Positions 1 through 43,517 of a stretch of DNA of 43,517 nucleotides are shown piece by piece. Under the pieces are notes generated by a model that was not told where the DNA came from, ran no database searches, and saw only the letters and a program-made list of their open reading frames with translations. Position 1 is the first letter of the stretch; each line of letters opens with the position of its first letter. Location of the stretch: positions 1-43,517 of the forward strand of contig JAQXJR010000005.1 of the NCBI GenBank assembly GCA_029009055.1, given 5' to 3'. Both the position numbers and the translations under genes were made by a program. The stretch comes from Eubacteriales bacterium (GTDB taxonomy: Bacteria; Bacillota; Clostridia; Peptostreptococcales; Anaerovoracaceae).

Positions 1-1
1 A

Positions 2-586
2 ATGATAGAGAAAAACGGATACGATGCCATACTCCTCGACATAATGATGCCGAAGAAGGATGGAATAGAAGTGTTGAAAGAACTGAGGAGCAGGAATGTG
101 AGCACGCCGGTACTCATGCTCACGGCTAAGGCTGAGGTGGACGACAGGGTCACAGGGCTGGACGCCGGGGCGGACGACTACCTGACGAAGCCTTTTGCCA
201 TGAAGGAGCTGGTAGCCAGGGTGAACGCCCTAACCAGGAGGAATACAGGCTATAGCAGCAAGCAGCTTTCTTTCGGGAATATAACGCTTAACGCCGATTC
301 TCAGGAGCTTAAGGCCGAGAACACGGTCAGGCTGTCCGTGAGGGAGCTGGAAATGATGCAGGTCCTGATCACGAACCGGGACAGGGACGTGGATTCGGGC
401 TACCTGCTCGAACATGTTTGGACGGCGCCGGACGACGTGCCTTCAGACGAAGATGAGCAGAAGGATCTGGTATGGCTCTATGTTAGCTACCTCAAGGGAA
501 AGTTGGAATACATAAACGCGGCTTGTTCCATTAAGGGCGAGCGCGGCGGCGCCTTCAGGCTGGTGGATCTGAATAAGGAAAACTAA
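2..586 (+). CDS. OmpR-family response regulator, 5' end cut by window edge
   Basis: DNA-binding response regulator, probably the partner of the histidine kinase that follows. The visible part starts inside the receiver domain: LLDIMMPKKDG carries the phospho-acceptor Asp, LTAKAE the switch Thr region and YLTKPF the conserved Lys. An OmpR/PhoB-type winged helix follows from about visible residue 88 (LSFGNITL) to the C-terminal GERGGAFRLVDL strand pair. Roughly 35-40 N-terminal residues are missing because the gene begins upstream of the window, so the ATG at position 2 is internal. An unusual acidic insert (APDDVPSDEDEQKD) sits in the winged helix between the loop and the recognition helix. 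A GC-rich 135-base spacer separates it from the kinase. The family call is firm; the signal sensed is unknown. Confidence 0.93.
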   Translation: MIEKNGYDAILLDIMMPKKDGIEVLKELRSRNVSTPVLMLTAKAEVDDRVTGLDAGADDYLTKPFAMKELVARVNALTRRNTGYSSKQLSFGNITLNADSQELKAENTVRLSVRELEMMQVLITNRDRDVDSGYLLEHVWTAPDDVPSDEDEQKDLVWLYVSYLKGKLEYINAACSIKGERGGAFRLVDLNKEN

Positions 587-721
587 GATAGGCCTGCACG
601 GATCGGCTTTGCGGGGCCGGCGGCAATCGCGGCGAGAGTTGGTTTCGCTTGGTATGAGGGAGGCGCGGGGCGGATCCGGCAGGATAGGCTTTGCTGAATA
701 AACAGGAAAGGATGGGGACTC
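587..721 (+). other. GC-rich spacer between regulator and kinase genes
   Basis: A 135-base, GC-rich spacer that is long for a two-component pair. It contains two copies of CTTTGC (607-612 and 689-694), a hexamer that recurs in many spacers of this window. No clear promoter, terminator or small gene was found. The 3' copy lies in a GGCTTTGCTGA context that reappears before lepA (around 38131). Confidence 0.5.
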
Positions 722-2026
722 ATGAACGAAAAAGCGATAAAAAAACTTAAAAACAGGTTTCTCGTTATGGCTATGGTGTCGTTCGCGGCGGTCATGGTCT
801 TCATGGGCGGCCTCATCTACCTGATCAGCATGGAAGTCATTAACAGCGACATAAGCGAGACACTGGATAAGATCATAGCTAACGACGGCTACCTGCCGAA
901 AACTACGGAGACCGGGCAGAAAGACACGAAGGAAGACCTGTCGGAAAGCTCCGCCAGGAAGGACATCGTGCAGGCTATGAGGAGCCTTTTCGCTCAGAGG
1001 CATATGGTGAATTCACCGGAATTCGCCCATTCGGCCAGGTATTTTGCCGTACTTTATGATAAAAATGGCGATACATCCGCTATCAGGCTGGGCCATATTT
1101 CTTCTGTGGATGAGGATGTGGCTGTGAAATACGCTGATCGACTGATAAAGCAAGGCGATGACTTCGGCAGTTTCGGCAACTATTATTTTAAGATTAAAGA
1201 AAAAACAGACGGGTCGAAGATCGTTGTGATCATGGACTGCACGAACCAGGTAGCGATGATAAACATGGTTTTGAAGGTATTCCTGGGCTTGCTCTTCATA
1301 GGCCTGTTAGCGGCTTTCATCGTCATGAAGATCGCGTCGGGACGGATGGTGAAGCCGGCTGTGGAGAACGCGGAGATGCAGAAGCGGTTCATAACGAATG
1401 CCAGCCATGAGCTGAAGACGCCGCTTTCCGTGATCCGGGCCAATACAGAGCTCCTGGAGGTCATGAACGGGGAGAACGAGTGGACTGAGTCCACCATGAG
1501 GCAGGTCGTTAGACTTCAAAGCCTTATAAACAATCTCGTCATGGTGACGCGTTCTGAGGAGCAGTCTGACGCTTCCGAGCTTTCTGACATAGATGTTTCC
1601 AGGGTCGCGGCCGATACGGCAGAGACGTTCAGACCTGTAGCCGAGCAGGACGGTAAGAAGCTTAACGTGGAGGCGGGCGAGGGTCTGACTCACCGGGCTG
1701 ACGAGGCGGAGATCCGCCAGCTCTTATCGCTTCTCATAGATAACGCCATTAAGTATTGCGATGATGGGGGCGAGATCGGGGTCGCGATCTCTCAGAAGGG
1801 CCGCCGGCTGACCATGGAGGTCACGAACGATTACGCTGAGGGCGAGGGCGTCGACTATAATAAGTTCTTCGACCGCTTCTATCGGGAGGATCAGTCGCAT
1901 AACATAGATAAAGGCGGCTTCGGCATAGGACTTTCCATAGCTCAGAACCTGGTCGAGCGCTATAAGGGGAAGATCCAGGCCTCATGGAAGGATGGCCGCA
2001 TCGCTTTCACCTGCACCCTGAATTGA
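722..2026 (+). CDS. Two-component sensor histidine kinase
   Basis: Membrane histidine kinase of 434 aa. Transmembrane segment 1 is at about residues 13-36, followed by an extracytoplasmic sensor region of about 140 aa with no recognised fold. Transmembrane segment 2 is at about 180-203. The HisKA dimerisation motif ASHELKTPL has the phospho-accepting His at residue 229. The HATPase domain shows an N-box (LIDNAIKY), an F-box (FDRFYRED) and a G-box (GGFGIGLSI). The stretch between TM2 and HisKA is only about 18 residues, so no full HAMP domain is present. A purine-rich AAAGGATGGGG ribosome binding site precedes the ATG. Order and strand suggest it works with the upstream response regulator. The ligand is unknown. 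Confidence 0.95.
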   Translation: MNEKAIKKLKNRFLVMAMVSFAAVMVFMGGLIYLISMEVINSDISETLDKIIANDGYLPKTTETGQKDTKEDLSESSARKDIVQAMRSLFAQRHMVNSPEFAHSARYFAVLYDKNGDTSAIRLGHISSVDEDVAVKYADRLIKQGDDFGSFGNYYFKIKEKTDGSKIVVIMDCTNQVAMINMVLKVFLGLLFIGLLAAFIVMKIASGRMVKPAVENAEMQKRFITNASHELKTPLSVIRANTELLEVMNGENEWTESTMRQVVRLQSLINNLVMVTRSEEQSDASELSDIDVSRVAADTAETFRPVAEQDGKKLNVEAGEGLTHRADEAEIRQLLSLLIDNAIKYCDDGGEIGVAISQKGRRLTMEVTNDYAEGEGVDYNKFFDRFYREDQSHNIDKGGFGIGLSIAQNLVERYKGKIQASWKDGRIAFTCTLN

Positions 2027-2141
2027 TATCGAGCAAATGGTTTCCGTCTGCTGCCGCCCGGGAGGTGCCTGCTAAATGGAACCGGCTGGTCCGGAAAGCG
2101 CCGGGTGGGCTTTGCTGGGGGAAAATAAAACAATAAAAAAC

Positions 2142-2170
2142 CGTTTGCTTCGGCGGCGAAGTGGTATAAT
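2142..2170 (+). promoter_or_regulatory. Ferritin promoter, extended -10, with inverted repeat
   Basis: A perfect TATAAT (2165-2170) preceded by TGG gives an extended -10 element. The -35 region is weak. The inverted repeat CTTCG-GCGG-CGAAG (2148-2161) sits between the -35 and -10 regions, where a repressor could block polymerase. The leader to the ferritin start is about 45 bases. Iron control is an inference from the gene, not read from a recognised Fur box. Confidence 0.6.
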
Positions 2171-2222
2171 ACAAGTAGAAAGTTACAACCAAAGTGAAAG
2201 AGATTTCTTCGGAGGTGTGTCA

Positions 2223-2735
2223 ATGTTAGAACCAGAGATATCTAAGCTGCTGAATAATCAGGTAAATAAGGAACTTTATTCAGCGTATTTATATATGGAT
2301 TTTTCCAACTACTACTATGAGGAAGGTCTGGACGGATTCGGCAACTGGTATGCTGTTCAGTATCAGGAGGAGAGGGATCATGCTCTGCTCTTCAACCAGT
2401 ATCTGCTGAATAATGGCGAGCACGTTACGCTCGAGGCCATCGATAAGCCGGATAAGGAAATCGGCGGTCTGAAGGATCCTCTTCTGTTCGGATTGGAGCA
2501 TGAGAGATATGTTACATCTCTCATAAATAATATTTACGCGGCTGCTAAGGACGCGAATGATTTCCGTACTATGCAGTTCCTTGACTGGTTCGTTAAGGAG
2601 CAGGGCGAGGAAGAGAAGAACGCGGAAGATATGGTTAAGAAGTTCGAACTGTTCGGTTCCGACGCTAAGGGACTGTACATGCTCGATAATGAACTGAAGT
2701 CCAGAGTTTACTCCGCGCCTTCGCTGGTGCTGTAG
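2223..2735 (+). CDS. ftnA: Non-heme bacterial ferritin (FtnA-like)
   Basis: Cytoplasmic iron-storage ferritin of 170 aa. Counting from the ATG at 2223, every ferroxidase-centre ligand falls at the same number as in E. coli FtnA: Glu17, Glu50, His53, Glu94, Gln127 and Glu130. The length matches the family. An upstream reading-frame extension to 2076 is rejected because GGAGGTGTGTCA directly precedes this ATG and the promoter lies inside the extension. The gene is monocistronic, with a promoter at 2142-2170 and a terminator at 2854-2882. In an anaerobe it probably stores iron and scavenges peroxide or oxygen during oxidative stress, which would suit the iron-sulfur-rich enzymes encoded further on. 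Confidence 0.95.
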   Translation: MLEPEISKLLNNQVNKELYSAYLYMDFSNYYYEEGLDGFGNWYAVQYQEERDHALLFNQYLLNNGEHVTLEAIDKPDKEIGGLKDPLLFGLEHERYVTSLINNIYAAAKDANDFRTMQFLDWFVKEQGEEEKNAEDMVKKFELFGSDAKGLYMLDNELKSRVYSAPSLVL

Positions 2736-2853
2736 AGTCGGCGAATCGGACGTCCGGACGGGAACGGGCTTATGGCCGCGGGCGCGGCTTGGCTTTCCGG
2801 GTGTGAAAGCCGGGATCGGACCTGTTTCCGGATAATTGAATATTGGAAATATT

Positions 2854-2882
2854 AAAGAGCTGTCTTCGGGCAGCTCTTTTTT
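2854..2882 (+). terminator. Rho-independent terminator after ferritin
   Basis: Perfect 9-bp stem AAAGAGCTG / CAGCTCTTT (2854-2862 with 2871-2879), an 8-base loop and a T-tract. The preceding GC-rich spacer also has a smaller hairpin, GGCTTTC / GAAAGCC (2791-2811). Confidence 0.88.
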
Positions 2883-3005
2883 GATGGGAGGAATCAATAT
2901 CGAGTCAATATAATTGGTTGATCATGAGGTTCGGGTGATAGCGTGGTGGAGCAGTGGCGGATTTTGCTTTGCGGGTGCGAATCGCGATTTCCAGCATGTG
3001 TCAAG

Positions 3006-3083
3006 TTCTATAAAAATCGAGATTTATTGAAATTTTATAGAATAATTCTATAAAAACCGGCTATTATAAATGCTTTTATAGAA
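3006..3083. repeat. Two tandem hairpins built from TTCTATAAAA boxes
   Basis: TTCTATAAAA occurs at 3006-3015 and 3046-3055, and its reverse complement TTTTATAGAA at 3033-3042 and 3074-3083. This makes two hairpins of about 37 bases repeated with a period near 40. The inner pair also forms a tight palindrome, TTTTATAGAA-TAA-TTCTATAAAA (3033-3055). Such geometry suits dimeric protein binding or structured RNA. The binding factor is unknown. Confidence 0.8.
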
Positions 3084-3254
3084 CGCCCTGTTGGCGCCCA
3101 AATATTGGTCAGAGCCTCTGAGAGCCTCAGAGGGCATCCCAATCGAAAGCGGGGTTTAACGTTCAAAAGCTCGGCACTCGTGCTGGAATATCAGAACGTA
3201 AATCAGCAAAGTCTTTAGTAAAATCATTTGAGTGTTCACTGAAATGAATGAAGT

Positions 3255-3285
3255 ATTTAGTAAATCATTGATAGATTTGCTAAAT
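3255..3285. repeat. Inverted repeat ATTTAGTAAATC / GATTTGCTAAAT
   Basis: Two 12-base arms (3255-3266 and 3274-3285) match with one mismatch around a 7-base spacer. A related half-site, TTTAGTAAAATC, lies at 3214-3225. It looks like an operator cluster, but the gene it would control is not present next to it. Confidence 0.6.
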
Positions 3286-3575
3286 GTTATTTCTTGAATA
3301 GATCCGAATGAGAACAGGTATTAACTAGACAATGTAAGTCTTCTGTTGGAGCGGGACTTTCAGGCTGTTTCCGAAGGTGTTAAAATCAATACATATAAAA
3401 TATTAGGGCGATGGCTGGTTTGCGAGATTGGTACGCGCGTATAAACATGCTTGCATTGGTATTGATATGCAAAGTGCATCTCGGAAGAAGTCCTGCTGGG
3501 CGACATCGGAGCCGCAAAGGGTCGAATCACAATTTACAATAAATGTCAAGGTCGATAAAAATTTCGGTTTTGTCG

Positions 3576-3602
3576 TTTTTTGTAGAATAATTCGATAAAA
3601 AT
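3576..3602. repeat. 27-bp direct repeat, copy 1
   Basis: Identical over 27 bases to 3807-3833. Its core is TAGAATAATTCGATAAAAA, which varies at one base from the 3039-3056 box. A further half-site TCGATAAAAA lies upstream at 3552-3561, so the order of half-sites repeats that seen at 3006-3056. Confidence 0.8.
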
Positions 3603-3806
3603 TTCCAATAACGGTTTGTATACAAAATGAATGTATCTTGATTGGCTAGCTATATGTGATACCGGACCGCTGCGGAAACGTGTTTTGCGCGGGATTCTTC
3701 GAAATTCGTGACATCATGGCTTATTATGCAAAGCTTAATTGCGATATGAAGCCTCCGGCTGGCTCCGCGGCGCGCATCACAAGGAGCTATACCCCAAAGA
3801 AAAATA

Positions 3807-3857
3807 TTTTTTGTAGAATAATTCGATAAAAATCGCGATTATTAAAATTTTTATCGA
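3807..3857. repeat. 27-bp direct repeat, copy 2, with hairpin before the 3912 operon
   Basis: Bases 3807-3833 repeat 3576-3602 exactly. The 3' part starts a perfect hairpin, TCGATAAAAAT (3823-3833) pairing with ATTTTTATCGA (3847-3857). It ends about 45 bases before the start codon at 3912, so it is well placed as an operator or leader structure for that operon. There is no GC-rich stem, so it is unlikely to be an ordinary terminator. Confidence 0.7.
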
Positions 3858-3911
3858 CTCAGCCCAGGCGAGCGCCGCCGCGGACATACATTAAAGGAAG
3901 AATTGAACGCA

Positions 3912-6200
3912 ATGAACGCAAGAAGGAGGACAGCAGAATATATGAGGTCGGCAGCTGCGGCCGCGATCGCCCTCTGCCTGGCGATCGCAATAGCCTTCGC
4001 GCTGCCAGTCACGGCCGCCGCTGCCTCCGAATCTAACGCGAGGCGCGCCGCAAACGCGGCTACCTCAAGCCAAGCCGCCGCTGCCTCCGGATCTAACGCC
4101 GGGCGCGCCGCAAGCGCGGCTACCGCAACCCAAGCCGCTGCAACGCGCGCAGCAAACGCGGCTACCGCAAACCAAGTCGCCGCAAAGCCTGAACGCACCA
4201 AGTTTAAAGCGGTCGCGGCAAAAGGCAAGGCGGCAGGAAGCGCGGCGGCAAAAAGCAAGACCAAAGCCGCTGCAAACGCGGCGGCATCAGAGGCGACCGA
4301 GGACGAGAGCGCTGCCGCGGAGCAGTTCGGGCCGTTCCATAACGACGACCCGTCCCGAAAATACGTGATGACCATTCCGTACTCCAACCTTAACAGGAAC
4401 CTATTGAGGAACGGGGTCGTCCTCGGATGGGGCGCCGGGATAGACACGGCGAAACAGGCTTTGGCGGTGAAATACTGGAAGCCGCTCTTTAAGACCGGCG
4501 CCGTCATCGCTGTAAACCGCAGGTACGTCCGGGAGGAAATAAACGACTGGAATGATTTGCTCGATACAGAAGAGAACATAGGAATAACGTCGGACATGCC
4601 GGACGCCTCGTACCTGTTCGCGGCCATGGCCTATGGGCTTAATGGCAGGAAGAAGGAGTACGCGCCGGAAGAAGCCGTAGAGCTGTTGAAAATACTGGCT
4701 CAGCGGGGTCAGCTCAGGGTGGCGGAGCAGGTGCCGAGCATAGATTACGCGGCGCCGATAGCTATTTGCTTCGACTACCAGGCAGCTATGGCGAAGGCAC
4801 AGGACAGCCAGATAGAGCTGATATGGCCAGCCGGCGGGACTCTTAGCTTCGTGAGGGGAGCGGCCTACGCGGAAAAGCCTAAGAAGGACAGTGAGGCGGT
4901 CGGACTCTGGGCGGCCAGGCTGGCGGCGAGGTCTAAGAAGAGCTTGATGGCGGCCGGGTTCAGGCTGACGACGGGCGAGGGGGACAGCAGGTTCTACCCG
5001 GCTAAGTCATTCATGAAAGCCAGAGAAGGCCAGCTCGACCCAGACGTGCTGAATACTTATACAGAAAGATATAAATCCATATATATCAAAGACGTGGCGG
5101 GCATGCTTTTCCCGTCTTCTCTCGACGCCAGGGCCAGCGAGATCCTGTCGTTCATCATGCTGATGGGAATCGTATTCTGGACCATATCGCTTTGCTTTAA
5201 GAGCAGCAGCGGCATAGTCGAAGACGTGGTCATCAAGGTCGGAACGCTTTGCGGTATATGGACGGCCTTCCGCATGTTCAGCTTCATGCTGCCGGAAGCC
5301 GGGATTTATAAGTATTTCCAGTATGGGTACATTATTTTTATTGTCATACTGACCCAGGAGATCCTGCGGCTGACCATAGTGATAGATCACCACCATGAGC
5401 CGAAAGTCGCGAGGAATGTGTGGCAGAGGCTGATTGAAGCGGCTGGCTGGGTCCTGAGCGCCCTCGTCCTGACCAATAAGTGGCACAGGCTAGTTTTCCG
5501 AGGCAGCAAATACTCAGGCAGATACATTTCTAATGAGGACCTGGGGCCGGTCTACCCGCTGATAGTTTTCTTCTGCGTGGCAGTGCTGGCGCTGGCCTTC
5601 GGGCTATTGATGAAGAAAATTTACGATAAGGGGAACAGGGTCAGGGCTATATTCCCGGCTGTCATCACGCTGGGCTTCTTCGCCGCATTCTTCTTCGGAA
5701 CGACCAGGAGTTTCTCGACCATATTCACAGACGAGACGGGTACTGTGATCCTCGTGGCCTTGCTGTTCGAGGAAGCCGCGCTCAGAGCGGGGATAATGAC
5801 TTTAGACAGCGTTTATGTTAAGATTTTCAAAGCGAATCCTCTTAAGATGATGATCGTGGAGAATAACGGGTCCCTGAAGTACGTCAGCCAGGCTATGAGG
5901 GAAGAGCTGAGCGGGGAGCCGGAGGACTACGAAGATTCCCTTAAGGGTAAGACTAAGATGGTTAAGGATAAGGCCCACGACGCAATCAGGGCTAAGGAGC
6001 TGGACAGGGCATTGAGCGGCCGGGTCCTGAGCAGAATGACTGAACAGGACGTGGACGCCCTGCTTCACGACATGACGGCTCCGCGCGTGACGGCGGGCGG
6101 CGAGATGTACAGGTCGGCGAGGATACCGGGCGGAGCGGTCATAGACTATGTCGGATCTGTCTGGGATGATCCGGAGGATGAGGAAGGAGGCGGGCTGTGA
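3912..6200 (+). CDS. Kinase-less sensor: solute-binding domain + 7TM + PAS-like
   Basis: Not a named family; the parts are seen as follows. Residues 1-35 are a signal peptide. Residues 32-137 are an Ala-rich low-complexity linker with repeated SNA(R/G)RAA units. Residues about 140-400 resemble the later part of a periplasmic binding protein of the iron/polyamine type (YWKPLFKTGAVIAVN, INDWNDLLDTE, PAGGTLSFVRGAAY), while the usual first lobe is short or absent. Seven hydrophobic segments follow at about 411-430, 440-460, 469-492, 503-529, 547-567, 578-597 and 609-629, like the 7TM input region of histidine kinases. A PAS-like core (MMIVENNGSLKYVSQAMREEL, about 645-666) and a charged tail end the protein. 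No HisKA or HATPase motif exists. Start choices are TTG 3903, ATG 3912 or ATG 3942. It overlaps the next gene by 4 bases, so the two are coupled. Ligand and output are unknown. Confidence 0.8.
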   Translation: MNARRRTAEYMRSAAAAAIALCLAIAIAFALPVTAAAASESNARRAANAATSSQAAAASGSNAGRAASAATATQAAATRAANAATANQVAAKPERTKFKAVAAKGKAAGSAAAKSKTKAAANAAASEATEDESAAAEQFGPFHNDDPSRKYVMTIPYSNLNRNLLRNGVVLGWGAGIDTAKQALAVKYWKPLFKTGAVIAVNRRYVREEINDWNDLLDTEENIGITSDMPDASYLFAAMAYGLNGRKKEYAPEEAVELLKILAQRGQLRVAEQVPSIDYAAPIAICFDYQAAMAKAQDSQIELIWPAGGTLSFVRGAAYAEKPKKDSEAVGLWAARLAARSKKSLMAAGFRLTTGEGDSRFYPAKSFMKAREGQLDPDVLNTYTERYKSIYIKDVAGMLFPSSLDARASEILSFIMLMGIVFWTISLCFKSSSGIVEDVVIKVGTLCGIWTAFRMFSFMLPEAGIYKYFQYGYIIFIVILTQEILRLTIVIDHHHEPKVARNVWQRLIEAAGWVLSALVLTNKWHRLVFRGSKYSGRYISNEDLGPVYPLIVFFCVAVLALAFGLLMKKIYDKGNRVRAIFPAVITLGFFAAFFFGTTRSFSTIFTDETGTVILVALLFEEAALRAGIMTLDSVYVKIFKANPLKMMIVENNGSLKYVSQAMREELSGEPEDYEDSLKGKTKMVKDKAHDAIRAKELDRALSGRVLSRMTEQDVDALLHDMTAPRVTAGGEMYRSARIPGGAVIDYVGSVWDDPEDEEGGGL

Positions 6201-7015
6201 TACAGTTATACAGAGCGCCATACGCCTTACTACTCGTGCTGGAACTCGTGACCATACTCTGTTTCGCCGGACAGGCGTCTGTGGCTGCTGCCAACTGGTT
6301 TTACGACCACAGGGGCATCAGGAGGTTCCTCTACGACATGGCAGAACTGGTCCAGATGGCTTACATAGGGATCACGGCCTTCGTCATAGCCAGGTTGATA
6401 AACACGGTCTCCTATGGCATGTTTATATCCACGGATCAGCCGAAACTAAGGTACGCCCTGTTCGGAGCCATGCTGCTCCTGCTCGTGTCTTGCAGGACGG
6501 AAGATGACACGGAGATGATGTGGGAGAAGGCCATGCTGGCGGTGCTGACTCTGCCGATACTCACAAGGGTGTGGGGCAGGCTGCTCGCTCAAGCCTTGCT
6601 CATAACTATGGTAATTTGGATGGTCCTGGAACTCAGGGAAATCATGAACCTGGTTGACAGAGTGTCCACAGAAGCTGGCGCGTTTTCGGTGAGAGTCGCT
6701 CTCAGCAGAGTAAGCATCGGGCTCATGCTTTGCGGGAGCAGAGGGCGGACTTTCTTTGCAAATAAAAAGATGGACATAGTTACTAACGACCTGTTCGGGG
6801 AGAAGTGCCATAGCGGCGCGGAATTCGAGAGGCTGCTCCGGGAAAAATATGGAGTTGACCTTCCTGAGGAAGGCGAGATAATAGTGAGAGGACAGATAGC
6901 CGACTGGGCTATAGCCAGAAACAGGGTCTATGTCAGGGGCAGGAAAATAGTTCAGATCAGCGCTAACGAAGTGATAACGCCGGATCTGGCGGATGAGCCG
7001 GAGGAACGATCATGA
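6197..7015 (+). CDS. Membrane protein with C-terminal PAS-like domain, no kinase
   Basis: A 272-aa protein that I cannot name. It has about five hydrophobic segments (roughly residues 10-31, 49-68, 86-98, 111-124 and 128-146). A cytoplasmic region at about 170-260 (IGLMLCGSRGRTFFANKKMD, then ADWAIARNRVYVRGRKIVQI and SANEVI) resembles the PAS-type segment that precedes HisKA in some Firmicute sensor kinases. It stops exactly where HisKA would begin. The GTG start at 6197 overlaps the previous stop by four bases and has AAGGAGG six bases upstream. The stop overlaps the next ATG. Tight coupling suggests a heteromeric membrane sensor with the 3912 product and a soluble DUF2284-type partner. Function is inferred from architecture only. 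Confidence 0.78.
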   Translation: MIQLYRAPYALLLVLELVTILCFAGQASVAAANWFYDHRGIRRFLYDMAELVQMAYIGITAFVIARLINTVSYGMFISTDQPKLRYALFGAMLLLLVSCRTEDDTEMMWEKAMLAVLTLPILTRVWGRLLAQALLITMVIWMVLELREIMNLVDRVSTEAGAFSVRVALSRVSIGLMLCGSRGRTFFANKKMDIVTNDLFGEKCHSGAEFERLLREKYGVDLPEEGEIIVRGQIADWAIARNRVYVRGRKIVQISANEVITPDLADEPEERS

Positions 7016-7539
7016 AACTTACTATGCTGGAGAAAGAAGTCCCGATGGATGAGTTTTATCCGAAATACGTGGACGTGAAGAAGTTTACGGCGCTTTGCGA
7101 GGAGTGCCCGGAATATGGGAAGTCATGGTCATGCCCGCCGATCATGTTCGACGTGGATAAGGTGTGGCAGTCCTATAGCAGGATCCATATCTGCCTGCTG
7201 AAGATGGACATAGAGCCGACGGACGACCCGGCTAAGATCTACGACATGTTCAGGGGTAATCAGCATATCATCTCAGCAAAGATATATGACATGGAGGAGG
7301 CGACTCCGGGCAGCCGGGCGCTTATACCTGGACCATGCGATTACTGCGGAGAAGGAAACTGCGCGAGGCTCGTCGGGAAACCGTGCAGGATCCCGGCTTA
7401 CATGAGAAACTCTATGGTATCCATGAGCGCTGATTGTTCGGCTACGGCCAGGGACTTCTTCGGGCTGGATCTGGAGTGGCCGAAGGACGGGAAGCCGCCT
7501 GCTTTCATGTCCATGTTCGGGGCTTTGCTAATTAAGTAG
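7012..7539 (+). CDS. DUF2284-like cysteine-rich metal-binding protein
   Basis: Soluble 175-aa protein of the DUF2284 type (predicted metal-binding). Two cysteine groups are visible: Cys29, Cys32 and Cys41 in the CEECPEYGKSWSCPP motif, then Cys109, Cys112, Cys117 and Cys125 with Cys142 further on. This pattern could hold an iron-sulfur cluster or zinc. The start ATG overlaps the upstream stop in an ATGA junction and has GGAGGA about seven bases upstream, so it is the third gene of the 3912 operon. The family has no settled function. Being coupled to two kinase-less membrane sensors hints at a metal- or redox-responsive role (inference). Confidence 0.85.
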   Translation: MKLTMLEKEVPMDEFYPKYVDVKKFTALCEECPEYGKSWSCPPIMFDVDKVWQSYSRIHICLLKMDIEPTDDPAKIYDMFRGNQHIISAKIYDMEEATPGSRALIPGPCDYCGEGNCARLVGKPCRIPAYMRNSMVSMSADCSATARDFFGLDLEWPKDGKPPAFMSMFGALLIK

Positions 7540-7588
7540 AATCGTGGTCTTTCTTTGAGACATTAGGTATACATCACAGAGCGTTAAT

Positions 7589-7631
7589 GACGGAGACGGT
7601 TGGATTTTCAATCGTTTCCGTCGTTTTTTAT
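7589..7631 (+). terminator. Terminator closing the 3912-7539 operon
   Basis: A 14-bp stem (7589-7602 with 7609-7622, two G-T pairs) around GATTTT, followed by GTTTTTTATTT. It marks the operon end and separates it from the PFOR promoter. Confidence 0.9.
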
Positions 7632-7665
7632 TTGCATTTAAATCTGTACACGCGAGGCGCGTAAG

Positions 7666-7694
7666 TTGACTTGAACGCTTTGCGATAGTAAAAT
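7666..7694 (+). promoter_or_regulatory. Promoter of the PFOR-nfnAB operon
   Basis: TTGACT (7666-7671), a 17-base spacer and TAAAAT (7689-7694) form a near-consensus sigma-A promoter. The leader is about 100 bases. The inverted repeat ACGCG-AGG-CGCGT (7649-7661) lies just upstream of the -35 and could be an operator. A GCAAAG-type hexamer (CTTTGC, 7678-7683) lies inside the spacer. Confidence 0.75.
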
Positions 7695-7803
7695 GAAAAC
7701 TGATGATATGGTTTGGAATGCCTGCCGGAAATATATTGGGTTTTTCAGACTTTATTGCCAATTTTTTGTAAGGCAATCTTTATTAAAAGGAGGATATGGA
7801 TTT

Positions 7804-10800
7804 ATGAGTGACCTCACTAAACCAGACGACAGGAAACTTAAGACCATGGACGGTAATACAGCTGCTGCCCATGTAGCATACGCTTTCTCAGAAGTTTCCG
7901 CGATTTACCCGATCACACCGTCGTCTCCGATGGCGGAGAATATGGATCAGTGGGTTTCTGAAGGGAGAAAGAATATTTTTGGAGAGCCGGTTAAGATCGT
8001 AGAGATGCAGTCTGAAGGCGGCGCTTCCGGAGCTGTACATGGTTCGAGCATGGCAGGCGCTTACACAACTACGTTCACAGCTTCTCAGGGGCTTCTGCTT
8101 ATGATCCCGAATATGTATAAGATCGCTGCTGAGCATCAGCCTGCGGTATTCCACATCGCGGCCAGAGCTCTGGCATCACACGCTCTGTCTATTTTCGGAG
8201 ATCAGTCAGACGTTATGTCCTGCAGACAGACGGGATTCGCTATGCTGGCTTCCAACAGCGTACAGCAGGTAATGGACCTGGCTGCTGTAGCTCACCTGGC
8301 TACTATCGCCGGAAGCCTTCCTATGATGCACTTCTTCGATGGATTCAGGACATCACACGAATACCAGAAGATCAGAGTTTGGGATTACGATACTCTGAAA
8401 GACATGGTAGATATGGACGCCGTTAAGAGATATAAGGCGCGTTCACTTAACCCTAACCATCCACACAGCATGGGCTCCGCTGAGCAGCCGGAAGCGTTCT
8501 TCCAGCACAGAGAGGCTCAGAACACTGTATATAACGAGACTCCGGACCTGGTAGCTAAGTACATGGATCTCGTTAACGAGAAGATCGGTACAGACTATAA
8601 GCCGTTCAACTATTATGGCGCTCCTGACGCTGAGTACGTATCTGTAGCCATGGGCTCTGTATGCGACGCCGCTGAGGAAGTCGTAGATTACCTGAGTGCT
8701 AAGGGACAGAAGGTTGGCATCATAGAAGTTCACCTCTACAGACCGTTCTCTGTTAAGTATCTGCTTAACGTTCTTCCTGAGACAGTTAAGAAGATCGCTG
8801 TACTCGATAGAACTAAGGAACCGGGCGCTCCAGGAGAGCCGCTCTACCTCGATATCGTAGCAGCTCTTAAGGATACTAAGTTCGAAGATACACCTATAGC
8901 TCATGGCCGTTACGGATTAGGTTCTAAGGACGTACAGCCGGGAGACATCCTCGCTGTATACGAGAACCTGGAGAAGGACGACATGAAGGAAGAGTTCACA
9001 CTCTCCATTAACGATGATGTTACACACCTGTCACTCACACCGTCAGAGTATCCTGACACAGCTCCGGAGGGAACTGTAGCTTGTAAGTTCTGGGGTCTGG
9101 GAGCAGACGGAACTGTAGGCGCTAATAAGAACAGCGTTAAGATCATCGGCGACCACACAGATAAATACGTACAGGCTTACTTCCAGTATGACTCTAAGAA
9201 GTCAGGCGGAATCACGATTTCCCACCTGCGTTTCGGAGATAAGCCGATCAGATCTACATATTATGTAAAGCAGGCTAACTTCGTAGCATGCCATAACGAA
9301 TCATATCTGAAGAAGTATGACATGGTAGAAGACGTTAAGCCGGGCGGATATTTCCTGCTGAACTGCACATGGACAGATGATGAGCTCGAAGAGCACATTC
9401 CGGGTAAGGTTAAGAGGTACCTGGCTCAGAATAACATCCACTTCTACACATGCGACGCTGTTAAGTTCGCTAAGGAGATCGGACTCGGCGCCAGAAGGAC
9501 TAACACTATCCTGCAGGCAGCTTTCTTTAAGATCGCTAACATCATTCCTATCGATGAGGCTGAGGGCTACATGAAGGACGCCATCAGACATACATACGGC
9601 AGGAAGGGCGAGAAGATCGTTAACATGAACATCCAGGCTGTAGAAGCCGGCATCCAGAACGTTCACGAAGTAGAAGTTCCTGCTTCATGGGCTGAGGCTG
9701 AGGATGATCCTGCTCCTGCTAAGCTCGTAGGCAGAGATCCTTGGATGACTAAGTACCTGAACGAAGTTCTCGTACCTATGACTACTATGAACGGAGATAA
9801 CATCCCTGTTTCCACATATCTGGATTCTATGGACGGCTCTATCCCATCCGGTACTGCTCAGTACGAGAAGAGAGGCGTTTCCGCGGACGTTCCACATTGG
9901 ATCAGTGAGAACTGTATCCAGTGTAACCGCTGCTCTATGGTCTGCCCACACGGCGTTATCAGACCGTTCGCTCTCTCAGAGGAAGAAGCCGCTAAGGAAG
10001 AAGCCGGAGATACTCTTAAGATGGTCGGTAAGGGAACAGAAGGAATGAAGTTCACTATCGGTATCTCAGCTCTGGACTGCACAGGATGCGGCCTCTGCGC
10101 TGAAGTATGTCCTGCTAAGGAGAAGGCTCTCGTTATGCATCAGGCAACTGATGAGGAAGTACAGCCTGCTCAGAAGAAATTCGATTACCTCTTCCACGAC
10201 ACTACAGTTAAGGAAGTACCATTTAAGGTTGATTCAGTTAAGGGCTCACAGTTTAAGCAGCCACTGCTCGAGTTCTCAGGCGCGTGCCCGGGATGCGGCG
10301 AGGCTCCTTACGCTAAGCTCATCACACAGCTCTTCGGAGACAGAATGTACATCGCGAACGCTACCGGATGCACATCTATCTGGGGTAACAGTGCTCCAAG
10401 CACACCTTACACAGTAGATAAGGTAACGGGTAAGGGTCCTGCGTGGGCTAACTCCCTCTTCGAGGATAACGCTGAGTTTGGATTCGGTATGGAAGTAGCC
10501 GTACAGTCCAGACGCGCTGAGGTCGCTGACGCGGTCGAGAGACTGAAGGATGTCATCGGCGAACCTGCTGAGAAGTGGCTTGAGACTAAGGACGATTATG
10601 AAGCTTCACTCGCGCCGGCTAAGGAAGTTGCTGAGGCCTGCGAGAAGCTCGCGGCAGAGAATGCTGACGCTGAGTTCGTAACTGTTAATAAAGATATGCT
10701 GACTAAGCCATCTACTTGGATCTTCGGTGGAGACGGATGGGCTTACGATATCGGTTACGGTGGACTCGACCATGTCCTCGCTTCCGGTGAGAACGTAAAC

Positions 10801-11367
10801 GTCATGGTATTCGATACTGAGGTTTATTCAAACACAGGCGGTCAGTCATCTAAATCTACACCGCTCGGAGCTGTGGCTAAGTTCGCTGCCGCAGGTAAGA
10901 GCGTGAAGAAGAAGAACCTCGCTCAGATCGCTATGGCTTACGGCTACGTATATGTAGCTCAGATCGCTATGGGTGCTGATTACAACCAGGCTATTAAGGC
11001 TATTAAGGAAGCCGAGGCTTATAACGGTCCGTCACTGATCATCGCTTACTCGCCTTGCATCAACCACGGCATTAAGAAGGGTATGAATAAGATCATGATC
11101 GAGATGCAGGAAGCAGTAGACTGCGGTTACTGGAACCTCATGAGATTCAACCCTGACCTCGCTAAGGAAGGTAAGAACCCGCTTACTATCGATAGTAAGG
11201 CGCCGACAGGCAATTATCAGGACTTCATCATGGGAGAGGTTCGTTACAATTCACTTAAGCTTAAATTCCCTGAGAGAGCGGATCACCTGTTTAAGGAAGC
11301 TGAGAAGGACGCTGCTGACAGGTATACTCGCCTCGTAAGTGAGAAGGAGAGCTACGATAACGATTAA
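7804..11367 (+). CDS. nifJ: Pyruvate:ferredoxin (flavodoxin) oxidoreductase, single chain
   Basis: Oxidises pyruvate with CoA to acetyl-CoA and CO2 and passes electrons to ferredoxin. The 1187-aa length matches one-chain PFOR, with all domains fused. Seen in order: N-terminal pyruvate-binding region (YPITPSSPM), gamma-type region with EMQSEGGASGAVHG, a two-[4Fe-4S] ferredoxin insert (CIQCNRCSMVCP from residue 704 and CTGCGLCAEVCP from 759), the proximal-cluster CPGCGE (about 828), and thiamine-diphosphate motifs GGDGWAYDIG (about 976) and SNTGGQSSKSTP. The start at 7804 is fixed by AAAGGAGG upstream; an in-frame extension to 7693 overlaps the promoter. Codon use (ATC, GTA, CGT/AGA) looks like that of a highly expressed gene. 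It is the first gene of an operon with nfnAB. Confidence 0.97.
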   Translation: MSDLTKPDDRKLKTMDGNTAAAHVAYAFSEVSAIYPITPSSPMAENMDQWVSEGRKNIFGEPVKIVEMQSEGGASGAVHGSSMAGAYTTTFTASQGLLLMIPNMYKIAAEHQPAVFHIAARALASHALSIFGDQSDVMSCRQTGFAMLASNSVQQVMDLAAVAHLATIAGSLPMMHFFDGFRTSHEYQKIRVWDYDTLKDMVDMDAVKRYKARSLNPNHPHSMGSAEQPEAFFQHREAQNTVYNETPDLVAKYMDLVNEKIGTDYKPFNYYGAPDAEYVSVAMGSVCDAAEEVVDYLSAKGQKVGIIEVHLYRPFSVKYLLNVLPETVKKIAVLDRTKEPGAPGEPLYLDIVAALKDTKFEDTPIAHGRYGLGSKDVQPGDILAVYENLEKDDMKEEFTLSINDDVTHLSLTPSEYPDTAPEGTVACKFWGLGADGTVGANKNSVKIIGDHTDKYVQAYFQYDSKKSGGITISHLRFGDKPIRSTYYVKQANFVACHNESYLKKYDMVEDVKPGGYFLLNCTWTDDELEEHIPGKVKRYLAQNNIHFYTCDAVKFAKEIGLGARRTNTILQAAFFKIANIIPIDEAEGYMKDAIRHTYGRKGEKIVNMNIQAVEAGIQNVHEVEVPASWAEAEDDPAPAKLVGRDPWMTKYLNEVLVPMTTMNGDNIPVSTYLDSMDGSIPSGTAQYEKRGVSADVPHWISENCIQCNRCSMVCPHGVIRPFALSEEEAAKEEAGDTLKMVGKGTEGMKFTIGISALDCTGCGLCAEVCPAKEKALVMHQATDEEVQPAQKKFDYLFHDTTVKEVPFKVDSVKGSQFKQPLLEFSGACPGCGEAPYAKLITQLFGDRMYIANATGCTSIWGNSAPSTPYTVDKVTGKGPAWANSLFEDNAEFGFGMEVAVQSRRAEVADAVERLKDVIGEPAEKWLETKDDYEASLAPAKEVAEACEKLAAENADAEFVTVNKDMLTKPSTWIFGGDGWAYDIGYGGLDHVLASGENVNVMVFDTEVYSNTGGQSSKSTPLGAVAKFAAAGKSVKKKNLAQIAMAYGYVYVAQIAMGADYNQAIKAIKEAEAYNGPSLIIAYSPCINHGIKKGMNKIMIEMQEAVDCGYWNLMRFNPDLAKEGKNPLTIDSKAPTGNYQDFIMGEVRYNSLKLKFPERADHLFKEAEKDAADRYTRLVSEKESYDND

Positions 11368-11401
11368 TCATAGTTATAGTAAGAATTGAGGTTGCGGTTA
11401 A

Positions 11402-12256
11402 ATGAAAAGGTTTGAGATCGTAAGTAAGAGGGTGCTGAATCCTACTATTACATGGGTTAAGATCTACGCGCCACTCGTCGCAAGACATGCTAAACCTGGT
11501 CAGTTCGTCATCCTTCGTACAGATGAACACGGTGAGAGGATCCCTCTCACCATGGCTGGCCATGACAGCGAAGAAGGCACTATAGACCTGATCTTCCAGG
11601 CTGTAGGGAGAACTACTCTCATGATGCAGCAGATGGAAGTCGGTGACTGCCTCGCTGACGTAGTAGGTCCTCTCGGTAAACCATCTAAGATGGATGGACT
11701 GAAGAAGGTATGTGTAGTAGGCGGAGGCGTAGGAAACGCCCTGGCTTATCCTCTGGCTATCGGAATGCATAAGGAAGGCATTCACGTAGACATGATCTGC
11801 GGATTCAGAACTAAGGATCTGGTAATTCTCGAAGATGAGTTCAGAGCCGGTGTTGACAGAGTTTTCGAAGTAACGGATGACGGAACATATGGTGAGAAGG
11901 CATTCGTTACCGATAAGCTTAAACAGCTGCTCGATTCAGGCGAGAAGTACGATGAGATCGTAGCTGTCGGGCCTGCTATCATGATGAAGTTTACATGTAA
12001 GGTCGCTGAAGATTACGGCGTTCCATCTATCGCTTCCCTGGCTTCGTATATGGTCGACGGAACAGGAATGTGCGGATGCTGCAGAGCTTCTGTAGGCGGA
12101 GAGACTAAGTTCGTCTGCGTAGACGGACCTGACTTCGACGGAGCTAAGGTAGACTGGGATCTGTTCGTAGAGAGAAGCAACTATTATAAGGCTCAGGAAG
12201 ACGCTGAGAGAGAACATGTATGTAAACTGACGGGAGGTGTGAGAGAGCATGCCTAA
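11402..12256 (+). CDS. nfnA: NADH-dependent ferredoxin:NADP+ oxidoreductase, subunit A
   Basis: Small FAD/NAD subunit of the electron-bifurcating transhydrogenase NfnAB (older annotations: sulfide dehydrogenase subunit). Its 284 aa show a ferredoxin-reductase FAD site (GERIPLTMAG), a nucleotide-binding loop (VCVVGGGVGNALAYPLA) and a [2Fe-2S] cysteine group (Cys224, Cys226, Cys227, Cys239 in the GMCGCCRAS...FVC region). The gene lies 34 bases after PFOR and overlaps nfnB by 8 bases. In the cytoplasm it takes NADH and reduced ferredoxin from the PFOR reaction to make NADPH. The distinction from dihydroorotate dehydrogenase electron-transfer subunits rests on the NfnB partner. Confidence 0.93.
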   Translation: MKRFEIVSKRVLNPTITWVKIYAPLVARHAKPGQFVILRTDEHGERIPLTMAGHDSEEGTIDLIFQAVGRTTLMMQQMEVGDCLADVVGPLGKPSKMDGLKKVCVVGGGVGNALAYPLAIGMHKEGIHVDMICGFRTKDLVILEDEFRAGVDRVFEVTDDGTYGEKAFVTDKLKQLLDSGEKYDEIVAVGPAIMMKFTCKVAEDYGVPSIASLASYMVDGTGMCGCCRASVGGETKFVCVDGPDFDGAKVDWDLFVERSNYYKAQEDAEREHVCKLTGGVREHA

Positions 12257-13655
12257 TATGAGACCTGATAAGAACCCGATGCCTGAACTTGATCCTAATG
12301 TCAGGAATAAGTGCTTCGAAGAGGTGGCTACGGGTTACACCATCGAAATGGCTAAGGACGAGGCTGACAGATGTCTGAATTGTAAGAACAGACCTTGCAT
12401 GACAGGCTGCCCTGTAGGCGTAAGGATCCCTGAGTTCATCTCTAAGATTAAGGAAGACGATATCGAGGGAGCTTATAACATCATCACATCTACTAACTCA
12501 CTTCCAGCTGTCTGCGGACGTGTATGCCCACAGGAGACACAGTGCGAGAGTAAGTGCGTCAGGGGAATTAAGACAGAACCAGTAGGAATCGGCCGTCTGG
12601 AGAGATTCGTAGCTGACTGGCACGAAGAAAACCACGGCAGCGATCCTATAGAGAAGGTTCCTTCCAACGGACACAGAGTAGCCGTAGTAGGATCCGGTCC
12701 TTCCGGACTGGCCTGCGCAGGCGATCTGGCTAACCTCGGATATGAAGTAACAGTATTCGAGAGTCTGCATAAGGAAGGCGGAGTTCTGATCTATGGTATC
12801 CCAGAATTCAGACTTCCTAAGAAGATCGTAGCTTCCGAAGTCGCTAAACTGAAGGCTAAGGGAGTTAAGTTCGTAACAGACGCTATCGTAGGAAGAGCTA
12901 TCTCTGTAGACGAGCTGCTGGACGATGAGGGATTCGAGGCTGTATTCGTTGGTACAGGCGCCGGACTTCCTTCATTCATGCACATTCCTGGTGAGAACCG
13001 CCTGGAAGTAGTTTCCGCTAACGAGTATCTGACGAGAATAAACCTGATGAAGGCTTATAAGGATGATTACGACACACCTATCATGAGACCTAAGAAGGTC
13101 GTAGTAGTAGGCGGAGGAAACGTAGCTATGGACGCTTCCAGATCTGCTAAGCGTATGGGCGCTGACGTTCATATCGTTTACAGACGTGGCGAGAGCGAAC
13201 TCCCAGCCAGAGCTGAAGAAGTTCATCACGCTAAGGAAGAGGGCATCCACTTCGATCTGCTTCGTAACCCTGTAGAGATCGTCGGAGATGAGAACGGTCA
13301 CGTAACAGGTGTTAAGGTAGTAGAGATGCAGCTGGGCGAGCCTGACGCTTCCGGTAGAAGACGTCCTATTCCTATCGAGGGATCTGAGTACGTCATCGAC
13401 TGCGATTACGTCATCATCGCTATCGGAACCAGACTAAATAAGCTGATCATCGACACTACAGAGGGCGTCGCTCCAACAGAGAGAGGCGGAATCGCTGTAG
13501 ACGAGAACGGTGAGACGAGCCGTGATGGTATCTTCGCCGGTGGAGACGCTGTAACAGGAGCTGCTACAGTAATTAAGGCCATGGGCGCAGGTAAGGTCGG
13601 AGCCGCTGGTATCGATAAGTACATTAAGGGTGAACTCGAGAAGAAGCAGAAATAA
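12249..13655 (+). CDS. nfnB: NADH-dependent ferredoxin:NADP+ oxidoreductase, subunit B
   Basis: Large, glutamate-synthase-small-chain-like subunit of NfnAB, 468 aa. The N-terminus carries cysteine clusters for [4Fe-4S] centres (CLNCKNRPCMTGCP and CGRVCPQETQCESKC). It is followed by a FAD-binding Rossmann motif (VVGSGPSGLACAGDLA) and an NADPH-binding one (VVGGGNVAMDASRSAKR), with the C-terminal GGDAVTGAATVIKAMGAGK motif typical of the family. It could be mis-named GltD, but there is no gltA/gltB nearby and nfnA overlaps it. The operon ends at the terminator at 13684-13727. Confidence 0.93.
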   Translation: MPNMRPDKNPMPELDPNVRNKCFEEVATGYTIEMAKDEADRCLNCKNRPCMTGCPVGVRIPEFISKIKEDDIEGAYNIITSTNSLPAVCGRVCPQETQCESKCVRGIKTEPVGIGRLERFVADWHEENHGSDPIEKVPSNGHRVAVVGSGPSGLACAGDLANLGYEVTVFESLHKEGGVLIYGIPEFRLPKKIVASEVAKLKAKGVKFVTDAIVGRAISVDELLDDEGFEAVFVGTGAGLPSFMHIPGENRLEVVSANEYLTRINLMKAYKDDYDTPIMRPKKVVVVGGGNVAMDASRSAKRMGADVHIVYRRGESELPARAEEVHHAKEEGIHFDLLRNPVEIVGDENGHVTGVKVVEMQLGEPDASGRRRPIPIEGSEYVIDCDYVIIAIGTRLNKLIIDTTEGVAPTERGGIAVDENGETSRDGIFAGGDAVTGAATVIKAMGAGKVGAAGIDKYIKGELEKKQK

Positions 13656-13683
13656 GCTTAAGATCTCAATGACCTGAATATGA

Positions 13684-13727
13684 AAACCGCGTCTGGGACA
13701 GGAATGCCCCGGGCGCGTTTTTTTTAT
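13684..13727 (+). terminator. Terminator of PFOR-nfnAB operon
   Basis: GC-rich stem (AACCGCGTCTGGG against CCCCGGGCGCG, imperfect) followed by eight T residues. Confidence 0.85.
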
Positions 13728-13819
13728 TTATTAGCAAAGGCTAGCTGCGTAGTAAACTCTGTTGGCAGCCTTTATCTATTAAGTGATCTCTATCAATAAT
13801 GATAAACGATGCAGATGTA

Positions 13820-14212
13820 TCAGGAATCCTCTTTATCGCGTTTGAGCAACTCAGCTATTTCTACGATTTTTAAGACAGTCGGGGTGAAAAAGAATACAGG
13901 GGTCAGTATTGGTATCAAATATCCGTAAAAGCGTGCTGCGATGAGAAAACCAAAGGCGCCTAACGCGATCGATCCAATAAGGAATCCAATTTTAGTCTTC
14001 TTAATATCAGGCATTTCATTCTTCGTCTCGTCACACTTGAGCAACTCGTCTATTTCCACGATCTGTAAGATACTAGGTATAAGAAAGAATATGAGGGTGA
14101 ATGTTGGAAGGATCCAGTCTCTAGCAAATTGCACGTCGATGAGAAGGCCCACAGCGCCCAATGCGGTCGATCCAACAAAGAACCCTATTTTCTTTTTATT
14201 TATATCGGTCAT
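13820..14212 (-). CDS. Small membrane protein made of two repeated halves
   Basis: A 130-aa hydrophobic protein with no family I can name. It is an internal tandem duplication with a 66-residue period: copy 1 starts DINKKKIGFFVGS (residue 3) and copy 2 DIKKTKIGFLIGS (residue 69). Each copy has two hydrophobic segments and ends in IVEI(D/A)ELLK. The resemblance is also plain in the DNA, so the duplication is fairly recent. The ATG at 14212 is preferred over the GTG at 14224 because AAAGAGGTG lies 8 bases before the ATG. It stands alone on the minus strand in AT-rich DNA, between the nfnB terminator and a broken gene, and looks like an accessory acquisition. Confidence 0.72.
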   Translation of the reverse strand: MTDINKKKIGFFVGSTALGAVGLLIDVQFARDWILPTFTLIFFLIPSILQIVEIDELLKCDETKNEMPDIKKTKIGFLIGSIALGAFGFLIAARFYGYLIPILTPVFFFTPTVLKIVEIAELLKRDKEDS

Positions 14213-14224
14213 TTTATTCTTCAC

Positions 14225-14503
14225 CTCTTTACATTATTCTCATGTGATATTTCGTATAAATAAAAAGATGCAGTATATAAAATCGTATAATGACTAAGAG
14301 CTCTATTAATATATATTATATATAATTACATTTGGTTTCAATAAATATAGGAATGTTCTGCATTTTAGCCTATTATTAGGCATTTGACGGGTCAGATTTG
14401 CAAAATCAGGATATGAAGATATAATAATAAAGTTATAGTAAAAATTTAGTTAGTATTTAGTAAATATTTATCGATTATAAGACCCATAAGGATACCTTCA
14501 AAG
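14225..14503. other. AT-rich divergent spacer
   Basis: A 279-base AT-rich spacer between the divergent 13820 (-) and 14504 (+) genes. On + it holds the promoter at 14398-14425. A minus-strand promoter must also be here, but several AT-rich candidates look alike and I cannot choose. No small gene was seen. Confidence 0.5.
14398..14425 (+). promoter_or_regulatory. Probable promoter of the LTA-synthase-like gene
   Basis: TTGCAA (14398-14403), a 16-base spacer and a perfect TATAAT (14420-14425). The leader to the ATG at 14504 is about 70 bases, and AAGGA lies about 10 bases before the start. Confidence 0.5.
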
Positions 14504-17180
14504 ATGAGAGAGTTTATTAGAGCGATAGGTAAAGAGTTTTCCATTAAGAAAGTGATATTGATGGTCCTGATGACAGCCTGCATGCTGTTTATCTGCAGTC
14601 AGTACCAGAGTTTCTTAAGCGACCACCTGTTTATAGGTGATACGCTGGTCAGTAAACATAATGTGAGCGAAGAACGCATAAGTGAATTAGAAGAAAATCC
14701 AACTCTTGCTAAGGGCTATGACGAAAAATATTACGCCGGAGTGGTCCCGACATATAAGAAGCTTTCCATGAAGGGAAATGTTGAAATAAGACAGACCTTC
14801 ATCGCTAAGGAAAACCATCTCGATACGGTCTACATTTATATGGAAAACCCGGAAGGGTACAGGGGAACCGGTAAGCTGACGGTCTCTGTCCTGGATGATA
14901 AGGGAAGAAGGTCGGAAATCAGGTATCTTTGGATGTAATGATGATAGCCAACGGCGGTAAGACGCGGTTCTCTTTGCTGGGGGATTCTGAGGCTATGAAT
15001 TCCAATAAGATCATCAGTAATGAGACCAGGACGCTTAACCAGAAGGGCGTGCCGGTGAACAAGGGCAGAGTGTATACACTGGTCCTTAAATCAGACGATG
15101 TGAATGCGCCGGGCGCTTTTAATGTCTACTTAAAGAAGGGGAGCGGACACGGCGAAGAGGTTTTGAAATATAAGGGGCGCGAAGTGAAGGGCGCTGCCTT
15201 ATACGCGCCGACCAGGTATTATTATTTCCAGTGGGGCATATTCTCAGTATTCATAGCGATTTATCTGCTCGTGATCTTGCCATATTGCTGCCGCTTGATA
15301 AGATCCAGGAGGACATCAGAAGGAGAAGGAGCAGACGGAAGGGAACGCCGTCCGAATTCGACCTTCACAGGACCATATTGAGGACCATGTTCTTCCTCAC
15401 GCCATTCTATGTCTATTACATGATCGCTAAAGTCGCTGATACGAAGACGGTCTCTGCCATCACGTTTTTATTTACGTTCAGGGGCGTCCTTAATGTCTTC
15501 ATCATCGGCATGATCTGGTGGCTCGTCTATACTATTTGCAACAGAACCAATATTGCGATCGTCATAACGACATTCCTGGGCTTCGCCTTCGGTATGGCTA
15601 ATTATCTGTTGATACTTTTCCGCGATTCCCCGCAAATATTCACAGATATCGCTTCTGCAGGGACCGCCGCGGATGTTATACAGTCTTACAGGGTGACGTT
15701 CACTAAGTACAGCCTCTGGCTCATCATGCTGACAGTGGTGTGGATGATCATGGCCCTGATACCACGTGGAAATAAGGGGCTCTCTCTTAAGAAGAGGCTG
15801 GCGGTCCTTCTGGCTGCCTGCGTCTGGGTAGGTGTTTTCCACTATACGTTCTTCACCAGCGACATCATAGAAGATCATAATATCAAGGTATCCGGCTTTA
15901 AGCCTAAGTTCAGCTATAAGAAGAACGGCTACGCCCTGCTCTTCGCCGTTACTATTAAGACATCGTTCATAGAGAAGCCAGATGATTACTCGCCGGAGGC
16001 GGTGGATAAGATCATGTCCGGCTATGAGTCCGATAAGGCTAAGGGTAAGCTTAAAGTAAGCGAGAAGAACCCGAACGTGATCGTCATAATGAACGAGGCC
16101 TTCTCAGATCTCAATACTATCGGCCCGGTGAGCACTAATAAAGACTTCATGCCTTATCTTCACAGCTTGAAGGAAAACACGATAAAGGGAACCATGCATA
16201 CTTCCATTTTCGGAGGTTCGACCGCGGATACAGAGTTCGAGTTCCTGACGGGAAATACCATGGAATTCCTGCCATTCCACTCCGTGCCGTATAACAATAT
16301 GGTTAAGGATAATAAGCCTTCCCTGACTTGGAACCTGCTCCAGGACGGTTACGCGGGAGGCATATCGTTCCATCCGGGGATGAAGGACTCCTATAACCGC
16401 GCTAACACTTATCCGAAGCTGGGATTTAAGGAGTTCGTATACTATGATAAGTTGAAGGAGCCGGAGAAGATCAGGGACTATGTTTCTGACTCCTGCGATT
16501 TCCGCTACATCAGGAAACGCTACGAACAGTACGAGACTACCGGGAATACGGCTCCATGGTATCTGTTCAATGTGACTATACAGAATCATTCCGGCTTCAA
16601 GCTGGCTACAGGTAAGGTCGAGTCAGGTATCCGCATCACGGATAACGCTCAGATGCAGGAAGAGGCTCAGCAGTACCTGAATCTGGTGAAGAAGTCAGAC
16701 GACGCGTATAAAGAACTGTTCGAATACTTTAAGACTGTGGATGAGCCGACGGTGATCATAACGTTCGGCGACCACCAGCCGAGGGTCGAGAATGAGTTCT
16801 ACGACGTCCTCATGACAGGTAGAAAAGATCAGAGCAGCCTGGAAAGGGGCGAGAGTAAGTATCAGGTGCCTTTCTTCATCTGGGCTAACTACGATATAGG
16901 AAGTAAGGATGGCGTTCAGATAAGTGCCAATTACCTGCACGCCTACGCCATGCAGCAGATCGGCGGTCCGATGACAGCCTATGATAAGTACCTGATGAAT
17001 CTGCGTAAGGAGCTGCCATCTATAACGGCTATAGCTTACATGGATAAGGATCATAACATGTATGATTCTGACGCTAAATCTAAATATTCTAAGCTGTTAA
17101 ACGATTATCAGAAAGTTCAGTATAACAGCCTGGTTGACTATAAGAACAGGCTTAATAAGTATTTCTTCTTGCAGAAATAA
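14504..17180 (+). pseudogene. LTA-synthase-family (sulfatase) gene with two apparent frameshifts
   Basis: Three overlapping frames encode successive parts of one protein of about 890 aa. Frame 1 (14504-14938) has an N-terminal TM anchor and the start of an extracytoplasmic beta-rich domain (KLTVSVLDDKGRRSEIR). Frame 2 (14929-15381) continues it (VSLDVMMIANGGKTRFSLLG) and adds a TM (FSVFIAIYLLVILPYCC). Frame 3 (to 17180) holds the remaining TMs and the sulfatase domain. Both joins are explained by one missing base: near 14922, where GG in place of GGG would restore R-V-S-L-D-V, and near 15295-15303. No slippery sequence was seen. This is either a true pseudogene or a sequencing/assembly error. 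Members of the family polymerise or transfer glycerol phosphate at the outer membrane face. Confidence 0.78.
15231..17180 (+). CDS. Intact catalytic portion of the LTA-synthase-like enzyme
   Basis: The longest uninterrupted frame of the broken gene. From about 15300 it encodes a basic loop, four to five TM segments and an extracytoplasmic alkaline-phosphatase-superfamily domain. Residues matching the LtaS active site are visible: a metal-binding Glu in NVIVIMNEAFSDL, the nucleophilic Thr in GGSTADTEFEF, His in QNHSGF and the metal ligands Asp-His in FGDHQP. The GTG at 15231 is only the open-frame start and its first 20-odd codons read the wrong frame for the protein; the first in-frame Met after the join is at 15387. 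If the frameshift is real, a TM-plus-catalytic product would need its own start, and none has a good ribosome binding site. Confidence 0.6.
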   Translation: MGHILSIHSDLSARDLAILLPLDKIQEDIRRRRSRRKGTPSEFDLHRTILRTMFFLTPFYVYYMIAKVADTKTVSAITFLFTFRGVLNVFIIGMIWWLVYTICNRTNIAIVITTFLGFAFGMANYLLILFRDSPQIFTDIASAGTAADVIQSYRVTFTKYSLWLIMLTVVWMIMALIPRGNKGLSLKKRLAVLLAACVWVGVFHYTFFTSDIIEDHNIKVSGFKPKFSYKKNGYALLFAVTIKTSFIEKPDDYSPEAVDKIMSGYESDKAKGKLKVSEKNPNVIVIMNEAFSDLNTIGPVSTNKDFMPYLHSLKENTIKGTMHTSIFGGSTADTEFEFLTGNTMEFLPFHSVPYNNMVKDNKPSLTWNLLQDGYAGGISFHPGMKDSYNRANTYPKLGFKEFVYYDKLKEPEKIRDYVSDSCDFRYIRKRYEQYETTGNTAPWYLFNVTIQNHSGFKLATGKVESGIRITDNAQMQEEAQQYLNLVKKSDDAYKELFEYFKTVDEPTVIITFGDHQPRVENEFYDVLMTGRKDQSSLERGESKYQVPFFIWANYDIGSKDGVQISANYLHAYAMQQIGGPMTAYDKYLMNLRKELPSITAIAYMDKDHNMYDSDAKSKYSKLLNDYQKVQYNSLVDYKNRLNKYFFLQK

Positions 17181-17206
17181 ATGGAAATGAAGAACTAAAT
17201 GAAAAT

Positions 17207-17255
17207 GCCGGGCGTTTCTCCCTTTATAGCAAAGGGATATACGCTCGGCTTTTTA
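17207..17255 (+). terminator. Terminator after the LTA-synthase-like gene
   Basis: Long imperfect stem: GCCGGGCGT pairs with ACGCTCGGC and CTCCCTTT with AAAGGGAT, around ATAGC, followed by five T. The GCAAAG hexamer lies in the loop and 3' arm. Confidence 0.82.
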
Positions 17256-17321
17256 AGTTGCTTTAATATTACGAAGGAGCGGGCACGTGTCGCAAAAGCG
17301 GGCATAGTAGTCGTCCGCAGC

Positions 17322-17900
17322 CTATTGGCCGTCGCTCCAGTTCAGCAGGCCTCTTAAGAAGCCTCCCTGGGCCTTCTTCTTCGGGGCGGATGATGGGTCG
17401 TAATATACGATCTTAGACTGGAATGAATTCTCGTCGGATACGATGTAGGCGCAGGAGCCGTTCGTCATATCGCGCGGCCTGGTCAGGCTGCCGGGGTTTA
17501 TGAGGTGGACGCCGTCGAACTCCGTGTTCACAGGTATGTGGGTATGGCCGAAGCAGACGGCGTTACAGCCGTTCTCCTCCGCCAGGTAGACCAGACCAGA
17601 CATATCCCGGTCCACGTTCTCCATGTGGCCGTGGGTCACGAGTATGTTACCGGACGGAGCTGAAACTATCTGAAAAGACCGCTCGAAGCAGCGGTCACAG
17701 TTACCCGGGACGGAGACTACCGGCACGTTAACTCTTTGCTCGAGGGCAGACGCGTCACGCTGGTAATCACCGCAATGTATGATCAGGTCTATCTTCTTCG
17801 ACCGCCCCTCAGGCGATGTGAGCTCGCCGTTCACTCTGCCGTACATTTCCACGGCTTTCTCTATGTCTCCATGTGTGTCGCTTACTACTAAAATATTCAT
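17322..17900 (-). CDS. YfcE/MJ0936-type metallophosphodiesterase
   Basis: Cytoplasmic calcineurin-like phosphoesterase of 192 aa, close to the family's usual length. The metal-site motifs appear in order: SDTHG near the N-terminus, IIHCGDYQRD, VPGNCDR, VTHGHMENVD and CFGHTHIPVN. The relatives hydrolyse phosphodiesters with Mn2+ or similar metals, and the natural substrate is generally not settled. An AGGGGAT ribosome binding site precedes the ATG. The C-terminal tail (about 25 residues, PSSAPKKKAQGG onward) extends past the family core. It is transcribed away from the neighbouring permease gene. Confidence 0.9.
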   Translation of the reverse strand: MNILVVSDTHGDIEKAVEMYGRVNGELTSPEGRSKKIDLIIHCGDYQRDASALEQRVNVPVVSVPGNCDRCFERSFQIVSAPSGNILVTHGHMENVDRDMSGLVYLAEENGCNAVCFGHTHIPVNTEFDGVHLINPGSLTRPRDMTNGSCAYIVSDENSFQSKIVYYDPSSAPKKKAQGGFLRGLLNWSDGQ

Positions 17901-18080
17901 TTCTATCCCCTGGCATATTCGCGTGTAAACTTATGTAAAATGCCCTTAAAATCTGATATTATTATATTATAGATTGCTTGTTCATGATCCGCTAAAATGC
18001 CGGATTTTCACTAAAATATACTACATCAGCAGGCCCGCCCGGTCAATCACTTTGGCCTGAAGGCGCGCCCGGGGGAATAA

Positions 18081-19436
18081 ATGGATAATCAGGATCTTAA
18101 TGGAAATAAGAAGACCGGGAAGGTGAGATTCGCCGGCAAAGACTGGGACTGGGACGGCCATGCTATGATGTCCGCCTTCATAACGGCTGCCGCCATAATA
18201 GTATTCTATTTTCTTGTTAAGAATATAAACTGGGTCGGCTCCGTGCTCCAGAAGATAAACAGCACGCTCGCGCCTTTCTACTATGGCATACTCATGGCCT
18301 ATCTGCTCAGCCCTGTATATAACTCTACGGTGAAGAGGTGCTACAGGCTGGGAGTGAGAAGAGAGGGAGCGTCGAAGGGTAAGGCCATGAGAACGGCTCG
18401 TGTCATAGGGAGCATCGTTTCCATGATCGTGCTCATCGGCGTCATGACCGGAGTGATCTGGCTCTTTCTTCCGAGGATATTCAGGAGTGTCGTTTCGTTT
18501 GTAAACATACTGCCGCACAGGCTGGAGCAGCTTAACGACCTCATAGCTTCACTCAGCACCGGAAAGCTCGGAGGTGGAAGTAAATTCGCTGAGATAGCCG
18601 GGCAGACTGCCGAGCAGCTGGAGAAGTGGATAGAGGAGAAGGTCATCCCGTCCATGGGCGGCACTATGTCTAAGCTCTCTGACAGCGTCATAGTGACCAT
18701 AAGGACCATACTCGACTTTATAATCGGCATAATAGTAAGCGTGTACCTGCTGAACGATAAGGACAGGTTCCAGGCTAAATTCAAGAAGCTGATCCGCGCC
18801 CGCTTTAACGCTGAGCAGGTGAGCAGTATCTACGAGTTCGGCACCTTCGTAAATAAGACGTTCGGCGGTTTCATAATCGGTAAGATCATAGACTCCATAA
18901 TCATAGGCATAATCTGTTATGTGGTCATGAGGCTGATCCATCTGCCTTACCCGGTGCTCATAAGTTCCATAGTTGGCGTGACGAATGTCATACCGTTCTT
19001 CGGGTCTTTCATAGGAGCTATACCGTCGTCGATAATAATCTGCGTCGTGAACCCGCTTCAGGCCTTATACTTCATTATCATGGTCTTCCTGCTCCAGCAG
19101 TTCGACGGGAACATACTGGGACCGAAGATCCTGGGAGATTCCACAGGGCTGGACAGCTTCTGGGTGCTTTTCTCCATAATAATGGCGGGCGGTCTGTTCG
19201 GCGTTCCGGGCATGATCCTGGGCGTGCCGACGTTCGCTGTCATCTACTATTACACGGGTAAGTATGTCCGTAAGAGGCTCACGGCTAAGCACAGGCCGTT
19301 TGACGATGCCTCATACACCAGGCTGGACGAGTACGGTATAGATAAGGCGGAGACAGTAGAGATCATCCATGACCAGGAAGAGCATGATTCCAATAAGAAG
19401 AGCCTGATGAGCATGATACATAAGAAATCGAAATAG
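18081..19436 (+). CDS. AI-2E family (PerM/YtvI-like) membrane transporter
   Basis: A 451-aa polytopic membrane protein with about eight TM segments, of the AI-2E exporter/UPF0118 family. Typical features are the first TM pair with LAPFYYGILMAYLLSPVYN, a long periplasmic helical loop (residues about 140-210), the YLLNDKDRF turn, and the C-terminal block LPYPVLISSIVGVTNVIPFF...GAIPS, followed by LLQQFDGNILGPKILGDSTGL. The substrate is not certain for most members; some are Na+/H+ antiporters or exporters. A GGGGGA ribosome binding site precedes the ATG. It lies 41 bases before murB and may be co-transcribed with it. The charged C-terminal tail is cytoplasmic. Confidence 0.9.
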   Translation: MDNQDLNGNKKTGKVRFAGKDWDWDGHAMMSAFITAAAIIVFYFLVKNINWVGSVLQKINSTLAPFYYGILMAYLLSPVYNSTVKRCYRLGVRREGASKGKAMRTARVIGSIVSMIVLIGVMTGVIWLFLPRIFRSVVSFVNILPHRLEQLNDLIASLSTGKLGGGSKFAEIAGQTAEQLEKWIEEKVIPSMGGTMSKLSDSVIVTIRTILDFIIGIIVSVYLLNDKDRFQAKFKKLIRARFNAEQVSSIYEFGTFVNKTFGGFIIGKIIDSIIIGIICYVVMRLIHLPYPVLISSIVGVTNVIPFFGSFIGAIPSSIIICVVNPLQALYFIIMVFLLQQFDGNILGPKILGDSTGLDSFWVLFSIIMAGGLFGVPGMILGVPTFAVIYYYTGKYVRKRLTAKHRPFDDASYTRLDEYGIDKAETVEIIHDQEEHDSNKKSLMSMIHKKSK

Positions 19437-19477
19437 GGGCCAGCGTGAGAAGCTGCCCCAGAGGGTATGAAATAAAT

Positions 19478-20356
19478 ATGGAAATAATTAAGAATGCTGA
19501 AATGAGTAAGTACACATCGTTCAGGGCGGGCGGTAAGGCTGACCTGCTCATGATCCCCGAGAACGAGGATGAGCTTAAGCAGGCGGTGACCGAGGCTTTG
19601 GATCGGAGCGGTAAGTATTACCTCATAGGAAACGGAACGGATACGATAGTTACAGACGCGGGGCTCAGAGAGCCGGTCATAATACCGGGCCAGGGCTTTG
19701 CTGATTTTAAGATAGATGGCGATGAGATCGTGGCGGGGCCTGCTGCCTTAGTCACTTCTGTAGCAAAGTCAGCCGCTGCTGAGTCTCTGACTGGCATGGA
19801 AGGCCTGTCGGGCATACCGGGCAGCATGGGTGGCGGAGTCTTCATGAACGCCGGAGCCTACGGCTACGAGATGAAAGACGTCGTGAAGTCCGTTCGGGTC
19901 ATGAGCCGGGACGGGAAGTCCTTCCGGGAGCTCGCTGTGGACGAGCTCGACATGAGCTACAGGCACAGCATACTGGAAGAAACAGGCGAGATAATAACGA
20001 GAGTCACCCTGAAACTTAGAAAGGGAGATAAAGAAGAAATCTTTGCTAAGATGAAAGATTTAACGGAGAGAAGGGTATCCAAGCAGCCTCTCAATTACCC
20101 GAGCGCCGGGAGCTTCTTTAAGAGACCGGAAGGTTACTTCGCCGGGAAGCTGATCCAGGACGCTGGCCTTAAGGGGCTCATGGTCGGAGGAGCGCAGATC
20201 TCTGAGAAGCACAGCGGCTTCATGATAAACGCGGGAGGAGCCACAGCGACAGACATAATAGACCTCATGCGGCTGGTCCAGAACACGGTCATGGATAAGT
20301 TCGGCGTGAAGCTGGAGCCTGAGGTCAGGATAATAGGAGAAATGCCGGAGAATTAA
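19478..20356 (+). CDS. murB: UDP-N-acetylenolpyruvoylglucosamine reductase MurB
   Basis: FAD enzyme that reduces UDP-GlcNAc-enolpyruvate with NADPH to UDP-MurNAc, a committed step of peptidoglycan synthesis. Its 292 aa fit the Gram-positive MurB form. Motifs: SFRAGGKADLL, YLIGNGTDTIV and GLSGIPGSMGGGVFMNAGAYG (FAD/pyrophosphate region), PSAGSFFKRP with the catalytic Ser, HSGFMINAGGATATDI, and the C-terminal Glu in LEPEVRIIGE. The ATG at 19478 is chosen because it begins the family's N-terminus; the upstream in-frame extension to 19445 has no ribosome binding site. It is the first clear member of a murB-rapZ-whiA cluster. Confidence 0.96.
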   Translation: MEIIKNAEMSKYTSFRAGGKADLLMIPENEDELKQAVTEALDRSGKYYLIGNGTDTIVTDAGLREPVIIPGQGFADFKIDGDEIVAGPAALVTSVAKSAAAESLTGMEGLSGIPGSMGGGVFMNAGAYGYEMKDVVKSVRVMSRDGKSFRELAVDELDMSYRHSILEETGEIITRVTLKLRKGDKEEIFAKMKDLTERRVSKQPLNYPSAGSFFKRPEGYFAGKLIQDAGLKGLMVGGAQISEKHSGFMINAGGATATDIIDLMRLVQNTVMDKFGVKLEPEVRIIGEMPEN

Positions 20357-20384
20357 CTATATAGCCGTCTATGGGGGGATTTAT

Positions 20385-21275
20385 ATGGGCGAGACTGTAA
20401 TGGGTAAGATGAACGTCGTCATCGTGACCGGGCTTTCCGGAGCGGGGAAGACACATGCCGCAGACTGGTTCGAGGATAAGGGGTATTACTGCATAGATAA
20501 CATGCCCCCTCTTCTGATCAGGAATTTCCTGGAGCTGGCTGATTACAACAGCAGCAGGATATCTAAAGCCGCGTTCGTCGTCGACATCAGGAGCGAGGAT
20601 TTTAAGGAAGGACTTAAAGACGCCTTGAATTATATGAGGCAGTCGCCGGAGATAAGCTATAAGATCCTGTATATAGAAGCGTCGGATGAGGCTCTCATCG
20701 CCAGGTATAACGAGACCAGGCGCCGCCACCCGCTTTCGACGGGCATGACCACGAACGACATCATAGAGCAGGAGCGGCATATGCTAGACTCCATCAGGAG
20801 GCAGGCCGACTACATCATAGACACGACCAACCTGAAGACCGCTGAGTTCCAGCACGAGATGGACAGGCTGTTCGAAGGCGGCGAGGAATACACATCCAAG
20901 CGGGCTTTCGGCATAAACATCATTTCGTTCGGCTATAAATACGGCATGCCGCAGGATATAGACATAGCATTCGATATGAGGTTCATCCCGAACCCTTACT
21001 ATAAGAAGAGTCTGAAGAAGCTGACGGGGAATAATAAGAAGGTCCAGCAGTATGTCCTGAAGTTCGACATAACGAAGAAATTCATAAAACAGGTCGACGA
21101 CCTGATAAACGACCTGATCCCGAGCTTCATTAAAGAAGGAAAATACCATCTGAATATCGCTTTCGGCTGCACGGGCGGCCAGCACAGGTCTGTGACCATG
21201 GCGAACGAGATGGCGAGGATATTCCGCGAAGAAGGCTATAGGGTGACGCTGGAGCACAGGTCTCTGGATAGATAG
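20385..21275 (+). CDS. rapZ: RapZ/YvcJ family nucleotide-binding adapter
   Basis: P-loop NTPase of the RapZ (YvcJ) family, 296 aa. It shows Walker A GLSGAGKT at about residue 15, CIDNMPPLL, RRRHPLS, and the C-terminal signature FGYKYGMPQDID...DMRFIPNPYY and GCTGGQHRSVTMAN. In enterobacteria the protein steers RNase E to glmZ and so tunes glucosamine-6-P synthase; in Bacillus it is linked to competence and wall metabolism. Both fit its place next to murB. The ATG at 20385 follows a GGGGGG stretch; internal ATGs at 20400 and 20409 lack one. The usual third gene, yvcK/glmR, is missing between it and whiA. Confidence 0.96.
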   Translation: MGETVMGKMNVVIVTGLSGAGKTHAADWFEDKGYYCIDNMPPLLIRNFLELADYNSSRISKAAFVVDIRSEDFKEGLKDALNYMRQSPEISYKILYIEASDEALIARYNETRRRHPLSTGMTTNDIIEQERHMLDSIRRQADYIIDTTNLKTAEFQHEMDRLFEGGEEYTSKRAFGINIISFGYKYGMPQDIDIAFDMRFIPNPYYKKSLKKLTGNNKKVQQYVLKFDITKKFIKQVDDLINDLIPSFIKEGKYHLNIAFGCTGGQHRSVTMANEMARIFREEGYRVTLEHRSLDR

Positions 21276-21372
21276 AGGCCCGGAGGGAAGCTCCGCGGGA
21301 TGACTTTGCAAAGGGAAATAAAGCAGTTACTTTCAGTCGGCGCCTATGGCGGCAGACAGCAGTGGAGGAAAA

Positions 21373-22326
21373 ATGTCTTTCTCATCAGATACGAAAAAAG
21401 AGCTTTCCGGAATAGAGCCCGCTAAGGCTTGCTGTCAGTTGGCTGAGATAGCCGGTTTCCTTAGGGTGGCCGGAAGTCTGAGACTGGCCGGAGGCGGTAA
21501 TTTCGACATAGTGGTCACGACAGAGAGCCCTGCCATAGCCAGACATTACGTAAAGATGATAAAGGCGTATTTCCGCACTAAGGCGGAGATAGAGATAAAG
21601 CAGGACCAGTCGCCTCTTAGGAAGGGTCAGAGAGCACACGAGTACGAGATCATAATCGGGCATGACGATAATTCTGAGTCTATTTTAAGAGAGACCGGGA
21701 TCTTGCTCGTGAGGCAGGGTTCTAACTACCTGACCAGCGGCATATATGAGGATGTCGTCAGGAAGAAATGCGACAGGAAAGCTTACCTCAGAGGGGTGTT
21801 CATGGGCGCCGGTATGGTGAGCGACCCGGCTAAGAGTTATCATCTGGAATTTTCGAGCTCACGGCAGGCTCTGGCTGTGGATATAAAGAAGCTGCTCGGG
21901 ACGTTCGGCGTTAACGCCGGCATATCCGAGAGGCGGGGGAAGTACGTGACTTATGTCAAGAATTCTGCGGCTATTAGTGAGATATTGGCCCAGATAGGGG
22001 CTGATACTCAGGTACTGAAGTATGAGAACGCCAGGATCAGAAATGAGATGGTGGGCGACGCCGCCAGGATGGCTAACTGCGATAACGCTAATACGGACAG
22101 GGTCCTGGACGCGTCTGAGAGGCAAATGGCCGCTATTAAGAAAATCAGAGACGCGGGGAAGATGGACGACCTTCCACCTAAGCTCAGGGAGACGGCAGAG
22201 CTGAGGCTGGCTAATCCTGACGCCAGTCTGTCGCAGCTGGGCGAGATGTCGGAGCCTAAGCTTAAGAAATCAGGCGTGAATAATAGGCTGAAGAAGCTGG
22301 AAAGCATAGCCTCGAAAATCGTATAA
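21373..22326 (+). CDS. whiA: WhiA DNA-binding protein
   Basis: WhiA homolog, 317 aa: an N-terminal LAGLIDADG-like fold (residues about 1-210, without homing-endonuclease activity in the family) joined to a C-terminal helix-turn-helix (SLSQLGEMSEPKLKKSGVNN). Conserved blocks are SFSSDTKKEL, CCQLAEIAGFLR, RGVFMGAGMVSDP..YHLEF and NANTDRVLDASERQ. In Gram-positive bacteria WhiA affects cell division and chromosome segregation. The ATG at 21373 is preferred over the in-frame ATG at 21346 because GTGGAGGAAAA precedes it. A 97-base spacer separates it from rapZ, where yvcK would normally lie; the spacer has the palindrome CTTTGCAAAG (21304-21313). Confidence 0.95.
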   Translation: MSFSSDTKKELSGIEPAKACCQLAEIAGFLRVAGSLRLAGGGNFDIVVTTESPAIARHYVKMIKAYFRTKAEIEIKQDQSPLRKGQRAHEYEIIIGHDDNSESILRETGILLVRQGSNYLTSGIYEDVVRKKCDRKAYLRGVFMGAGMVSDPAKSYHLEFSSSRQALAVDIKKLLGTFGVNAGISERRGKYVTYVKNSAAISEILAQIGADTQVLKYENARIRNEMVGDAARMANCDNANTDRVLDASERQMAAIKKIRDAGKMDDLPPKLRETAELRLANPDASLSQLGEMSEPKLKKSGVNNRLKKLESIASKIV

Positions 22327-22449
22327 ATATACAAAATGAAGTCCTGTGACGGGCAGGCAAGGCGGAACATTAGCCGGATAATTGCGCGTTTCAGGGCTTT
22401 TTCAGTGTTTTCGTGTAAACGGTAAATAAACCGTGTGCTTGGCAGCATA

Positions 22450-22498
22450 AAAGATCCGGTCCCAGTTTACTCACTGAGATCGGATCTTTCTACTTTTC
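22450..22498 (+). terminator. Terminator after whiA
   Basis: A 16-bp stem beginning AAAGATCCG and ending CGGATCTTT (22450-22465 with 22474-22489, two G-T-type mismatches), followed by a T-rich run. The rest of the 308-base spacer (22327-22634) holds only this stem, a CTTTGC hexamer and the prfC promoter. Confidence 0.78.
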
Positions 22499-22565
22499 TG
22501 TAGTTGTTGTTTCTTTGCCGCTATATCTGAAGTCATTCATGCGGAAGTTAACGGCAGAATAAACT

Positions 22566-22594
22566 TTGTCAGAAGCGGAAGCATGTGATAAAAT
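22566..22594 (+). promoter_or_regulatory. prfC promoter with extended -10
   Basis: TTGTCA (22566-22571), a 17-base spacer and TAAAAT (22589-22594) preceded by TGA (extended -10). The leader is about 35 bases, with GAGGAC before the ATG. Confidence 0.75.
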
Positions 22595-22634
22595 CAGCTT
22601 TTGGATTCTATTGTAATTTTAATGAGGACAGAGA

Positions 22635-24200
22635 ATGAAAAACGATATTAATGCCAGACGAATTTTCGGCATTATCTCCCACCCGGACGCTGGTAAGACG
22701 ACCCTCACCGAGAAGCTCCTGCTCCACGGCGGTGCTATCCGCGAGGCTGGAACGGTAAAAGCCAGAAATAACTCCAAGTTCGCTACGTCGGACTGGATGG
22801 AGATCGAGAAGCAGCGTGGAATTTCCGTAACTTCCTCGGTCATGCAGTTCGAGTATGAGGGGAAGATCATTTCTATCATGGATACACCGGGACATAACGA
22901 CTTCGGAGAGGATACCTACAGGATCCTGACCTCGGTCGACTCGGCCGTCATGGTCATCGACGGAGCGAAGGGTATCGAGGCCCAGACGAAGAAGCTTTTT
23001 AAGGTCTGCGCGATGCGGGGCATTCCGGTCTTCACTTTCATGAATAAGTTCGACCGGGAAGCTAGGGATCCGCTGGATTTGATGGAGGAACTGGAGGAGA
23101 TCCTGGGCCTGCCGTCCGTTCCGGTCACCTGGCCGATTTCCTGCGGACAGAACTTCGAGGGCGTCGTCGACCTGCTGACGAATAAGGCGTACCTTTATAA
23201 GGAGGGTGAAACCATCGACCTAGGCGAGGATGGTGTCTTCGGGCCGGGACTCGAAGGTGAGATTTCCGACGGACTCCTGCAGGACCTGCGCGATGAGATC
23301 GAGCTGGTCGAGGGCGCCGGAAATGAATTCGACCGCGCCGCTGTCGACGCCGGTAAGCTGACCCCGGTCTTCTTCGGATCTGCTCTGGCGGATTTCGGAA
23401 CGACGCCGTTCCTCCAGCACTTCCTGGAGATGTCCCCCGCGCCGGGACCGCGTAAGACGACGGACGGAGAAGTGAAACCGGAGGATCCTTTCTTCTCGGG
23501 CTTCATTTTCAAGATTCAGGCTAACATGAACCCGGCCCACAGAGACCGGCTGGCCTTCCTGCGGATCTGCTCGGGTAAATTCGAGAGAGGCATGAACGTG
23601 ACATTGTCCCGGACCGGTAAGACCATGAAATTATCCCAGTCCACCCAGCTCTTCGCGAACGAGCGTGAGACGGTCGACGAGGCATGGGCAGGAGACGTTA
23701 TCGGACTCTACGATACCGGTAACTACCAGGTCGGCGATACGATAACGACCCGGAAGGAACCCCTCTTCTTCGAACCGCTGCCGACCTTCCCGCCGGAGCT
23801 TTTCATGCAGGTATCGGCGGCCGATACGATGAAGGCGAAGCATTTTCAGAAGGGAGTAGCCCAGCTGGCTCAGGAAGGCGCGGTCCAGGTCTATAAGACC
23901 GAGTATAACGACGTGATCCTGGGAGCGGTCGGACAGCTGCAGTTCGACGTTTTCGAGTATCGTCTGAAGAACGAATATAACGCTGACATCTATAAGCAGA
24001 TGCTGGACTTCCGTCTGGCGCGCTGGGTCCTGACCGAAGATATGGAAGCGGTGAAGGATACGCTGGATTCCCGGCTGAAGCTGGTATTTGATGTGAAGGA
24101 GCGCCCGCTGATCCTGTTCCCGAACCAGTTCTCTCTGAACTACTATATGCAGGAAAACCCGGACATTAAGCTGGCCGAGGCGTTGGAGATAACGAATTAA
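22635..24200 (+). CDS. prfC: Peptide chain release factor 3
   Basis: Translational GTPase that removes RF1/RF2 from the ribosome after termination. The 521-aa length matches RF3. G motifs: HPDAGKTT, DTPGHNDF and NKFD; the RF3-like switch region KQRGISVTSS is present, as are domains II-III (LRICSGKFERGMNVTLSRTGK) and the C-terminal FDVFEYRLKNEYN block. Codon choice differs from most neighbours: Arg is mostly CGN, including CGG, and Ile is almost never ATA, whereas flanking genes such as rapZ and lepA favour AGG/AGA and ATA. This suggests horizontal transfer or a different expression class, a trait shared with the next gene. Confidence 0.96.
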   Translation: MKNDINARRIFGIISHPDAGKTTLTEKLLLHGGAIREAGTVKARNNSKFATSDWMEIEKQRGISVTSSVMQFEYEGKIISIMDTPGHNDFGEDTYRILTSVDSAVMVIDGAKGIEAQTKKLFKVCAMRGIPVFTFMNKFDREARDPLDLMEELEEILGLPSVPVTWPISCGQNFEGVVDLLTNKAYLYKEGETIDLGEDGVFGPGLEGEISDGLLQDLRDEIELVEGAGNEFDRAAVDAGKLTPVFFGSALADFGTTPFLQHFLEMSPAPGPRKTTDGEVKPEDPFFSGFIFKIQANMNPAHRDRLAFLRICSGKFERGMNVTLSRTGKTMKLSQSTQLFANERETVDEAWAGDVIGLYDTGNYQVGDTITTRKEPLFFEPLPTFPPELFMQVSAADTMKAKHFQKGVAQLAQEGAVQVYKTEYNDVILGAVGQLQFDVFEYRLKNEYNADIYKQMLDFRLARWVLTEDMEAVKDTLDSRLKLVFDVKERPLILFPNQFSLNYYMQENPDIKLAEALEITN

Positions 24201-24218
24201 GGAAGAGAAGCGAAGACG

Positions 24219-24250
24219 AAGCGACCGTACACGCGTGCTGTCGCTTTGAC
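24219..24250 (+). terminator. Weak terminator-like hairpin after prfC
   Basis: AAGCGAC (24219-24225) pairs perfectly with GTCGCTT (24240-24246) and encloses CACGCGTG. The T-tract is poor, so read-through into the next gene is possible. Confidence 0.45.
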
Positions 24251-24307
24251 TTATTATAAACCCGGCATGACCGGGCGGTCTTGATTCCCCGAGGAGTCTA
24301 TCATAAA

Positions 24308-25555
24308 ATGAAGGTATCTGATAATGAAGTTTTCGGAGGAATTGAGTATGAAAAACTGATTCTTGCAGTCCTCTGCGCGGCTGCCGTCACGGCAGGCATG
24401 ATGCCGGCAGCGTTCGCCGCAGTACCGCCGACCACGATGAAGGTCGGAAGCCCCAGTGCGATGACGAGTTTTAATTCGACACAGAATGAGAGCTTCGATA
24501 ACGTGAAGGTCAGCGTCGACGGGGATCAGATGAATGTCGAGTTTAAGACATCCCTGAAGTTCCAGGAGATTAAATTCGCAGCCCGCAGCGTGAAGAAGAA
24601 CGCGCCGTCGGCCAGAGGCGTCTGCCGCGATATGACGATGACGACGAAAAACGGCTACCGGATTTATAAGGGAACGGTAAATAAGTATGCGATCGCTGAT
24701 AACGGTCAGTATTACCTGGTCATCCTCGGCTATCGTAAGGGCAGCACGAAGAGTGTGACTCTGTACCGCCACATGCTTTTTAAGAAGTCGGATTCCGGCT
24801 ATAAGATCCTGAAATACAGTAATGTCGTCGACAGAAATAATAAGTTTACTAAGAAGTTCAGCGCTTCGAAGTACGCGGCCTCGAAATATAAGGACGTTTA
24901 CATGAAGGACGTCCAGATGCTGGTTCTGAGAGACCCGAAGACGAAGAAACTGTCGAAGATGACTCCGTCCAGAGTTAAATACATTAAGAGTCAGGCGAAG
25001 AAGATCACGGCCGGATCGACGACGAAATACGGGAAGGACCGGAAGATCTACCAGTACATGGGAAGAAACTTCTATTACGATAATGTTTCCCACGAGAATG
25101 GCGGAAACGGAGCGCTCTTCATTCCATATCTTAACCTTCTGCACCAGCAGAATAAGAAGAAGAGCATGAACAGCTCGAACGGCAGAGTCGGAACCGTCTG
25201 CATCGGATACGCAGCGCTGAACGCGGAACTTTGCAGAGCGGTCGGCATCCCGGCCAGAATCGTATATGGACATCACATTTCGAATCCGCATAACTGGTAC
25301 CGGACATGGACCGCCGAGCCCAAGCCGGGTGTCACCGACCACTGGTGGGTCGAGGCCTGGATTAACGGACGCTGGGTTGCGATGGACCCGACTGCCGCGA
25401 CAGGAAATAAGTGGTCGAAGGGTTCCGATCATCCGTGGACGTACACGGGACTCACGACGATGGCCTACTTCGATCCGACGGTCGAGCAGCTGTCTCAGAC
25501 CCACGTCACTTACGGCGTAGTCGATTTCCGTTATGGAGATTTCAGCGACTTCTAA
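24308..25555 (+). CDS. Secreted transglutaminase-like (cysteine protease fold) protein
   Basis: Exported protein with a C-terminal transglutaminase-like core. The catalytic Cys is in GTVCIGYAALNAELCRAVGIPAR, the His in DHWWVEAW and the Asp in VAMDPT. The first roughly 200 residues after the leader are beta-rich and unassigned (NVKVSVDGDQMNVEF). The leader LILAVLCAAAVTAGMMPAAFA is a clear signal peptide core. The start is odd. GGAGGA (24335-24340) and ATG (24348) are ideally placed, but five A residues follow where six would give M-K-K-L-I-L-A-V; as written that ATG hits TGA at once. The alternative in-frame ATG at 24308 (GAGGAG upstream) gives an acidic N-terminus, poor for export. Codon use resembles prfC, not the flanking operons. 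Confidence 0.8.
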   Translation: MKVSDNEVFGGIEYEKLILAVLCAAAVTAGMMPAAFAAVPPTTMKVGSPSAMTSFNSTQNESFDNVKVSVDGDQMNVEFKTSLKFQEIKFAARSVKKNAPSARGVCRDMTMTTKNGYRIYKGTVNKYAIADNGQYYLVILGYRKGSTKSVTLYRHMLFKKSDSGYKILKYSNVVDRNNKFTKKFSASKYAASKYKDVYMKDVQMLVLRDPKTKKLSKMTPSRVKYIKSQAKKITAGSTTKYGKDRKIYQYMGRNFYYDNVSHENGGNGALFIPYLNLLHQQNKKKSMNSSNGRVGTVCIGYAALNAELCRAVGIPARIVYGHHISNPHNWYRTWTAEPKPGVTDHWWVEAWINGRWVAMDPTAATGNKWSKGSDHPWTYTGLTTMAYFDPTVEQLSQTHVTYGVVDFRYGDFSDF

Positions 25556-25586
25556 ATCACGAATCATAAATCCGTCCGGATTAGAG

Positions 25587-25622
25587 AAACGGCGGGGGCC
25601 CTGTGGCTTCCGCCGTTTTTAT
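25587..25622 (+). terminator. Terminator after transglutaminase-like gene
   Basis: AAACGGCGG (25587-25595) pairs with CCGCCGTTT (25610-25618), followed by TTT. Confidence 0.88.
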
Positions 25623-25745
25623 AAGGTTATTATCGATGAAGTTCATGACCGCCGGCAAAGGTTGAAAGCGTGTAATGGGAGGCGTTTGGGGCCAGTGTTT
25701 TACAATTCGTGAAATGTGTACATAAAAATTTGAGATTTTTTGTGG

Positions 25746-25751
25746 TATAAT
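25746..25751 (+). promoter_or_regulatory. V-ATPase operon promoter P1 (extended -10)
   Basis: TATAAT preceded by TGG. No good -35 lies at the normal distance, so it would depend on the extended -10. Transcripts would begin near 25758, at the start of the inverted repeat 25756-25778. Confidence 0.5.
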
Positions 25752-25755
25752 TAAA

Positions 25756-25778
25756 ACGGACGTGTAGATTGCGTCCGT
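25756..25778. promoter_or_regulatory. Inverted repeat overlapping P2 -35 (candidate operator)
   Basis: ACGGACG (25756-25762) and CGTCCGT (25772-25778), a perfect 7-bp inverted repeat with a 9-base spacer. It covers the -35 of P2 and the first transcribed bases of P1. It can act as an operator or as a 5' mRNA hairpin. Confidence 0.5.
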
Positions 25779-25797
25779 GTCATGTATTTATTATAAT
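25769..25797 (+). promoter_or_regulatory. V-ATPase operon promoter P2
   Basis: TTGCGT (25769-25774), a 17-base spacer and TATAAT (25792-25797). The leader is about 38 bases, with AAAGGGGGTGG before the TTG start of the first gene. Confidence 0.65.
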
Positions 25798-25841
25798 ACA
25801 AGAGTAATGTTTTTGAAAATTATTGCAAAGGGGGTGGACTT

Positions 25842-26168
25842 TTGTTCGCTGAAGAATTAACGAAGATCAAAGAAGCCGAAACCCAAGCTGATCAGATCAT
25901 TAAGGACGCTAAGGCGTACACCCGTAAATCTAAGAGTGATACGCAGGCTGAGGTAGACGGTCTGATCTCTGAGGCCGAGAGCCGCGCTAAAGACGCGTAT
26001 GACGAGCTGCTGAAGGAAGGCAGCGCTGAAGCCGACGCTAAATATGCCGAGTATATGGCCGGCATAAGTAAGAAATGCGATGATATGGCTAAGGCCGCTG
26101 AGGATTCTATGCCTCAGGCTGTCGATATGATCGTGGAAAGGATCGTGAAGTCAAGTGTCAATAGTTAA
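25842..26168 (+). CDS. ntpF: V-type ATPase peripheral-stalk subunit G/H
   Basis: A 108-aa, highly charged, almost wholly helical protein rich in Ala, Glu and Lys, as expected for the small peripheral-stalk subunit (G/H; NtpF in Enterococcus hirae) that pairs with subunit E in a right-handed coiled coil. It starts with TTG after AAAGGGGGTGG; no ATG is available. It is the first gene of the nine-gene ATPase operon, in the order known from E. hirae (F-I-K-E-C-G-A-B-D). Its end overlaps the start of subunit I by 14 bases. Such proteins are weakly conserved, so the identification rests mainly on position and composition. Confidence 0.82.
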   Translation: MFAEELTKIKEAETQADQIIKDAKAYTRKSKSDTQAEVDGLISEAESRAKDAYDELLKEGSAEADAKYAEYMAGISKKCDDMAKAAEDSMPQAVDMIVERIVKSSVNS

Positions 26169-28128
26169 GATGGAGAAGCTGGCTGTCATAGGCCTGAAAT
26201 CAGAGAAAGATAAGCTTCTGCATGAACTCATGGACATTGGCATGGTGGAAATAACGGACCAGGGCTCCCTGCTCGAAGATGAGAAGTGGAGCGCCATAGC
26301 CGAGAGGGACGGTGACGAAGAGAAGATCGCCGGGCTCGAGGCTTCCGTAGGCAGGGTGGAACAAGCTCTGGAACTGGTCCAGAAATACAGTTCCGCTAAG
26401 GAACCGATGATTTTCACCAGGAAGGCTATGAAGAAATCCGATTTCAGTAAGGTGATAAAGGATCCCGATGAGATCGAGGCTAAGGTCAATGACCTGAACG
26501 CTCTGGGAGAGAAAGTCCATTCTCTGAACGATAAACTGAACAGGAATAATTCCGACATAGCGGCGCTCACGCCTTGGAAGGATTACGACCTGCCTCTGGA
26601 CCTTACGGGAACAGACAGGGTGAGATTCGATCTGGGCATGGTGCCGGCGGCGTCAGACGTAGCTAAGCTTAAGGAATCCTGCGCTGACGGGACAGACGGA
26701 GCTGTCACCCTCATAGGAAGCGATAAGGACCTCTCATATCTCACGGTCATGTCTCTGGATGAGGATCACGACCAAGTCATGGATAAGCTGAAGGAATTCG
26801 GCTTCACGCCTGTCCAGTTCACGGGAAGACCGGGAACTCCGGCTGAGAACATAGAGAAGCTTACTAAAGAGAACGCTGAAGCGGAGAGAGAGATAGCCGA
26901 GACCGAGAAGTTGATAGCTGAATACGATAAATATCGTAATGAGCTGGAATGCTATCACGATCAGCTGGCTATGGACGCTGAGCGGGAGAAGATACAGACA
27001 TACATGCTGAAGACAGGTAAGGCCTTCGATTTCGAGGGCTGGGTGCCTTCTAAGTGTAAGGATAAGGTGAATAAACTCCTCGAAGATAACCACTGTATAT
27101 ATGAATACAGAGAGGTCGAGGATGATGAGCATCCTCCGGTAATGCTGAAGGATACTGCCTTCGCCACACCTTTCACAGCCATAGTAGACCTGTATTCCAG
27201 ACCTGATTATCACGGGTTCGACCCGACGAACATACTGGCTGTATTCTATGCCATGTTCTTCGGCATCATGATGAGTGACGCCGGATACGGGCTGGTCATC
27301 GCCCTCGGATGTTTCATCATACTTAAGAAATATCCTGTAGAGGGAATGATGCAGAGGATGCTGAAGACATTCTTCTGGAGCGGCGTGTTCACCATATTCT
27401 GGGGCGCCATGTTCGGAGGCTGGTTCGGCGACCTGATACCGACGCTGGTGAAGCAGTTCACGGGTAAGACGATAACCATAGCGCCTATCTGGTTCAACCC
27501 TCTGGACGACCCGACTAAGCTCCTGATATTCGCCCTCATACTGGGTGTCATCCACCTGTACATAGGTATGGGAATAGACATCTACATGAAGTTCAAGCGC
27601 GGTCAGGTCATGGATGCCATCTGCGACGACGTCGTATGGATGATCATTGTGCTGGGAGCTGTCATCTGGCTGGCCGGCGGAAGCTACGCTCCTGCCCTGG
27701 TAACGCCTGCTAAGTACATAACTATAGCGGCAGCTATATTCGTTCTCGTAACAGGCGGAAGAGATAAGAAAGGCATAGGTAAGATCACAGGCGGAATAGG
27801 CGCCATATATAACGGCGTGACCGGAAACCTGTCCGATATCCTTTCCTACGCGAGACTTCTGGCACTGGGCCTGGCTACAGGAGTAATAGCCACAGTCATC
27901 AATTTGCTGGCTGCCATGGTCGGTAAGGGCGTAGTCGGAGTGATACTAATGGCCGTGATCCTGGTGATAGGACACGTGTTCAATATAGCCATAAACGCTC
28001 TGGGCGCGTACGTACACTCCAGCAGACTTCAGTACATAGAGTTCTTCGGAAGGTTCTACGAGGACGGCGGCGAGCCATTCGCCCCATTCGACAGGAACAC
28101 GAAATATGTCAGACTCACAGACGACTGA
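26155..28128 (+). CDS. ntpI: V-type ATPase subunit I (a-type stator)
   Basis: Membrane stator subunit of 657 aa. The N-terminal half (to about residue 350) is cytoplasmic, with coiled-coil stretches around residues 30-130 and 235-300. The C-terminal half has about eight TM segments starting near ILAVFYAMFFGIMMSDAGYG. The essential Arg that faces the ion-carrying ring lies in LSDILSYARLLALGLATGV, at about residue 568. It begins with GTG at 26155 inside the end of subunit G/H. An ATG at 26170 is possible but would cut the first beta strand (MSIVKMEKLAVIGLK). It forms the ion half-channels with the K ring. Confidence 0.95.
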   Translation: MSIVKMEKLAVIGLKSEKDKLLHELMDIGMVEITDQGSLLEDEKWSAIAERDGDEEKIAGLEASVGRVEQALELVQKYSSAKEPMIFTRKAMKKSDFSKVIKDPDEIEAKVNDLNALGEKVHSLNDKLNRNNSDIAALTPWKDYDLPLDLTGTDRVRFDLGMVPAASDVAKLKESCADGTDGAVTLIGSDKDLSYLTVMSLDEDHDQVMDKLKEFGFTPVQFTGRPGTPAENIEKLTKENAEAEREIAETEKLIAEYDKYRNELECYHDQLAMDAEREKIQTYMLKTGKAFDFEGWVPSKCKDKVNKLLEDNHCIYEYREVEDDEHPPVMLKDTAFATPFTAIVDLYSRPDYHGFDPTNILAVFYAMFFGIMMSDAGYGLVIALGCFIILKKYPVEGMMQRMLKTFFWSGVFTIFWGAMFGGWFGDLIPTLVKQFTGKTITIAPIWFNPLDDPTKLLIFALILGVIHLYIGMGIDIYMKFKRGQVMDAICDDVVWMIIVLGAVIWLAGGSYAPALVTPAKYITIAAAIFVLVTGGRDKKGIGKITGGIGAIYNGVTGNLSDILSYARLLALGLATGVIATVINLLAAMVGKGVVGVILMAVILVIGHVFNIAINALGAYVHSSRLQYIEFFGRFYEDGGEPFAPFDRNTKYVRLTDD

Positions 28129-28143
28129 TTTTAGAGGTCTGAC

Positions 28144-28193
28144 AGTTCATTTAGCAAAGACAATAAATATATGACGTATGACGTCGATGAACT
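28144..28193 (+). promoter_or_regulatory. Hairpin in the spacer before ring subunit K
   Basis: AGTTCAT (28144-28150) and ATGAACT (28187-28193) are perfect inverted arms around a 36-base AT-rich loop containing TATGACG twice. This is the only sizeable spacer (88 bases) inside the operon. It lies before the subunit needed in the highest copy number, so a role in mRNA processing or translation is plausible. Confidence 0.45.
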
Positions 28194-28213
28194 AATACAT
28201 TTTACGGAGGTAA

Positions 28214-28687
<474 letters not shown>

Positions 28688-28716
28688 TTCTTTCGCGGAG
28701 ACGGAGGAACGGATAA

Positions 28717-29307
28717 ATGAGTGATAACGGAGTTGAAAAAATCACTTCCAGGATCATAGACGAGGCTGAGGCTCAAGCCGCTGAAATAAGGAAGGCGAGC
28801 GATGAGCAGAAGCAGGCTGCCCTGGCTGAAGCCGGGGAGAGAGCCGAGAAGATCGTAGCTGACGCTAAGGAGAAGGGCGGAGCCGATAAGGTCCGCGTAG
28901 TAGCCAGACGTCAGGTTGTAGCTGACATAGATGGCAGGAACGCAGTGCTGAAGAGAAAGCAGGAACTGATAAACAGAGCTTTCGATGAGGCGTTAGAGAA
29001 GATAACCAGCTTGGACAGAAGCGAGTATCTCGATTTTCTCGTGAACACAGCTAAGGCCGCGGCTAGCGACGGCGGTGAAGTGATATTGAATAAGAAGGAT
29101 GCCGGCGAATTGGGAAGGACTCTCGTAGACACTCTCAACAGAGAGATAAGCGGCGGGAAGTTCACTCTCTCTGAAGAGACCCGCGACATCAGAGCCGGCC
29201 TATTTATCAGAAGCGGTAAAGTATATTACGACGGTTCCGTGGAGTCCATGCTTAGGGACTCCAGAAGCAGCCTGGCTGCTGAAGCCGCCGGGATCCTCTT
29301 CCGCTAA
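28717..29307 (+). CDS. ntpE: V-type ATPase subunit E (peripheral stalk)
   Basis: A 196-aa peripheral-stalk subunit. The N-terminal half (to about residue 95) is a long Ala/Glu/Lys-rich helix that would pair with subunit G/H. The C-terminal globular half (ITSLDRSEYLDFLVNTA ... IRAGLFIRSGKVYYDGSVESML) binds the head. The GGFxxxxG-type C-terminal motif is modified to AGLFIRSG. GGAGGAAC precedes the ATG, 29 bases after ntpK. Together with G/H it holds the A3B3 head against rotation. Confidence 0.92.
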   Translation: MSDNGVEKITSRIIDEAEAQAAEIRKASDEQKQAALAEAGERAEKIVADAKEKGGADKVRVVARRQVVADIDGRNAVLKRKQELINRAFDEALEKITSLDRSEYLDFLVNTAKAAASDGGEVILNKKDAGELGRTLVDTLNREISGGKFTLSEETRDIRAGLFIRSGKVYYDGSVESMLRDSRSSLAAEAAGILFR

Positions 29308-29317
29308 GGAGTAGGAA

Positions 29318-30325
29318 ATGGCAGTAAAAGACATTTACAGCTATACATTCACGGATGCTTTGATAGGGTGCGAGGCGAGTAAGCTCATGAACAGGCAGGA
29401 CCTGAACAGGGTGGCTTCCGCTAAGAGCCTGGCCCAGGCGGCGTCCATGCTGCAGGATTTCGGCTACGAGGAATCACCGGAGCTGGAAGCGGGCGACACA
29501 GACGCTTTCATAGCCAGGGAGCAGAACGCGCTCCACGAGAAGGTGTTCGGGACTCTGGAACATCCGGAGGAACTGGACTTCTTCACTTTGCCGGGGGACT
29601 TCCTGAATATTAAGGTTTGCCTTAAGAGTGAAGCCCTGGGAAGGACGCCTGACGCATCAGACCTGGTATCTACGGGAAGCATAGATAAGAATTCCATGCT
29701 GGCCTGGATCCGCGAGAGAAATTACGTGTTCATGCCTAATGCCATGAAACACGCCATCATAGACGCGACTGACCTCTACAGCAGGAGCAGCGACCCGCAG
29801 GACATAGACCTCGTAGTCGATAAGGCCTGCTATAAGCTGGTTTCCGAGGCTGCTGACGAAACAGGCGATGATATCATCATAAACGCCGTTAAGGTGAAGA
29901 TAGATACGCTGAACCTGAAAGCTTTCGCCAGACTTAAGAGGATGGGAAGGCCATGGTCTTTCTTCGAGAGGGTATACCTCGAGGGTGGAAACGTGCCTAA
30001 GGATTTCTTCATTACCAATTACGAGGAACCATATTCCCAGATAGCTGATAAGCTCGTGCCATACGGACTTAAGGACGTTATGAGCGAGGGCGGTCAGCAG
30101 CTTAAGGACACGGGAAGCTTCGCGGCCCTGGAGAGACTCTCTGACGACGCTGTGATGGAAGCATATAAGAAAGCTAAGTATGAAACGTTCGGTCTGTCGC
30201 CGATCGCCGCGTACTGGTACGCAAAGAACACTGAGATCGATAACCTCAGGCTGATTTTCACGGGAATAGTGATAGGATCAGACCGCTCGAGGGTCTTCGA
30301 CATGCTGAGGGAGCCTTATGTATAA
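29318..30325 (+). CDS. ntpC: V-type ATPase subunit C (central shaft to ring coupling)
   Basis: A 335-aa subunit of the V/A-ATPase C (d-type) family, the funnel that links the central stalk to the K ring. Family features are the helical repeats and the C-terminal block AYWYAKNTEIDNLRLIFTG followed by a short tail. The start lies 10 bases after ntpE with GGAGTAGG upstream. Its end overlaps the F/G gene by 8 bases. No residue-level anomaly was seen. Confidence 0.93.
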   Translation: MAVKDIYSYTFTDALIGCEASKLMNRQDLNRVASAKSLAQAASMLQDFGYEESPELEAGDTDAFIAREQNALHEKVFGTLEHPEELDFFTLPGDFLNIKVCLKSEALGRTPDASDLVSTGSIDKNSMLAWIRERNYVFMPNAMKHAIIDATDLYSRSSDPQDIDLVVDKACYKLVSEAADETGDDIIINAVKVKIDTLNLKAFARLKRMGRPWSFFERVYLEGGNVPKDFFITNYEEPYSQIADKLVPYGLKDVMSEGGQQLKDTGSFAALERLSDDAVMEAYKKAKYETFGLSPIAAYWYAKNTEIDNLRLIFTGIVIGSDRSRVFDMLREPYV

Positions 30326-30641
30326 AATCGGAATTATAGGCGACAGAGAATCCGTATCAGGCTTTAAGGCTGTAGGTATAGACGTATTCACATGCGATTC
30401 CGGAGAGGCTGCTTCTAAAGCCCTTCGGGACATGGCTGATGACGGCTACGCCATAATATACATCACGGAGGATCTGTCGGAGAAGATCGAGGATGATATA
30501 GATAAATATAAGGATGTTATGTTACCAGCGGTCATTCCTATCCCTGGTAAAGGAGGTCCGTCAGGTAACGGGCTCAGAAACGTTAGTAAGGCAGTCGAGA
30601 GAGCTGTCGGTTCAGACATCCTTTTTGGTGGAGGTAAATAA
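30318..30641 (+). CDS. ntpG: V-type ATPase subunit F (NtpG, central shaft)
   Basis: A 107-aa central-stalk subunit with the Rossmann-like N-terminus of the family (MYKIGIIGDRESVSGFKAVG), AIIYITEDLSEKI and PAVIPIPGKGG. It is known as F in A-type enzymes and NtpG in E. hirae. It overlaps ntpC by 8 bases and abuts ntpA with no gap, so all three are translationally coupled. It binds subunit D in the rotor. Confidence 0.94.
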   Translation: MYKIGIIGDRESVSGFKAVGIDVFTCDSGEAASKALRDMADDGYAIIYITEDLSEKIEDDIDKYKDVMLPAVIPIPGKGGPSGNGLRNVSKAVERAVGSDILFGGGK

Positions 30642-32414
30642 ATGAGTCAGGGAAAAGTCGTTAAAGTATCAGGACCGCTGGTAGTCGCTTCCGGAATGGA
30701 AGAGGCTAACATGTTCGACGTAGTTCGTGTAGGCGACCTGGGACTTATTGGCGAGATAATCGAGATGAGAGGCGATGAGGCTTCCATCCAGGTATACGAG
30801 GAGACAGCCGGCTTAGGACCGGGCGCTCCTGTAGAATCCACAGGCGCCAGACTTTCTGTAGAGCTGGGACCTGGACTTATCGGAAACATTTACGATGGTA
30901 TCCAGAGACCGCTCGAGGAGATCTATGAGCAGTACGGCAGCAACATCACCAGAGGTGTAAACGTTCCTGCCCTGAACAGAGATAAGAAGTGGACATTCGT
31001 TCCTACAGCTAAGGTGGGAGACGAAGTAGAAGCCGGAGATATAGTTGGTACAGTCCAGGAGACTGTTATCGTCCAGCAGAAGATCATGGTACCTTACGGA
31101 GTAAGCGGTAAGATCACAGACATTAAGTCAGGAGACTTCACCGTAACGGATACCATTTGCACGGTAGAGAAGGAGAACGGCGAGACAGAAGAGCTAACGC
31201 TCATGCAGAAGTGGCCTGTCCGTGTAGCGAGACCATATAAAGAGAAGATGGTCCCAGATATGCCGCTGGTTACAGGACAGAGAGTAATCGATACATTCTT
31301 CCCTATAGCAAAGGGCGGCGTCGCTGCTGTCCCTGGACCATTCGGTTCCGGTAAGACGGTAGTTCAGCACCAGCTGGCTAAGTGGGCGGACGCTGATATC
31401 GTAGTCTACATCGGCTGCGGCGAGCGTGGAAACGAGATGACAGACGTACTGATGGAGTTTCCGGAACTTAAGGACCCACGCACAGGAGAGTCCCTGATGA
31501 AGAGAACTATCCTGATCGCTAACACGTCTGATATGCCTGTAGCGGCCAGAGAGGCTTCTATTTACACAGGAATCACTATCGCGGAATACTTCAGAGACAT
31601 GGGTTATTCCGTAGCCCTGATGGCAGACTCCACATCCAGATGGGCCGAGGCTCTTCGTGAGATGTCAGGACGTCTGGAAGAGATGCCTGGTGAGGAAGGA
31701 TACCCTGCTTACCTGGCTTCCAGACTGGCTCAGTTCTACGAGAGAGCGGGAAGAACAGTTTCACTCGGACATGAGGACCGTATCGGAGCTCTGTCCGCTA
31801 TCGGAGCTGTATCGCCTCCGGGAGGAGATATTTCCGAGCCAGTATCACAGGCTACACTTAGGATCGTTAAGGTATTCTGGTCTCTGGACGCTAACCTGGC
31901 TCACGCCAGGCACTTCCCAGCTATCAACTGGCTGAGCTCTTACTCGCTTTATGTGGATAGGCTCACAGCTTGGTTCGAGGAGAACGTTAATAAGGAATTC
32001 CCGGTACTTCGCAGCAGGGCTTTATCGCTGCTGCAGGAAGAGGCTGAACTGAACGAGGTAGTACAGCTGGTCGGAGTAGACGCCCTGTCATTCGAAGACA
32101 GGATCAAGCTGGAAGCTTGTAAGTCCATCCGTGAGGATTACCTGCACCAGAACGCTTTCCACGATGTGGACACATTCTCATCCATGAATAAACAGTATAA
32201 GCTGCTGAAGCTCATCATGATGTACTACGATGTCTGCGAAGACGCTGTTAAGAAGGGCGCTCCATTCGCTGACCTCGCTACGCTTCCTGTAAGAGAGAGG
32301 ATAGGACGTTTTAAGTACATAGTGGAGGATGACGTAGATAAGTCATACGATGAGTACGCTAAGGAGCTCAGAGATGAGGCAGCCGCGCTTACGAAGGAGG
32401 ATGAAGAGCTGTGA
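30642..32414 (+). CDS. ntpA: V-type ATPase catalytic subunit A
   Basis: Catalytic nucleotide-binding subunit, 590 aa. Walker A GPFGSGKT is at about residues 232-239, followed by [12 protein letters not shown] with the catalytic Glu, Walker-B-like [25 protein letters not shown], and the bulge region (residues about 110-190) that sets A apart from B and F-type beta chains. It starts directly after ntpG with GGAGGT upstream. Its GTGA junction overlaps ntpB. Codon use resembles the PFOR genes, so it is probably highly expressed. It can hydrolyse ATP to pump ions or make ATP from the gradient. Confidence 0.97.
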
Positions 32415-33868
32415 TAAAGGAATATAAGACAATATCGGAAGTCGCCGGTCCTCTGATGATGGTTAAGAACGTAGAGAACGTTACTTACGATGAGCTCGGC
32501 GAGATAAAGCTGCAGAACGGAGAGATCAGAAACTGCAGAGTCCTGGAAATAGACGGAAATAACGCCCTGGTCCAGCTGTTCGAGGATTCAGCCGGAATAA
32601 ACCTGAAGGAGTCTTCCGTAAGGTTCCTGGGACACGGAACAGAGCTGGCCGTATCTCCTGAGATGCTGGGAAGGATCTTCGACGGAATGGGAAGACCTGC
32701 CGACGGAGGCCCTGACATCATAGCTGAGAAGCACCTGGACATGAACGGACTTCCTATGAACCCGGCAGCCAGAGACTACCCGGCTGAGTTCATTCAGACA
32801 GGAGTTTCCGCTATAGACGGACTGAACACACTGGTTAGAGGACAGAAACTCCCTATTTTCTCAGGAAGCGGACTTCCTCACGCCGACCTGGCAGCTCAGA
32901 TCGCTAGACAGGCTAAGGTACTGGGAGACGAGGGAAGCAACTTCGCCGTAGTATTCGCCGCTATCGGTATCACATATGAAGAGGCTGACTTCTTCGCTTC
33001 AGACTTCAGAAGGACAGGAGCCATAGATAGAACAGTAATGTTCATGAACCTGGCTAACGACCCTGCCGTAGAGAGAATCGCCACACCTCGTATGGCCCTG
33101 ACAGCCGCTGAGTACCTGGCATTCGACCTCGGTATGCACGTGCTGGTAATCATGACAGATATCACGAACTACGCTGAAGCCCTCCGTGAGATCTCGGCAG
33201 CCCGTAAGGAAGTACCGGGAAGAAGAGGATACCCAGGCTACCTGTACACAGACCTTGCGACCATGTATGAGAGAGCCGGAAGAAAGAAGGGCTACGACGG
33301 ATCTGTAACTTTGATCCCTATCGTAACCATGCCTGAGGATGATATCACTCATCCTATCCCTGACCTTACAGGATACATCACAGAGGGACAGATCATCCTG
33401 TCCAGAGACCTGTATAGAAAGGGCATCAAGCCGCCTATAGACGTACTGCCTTCACTTTCTCGACTGAAGGATAAGGGAATCGGTGTAGGTAAGACCCGTG
33501 AGGATCACGCTGACACCATGAACCAGCTGTTCTCAGCTTACGCTCAGGGTAAATCCAACCTGGAACTCATGACCATCCTGGGCGAGGCCGCTCTTACGGA
33601 GACAGACCTTAAGTACGCGAGATTCAGCGAGGAATTCGAGAAGAGATACGTTTCTCAGGGTTACGACACTGATAGAAGCATAGAGGAAACTCTGAACATA
33701 GGCTGGGATCTTCTGAAGATGCTGCCGAGAACAGAGCTGAGAAGAATCGACGATAAGCTGATAGATAAGTATCTGGGACAGGAAGAGGCTGAGAAGGCTC
33801 CTGAGGCTGAGGCTCCTGCTGAACCTGCCGCGGACGCTGAGGAAGCTGAAGCTGAGAAAACAGAGTAA
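32411..33868 (+). CDS. ntpB: V-type ATPase regulatory subunit B
   Basis: Non-catalytic nucleotide-binding subunit, 485 aa, lacking a Walker A ([20 protein letters not shown] instead), with [15 protein letters not shown] and [20 protein letters not shown] typical of B subunits. It begins with GTG at 32411 overlapping the ntpA stop. An extra C-terminal tail of about 25 residues made almost only of Ala, Glu, Pro and Lys ([20 protein letters not shown]) extends past the family end and is likely disordered. Three A and three B subunits form the head. Confidence 0.96.
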
Positions 33869-33877
33869 GGTGATCAT

Positions 33878-34573
33878 ATGGAGAGGATGAATGTCAACCC
33901 TACCAGGATGATGCTCACATCCCTTAAGGGTAAACTTAAGACAGCCACCCGCGGCCATAAGCTCATGAAGGATAAGAGAGACCAGCTGATGAAAGAATTC
34001 CTGGACTTGGCCAGAGAGAACGGCCGGCTCAGGAAGGAAGTCGAAGAGAAGCTGCAGGGAGTATACGACAGCTTCAGGCTGGCGTCCGCAGTCATGAGCA
34101 GAGAGGTCATGAACGAGTCGCTCATGTATCCTAAACAGGGCGTAGAGCTCTCAGTCAGGACGAAGAACATCATGAGCGTCGACGTTCCTGAGTTCGATTT
34201 TAAGACGACCGCGAAGGATCCTTCCGATATATACGCTTACGGTATGGCCGGCACATCAGGAGAACTGGATAAAGCCATCTCCGACATGTCAGAGATATTC
34301 CCTCTGCTGCTGGAATTAGCCGCGAAGGAGAAGGAGACCCAGCTCCTGGCAGCTGAGCTCGAGAAGACCCGCCGCCGTGTAAACGCGCTGGAATACGTGA
34401 TGATCCCGAGGCTGGAAGTTACAATTAAATACATTCAGATGAAGCTCGATGAGAACGAGAGAGGAAATCAGACCCGCCTGATGAAGGTTAAGGACATGAT
34501 GCTCGAGGAAGCCATCGAGAAGAAGATAGCTGAAGACGAAGCCGCTATCCGGGAGTATAATAAGGTATCATAG
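33878..34573 (+). CDS. ntpD: V-type ATPase subunit D (rotor axle)
   Basis: A 231-aa central-shaft subunit. Family features are the N-terminal VNPTRMMLTSLKGKLKTATRG helix start, long antiparallel N- and C-terminal helices forming the axle, and the C-terminal RRRVNALEYVMIPRLEVTIKYI motif that contacts the head. It lies 9 bases after ntpB with AAGGTGATC before the ATG and is the last gene before the terminator at 34607-34635. Confidence 0.95.
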   Translation: MERMNVNPTRMMLTSLKGKLKTATRGHKLMKDKRDQLMKEFLDLARENGRLRKEVEEKLQGVYDSFRLASAVMSREVMNESLMYPKQGVELSVRTKNIMSVDVPEFDFKTTAKDPSDIYAYGMAGTSGELDKAISDMSEIFPLLLELAAKEKETQLLAAELEKTRRRVNALEYVMIPRLEVTIKYIQMKLDENERGNQTRLMKVKDMMLEEAIEKKIAEDEAAIREYNKVS

Positions 34574-34606
34574 CTTTATTTACCGGGGTAGAGACATCGT
34601 AAAACA

Positions 34607-34635
34607 GGGCCCGGGCGTATACCCGGGTCTTTTTC
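34607..34635 (+). terminator. Terminator of V-ATPase operon
   Basis: GC-rich stem GGCCCGGG / CCCGGGTC around CGTATA, followed by TTTTTCT. Confidence 0.88.
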
Positions 34636-34727
34636 TATCCCGCAAAGCATATCCGGCCCATGGCTCAGGAGCGGTTTGGAATCGCGGCAGCCAATAGGGC
34701 TCGAATAATCAATTTAGAGGTGTATTT

Positions 34728-36221
34728 ATGGAAAAAGGCGAGAAATTAAGTATAGAGATAACGGACGTAACTTCGGCGGGAGACGGCTTGGGAAGGAGTA
34801 TAGAAGGAGCAGCTATATTCGTCCACGGTGCTCTCCCGGGCGATACCGTTACGTGTGAGCTTACGAAGGTTAAGAAGAACTACGCGATTGCGAAGCTCGT
34901 ATCCGTTGATATCGCTTCCGAGCACCGGACGGGCGCAGCCTGTCCGTACATGGGAAGGTGTGGCGGATGTGTCTTCGGCGGCTATGATTACGAGAAGCAG
35001 CTGGAAATAAAGAAGAAACATGTGGAAGACGCGTTCAGCCGCATTGGTAAGATAGAGAATGTGAACGTGGAGAAGGTCATAGGCATGGAGAGGCCTCTTC
35101 GCTGTCGGAATAAGGCGACGTTCACATTCTACGAGAAGCGTAAGGGCTCGGAAGAGATAGGCTTCGGCTTCTATGAGGCAGGCTCTCACAGGATAGCTGG
35201 TGTGGAGGACTGCCGGCTCCAGACCGAAGCCGCTGTCGCCGCTGCCGGGGCTACGGCCAGGTTCATGACCGAAACCAGCGTGACCGCTTACGATAAGAGG
35301 AGCCGCCGGGGGACTGTCATGAATCTGGTGGTCCGCACATCCTCATTAAATGGAAGCGTTATGGCGATTCTGGTCGTGAACGGTAAGGATAATAAGTGGC
35401 AGCGGCTGGATCTGGCCGTCCTGGCCGAAGCCATGGACGAAGCGGTTTACGAGGCCGGGATGAGAGCCGCGGAGGCTGAGGCCGGCTCCGGGCCTTCCGG
35501 GCTGGTGCAGGCCCGCGAGTCTGAAGGCCAGCTGGAGCCGAAATATTCGTTAGAGAGCTTCTATCTGAATATCAACAAGGGCGAGGGGCCGGGCATATTC
35601 GGGAAGAAGTTCGAGTTCGTGGCGGGAACCCATACTATAGTGGATGCTATAGGCCTGGCCCGCTTCGAGCTGTCGCCGGAGTCTTTCTATCAGGTGAACG
35701 GCGAGGGGGCGGAGAAGCTCTATGACGCTGTCTGGGGCTACGCCGGGCTTCAGGACGGCCAGACTGTGTTCGACCTATATTGCGGCGTTGGAAGCATAGG
35801 ACTCTACCTTTCTAAGAGGGCTCATGATAAGATCCGCCTGATCGGGATAGAATCTAATAAGAGCGCCTGCCTGAACGCAAACAGGAACGCTGTGATAAAC
35901 AGAGTCGTGAATGCCTTATATTACCAGGGGAAGGCGGAGGAAGTCCTACCGGATCTCCTGGAGAAAGAACCGGAATTAAGAGCTGACGTAGCGGTCCTGG
36001 ATCCCCCGAGGGCTGGCTGCGATCAGGCTTTGCTGGAGTCAGTAACATCTGTAGGTCCGGATCGGATAATCTATGTTTCCTGCGACCAGCCGACAGCCGC
36101 CCGGGACATGCTCTATCTCAGCGATAAGGGTTATGAGCTCGTGGAGACGACAGTCGTGGATATGTTCCCGTTCACCGGCAGGGTGGAATCGGTGACGCTG
36201 CTCAGGAAAAGTAGCGAATAA
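34728..36221 (+). CDS. rlmD: 23S rRNA (uracil-C5) methyltransferase, RlmD/RumA-like
   Basis: SAM-dependent m5U methyltransferase of the TrmA family, 497 aa. An N-terminal TRAM domain (residues about 1-60, DVTSAGDGLGRSIEGAAIFV) is followed by iron-sulfur cysteines Cys72, Cys78 and Cys81, with a fourth in EDCRL. The SAM-binding motif is FDLYCGVGSIGLYL and the substrate motif is LDPPRAGCD. YVSCDQPTAARD holds the catalytic Cys (many relatives have SCNP or SCDP). It may act on 23S rRNA; Firmicutes often have two paralogs, so the exact position methylated is uncertain. AGAGGTG precedes the ATG. Its stop codon is part of the first of two tandem repeats upstream of the next gene. Confidence 0.92.
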   Translation: MEKGEKLSIEITDVTSAGDGLGRSIEGAAIFVHGALPGDTVTCELTKVKKNYAIAKLVSVDIASEHRTGAACPYMGRCGGCVFGGYDYEKQLEIKKKHVEDAFSRIGKIENVNVEKVIGMERPLRCRNKATFTFYEKRKGSEEIGFGFYEAGSHRIAGVEDCRLQTEAAVAAAGATARFMTETSVTAYDKRSRRGTVMNLVVRTSSLNGSVMAILVVNGKDNKWQRLDLAVLAEAMDEAVYEAGMRAAEAEAGSGPSGLVQARESEGQLEPKYSLESFYLNINKGEGPGIFGKKFEFVAGTHTIVDAIGLARFELSPESFYQVNGEGAEKLYDAVWGYAGLQDGQTVFDLYCGVGSIGLYLSKRAHDKIRLIGIESNKSACLNANRNAVINRVVNALYYQGKAEEVLPDLLEKEPELRADVAVLDPPRAGCDQALLESVTSVGPDRIIYVSCDQPTAARDMLYLSDKGYELVETTVVDMFPFTGRVESVTLLRKSSE

Positions 36222-36249
36222 AGTGGTGAAAAAAGTAGCGAATAAAGTG
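36207..36249 (+). repeat. Two 19-bp tandem repeats before the AlbA-domain gene
   Basis: AAAAGTAGCGAATAAAGTG occurs twice without change (36207-36225 and 36231-36249, period 24), followed by the palindrome ATGATATCAT (36255-36264). The first copy overlaps the last codons and stop of the rRNA methyltransferase. Placed just upstream of a DNA-binding regulator, it looks like an operator for autoregulation. Confidence 0.75.
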
Positions 36250-36292
36250 ACGATATGATATCATTTATGTAGACTGTGGAGGAGGTGAAGCT

Positions 36293-37588
36293 ATGGTAAA
36301 TATGGGAACGGAAACGGAGAAACTGGAGTTTAAGAAGACTACAGGGGAACTCAGAGAAGGGCTCGTTTCTCTTGCGTCCATGCTTAATAAGAATGGATAC
36401 GGCATCCTGTATTTTGGGGTAAAAGATAACGGAGATGTCATAGGCCAGCGGCTTGGAAACAGAACCCTTCGAGAAATATCCCAAGCGATAGCGAATCATA
36501 TCAAACCACAGGTGATACCGGAGATAACTACAGAACTGGTAGATGAGAAAAATATTATAAAAGTAGAGATAAGAGGATCGGACAGACCCTATTCAGCCTA
36601 TGGAAGATATTATATGCGATCAGCTGACGAGGATAGGGAGCTTACACCTACAGCACTTAAAAGGCTGATGAACGAAAAGGAATATGCCGACAGGATCGTA
36701 GATATCCCGGCGCCTGTACAGGATCTGTCGTTTGCTAAACTGAAGATCGCCTTTGTAACGGCTGGGCTGACAGTTGATCAGAAGACATTCGATTCTAATG
36801 CCGGTCTGCTCACAAAAAATGGAGAATATAATCTGATGGCATATCTTCTGGCTGATGAAAATGATATTTCAATAAAGGTCGTCGTCTTTGCCGGGAAGGA
36901 TAAGACGCGTATAATCAGGCGTAATGAGTATGGCGGCACGTGTCTGATAACTGCTATGGACAGGGTCACAGATTACATGGAGTCTATAAATGATACGAAA
37001 GTCACCATGGGAACGCATAAGAGGTATGAAGAGAAGCTCTTCGATATGGCGAGCTTTAAGGAAGCGTGGCAGAATGCCTGCCTTCATACGAGGTGGGATA
37101 AAGGTAATCCGCCGGCTGTCTATGTGTTTTCCGACCGCATAGAAATCATTTCGACAGGAGGGCTTCCGGCAGATCTTGATAGAGACGAATTTTATAAGGG
37201 AATAAGCCGTCCGGTAAATATAAAAATGCAGAAGATCTTCGGACAGCTTGGTATCGTAGAACAGACAGGTCATGGCGTCCCATTGATCATCAGCAATTAT
37301 GGTAAGCAGGCTTTCGACGTCATGGAGAACTTTATTAATGTTACTATTCCGTTTTCTTTCGAGAGGAAAACATCCGAGGAAATAGATAATGACACTGCGG
37401 AACTGATTCCGGCAGAGCGCGCGGTAATTGAGAATATGGGCAGGGATCCTAAGATAACCATAAAGGAATTAGTCCGGGATACGGGGTATTCAGACAGTTA
37501 TATACGAAAGCTGATTTCGGGATTAAAAGATAAGAATATGCTCGTGCGCGAAGGCAGTAGAAAAACAGGCACTTGGATTCTGAAATGA
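36293..37588 (+). CDS. AlbA/Schlafen-domain ATP-binding transcriptional regulator
   Basis: A 431-aa protein of the widespread AlbA_2 plus divergent-ATPase family (COG2865-like). Residues about 8-125 form the AlbA_2/Schlafen DNA-binding domain (EFKKTTGELREGLVSLASML, GILYFGVKDNGDVIG, YYMRSADEDRELTP). Residues about 250-350 form a GHKL-type ATP-binding domain (EAWQNACLHTRW with the N-box, DRIEIISTGGLP, GIVEQTGHGVPLI). A C-terminal winged helix follows (TIKELVRDTGYSDSYIRKLISGLKDKNMLVREG). GGAGGAGGTG lies before the ATG. These genes are often accessory and move between genomes; their targets are mostly unknown. The repeats upstream suggest that it binds its own promoter. Confidence 0.88.
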   Translation: MVNMGTETEKLEFKKTTGELREGLVSLASMLNKNGYGILYFGVKDNGDVIGQRLGNRTLREISQAIANHIKPQVIPEITTELVDEKNIIKVEIRGSDRPYSAYGRYYMRSADEDRELTPTALKRLMNEKEYADRIVDIPAPVQDLSFAKLKIAFVTAGLTVDQKTFDSNAGLLTKNGEYNLMAYLLADENDISIKVVVFAGKDKTRIIRRNEYGGTCLITAMDRVTDYMESINDTKVTMGTHKRYEEKLFDMASFKEAWQNACLHTRWDKGNPPAVYVFSDRIEIISTGGLPADLDRDEFYKGISRPVNIKMQKIFGQLGIVEQTGHGVPLIISNYGKQAFDVMENFINVTIPFSFERKTSEEIDNDTAELIPAERAVIENMGRDPKITIKELVRDTGYSDSYIRKLISGLKDKNMLVREGSRKTGTWILK

Positions 37589-37604
37589 TACGTTTGCCAT
37601 CAGC

Positions 37605-37632
37605 TTGACGGGTCTGATATTATAACTATGTA
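37605..37632 (+). promoter_or_regulatory. Possible thioredoxin promoter
   Basis: TTGACG (37605-37610), a 16-base spacer and TATGTA (37627-37632). The -35 is good and the -10 poor. The leader is about 25 bases, with ACGGAG before the ATG. Confidence 0.4.
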
Positions 37633-37661
37633 TGTTTTTTATTAAAACGGAGAACAATCAC

Positions 37662-37988
37662 ATGATAGAATACGTAACGACAGATGATTTCGATGTCAGG
37701 GTCCTGATGAACGACCGCCCGACCATAGTCGAGTTCTGCGCCGATTGGTGCCCTTACTGCGCCGCCATAGAGCCGACCGTGGACGAGCTGGCAGAGAAAT
37801 ATAAGGATGAGATAGATACTTTCAGGGTGAACGTGGACACAGACGGCGTGCTCCGCGCTGAATATAAGGTCGAGTACATTCCCGACGTCCTGTTCTTTAA
37901 GGACGGACAGCAGGTAGACGAGTGCATGGGTAACGACCATAAGCAGTTCCTGCCTGGTAAGATTGAGAAGATGCTGGGCCGGGCATAG
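37662..37988 (+). CDS. Thioredoxin-like protein with CPYC active site
   Basis: A 108-aa single-domain thioredoxin fold. The active site is ADWCPYC (around residue 30), and the cis-proline loop is YIPDVLFF. CPYC is the classical glutaredoxin dipeptide, whereas ordinary thioredoxins have CGPC, so its redox potential and partners may differ. Another Cys precedes the motif (EFCADW), and one lies near the C-terminus. The ATG at 37662 has an ACGGAG site; the in-frame ATG at 37632 has none and lies on the -10. No thioredoxin reductase is adjacent. Confidence 0.88.
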   Translation: MIEYVTTDDFDVRVLMNDRPTIVEFCADWCPYCAAIEPTVDELAEKYKDEIDTFRVNVDTDGVLRAEYKVEYIPDVLFFKDGQQVDECMGNDHKQFLPGKIEKMLGRA

Positions 37989-38158
37989 TTTTTTCGAGCA
38001 AAGCCCACCCGCGCTTCCAGCCTCCGGCCGCGCCCGGCGACCCAGCCGGCTCTACCGCGGAAAGCCCGGAGGGACATGCGCCGGCTGCCCTTTGCGGGGC
38101 GGCGAGACCCTAAGAGACATACGCGGCAAGGCTTTGCTGATCAAAAAAGAGAGAAAAT
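37989..38158 (+). other. GC-rich spacer before lepA
   Basis: A 170-base GC-rich spacer. It contains one GCAAAG and two CTTTGC hexamers (37998, 38090, 38132) and short matches to other GC-rich spacers here (GCCCGGAGGGA, also after rapZ; GGCTTTGCTGA, also before the kinase gene). It has no clear promoter or gene. A T6 run follows the thioredoxin stop but lacks a convincing stem. Confidence 0.45.
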
Positions 38159-40033
38159 ATGAGCGAAGAAGAATTCAATGAGATACAGCCTCTGCAGGAC
38201 ATATACGAGGACGAAGAGGACGCGGATTATCAGAAATACATCAGGAATTTCAGCATAATCGCCCACATAGACCACGGTAAATCCACCCTGGCTGACAGAC
38301 TGATAGAGAACACGGGCCTGGTCGCCCACAGGGACATGAAGGAGCAGCTGCTCGATAATATGGACCTGGAGAGGGAGCGCGGCATCACCATAAAGCTGCA
38401 GACCACCAGGCTGGTGTATAAGGCGAATGACGGGCATGAATATATATTCAACCTCATAGACACGCCGGGACACGTGGACTTCAACTACGAAGTCTCGAGG
38501 AGCCTGGCAGCCTGCGAGGGAGCCATCCTCGTCGTAGACGCGACACAGGGCGTGGAAGCCCAGACCATAGGAAACGTATACCTGGCACTGGACGAAAACC
38601 TGGAGATACTGCCTTGCCTGAATAAGATGGACCTGGCCAGCGCCAGAGCTCAGGAGACCAGGGAAGAGATAGAGGACGTCATAGGCCTGGACGCTTCGGA
38701 GGCGCCGGAGATTTCCGCTAAGACAGGTATGGGGATACCGGACCTGCTGGAAGCCATAGTCCACACCATCCCGGCTCCGTCAGGCGACCCGGACGGTAAA
38801 CTTAAGGCTCTGATATTCGATTCTAAATACGATAATTATAAGGGCGTCGTCATCTTCATCAGGGTGTTCGACGGCTATGTGAGAGTCGGAGATACCATCA
38901 GGCTCATGGCTACGCAGAAGGACTATGAGGTCACGGAAGTAGGTGTTATGGCGCCTAACCACAGGCCGGCTAAATACCTGAGGGCCGGAGACGTAGGCTA
39001 TGTCTGCGCCGCTATTAAGAGGGTGGCGGACGCCAGAGTCGGCGACACTGTGACACTGGCAGACCAGCCGGCTGCCGAGCCGCTTCCGGGCTATAAACAG
39101 GTGAAGCCTATGGTCTACTGCGGCATATACCCGGCTGAAGGCGAGAAATACGAACCGGTTAAGGACGCCCTGGAGAAGCTGCAGGTGAACGACGCGGCCT
39201 TCCACTTCGAACCTGAGACATCGGCGGCCTTAGGCTTCGGCTTCCGCTGCGGTTTCCTCGGCCTGCTCCATATGGAAGTCATAATAGAGAGGCTGGAGAG
39301 GGAATTCAATCTCTCGGTCGTAACGACATCGCCGAGCGTAGTATATAAGGTGGTTATGACAGACGGCACGGAAGAAATGATCCAGAACCCGTCTAACCTC
39401 CCGGATCCGTCCGAGATGGACCACATAGAAGAGCCTATCACGAAGGCCGAGATCATAGTGCCGAAGGACTACGTCGGATCCATAATGGACCTTTGCCAGA
39501 AGAGGCGCGGCGTCATGCAAAGCATGGAATACCTGACCCCTGACCGGGTGGAGCTCCACTACGAGCTGCCGCTTAACGAAGTCATATACGACTTCTTCGA
39601 TGCCTTGAAATCTAAGACCCGCGGCTATGGCTCCATAGACTACGAGTTCGTGAGATACCAGAAATCCAACCTCGTGAAGCTGGACATACTGCTGACTAAG
39701 GAGATGGTGGACGCCTTCTCCATGATCGTGCACGAGTCCGAGGCTTACGAGCGCGGCCGCTTCGTCTGTAAGAAGCTTAAGGAGATAATCCCTATGCATC
39801 AGTTCGAGGTGCCTATCCAGGCGGCGATCGGTCAGAAAGTCATAGCCCGCGAGACAGTCCGCGCCTACCGTAAGGACGTAATCGCTAAGTGCTACGGCGG
39901 CGACATATCCCGTAAGAAGAAGCTCCTGGAGAAGCAGAAAGCCGGTAAGAAGCGCATGAGTAAGTTCGGTAAGGTCGACGTCCCTCAGGAGGCGTTCACT
40001 GCCGTGCTGAAGTACGACGAGGATAAGAAATAA
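38159..40033 (+). CDS. lepA: Elongation factor 4 (LepA)
   Basis: Ribosome-associated translational GTPase of 624 aa. G motifs: [22 protein letters not shown] and NKMD. The LepA-specific C-terminal domain is present ([31 protein letters not shown], listed here only as a family landmark near residues 570-600), as is [19 protein letters not shown]. The N-terminus carries about 28 extra acidic residues ([20 protein letters not shown]...) before the usual start [13 protein letters not shown], with no later Met to replace it. The ribosome binding site is weak (GAGAGAAAAT). It overlaps hemW by one base (TAATG), so the two are coupled. The lepA-hemW-hrcA-grpE-dnaK order is common in Firmicutes. Confidence 0.96.
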
Positions 40034-41226
40034 TGGATAAGCTGGGTGTATATGTGCACATCCCTTTCTGCGTAAGAAGGTGTAATTACTGCGGTTTCTA
40101 TTCCAATTCCATAGTGGATACAGGATTCTCGGGAGCAAAGTCAAGCCAGCCACTTCCGACTCTGTCTCCTGATGCCGAAGAAGCCTACATAGACGGCATA
40201 GTTCGTAAATTGGCGATGTATGGTCGGCATAATAAGAAGCCGGTAAAAGTTGACACGGTATACTTCGGAGGCGGGACTCCGTCTCTCATAAGGCCGGATT
40301 CGGCTGAAAGGGTCCTAGCGGCTATAGACGATTCTTTCGGCCTGGATGATGATCCAGAGATATCCATGGAATCCAACCCAGGAACCATAGACAGAGCTAA
40401 ACTGACCGCGTTCAGGAAGGCCGGCGTGAACAGGCTCTCCATAGGGGTCCAGTCTTTCGATAACGATGTGCTTAAGCTCATAGGAAGGATCCACGACGCT
40501 GACCAGGCGGAAGAAGCGTATATGTCCGCCCGGGAGGCTGGCTTCGATAATGTCAGCTTGGATCTCATGTTCGGCATCCCGGACCAGACATTCAGCCAGT
40601 GGGAGGAGACACTGAACAGGGCCATGGACCTAAAACCCGATCATATTTCCTTCTATAGCCTGCAGATAGAGGAAAACACGCCTTTTTACTCTGAATATAA
40701 GGAAGGGCTCATATCTCTCCCCGACGTTAAGCTGGACAGGAGGATGTACCATTACGCCTGCGATCTCATGAGGGAGAAGGGCTTTCACCATTACGAGATC
40801 TCCAGCGCCGCTAAGCCGGGCTATGAGTGCAGGCATAATATAAAGTATTGGACGTTCGCGGACTACCTGGGAGTAGGCGCCTCAGCCAGCTCTTTCATAG
40901 ATGGAGCCCGCTGGACGGAAAAGCCGGGTGATGTATTTGCTGACTCAGATAAATGGCAGGCGGAGCAGGGGGAAGAGTACCACGTGAACGACTTCCTGGA
41001 TAACGTCGGAGAATACGCTTTCACGGCCCTGAGGATGGATAGAGGCATAGATAAGGACGATTTCGAAGCCAGGTTCGGCAGGAAGTTTTGGGACGTCTAC
41101 AGCGAAGTCAAGCCGGAATTGGCAGGATATTTCGACGATGGACTACTGACGGAAGATGACCGTTTTTTACGCCTTACAGAGGCTGGAATAGATGTTTCCA
41201 ACGAAATAATGGCGGAATTCGTATAA
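40033..41226 (+). CDS. hemW: HemW, radical SAM heme-binding/chaperone protein
   Basis: A 397-aa radical SAM protein of the HemN-like HemW family. The [4Fe-4S]/SAM motif is Cys13, Cys17 and Cys20 with a following Phe (CNYCGFYS), where true HemN has a fourth Cys. Further blocks are VDTVYFGGGTPSL, ISMESNPGTID, NRLSIGVQSFDNDVLKLIGR and the C-terminal YWTFADYLGVGASASSF. The family delivers heme rather than oxidising coproporphyrinogen, though older annotations say so. An insert of about 25 residues after the cluster (SIVDTGFSGAKSSQPLPTL) is longer than usual. It is coupled to lepA and closed by the terminator at 41232. Confidence 0.94.
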   Translation: MDKLGVYVHIPFCVRRCNYCGFYSNSIVDTGFSGAKSSQPLPTLSPDAEEAYIDGIVRKLAMYGRHNKKPVKVDTVYFGGGTPSLIRPDSAERVLAAIDDSFGLDDDPEISMESNPGTIDRAKLTAFRKAGVNRLSIGVQSFDNDVLKLIGRIHDADQAEEAYMSAREAGFDNVSLDLMFGIPDQTFSQWEETLNRAMDLKPDHISFYSLQIEENTPFYSEYKEGLISLPDVKLDRRMYHYACDLMREKGFHHYEISSAAKPGYECRHNIKYWTFADYLGVGASASSFIDGARWTEKPGDVFADSDKWQAEQGEEYHVNDFLDNVGEYAFTALRMDRGIDKDDFEARFGRKFWDVYSEVKPELAGYFDDGLLTEDDRFLRLTEAGIDVSNEIMAEFV

Positions 41227-41231
41227 ATGTA

Positions 41232-41290
41232 AAAAAAAGGATCCGGAAGCTCGGGCGGCATCACCCAAGCGTCACCGGACCCTTTTTTTA
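41232..41290 (+). terminator. Terminator between hemW and hrcA
   Basis: A-rich run, GGATCCGG stem (41239-41246) pairing with CCGGACC (41275-41281), and a T7 tract. The symmetrical A and T tracts give further pairing. Confidence 0.85.
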
Positions 41291-41316
41291 TCACCATAAA
41301 TTTTCATCTAATAGTG

Positions 41317-41345
41317 TTGACATTAGCGGGAGCGAGTAGTAAATT
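41317..41345 (+). promoter_or_regulatory. Promoter of the hrcA-grpE-dnaK operon
   Basis: A perfect TTGACA (41317-41322), a 17-base spacer and TAAATT (41340-41345). It lies just upstream of the CIRCE element, the usual layout for HrcA-repressed heat-shock operons. Confidence 0.72.
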
Positions 41346-41356
41346 ATTAATTGAGG

Positions 41357-41383
41357 TTAGCACTCGAACGTAATGAGTGCTAA
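41357..41383. promoter_or_regulatory. CIRCE operator (HrcA binding site)
   Basis: Perfect TTAGCACTC, 9 bases, GAGTGCTAA: the canonical CIRCE inverted repeat. HrcA bound here represses the operon until heat stress inactivates it. Confidence 0.98.
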
Positions 41384-41419
41384 CAAGCTAAAGAGGGAGA
41401 AGCAGTTGGAGATAAAATC

Positions 41420-42475
41420 ATGGAAATGACACCGAGAAAATTGAAGATTCTACAGGCCATTATCAACGACTATGTCAGGACTGCTGAACCAGTTGGATCC
41501 CGTACTCTCGCGAAGCAGATGGACATGAAGATTAGTCCTGCTACCATTCGTAATGAGATGAGCGATCTGGAGGAGATGGGATATCTCAGCCACCCGCACA
41601 CTTCAGCAGGCAGGGTTCCGGCCGATAAGGCGTACAGACTTTATGTTAACAGCATGATGGGTAAGGTCGCTGTGCCTGATGACGATAAGGAACTCATCAG
41701 ACAGGAACTTAAAGCCGACATAGACGAATTCGATAAGACCATAGAGAGGGCGGCAGAGCTCTTATCAGAGATAACTAATCTCGCTTCCTTTGCTATAAGC
41801 CCGGCGCAGGATGAGGATAAGATAGCTTACATAGACTTACTTCCTATTAATAAGAGGCAGGTCATACTCGTGATCGTGACAGAGAGCGGGCGCACATCCA
41901 ACACCATGATCAGGCTGAACGAGCCGTATACAGAGGAACAGCTCAGGATCCTGGCGAAGAACATGACGGTAGATTACAGGTCTAAGACGCTCACGGACGT
42001 CCTGAAGTCAGACATAATCAGGGACTTTAAGACCGACCTGAACGCGCTGAGTAAGATAGCGGATAACGTCATGCCGAACTTCATGAAGACACTTTCGGAT
42101 ATGCTGGACGTCCACCTGTATTTCGACGGACTGAGCAACATATTCGATCTGCCTGAATTCAGCAATATGGACAGGGCGAAGAATTTCGTCCAGATTTTCG
42201 ATAAGAAGGAAGAATTTACTAAGACGCTGCTTAACAGGGATAACGGCATGATCGTCACCATCGGAACGGAGAACCCGGAAGATGATCTGATAGACTGTTC
42301 CCTGATAACCGCCACGTACGAGGTGGATGGTAAGTTCGCCGGTAAGATAGGCGTTATCGGGCCGACGAGGATGCGCTACGGAGAGATAACATCTATAGTG
42401 CAGTACTTGACCGATAATCTAAGCAGTAAGTTTAAGCTCAGAGAGGATGATGGACATGGCGATGACGACGGATGA
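41420..42475 (+). CDS. hrcA: Heat-inducible transcription repressor HrcA
   Basis: Represses class I heat-shock genes by binding CIRCE and needs GroEL-type chaperones to fold. 351 aa. The N-terminal winged helix is typical (TPRKLKILQAIINDYV, EPVGSRTLA, ISPATIRNEMSDLEEMGYL, HTSAGRVPADKAYRLYV), followed by the GAF-like and inserted dimerisation domains (IGVIGPTRMRYGEI near the C-terminus). The site GGAG lies 9 bases before the ATG at 41420. The end overlaps grpE by 20 bases. It sits downstream of its own CIRCE, so it is autoregulated. Confidence 0.97.
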   Translation: MEMTPRKLKILQAIINDYVRTAEPVGSRTLAKQMDMKISPATIRNEMSDLEEMGYLSHPHTSAGRVPADKAYRLYVNSMMGKVAVPDDDKELIRQELKADIDEFDKTIERAAELLSEITNLASFAISPAQDEDKIAYIDLLPINKRQVILVIVTESGRTSNTMIRLNEPYTEEQLRILAKNMTVDYRSKTLTDVLKSDIIRDFKTDLNALSKIADNVMPNFMKTLSDMLDVHLYFDGLSNIFDLPEFSNMDRAKNFVQIFDKKEEFTKTLLNRDNGMIVTIGTENPEDDLIDCSLITATYEVDGKFAGKIGVIGPTRMRYGEITSIVQYLTDNLSSKFKLREDDGHGDDDG

Positions 42476-43115
42476 TAAAGAGAATATTAAGATAGAGTCT
42501 GACGAGGCTGAGGAAACAGGCGCTGAAAGCGGCCAGGCTGAGGCTGAGGCAGGAGCAAAGGCAGATGCCACAGTCGATTCTGATCAGACTGGTTCAGACC
42601 AGGCCGGGCCTGGTGAGGCTGACGCGGCTGAGGCTGCTGACGACTCCATAGCTTCAGAACCGGAGCCTGAAGACGATGAAGAGGCTGAGAAGAAGTCCGC
42701 TGAGGAAGAGGCTTGGAATGATAAGTACACGAGGCTCATGGCTGATTTCCAGAACTATAAGCGCAGGACCGAGAAGGAGAAAGCCGATGTATACGCCTTT
42801 GCTAATGAGAAATTAGTAGGAGAGCTGCTCCAGGTACTGGATAACTTCGAGAGAGCCATAGATAACGAGTGCCAGGATAAGGCATACGCTGATGGCATGA
42901 AGATGATATTCAAGCAGTTCAGCGACATACTCGCTAAGTCGGGACTTAAGGAAATAGAAGCGAAAGGTCAGGACTTCGACCCGAACTTCCATCATGCCGT
43001 TCTGCAGGACGATAATGATGAGTTCGAGAGTGGACAGGTGACAGAAGTTCTTCAGAAGGGCTACACCCTGAACGAGAAGGTCATCCGCCCGGCCATGGTC
43101 AAGGTCAATAAATAG
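42456..43115 (+). CDS. grpE: Nucleotide exchange factor GrpE
   Basis: Co-chaperone that releases ADP from DnaK; about 219 aa. The first about 85 residues are very acidic, rich in Ala, Glu and Asp and probably disordered, longer than in many GrpE proteins. The conserved part then follows: YTRLMADFQNYKRRTEKEK long dimer helix, ELLQVLDNFERAID, FDPNFHHAVLQ and the C-terminal beta domain with VLQKGYTLNEKVIRPAMVKV. Four in-frame ATGs (42447, 42450, 42456, 42462) lie close together; 42456 is best spaced (9 bases) from GAGAGG. It overlaps hrcA and is followed by dnaK after 70 bases. Confidence 0.95.
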   Translation: MAMTTDDKENIKIESDEAEETGAESGQAEAEAGAKADATVDSDQTGSDQAGPGEADAAEAADDSIASEPEPEDDEEAEKKSAEEEAWNDKYTRLMADFQNYKRRTEKEKADVYAFANEKLVGELLQVLDNFERAIDNECQDKAYADGMKMIFKQFSDILAKSGLKEIEAKGQDFDPNFHHAVLQDDNDEFESGQVTEVLQKGYTLNEKVIRPAMVKVNK

Positions 43116-43182
43116 ATAAACTAACGCTAAATTACATAATTTCGGGTATTGTTTAGAGAAATCAATTAATATTTGGAGGTAA

Positions 43183-43517
<335 letters not shown>

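What the first reader, a model, noticed from the sequence alone, without database searches (positions are those of the whole stretch)
3912..7539. Kinase-less sensor operon: binding-domain/7TM/PAS protein, membrane/PAS protein and cysteine-rich partner
Seen: three genes joined by 4-base overlaps. The first product joins a signal peptide, an Ala-rich linker, a periplasmic-binding-protein-like domain, seven TMs and a PAS-like core. The second has about five TMs and a PAS-like domain that ends where HisKA would begin. Neither has HisKA or HATPase motifs. The third is DUF2284-like with eight cysteines. Known: 7TM and PAS segments are normal inputs of histidine kinases. Inference: a heteromeric receptor that has lost, or never had, a kinase and signals through the cysteine-rich protein or a kinase encoded elsewhere (for example at 722-2026). 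This is the best candidate here for an undescribed system.
Basis: partly seen in the sequence, partly recalled or inferred. Interest (0 to 1): 0.8.

Follow-up and report, generated by a model that had tools for sequence, protein, structure and literature searches.

The report
Two-component receptor that lost its kinase
This gene trio is the sensing half of a widespread bacterial signal-receptor system in which both membrane subunits have lost their kinase part, leaving a receptor that cannot phosphorylate anything by itself and is now coupled to a cysteine-rich protein of unknown job.

Summary
The core observation holds: three overlapping genes, A (binding domain, 7TM, PAS-like), B (TM, PAS-like) and C (DUF2284), with no kinase motif in A or B. 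C has nine cysteines, not eight.

Relatives explain it. With the window left out, their profiles score A at 256.6 bits and B at 91.7. In relatives, mostly Clostridia, A runs on into a dead kinase and B into a live one (phosphoacceptor His in 130 of 131), and a NarL/LuxR-type regulator stands directly behind B in 101 of 108 loci with room. Of 133 distinct A proteins reaching the PAS end, 132 keep the C-terminal part; only the window's lacks it. No remnant of either kinase part is in the window. An outgroup-rooted tree puts window A inside a kinase-bearing clade (98/97). So the kinase was lost, in both subunits, just after the PAS.

C was not found as a partner elsewhere. What stays interesting is the paired, clean truncation with open, translationally coupled genes. 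Whether it still works is undecided.

The parts
3551..3858 (.). MITE-like 308-bp element with imperfect 51-nt terminal inverted repeats, ending 44 bp before the first possible start of A
3903..6200 (+). Gene A: signal peptide, Ala-rich linker, binding-protein-like domain, 7TM, PAS-like end; no kinase (TTG 3903, ATG 3912 or ATG 3942 as start)
4014..4325 (+). Ala-rich linker of A (residues 38-141, 45% Ala)
4326..5102 (+). Solute-binding-protein-like domain of A (SBP_bac_6-like; boundaries approximate)
5121..5798 (+). 7TM region of A (HisKA_7TM-like; under the Pfam cut-off in the window, over it in 8 of 12 relatives scanned; boundaries approximate)
5811..6197 (+). PAS-like end of A, enlarged by a charged insert; relatives continue here with about 210 residues of dead kinase
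6197..7015 (+). Gene B: membrane part plus PAS-like domain; relatives continue into DHp and HATPase
7012..7539 (+). Gene C: DUF2284 protein with nine cysteines, in the place where relatives carry the response regulator
6152..6178 (+). 27-nt stretch at the truncated end of A that nearly repeats at the end of B
6981..7005 (+). Matching 25-nt stretch at the truncated end of B
7586..7625 (+). Intrinsic-terminator-like hairpin after C (18 pairs)
   Evidence: 3 such sites found in the region, 4.5 expected from shuffles, so a consensus match only

Best explanation
Shown: A and B are homologs of the receptor halves of a conserved operon of Clostridia, (binding domain)-7TM-PAS-dead kinase / TM-PAS-live kinase / NarL-type regulator. 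In this genome both kinase parts and the regulator are gone from the locus, and the cut falls just after the PAS-like part in both proteins. Inferred: the pair is still made as a membrane receptor complex. Ligand binding outside would still move the 7TM bundle and the two PAS-like ends, but no phosphate is passed. Any output must go by contact, most plausibly to the translationally coupled DUF2284 protein C.
For: Independent homology of both proteins (256.6 and 91.7 bits with the window left out). Order A-B with short overlaps as in relatives. 132 of 132 distinct relatives carry the C-terminal part of A. B kinase right behind A in 116 of 120 loci by script; in the other four it is present in the listings. 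Regulator profile hit of at least 100 bits in 104 of 108 loci with room, directly behind B on the same strand in 101. B kinase columns: His 130/131, Asn of the N box 125/125, a G-box Gly 123/123 (box names recalled). A's C-terminal part is homologous to it (hhalign 96.1%, E 3e-9) without those residues. Window A inside the binding-domain clade (96/80 and 98/97, rooted). For continued production: open frames on a long branch; coding-type codon use (GC3 0.71, 0.67, 0.70; frame scores above the other frames); a GGAGG site before B and C; conserved positions kept far more often than variable ones (A 28/44 against 48/308; B 14/28 against 15/157).
Against: Window A and B keep the smallest share of conserved residues of all rows compared and have the longest ingroup branches (2.99 and 3.48, against medians of 0.72 and 0.73 over all end branches), as relaxed constraint would give. 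The codon score of A is in the low range of the window's genes (0.046, or 0.092 without the linker; 21 of the 23 other genes listed score from 0.074 to 0.251, two score lower). The place of B in its tree is weak (47/55, and long branches meet). No relative without the kinase was found, so the truncated state is known from one genome only. No link of C to A and B was seen elsewhere. No expression, structure or selection data.
Confidence: 0.55

Rival explanations
1. Decaying relic: the system was switched off, the kinase parts and regulator were lost first, and A and B are on their way out.
For: Lowest retention of conserved residues and longest ingroup branches. Broken A genes occur in relatives (split ORFs in L079, L085, L092, L097). 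A MITE-like element sits right before A. 15 of the 16 other genomes of the genus searched had no A match at E 1e-6.
Against: About 900 codons of A and B are still open (628 of A from 4314 on, 272 of B). Two clean cuts at the same domain border with no kinase remnant left, coupling and ribosome sites kept, and coding codon use. Random decay more often leaves frameshifts, as it does in those relatives.
Confidence: 0.33
2. A and B act as a regulatory or decoy subunit for another histidine kinase of the cell, for example the one at 722-2026.
For: Sensor partners that steer another kinase are known (RetS blocks GacS autophosphorylation: PMC4866733, abstract start seen; the dimerizing mechanism is recalled). 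The own genome has five histidine kinases among eight HATPase hits, by reading their ORFs.
Against: The dimerizing helices of the kinase core are exactly what is missing. No kinase of the B type was found among the eight HATPase hits. The kinase at 722-2026 is complete and has its own regulator beside it.
Confidence: 0.08
3. The kinase-less form is ancestral and kinases were added later.
For: None found. The root of a gene tree is never fully certain.
Against: Window A nests inside kinase-bearing proteins in an outgroup-rooted tree (98/97), and all 132 distinct relatives examined carry the C-terminal part.
Confidence: 0.02
4. Assembly artefact or mis-called gene ends.
For: The genome is a 43-contig draft.
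Against: The cuts lie inside a 43.5-kb contig, the frames and overlaps are consistent, and no kinase sequence remains in the window.
Confidence: 0.02

Closest known systems
A-B-regulator operon of Clostridia (this report's name; e.g. Anaerotignum lactatifermentans L190, Ruminococcus bromii L218, Anaerobutyricum hallii L239, and Granulicatella balaenopterae L201)
   Same: Gene order A-B, short overlaps, 7TM plus PAS-like in A (with a binding domain in one form), TM plus PAS-like in B
   Different: Window lacks the dead kinase of A, the live kinase of B and the regulator, and has DUF2284 instead
HisKA_7TM sensor kinases (Pfam PF16927)
   Same: 7TM region aligned over residues 416-588
   Different: Under the Pfam cut-off in the window; no kinase follows
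LytS-type 7TM receptor kinases such as BtsS (PMC10653868, title and start of abstract seen)
   Same: Seven-helix receptor of a two-component system that reads a small extracellular molecule
   Different: BtsS is a single kinase protein; here receptor and kinase are split over two proteins in relatives and the kinase is absent in the window
DUF2284 proteins (Pfam PF10050)
   Same: C is an ordinary member with the seven cysteines that are invariant in the 11 proteins aligned
   Different: In the other loci examined it stands outside A-B operons
Pseudo-histidine kinases such as DivL (search listing and abstract starts) and the pseudokinase version of ChrS (PMC9491836, title and abstract start)
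   Same: Relatives' A carries a dead kinase that presumably steers a live partner
   Different: In the window even the dead kinase is gone

Membership tests
Two-component sensor histidine kinase | Phosphoacceptor DHp domain with His | tested here: not met
   No HisKA hit in A or B; no B kinase remnant in six frames of the window
Two-component sensor histidine kinase | HATPase domain with N and G boxes | tested here: not met
HisKA_7TM (PF16927) | Score over the curated cut-off of 28.6 bits | tested here: inconclusive
   21 bits in the window, 25.1 in the genome search; of 12 relatives' A scanned, 9 hit at 25.5-47.6 bits, 8 of them over the cut-off, 3 with no hit
SBP_bac_6 (PF13343) | Score over the curated cut-off of 24.6 bits | tested here: met
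   25.2 bits, only just over; PDB binding protein 5t1p by profile, E 1.4e-5. In relatives weaker: 5 of 9 A proteins hit at 13.5-23.9 bits, none over the cut-off, and L016 A has no hit
A-B-regulator operon of Clostridia | A with 7TM and PAS-like region | tested here: met
   256.6 bits with the window left out; the aligned stretch ends at residue 666, so the rest of the PAS-like part is aligned by eye
A-B-regulator operon of Clostridia | B membrane part and PAS-like domain directly behind A | tested here: met
   91.7 bits, residues 2-259 of 272, window left out
A-B-regulator operon of Clostridia | C-terminal dead kinase in A | tested here: not met
   Present in 132 of 132 distinct relatives, absent in the window
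A-B-regulator operon of Clostridia | Kinase part in B | tested here: not met
A-B-regulator operon of Clostridia | NarL/LuxR-type response regulator at the locus | tested here: not met
   In 104 of 108 relatives with room, 101 of them directly behind B (Response_reg plus GerE shown by Pfam for three); in the window the only regulator hit is the OmpR-type one at 2-583
DUF2284 (PF10050) | Score over 25 bits and conserved cysteines | tested here: met
   72.5 bits; seven invariant cysteines kept

The most novel reading that the evidence does not exclude
Both subunits of a two-component receptor were cut jointly at the same domain border and rewired: ligand binding is now read without phosphotransfer, through a translationally coupled DUF2284 metal protein. 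The 27-nt DNA match at the two cut ends would be the footprint of that event.
Probability: 0.25. Interest if true: 0.75.

Novelty: new variant of a known kind. Interest (0 to 1): 0.42.

Why it matters
If A and B are still under selection, this is a natural case of receptor halves kept after their kinase core was removed, which asks what 7TM and PAS modules can do on their own. The comparison also brings out a widespread parent system (dead-kinase 7TM receptor, live kinase, NarL-type regulator, sometimes a stand-alone receiver-like protein) for which I found no description in the papers searched.

Tried and rejected
A kinase moved elsewhere in the genome: eight HATPase hits in the own genome are, by reading their ORFs (names of the non-kinases from recall), five histidine kinases, GyrB, MutL and HtpG. 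The relatives' B kinase profile found only 29 bits (a kinase next to an ethanolamine ammonia-lyase-like ORF) and 16 bits (MutL) among those loci. None looks like a displaced B kinase. The profile itself was not run over the whole genome.

A conserved partnership with DUF2284: 74 of 349 family genomes have a match to C at E 1e-12. None of the 143 A stretches searched carried one at E 1e-5, and the 29 DUF2284 loci of other genomes examined, 2 to 3.5 kb each, carried no A or B.

Upstream repeats as operators: the repeated TAGAATAATTC[GT]ATAAAAA motif turned out to be part of a dispersed MITE-like family. Rfam found nothing in the window.

Close relatives of window A: none in genome contigs with the single protein, in viral contigs or in plasmids. 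A search of the 11 held genomes of a nearby family found seven genomes with a match (10 matches), all in open frames of 547-834 aa.

A narrow pattern for the kinase histidine motif fitted only 59 of 131 B proteins; the aligned column showed the His in 130 of 131.

Structure prediction of A and B could not be run: the machine was full at every try. Fold comparison was therefore not possible.

Selection tests: no close homolog was found in the data, so dN/dS could not be computed; retention of conserved residues was used instead.
Full report
What is there. Three genes read in one direction with 4-base overlaps: A (3903, 3912 or 3942 to 6200), B (6197-7015) and C (7012-7539). A has a signal peptide, a 104-residue stretch with 45% alanine, a binding-protein-like domain, a seven-helix-type region and a PAS-like end. 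B has a membrane part and a PAS-like end. C is a DUF2284 protein. Pfam finds SBP_bac_6 and a below-cut-off HisKA_7TM in A, nothing in B, DUF2284 in C, and no kinase domain in A or B. C has nine cysteines, not eight. Hydropathy alone gives five or six segments in A beyond the signal peptide and three or four in B's membrane part. A GGAGG site precedes B and C. A terminator-like hairpin follows C (such sites are no commoner there than in shuffles).

What the relatives show. A profile of the 7TM and PAS-like region of A matched 55 of 349 genomes of the same family and 42 of 393 genomes sampled from the order, many of them the same genomes. I fetched 63 stretches around places listed there; not every listed place was fetched. 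A scan of one genome per species found 93 relatives, of which the best 80 were kept, mostly Clostridia by record title and one Granulicatella. The profile of the first two searches covers only the part that the window has, so truncated relatives could have been found there. The scan ranked by a full-length protein, so a truncated one could be among the 13 dropped. In these loci the usual order is A, then B, then a NarL/LuxR-type response regulator. A is longer by about 210 residues than the window's, and B by about 200.

Counts. Of 133 distinct A proteins that reach the PAS end, 132 carry the extra C-terminal part and one, the window's, does not. Of 120 loci with more than 1,200 bases behind A, the script found a B with kinase in 116. 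The other four (L017, L079, L085, L141) do have it in the listings; overlapping ORF starts or frameshifts hid them. Of 108 loci with more than 2,300 bases, 104 hold a strong hit to the regulator profile: 101 directly behind B on the same strand, three (L019, L093, L133) on the other strand. L101, L136, L138 and L141 have none in the stretch.

What the missing parts are. In 131 distinct B proteins the aligned phosphoacceptor histidine is kept in 130, the N-box asparagine in 125 of 125 and a G-box glycine in 123 of 123 (box names recalled). Pfam's HATPase_c is hit weakly: over its cut-off in 2 of the 11 B proteins scanned, and not at all in one. The C-terminal part of A (127 proteins) matches the B kinase part in a profile-profile comparison (96.1%, E 3e-9) but lacks those residues and keeps its own K-R pair (127/127 and 125/127). 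So A is read as a receptor with a dead kinase and B as its live partner; this functional reading is inference.

Is the window really one of these? Profiles built without the window score A at 256.6 bits (E 3.2e-78) and B at 91.7 bits (E 4.1e-28, residues 2-259 of 272); the next best window ORFs are at chance. The A match stops at residue 666; the rest of its PAS-like end, which holds a charged insert, was aligned by eye and is less sure. B ends 13 residues after the match. A six-frame scan of the window finds no remnant of the dead kinase, the live kinase or the NarL-type regulator; the only hits at E up to 1 are the OmpR-type pair at 2-2026 and one at chance.

Loss, not ancient absence. A 55-row tree puts window A with the binding-domain form (98/81 and 98/93). 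A 48-row tree rooted on another 7TM protein puts it inside 18 kinase-bearing proteins of the binding-domain form (98/97) and beside three of them (96/80); its bootstrap had not fully settled. The window's branch is the longest within the family (2.99), so its exact place is unsure. The tree of B places it weakly (47/55) with a warning about long branches. A relative in the same genus, G014, has a complete operon of the other form, without binding domain.

Does it still work? For: about 900 codons of A and B remain open, codon use is of the coding type, and conserved positions are kept far more often than variable ones (A 28/44 against 48/308; B 14/28 against 15/157). Against: these are the lowest shares of all rows (next lowest 30/38 for A and 21/32 for B), and the codon score of A is low for the window. 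A fast-evolving but still constrained protein and an early stage of decay both fit. I lean to a receptor still made, with output by contact, and rate a relic at one in three.

A possible footprint. The last bases of A (6152-6178) and of B (6981-7005) align over 27 columns with two mismatches and one 2-base gap; the first part lies in different reading frames in the two genes, so the likeness is of DNA. No codon-shuffled pair of 2,000 reached the score of 32, and the next best of 378 pairs of gene ends has 22. Against it: one unrelated place (near 30421) scores 31 against the A end, and the core pattern is somewhat enriched in the window as a whole (8 matches with up to two mismatches, 1.5 expected; only these two are exact). 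So this is suggestive only. It may record the recombination that removed the kinase parts.

C. A match to C is present in 74 of 349 family genomes at E 1e-12, and DUF2284 four times in this genome. The best full-length matches are 31-38% identical, and in the 12 loci whose neighbours I read they lie in other surroundings. In two papers found with the name it is only listed: in a selenoprotein fusion with arsenite methyltransferase (PMC13188914, one passage) and as a protein of unknown function (PMC7883539, one passage). So C sits in the regulator's place here but was not found as a partner elsewhere.

Literature. Searches for HisKA_7TM and 7TM histidine kinases, pseudo-histidine kinases, 7TM kinases with solute-binding domains, seven-transmembrane pseudokinases in Firmicutes and kinase-less sensors listed no paper that, by title and abstract start, describes the A-B-regulator operon or a truncated pair. 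The listed papers were not read, and the library holds openly licensed papers only.

Verdict. It is a single truncated member of a widespread operon family, interesting mainly for the paired clean cuts and for the parent system.

Noticed in passing
window 3551-3858 and 2978-3082: MITE-like element family: the inner motif matches 27 times forward and 20 times reverse in the own genome against 0 in the reversed control; I count 19 places, 13 of them with a pair 230-262 bp apart (alignment of copies).
   Followed up: partly
L016 8468-8833, L190 10625-11017, L199 5493-5867, L204 5430-5810, L218 10215-10598 and others: Small stand-alone proteins beside the parent operons that match the receiver domain in a profile comparison (97.3%, E 2.5e-11) and look like pseudo-receivers; found in 36 of 141 loci examined, a few loci being the same place fetched twice. 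None in the window.
   Followed up: partly
L016-L019, L062-L101, L132-L150, L189-L268: The parent system itself, a dead-kinase 7TM receptor next to a live kinase and a NarL-type regulator, is widespread in Clostridia and not described in the papers listed by my searches.
   Followed up: partly
L079, L085, L092, L097: Relatives in which A is split by frameshifts or a stop codon while B and the regulator stay open.
   Followed up: no
window 6152-6178 and 6981-7005: Near-identical DNA at the two truncated gene ends, partly in different reading frames.
   Followed up: partly
window 4014-4325: Ala-rich linker of about 100 residues between signal peptide and binding domain, with internal repeats; the relative L016 has no such stretch by eye.
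   Followed up: no
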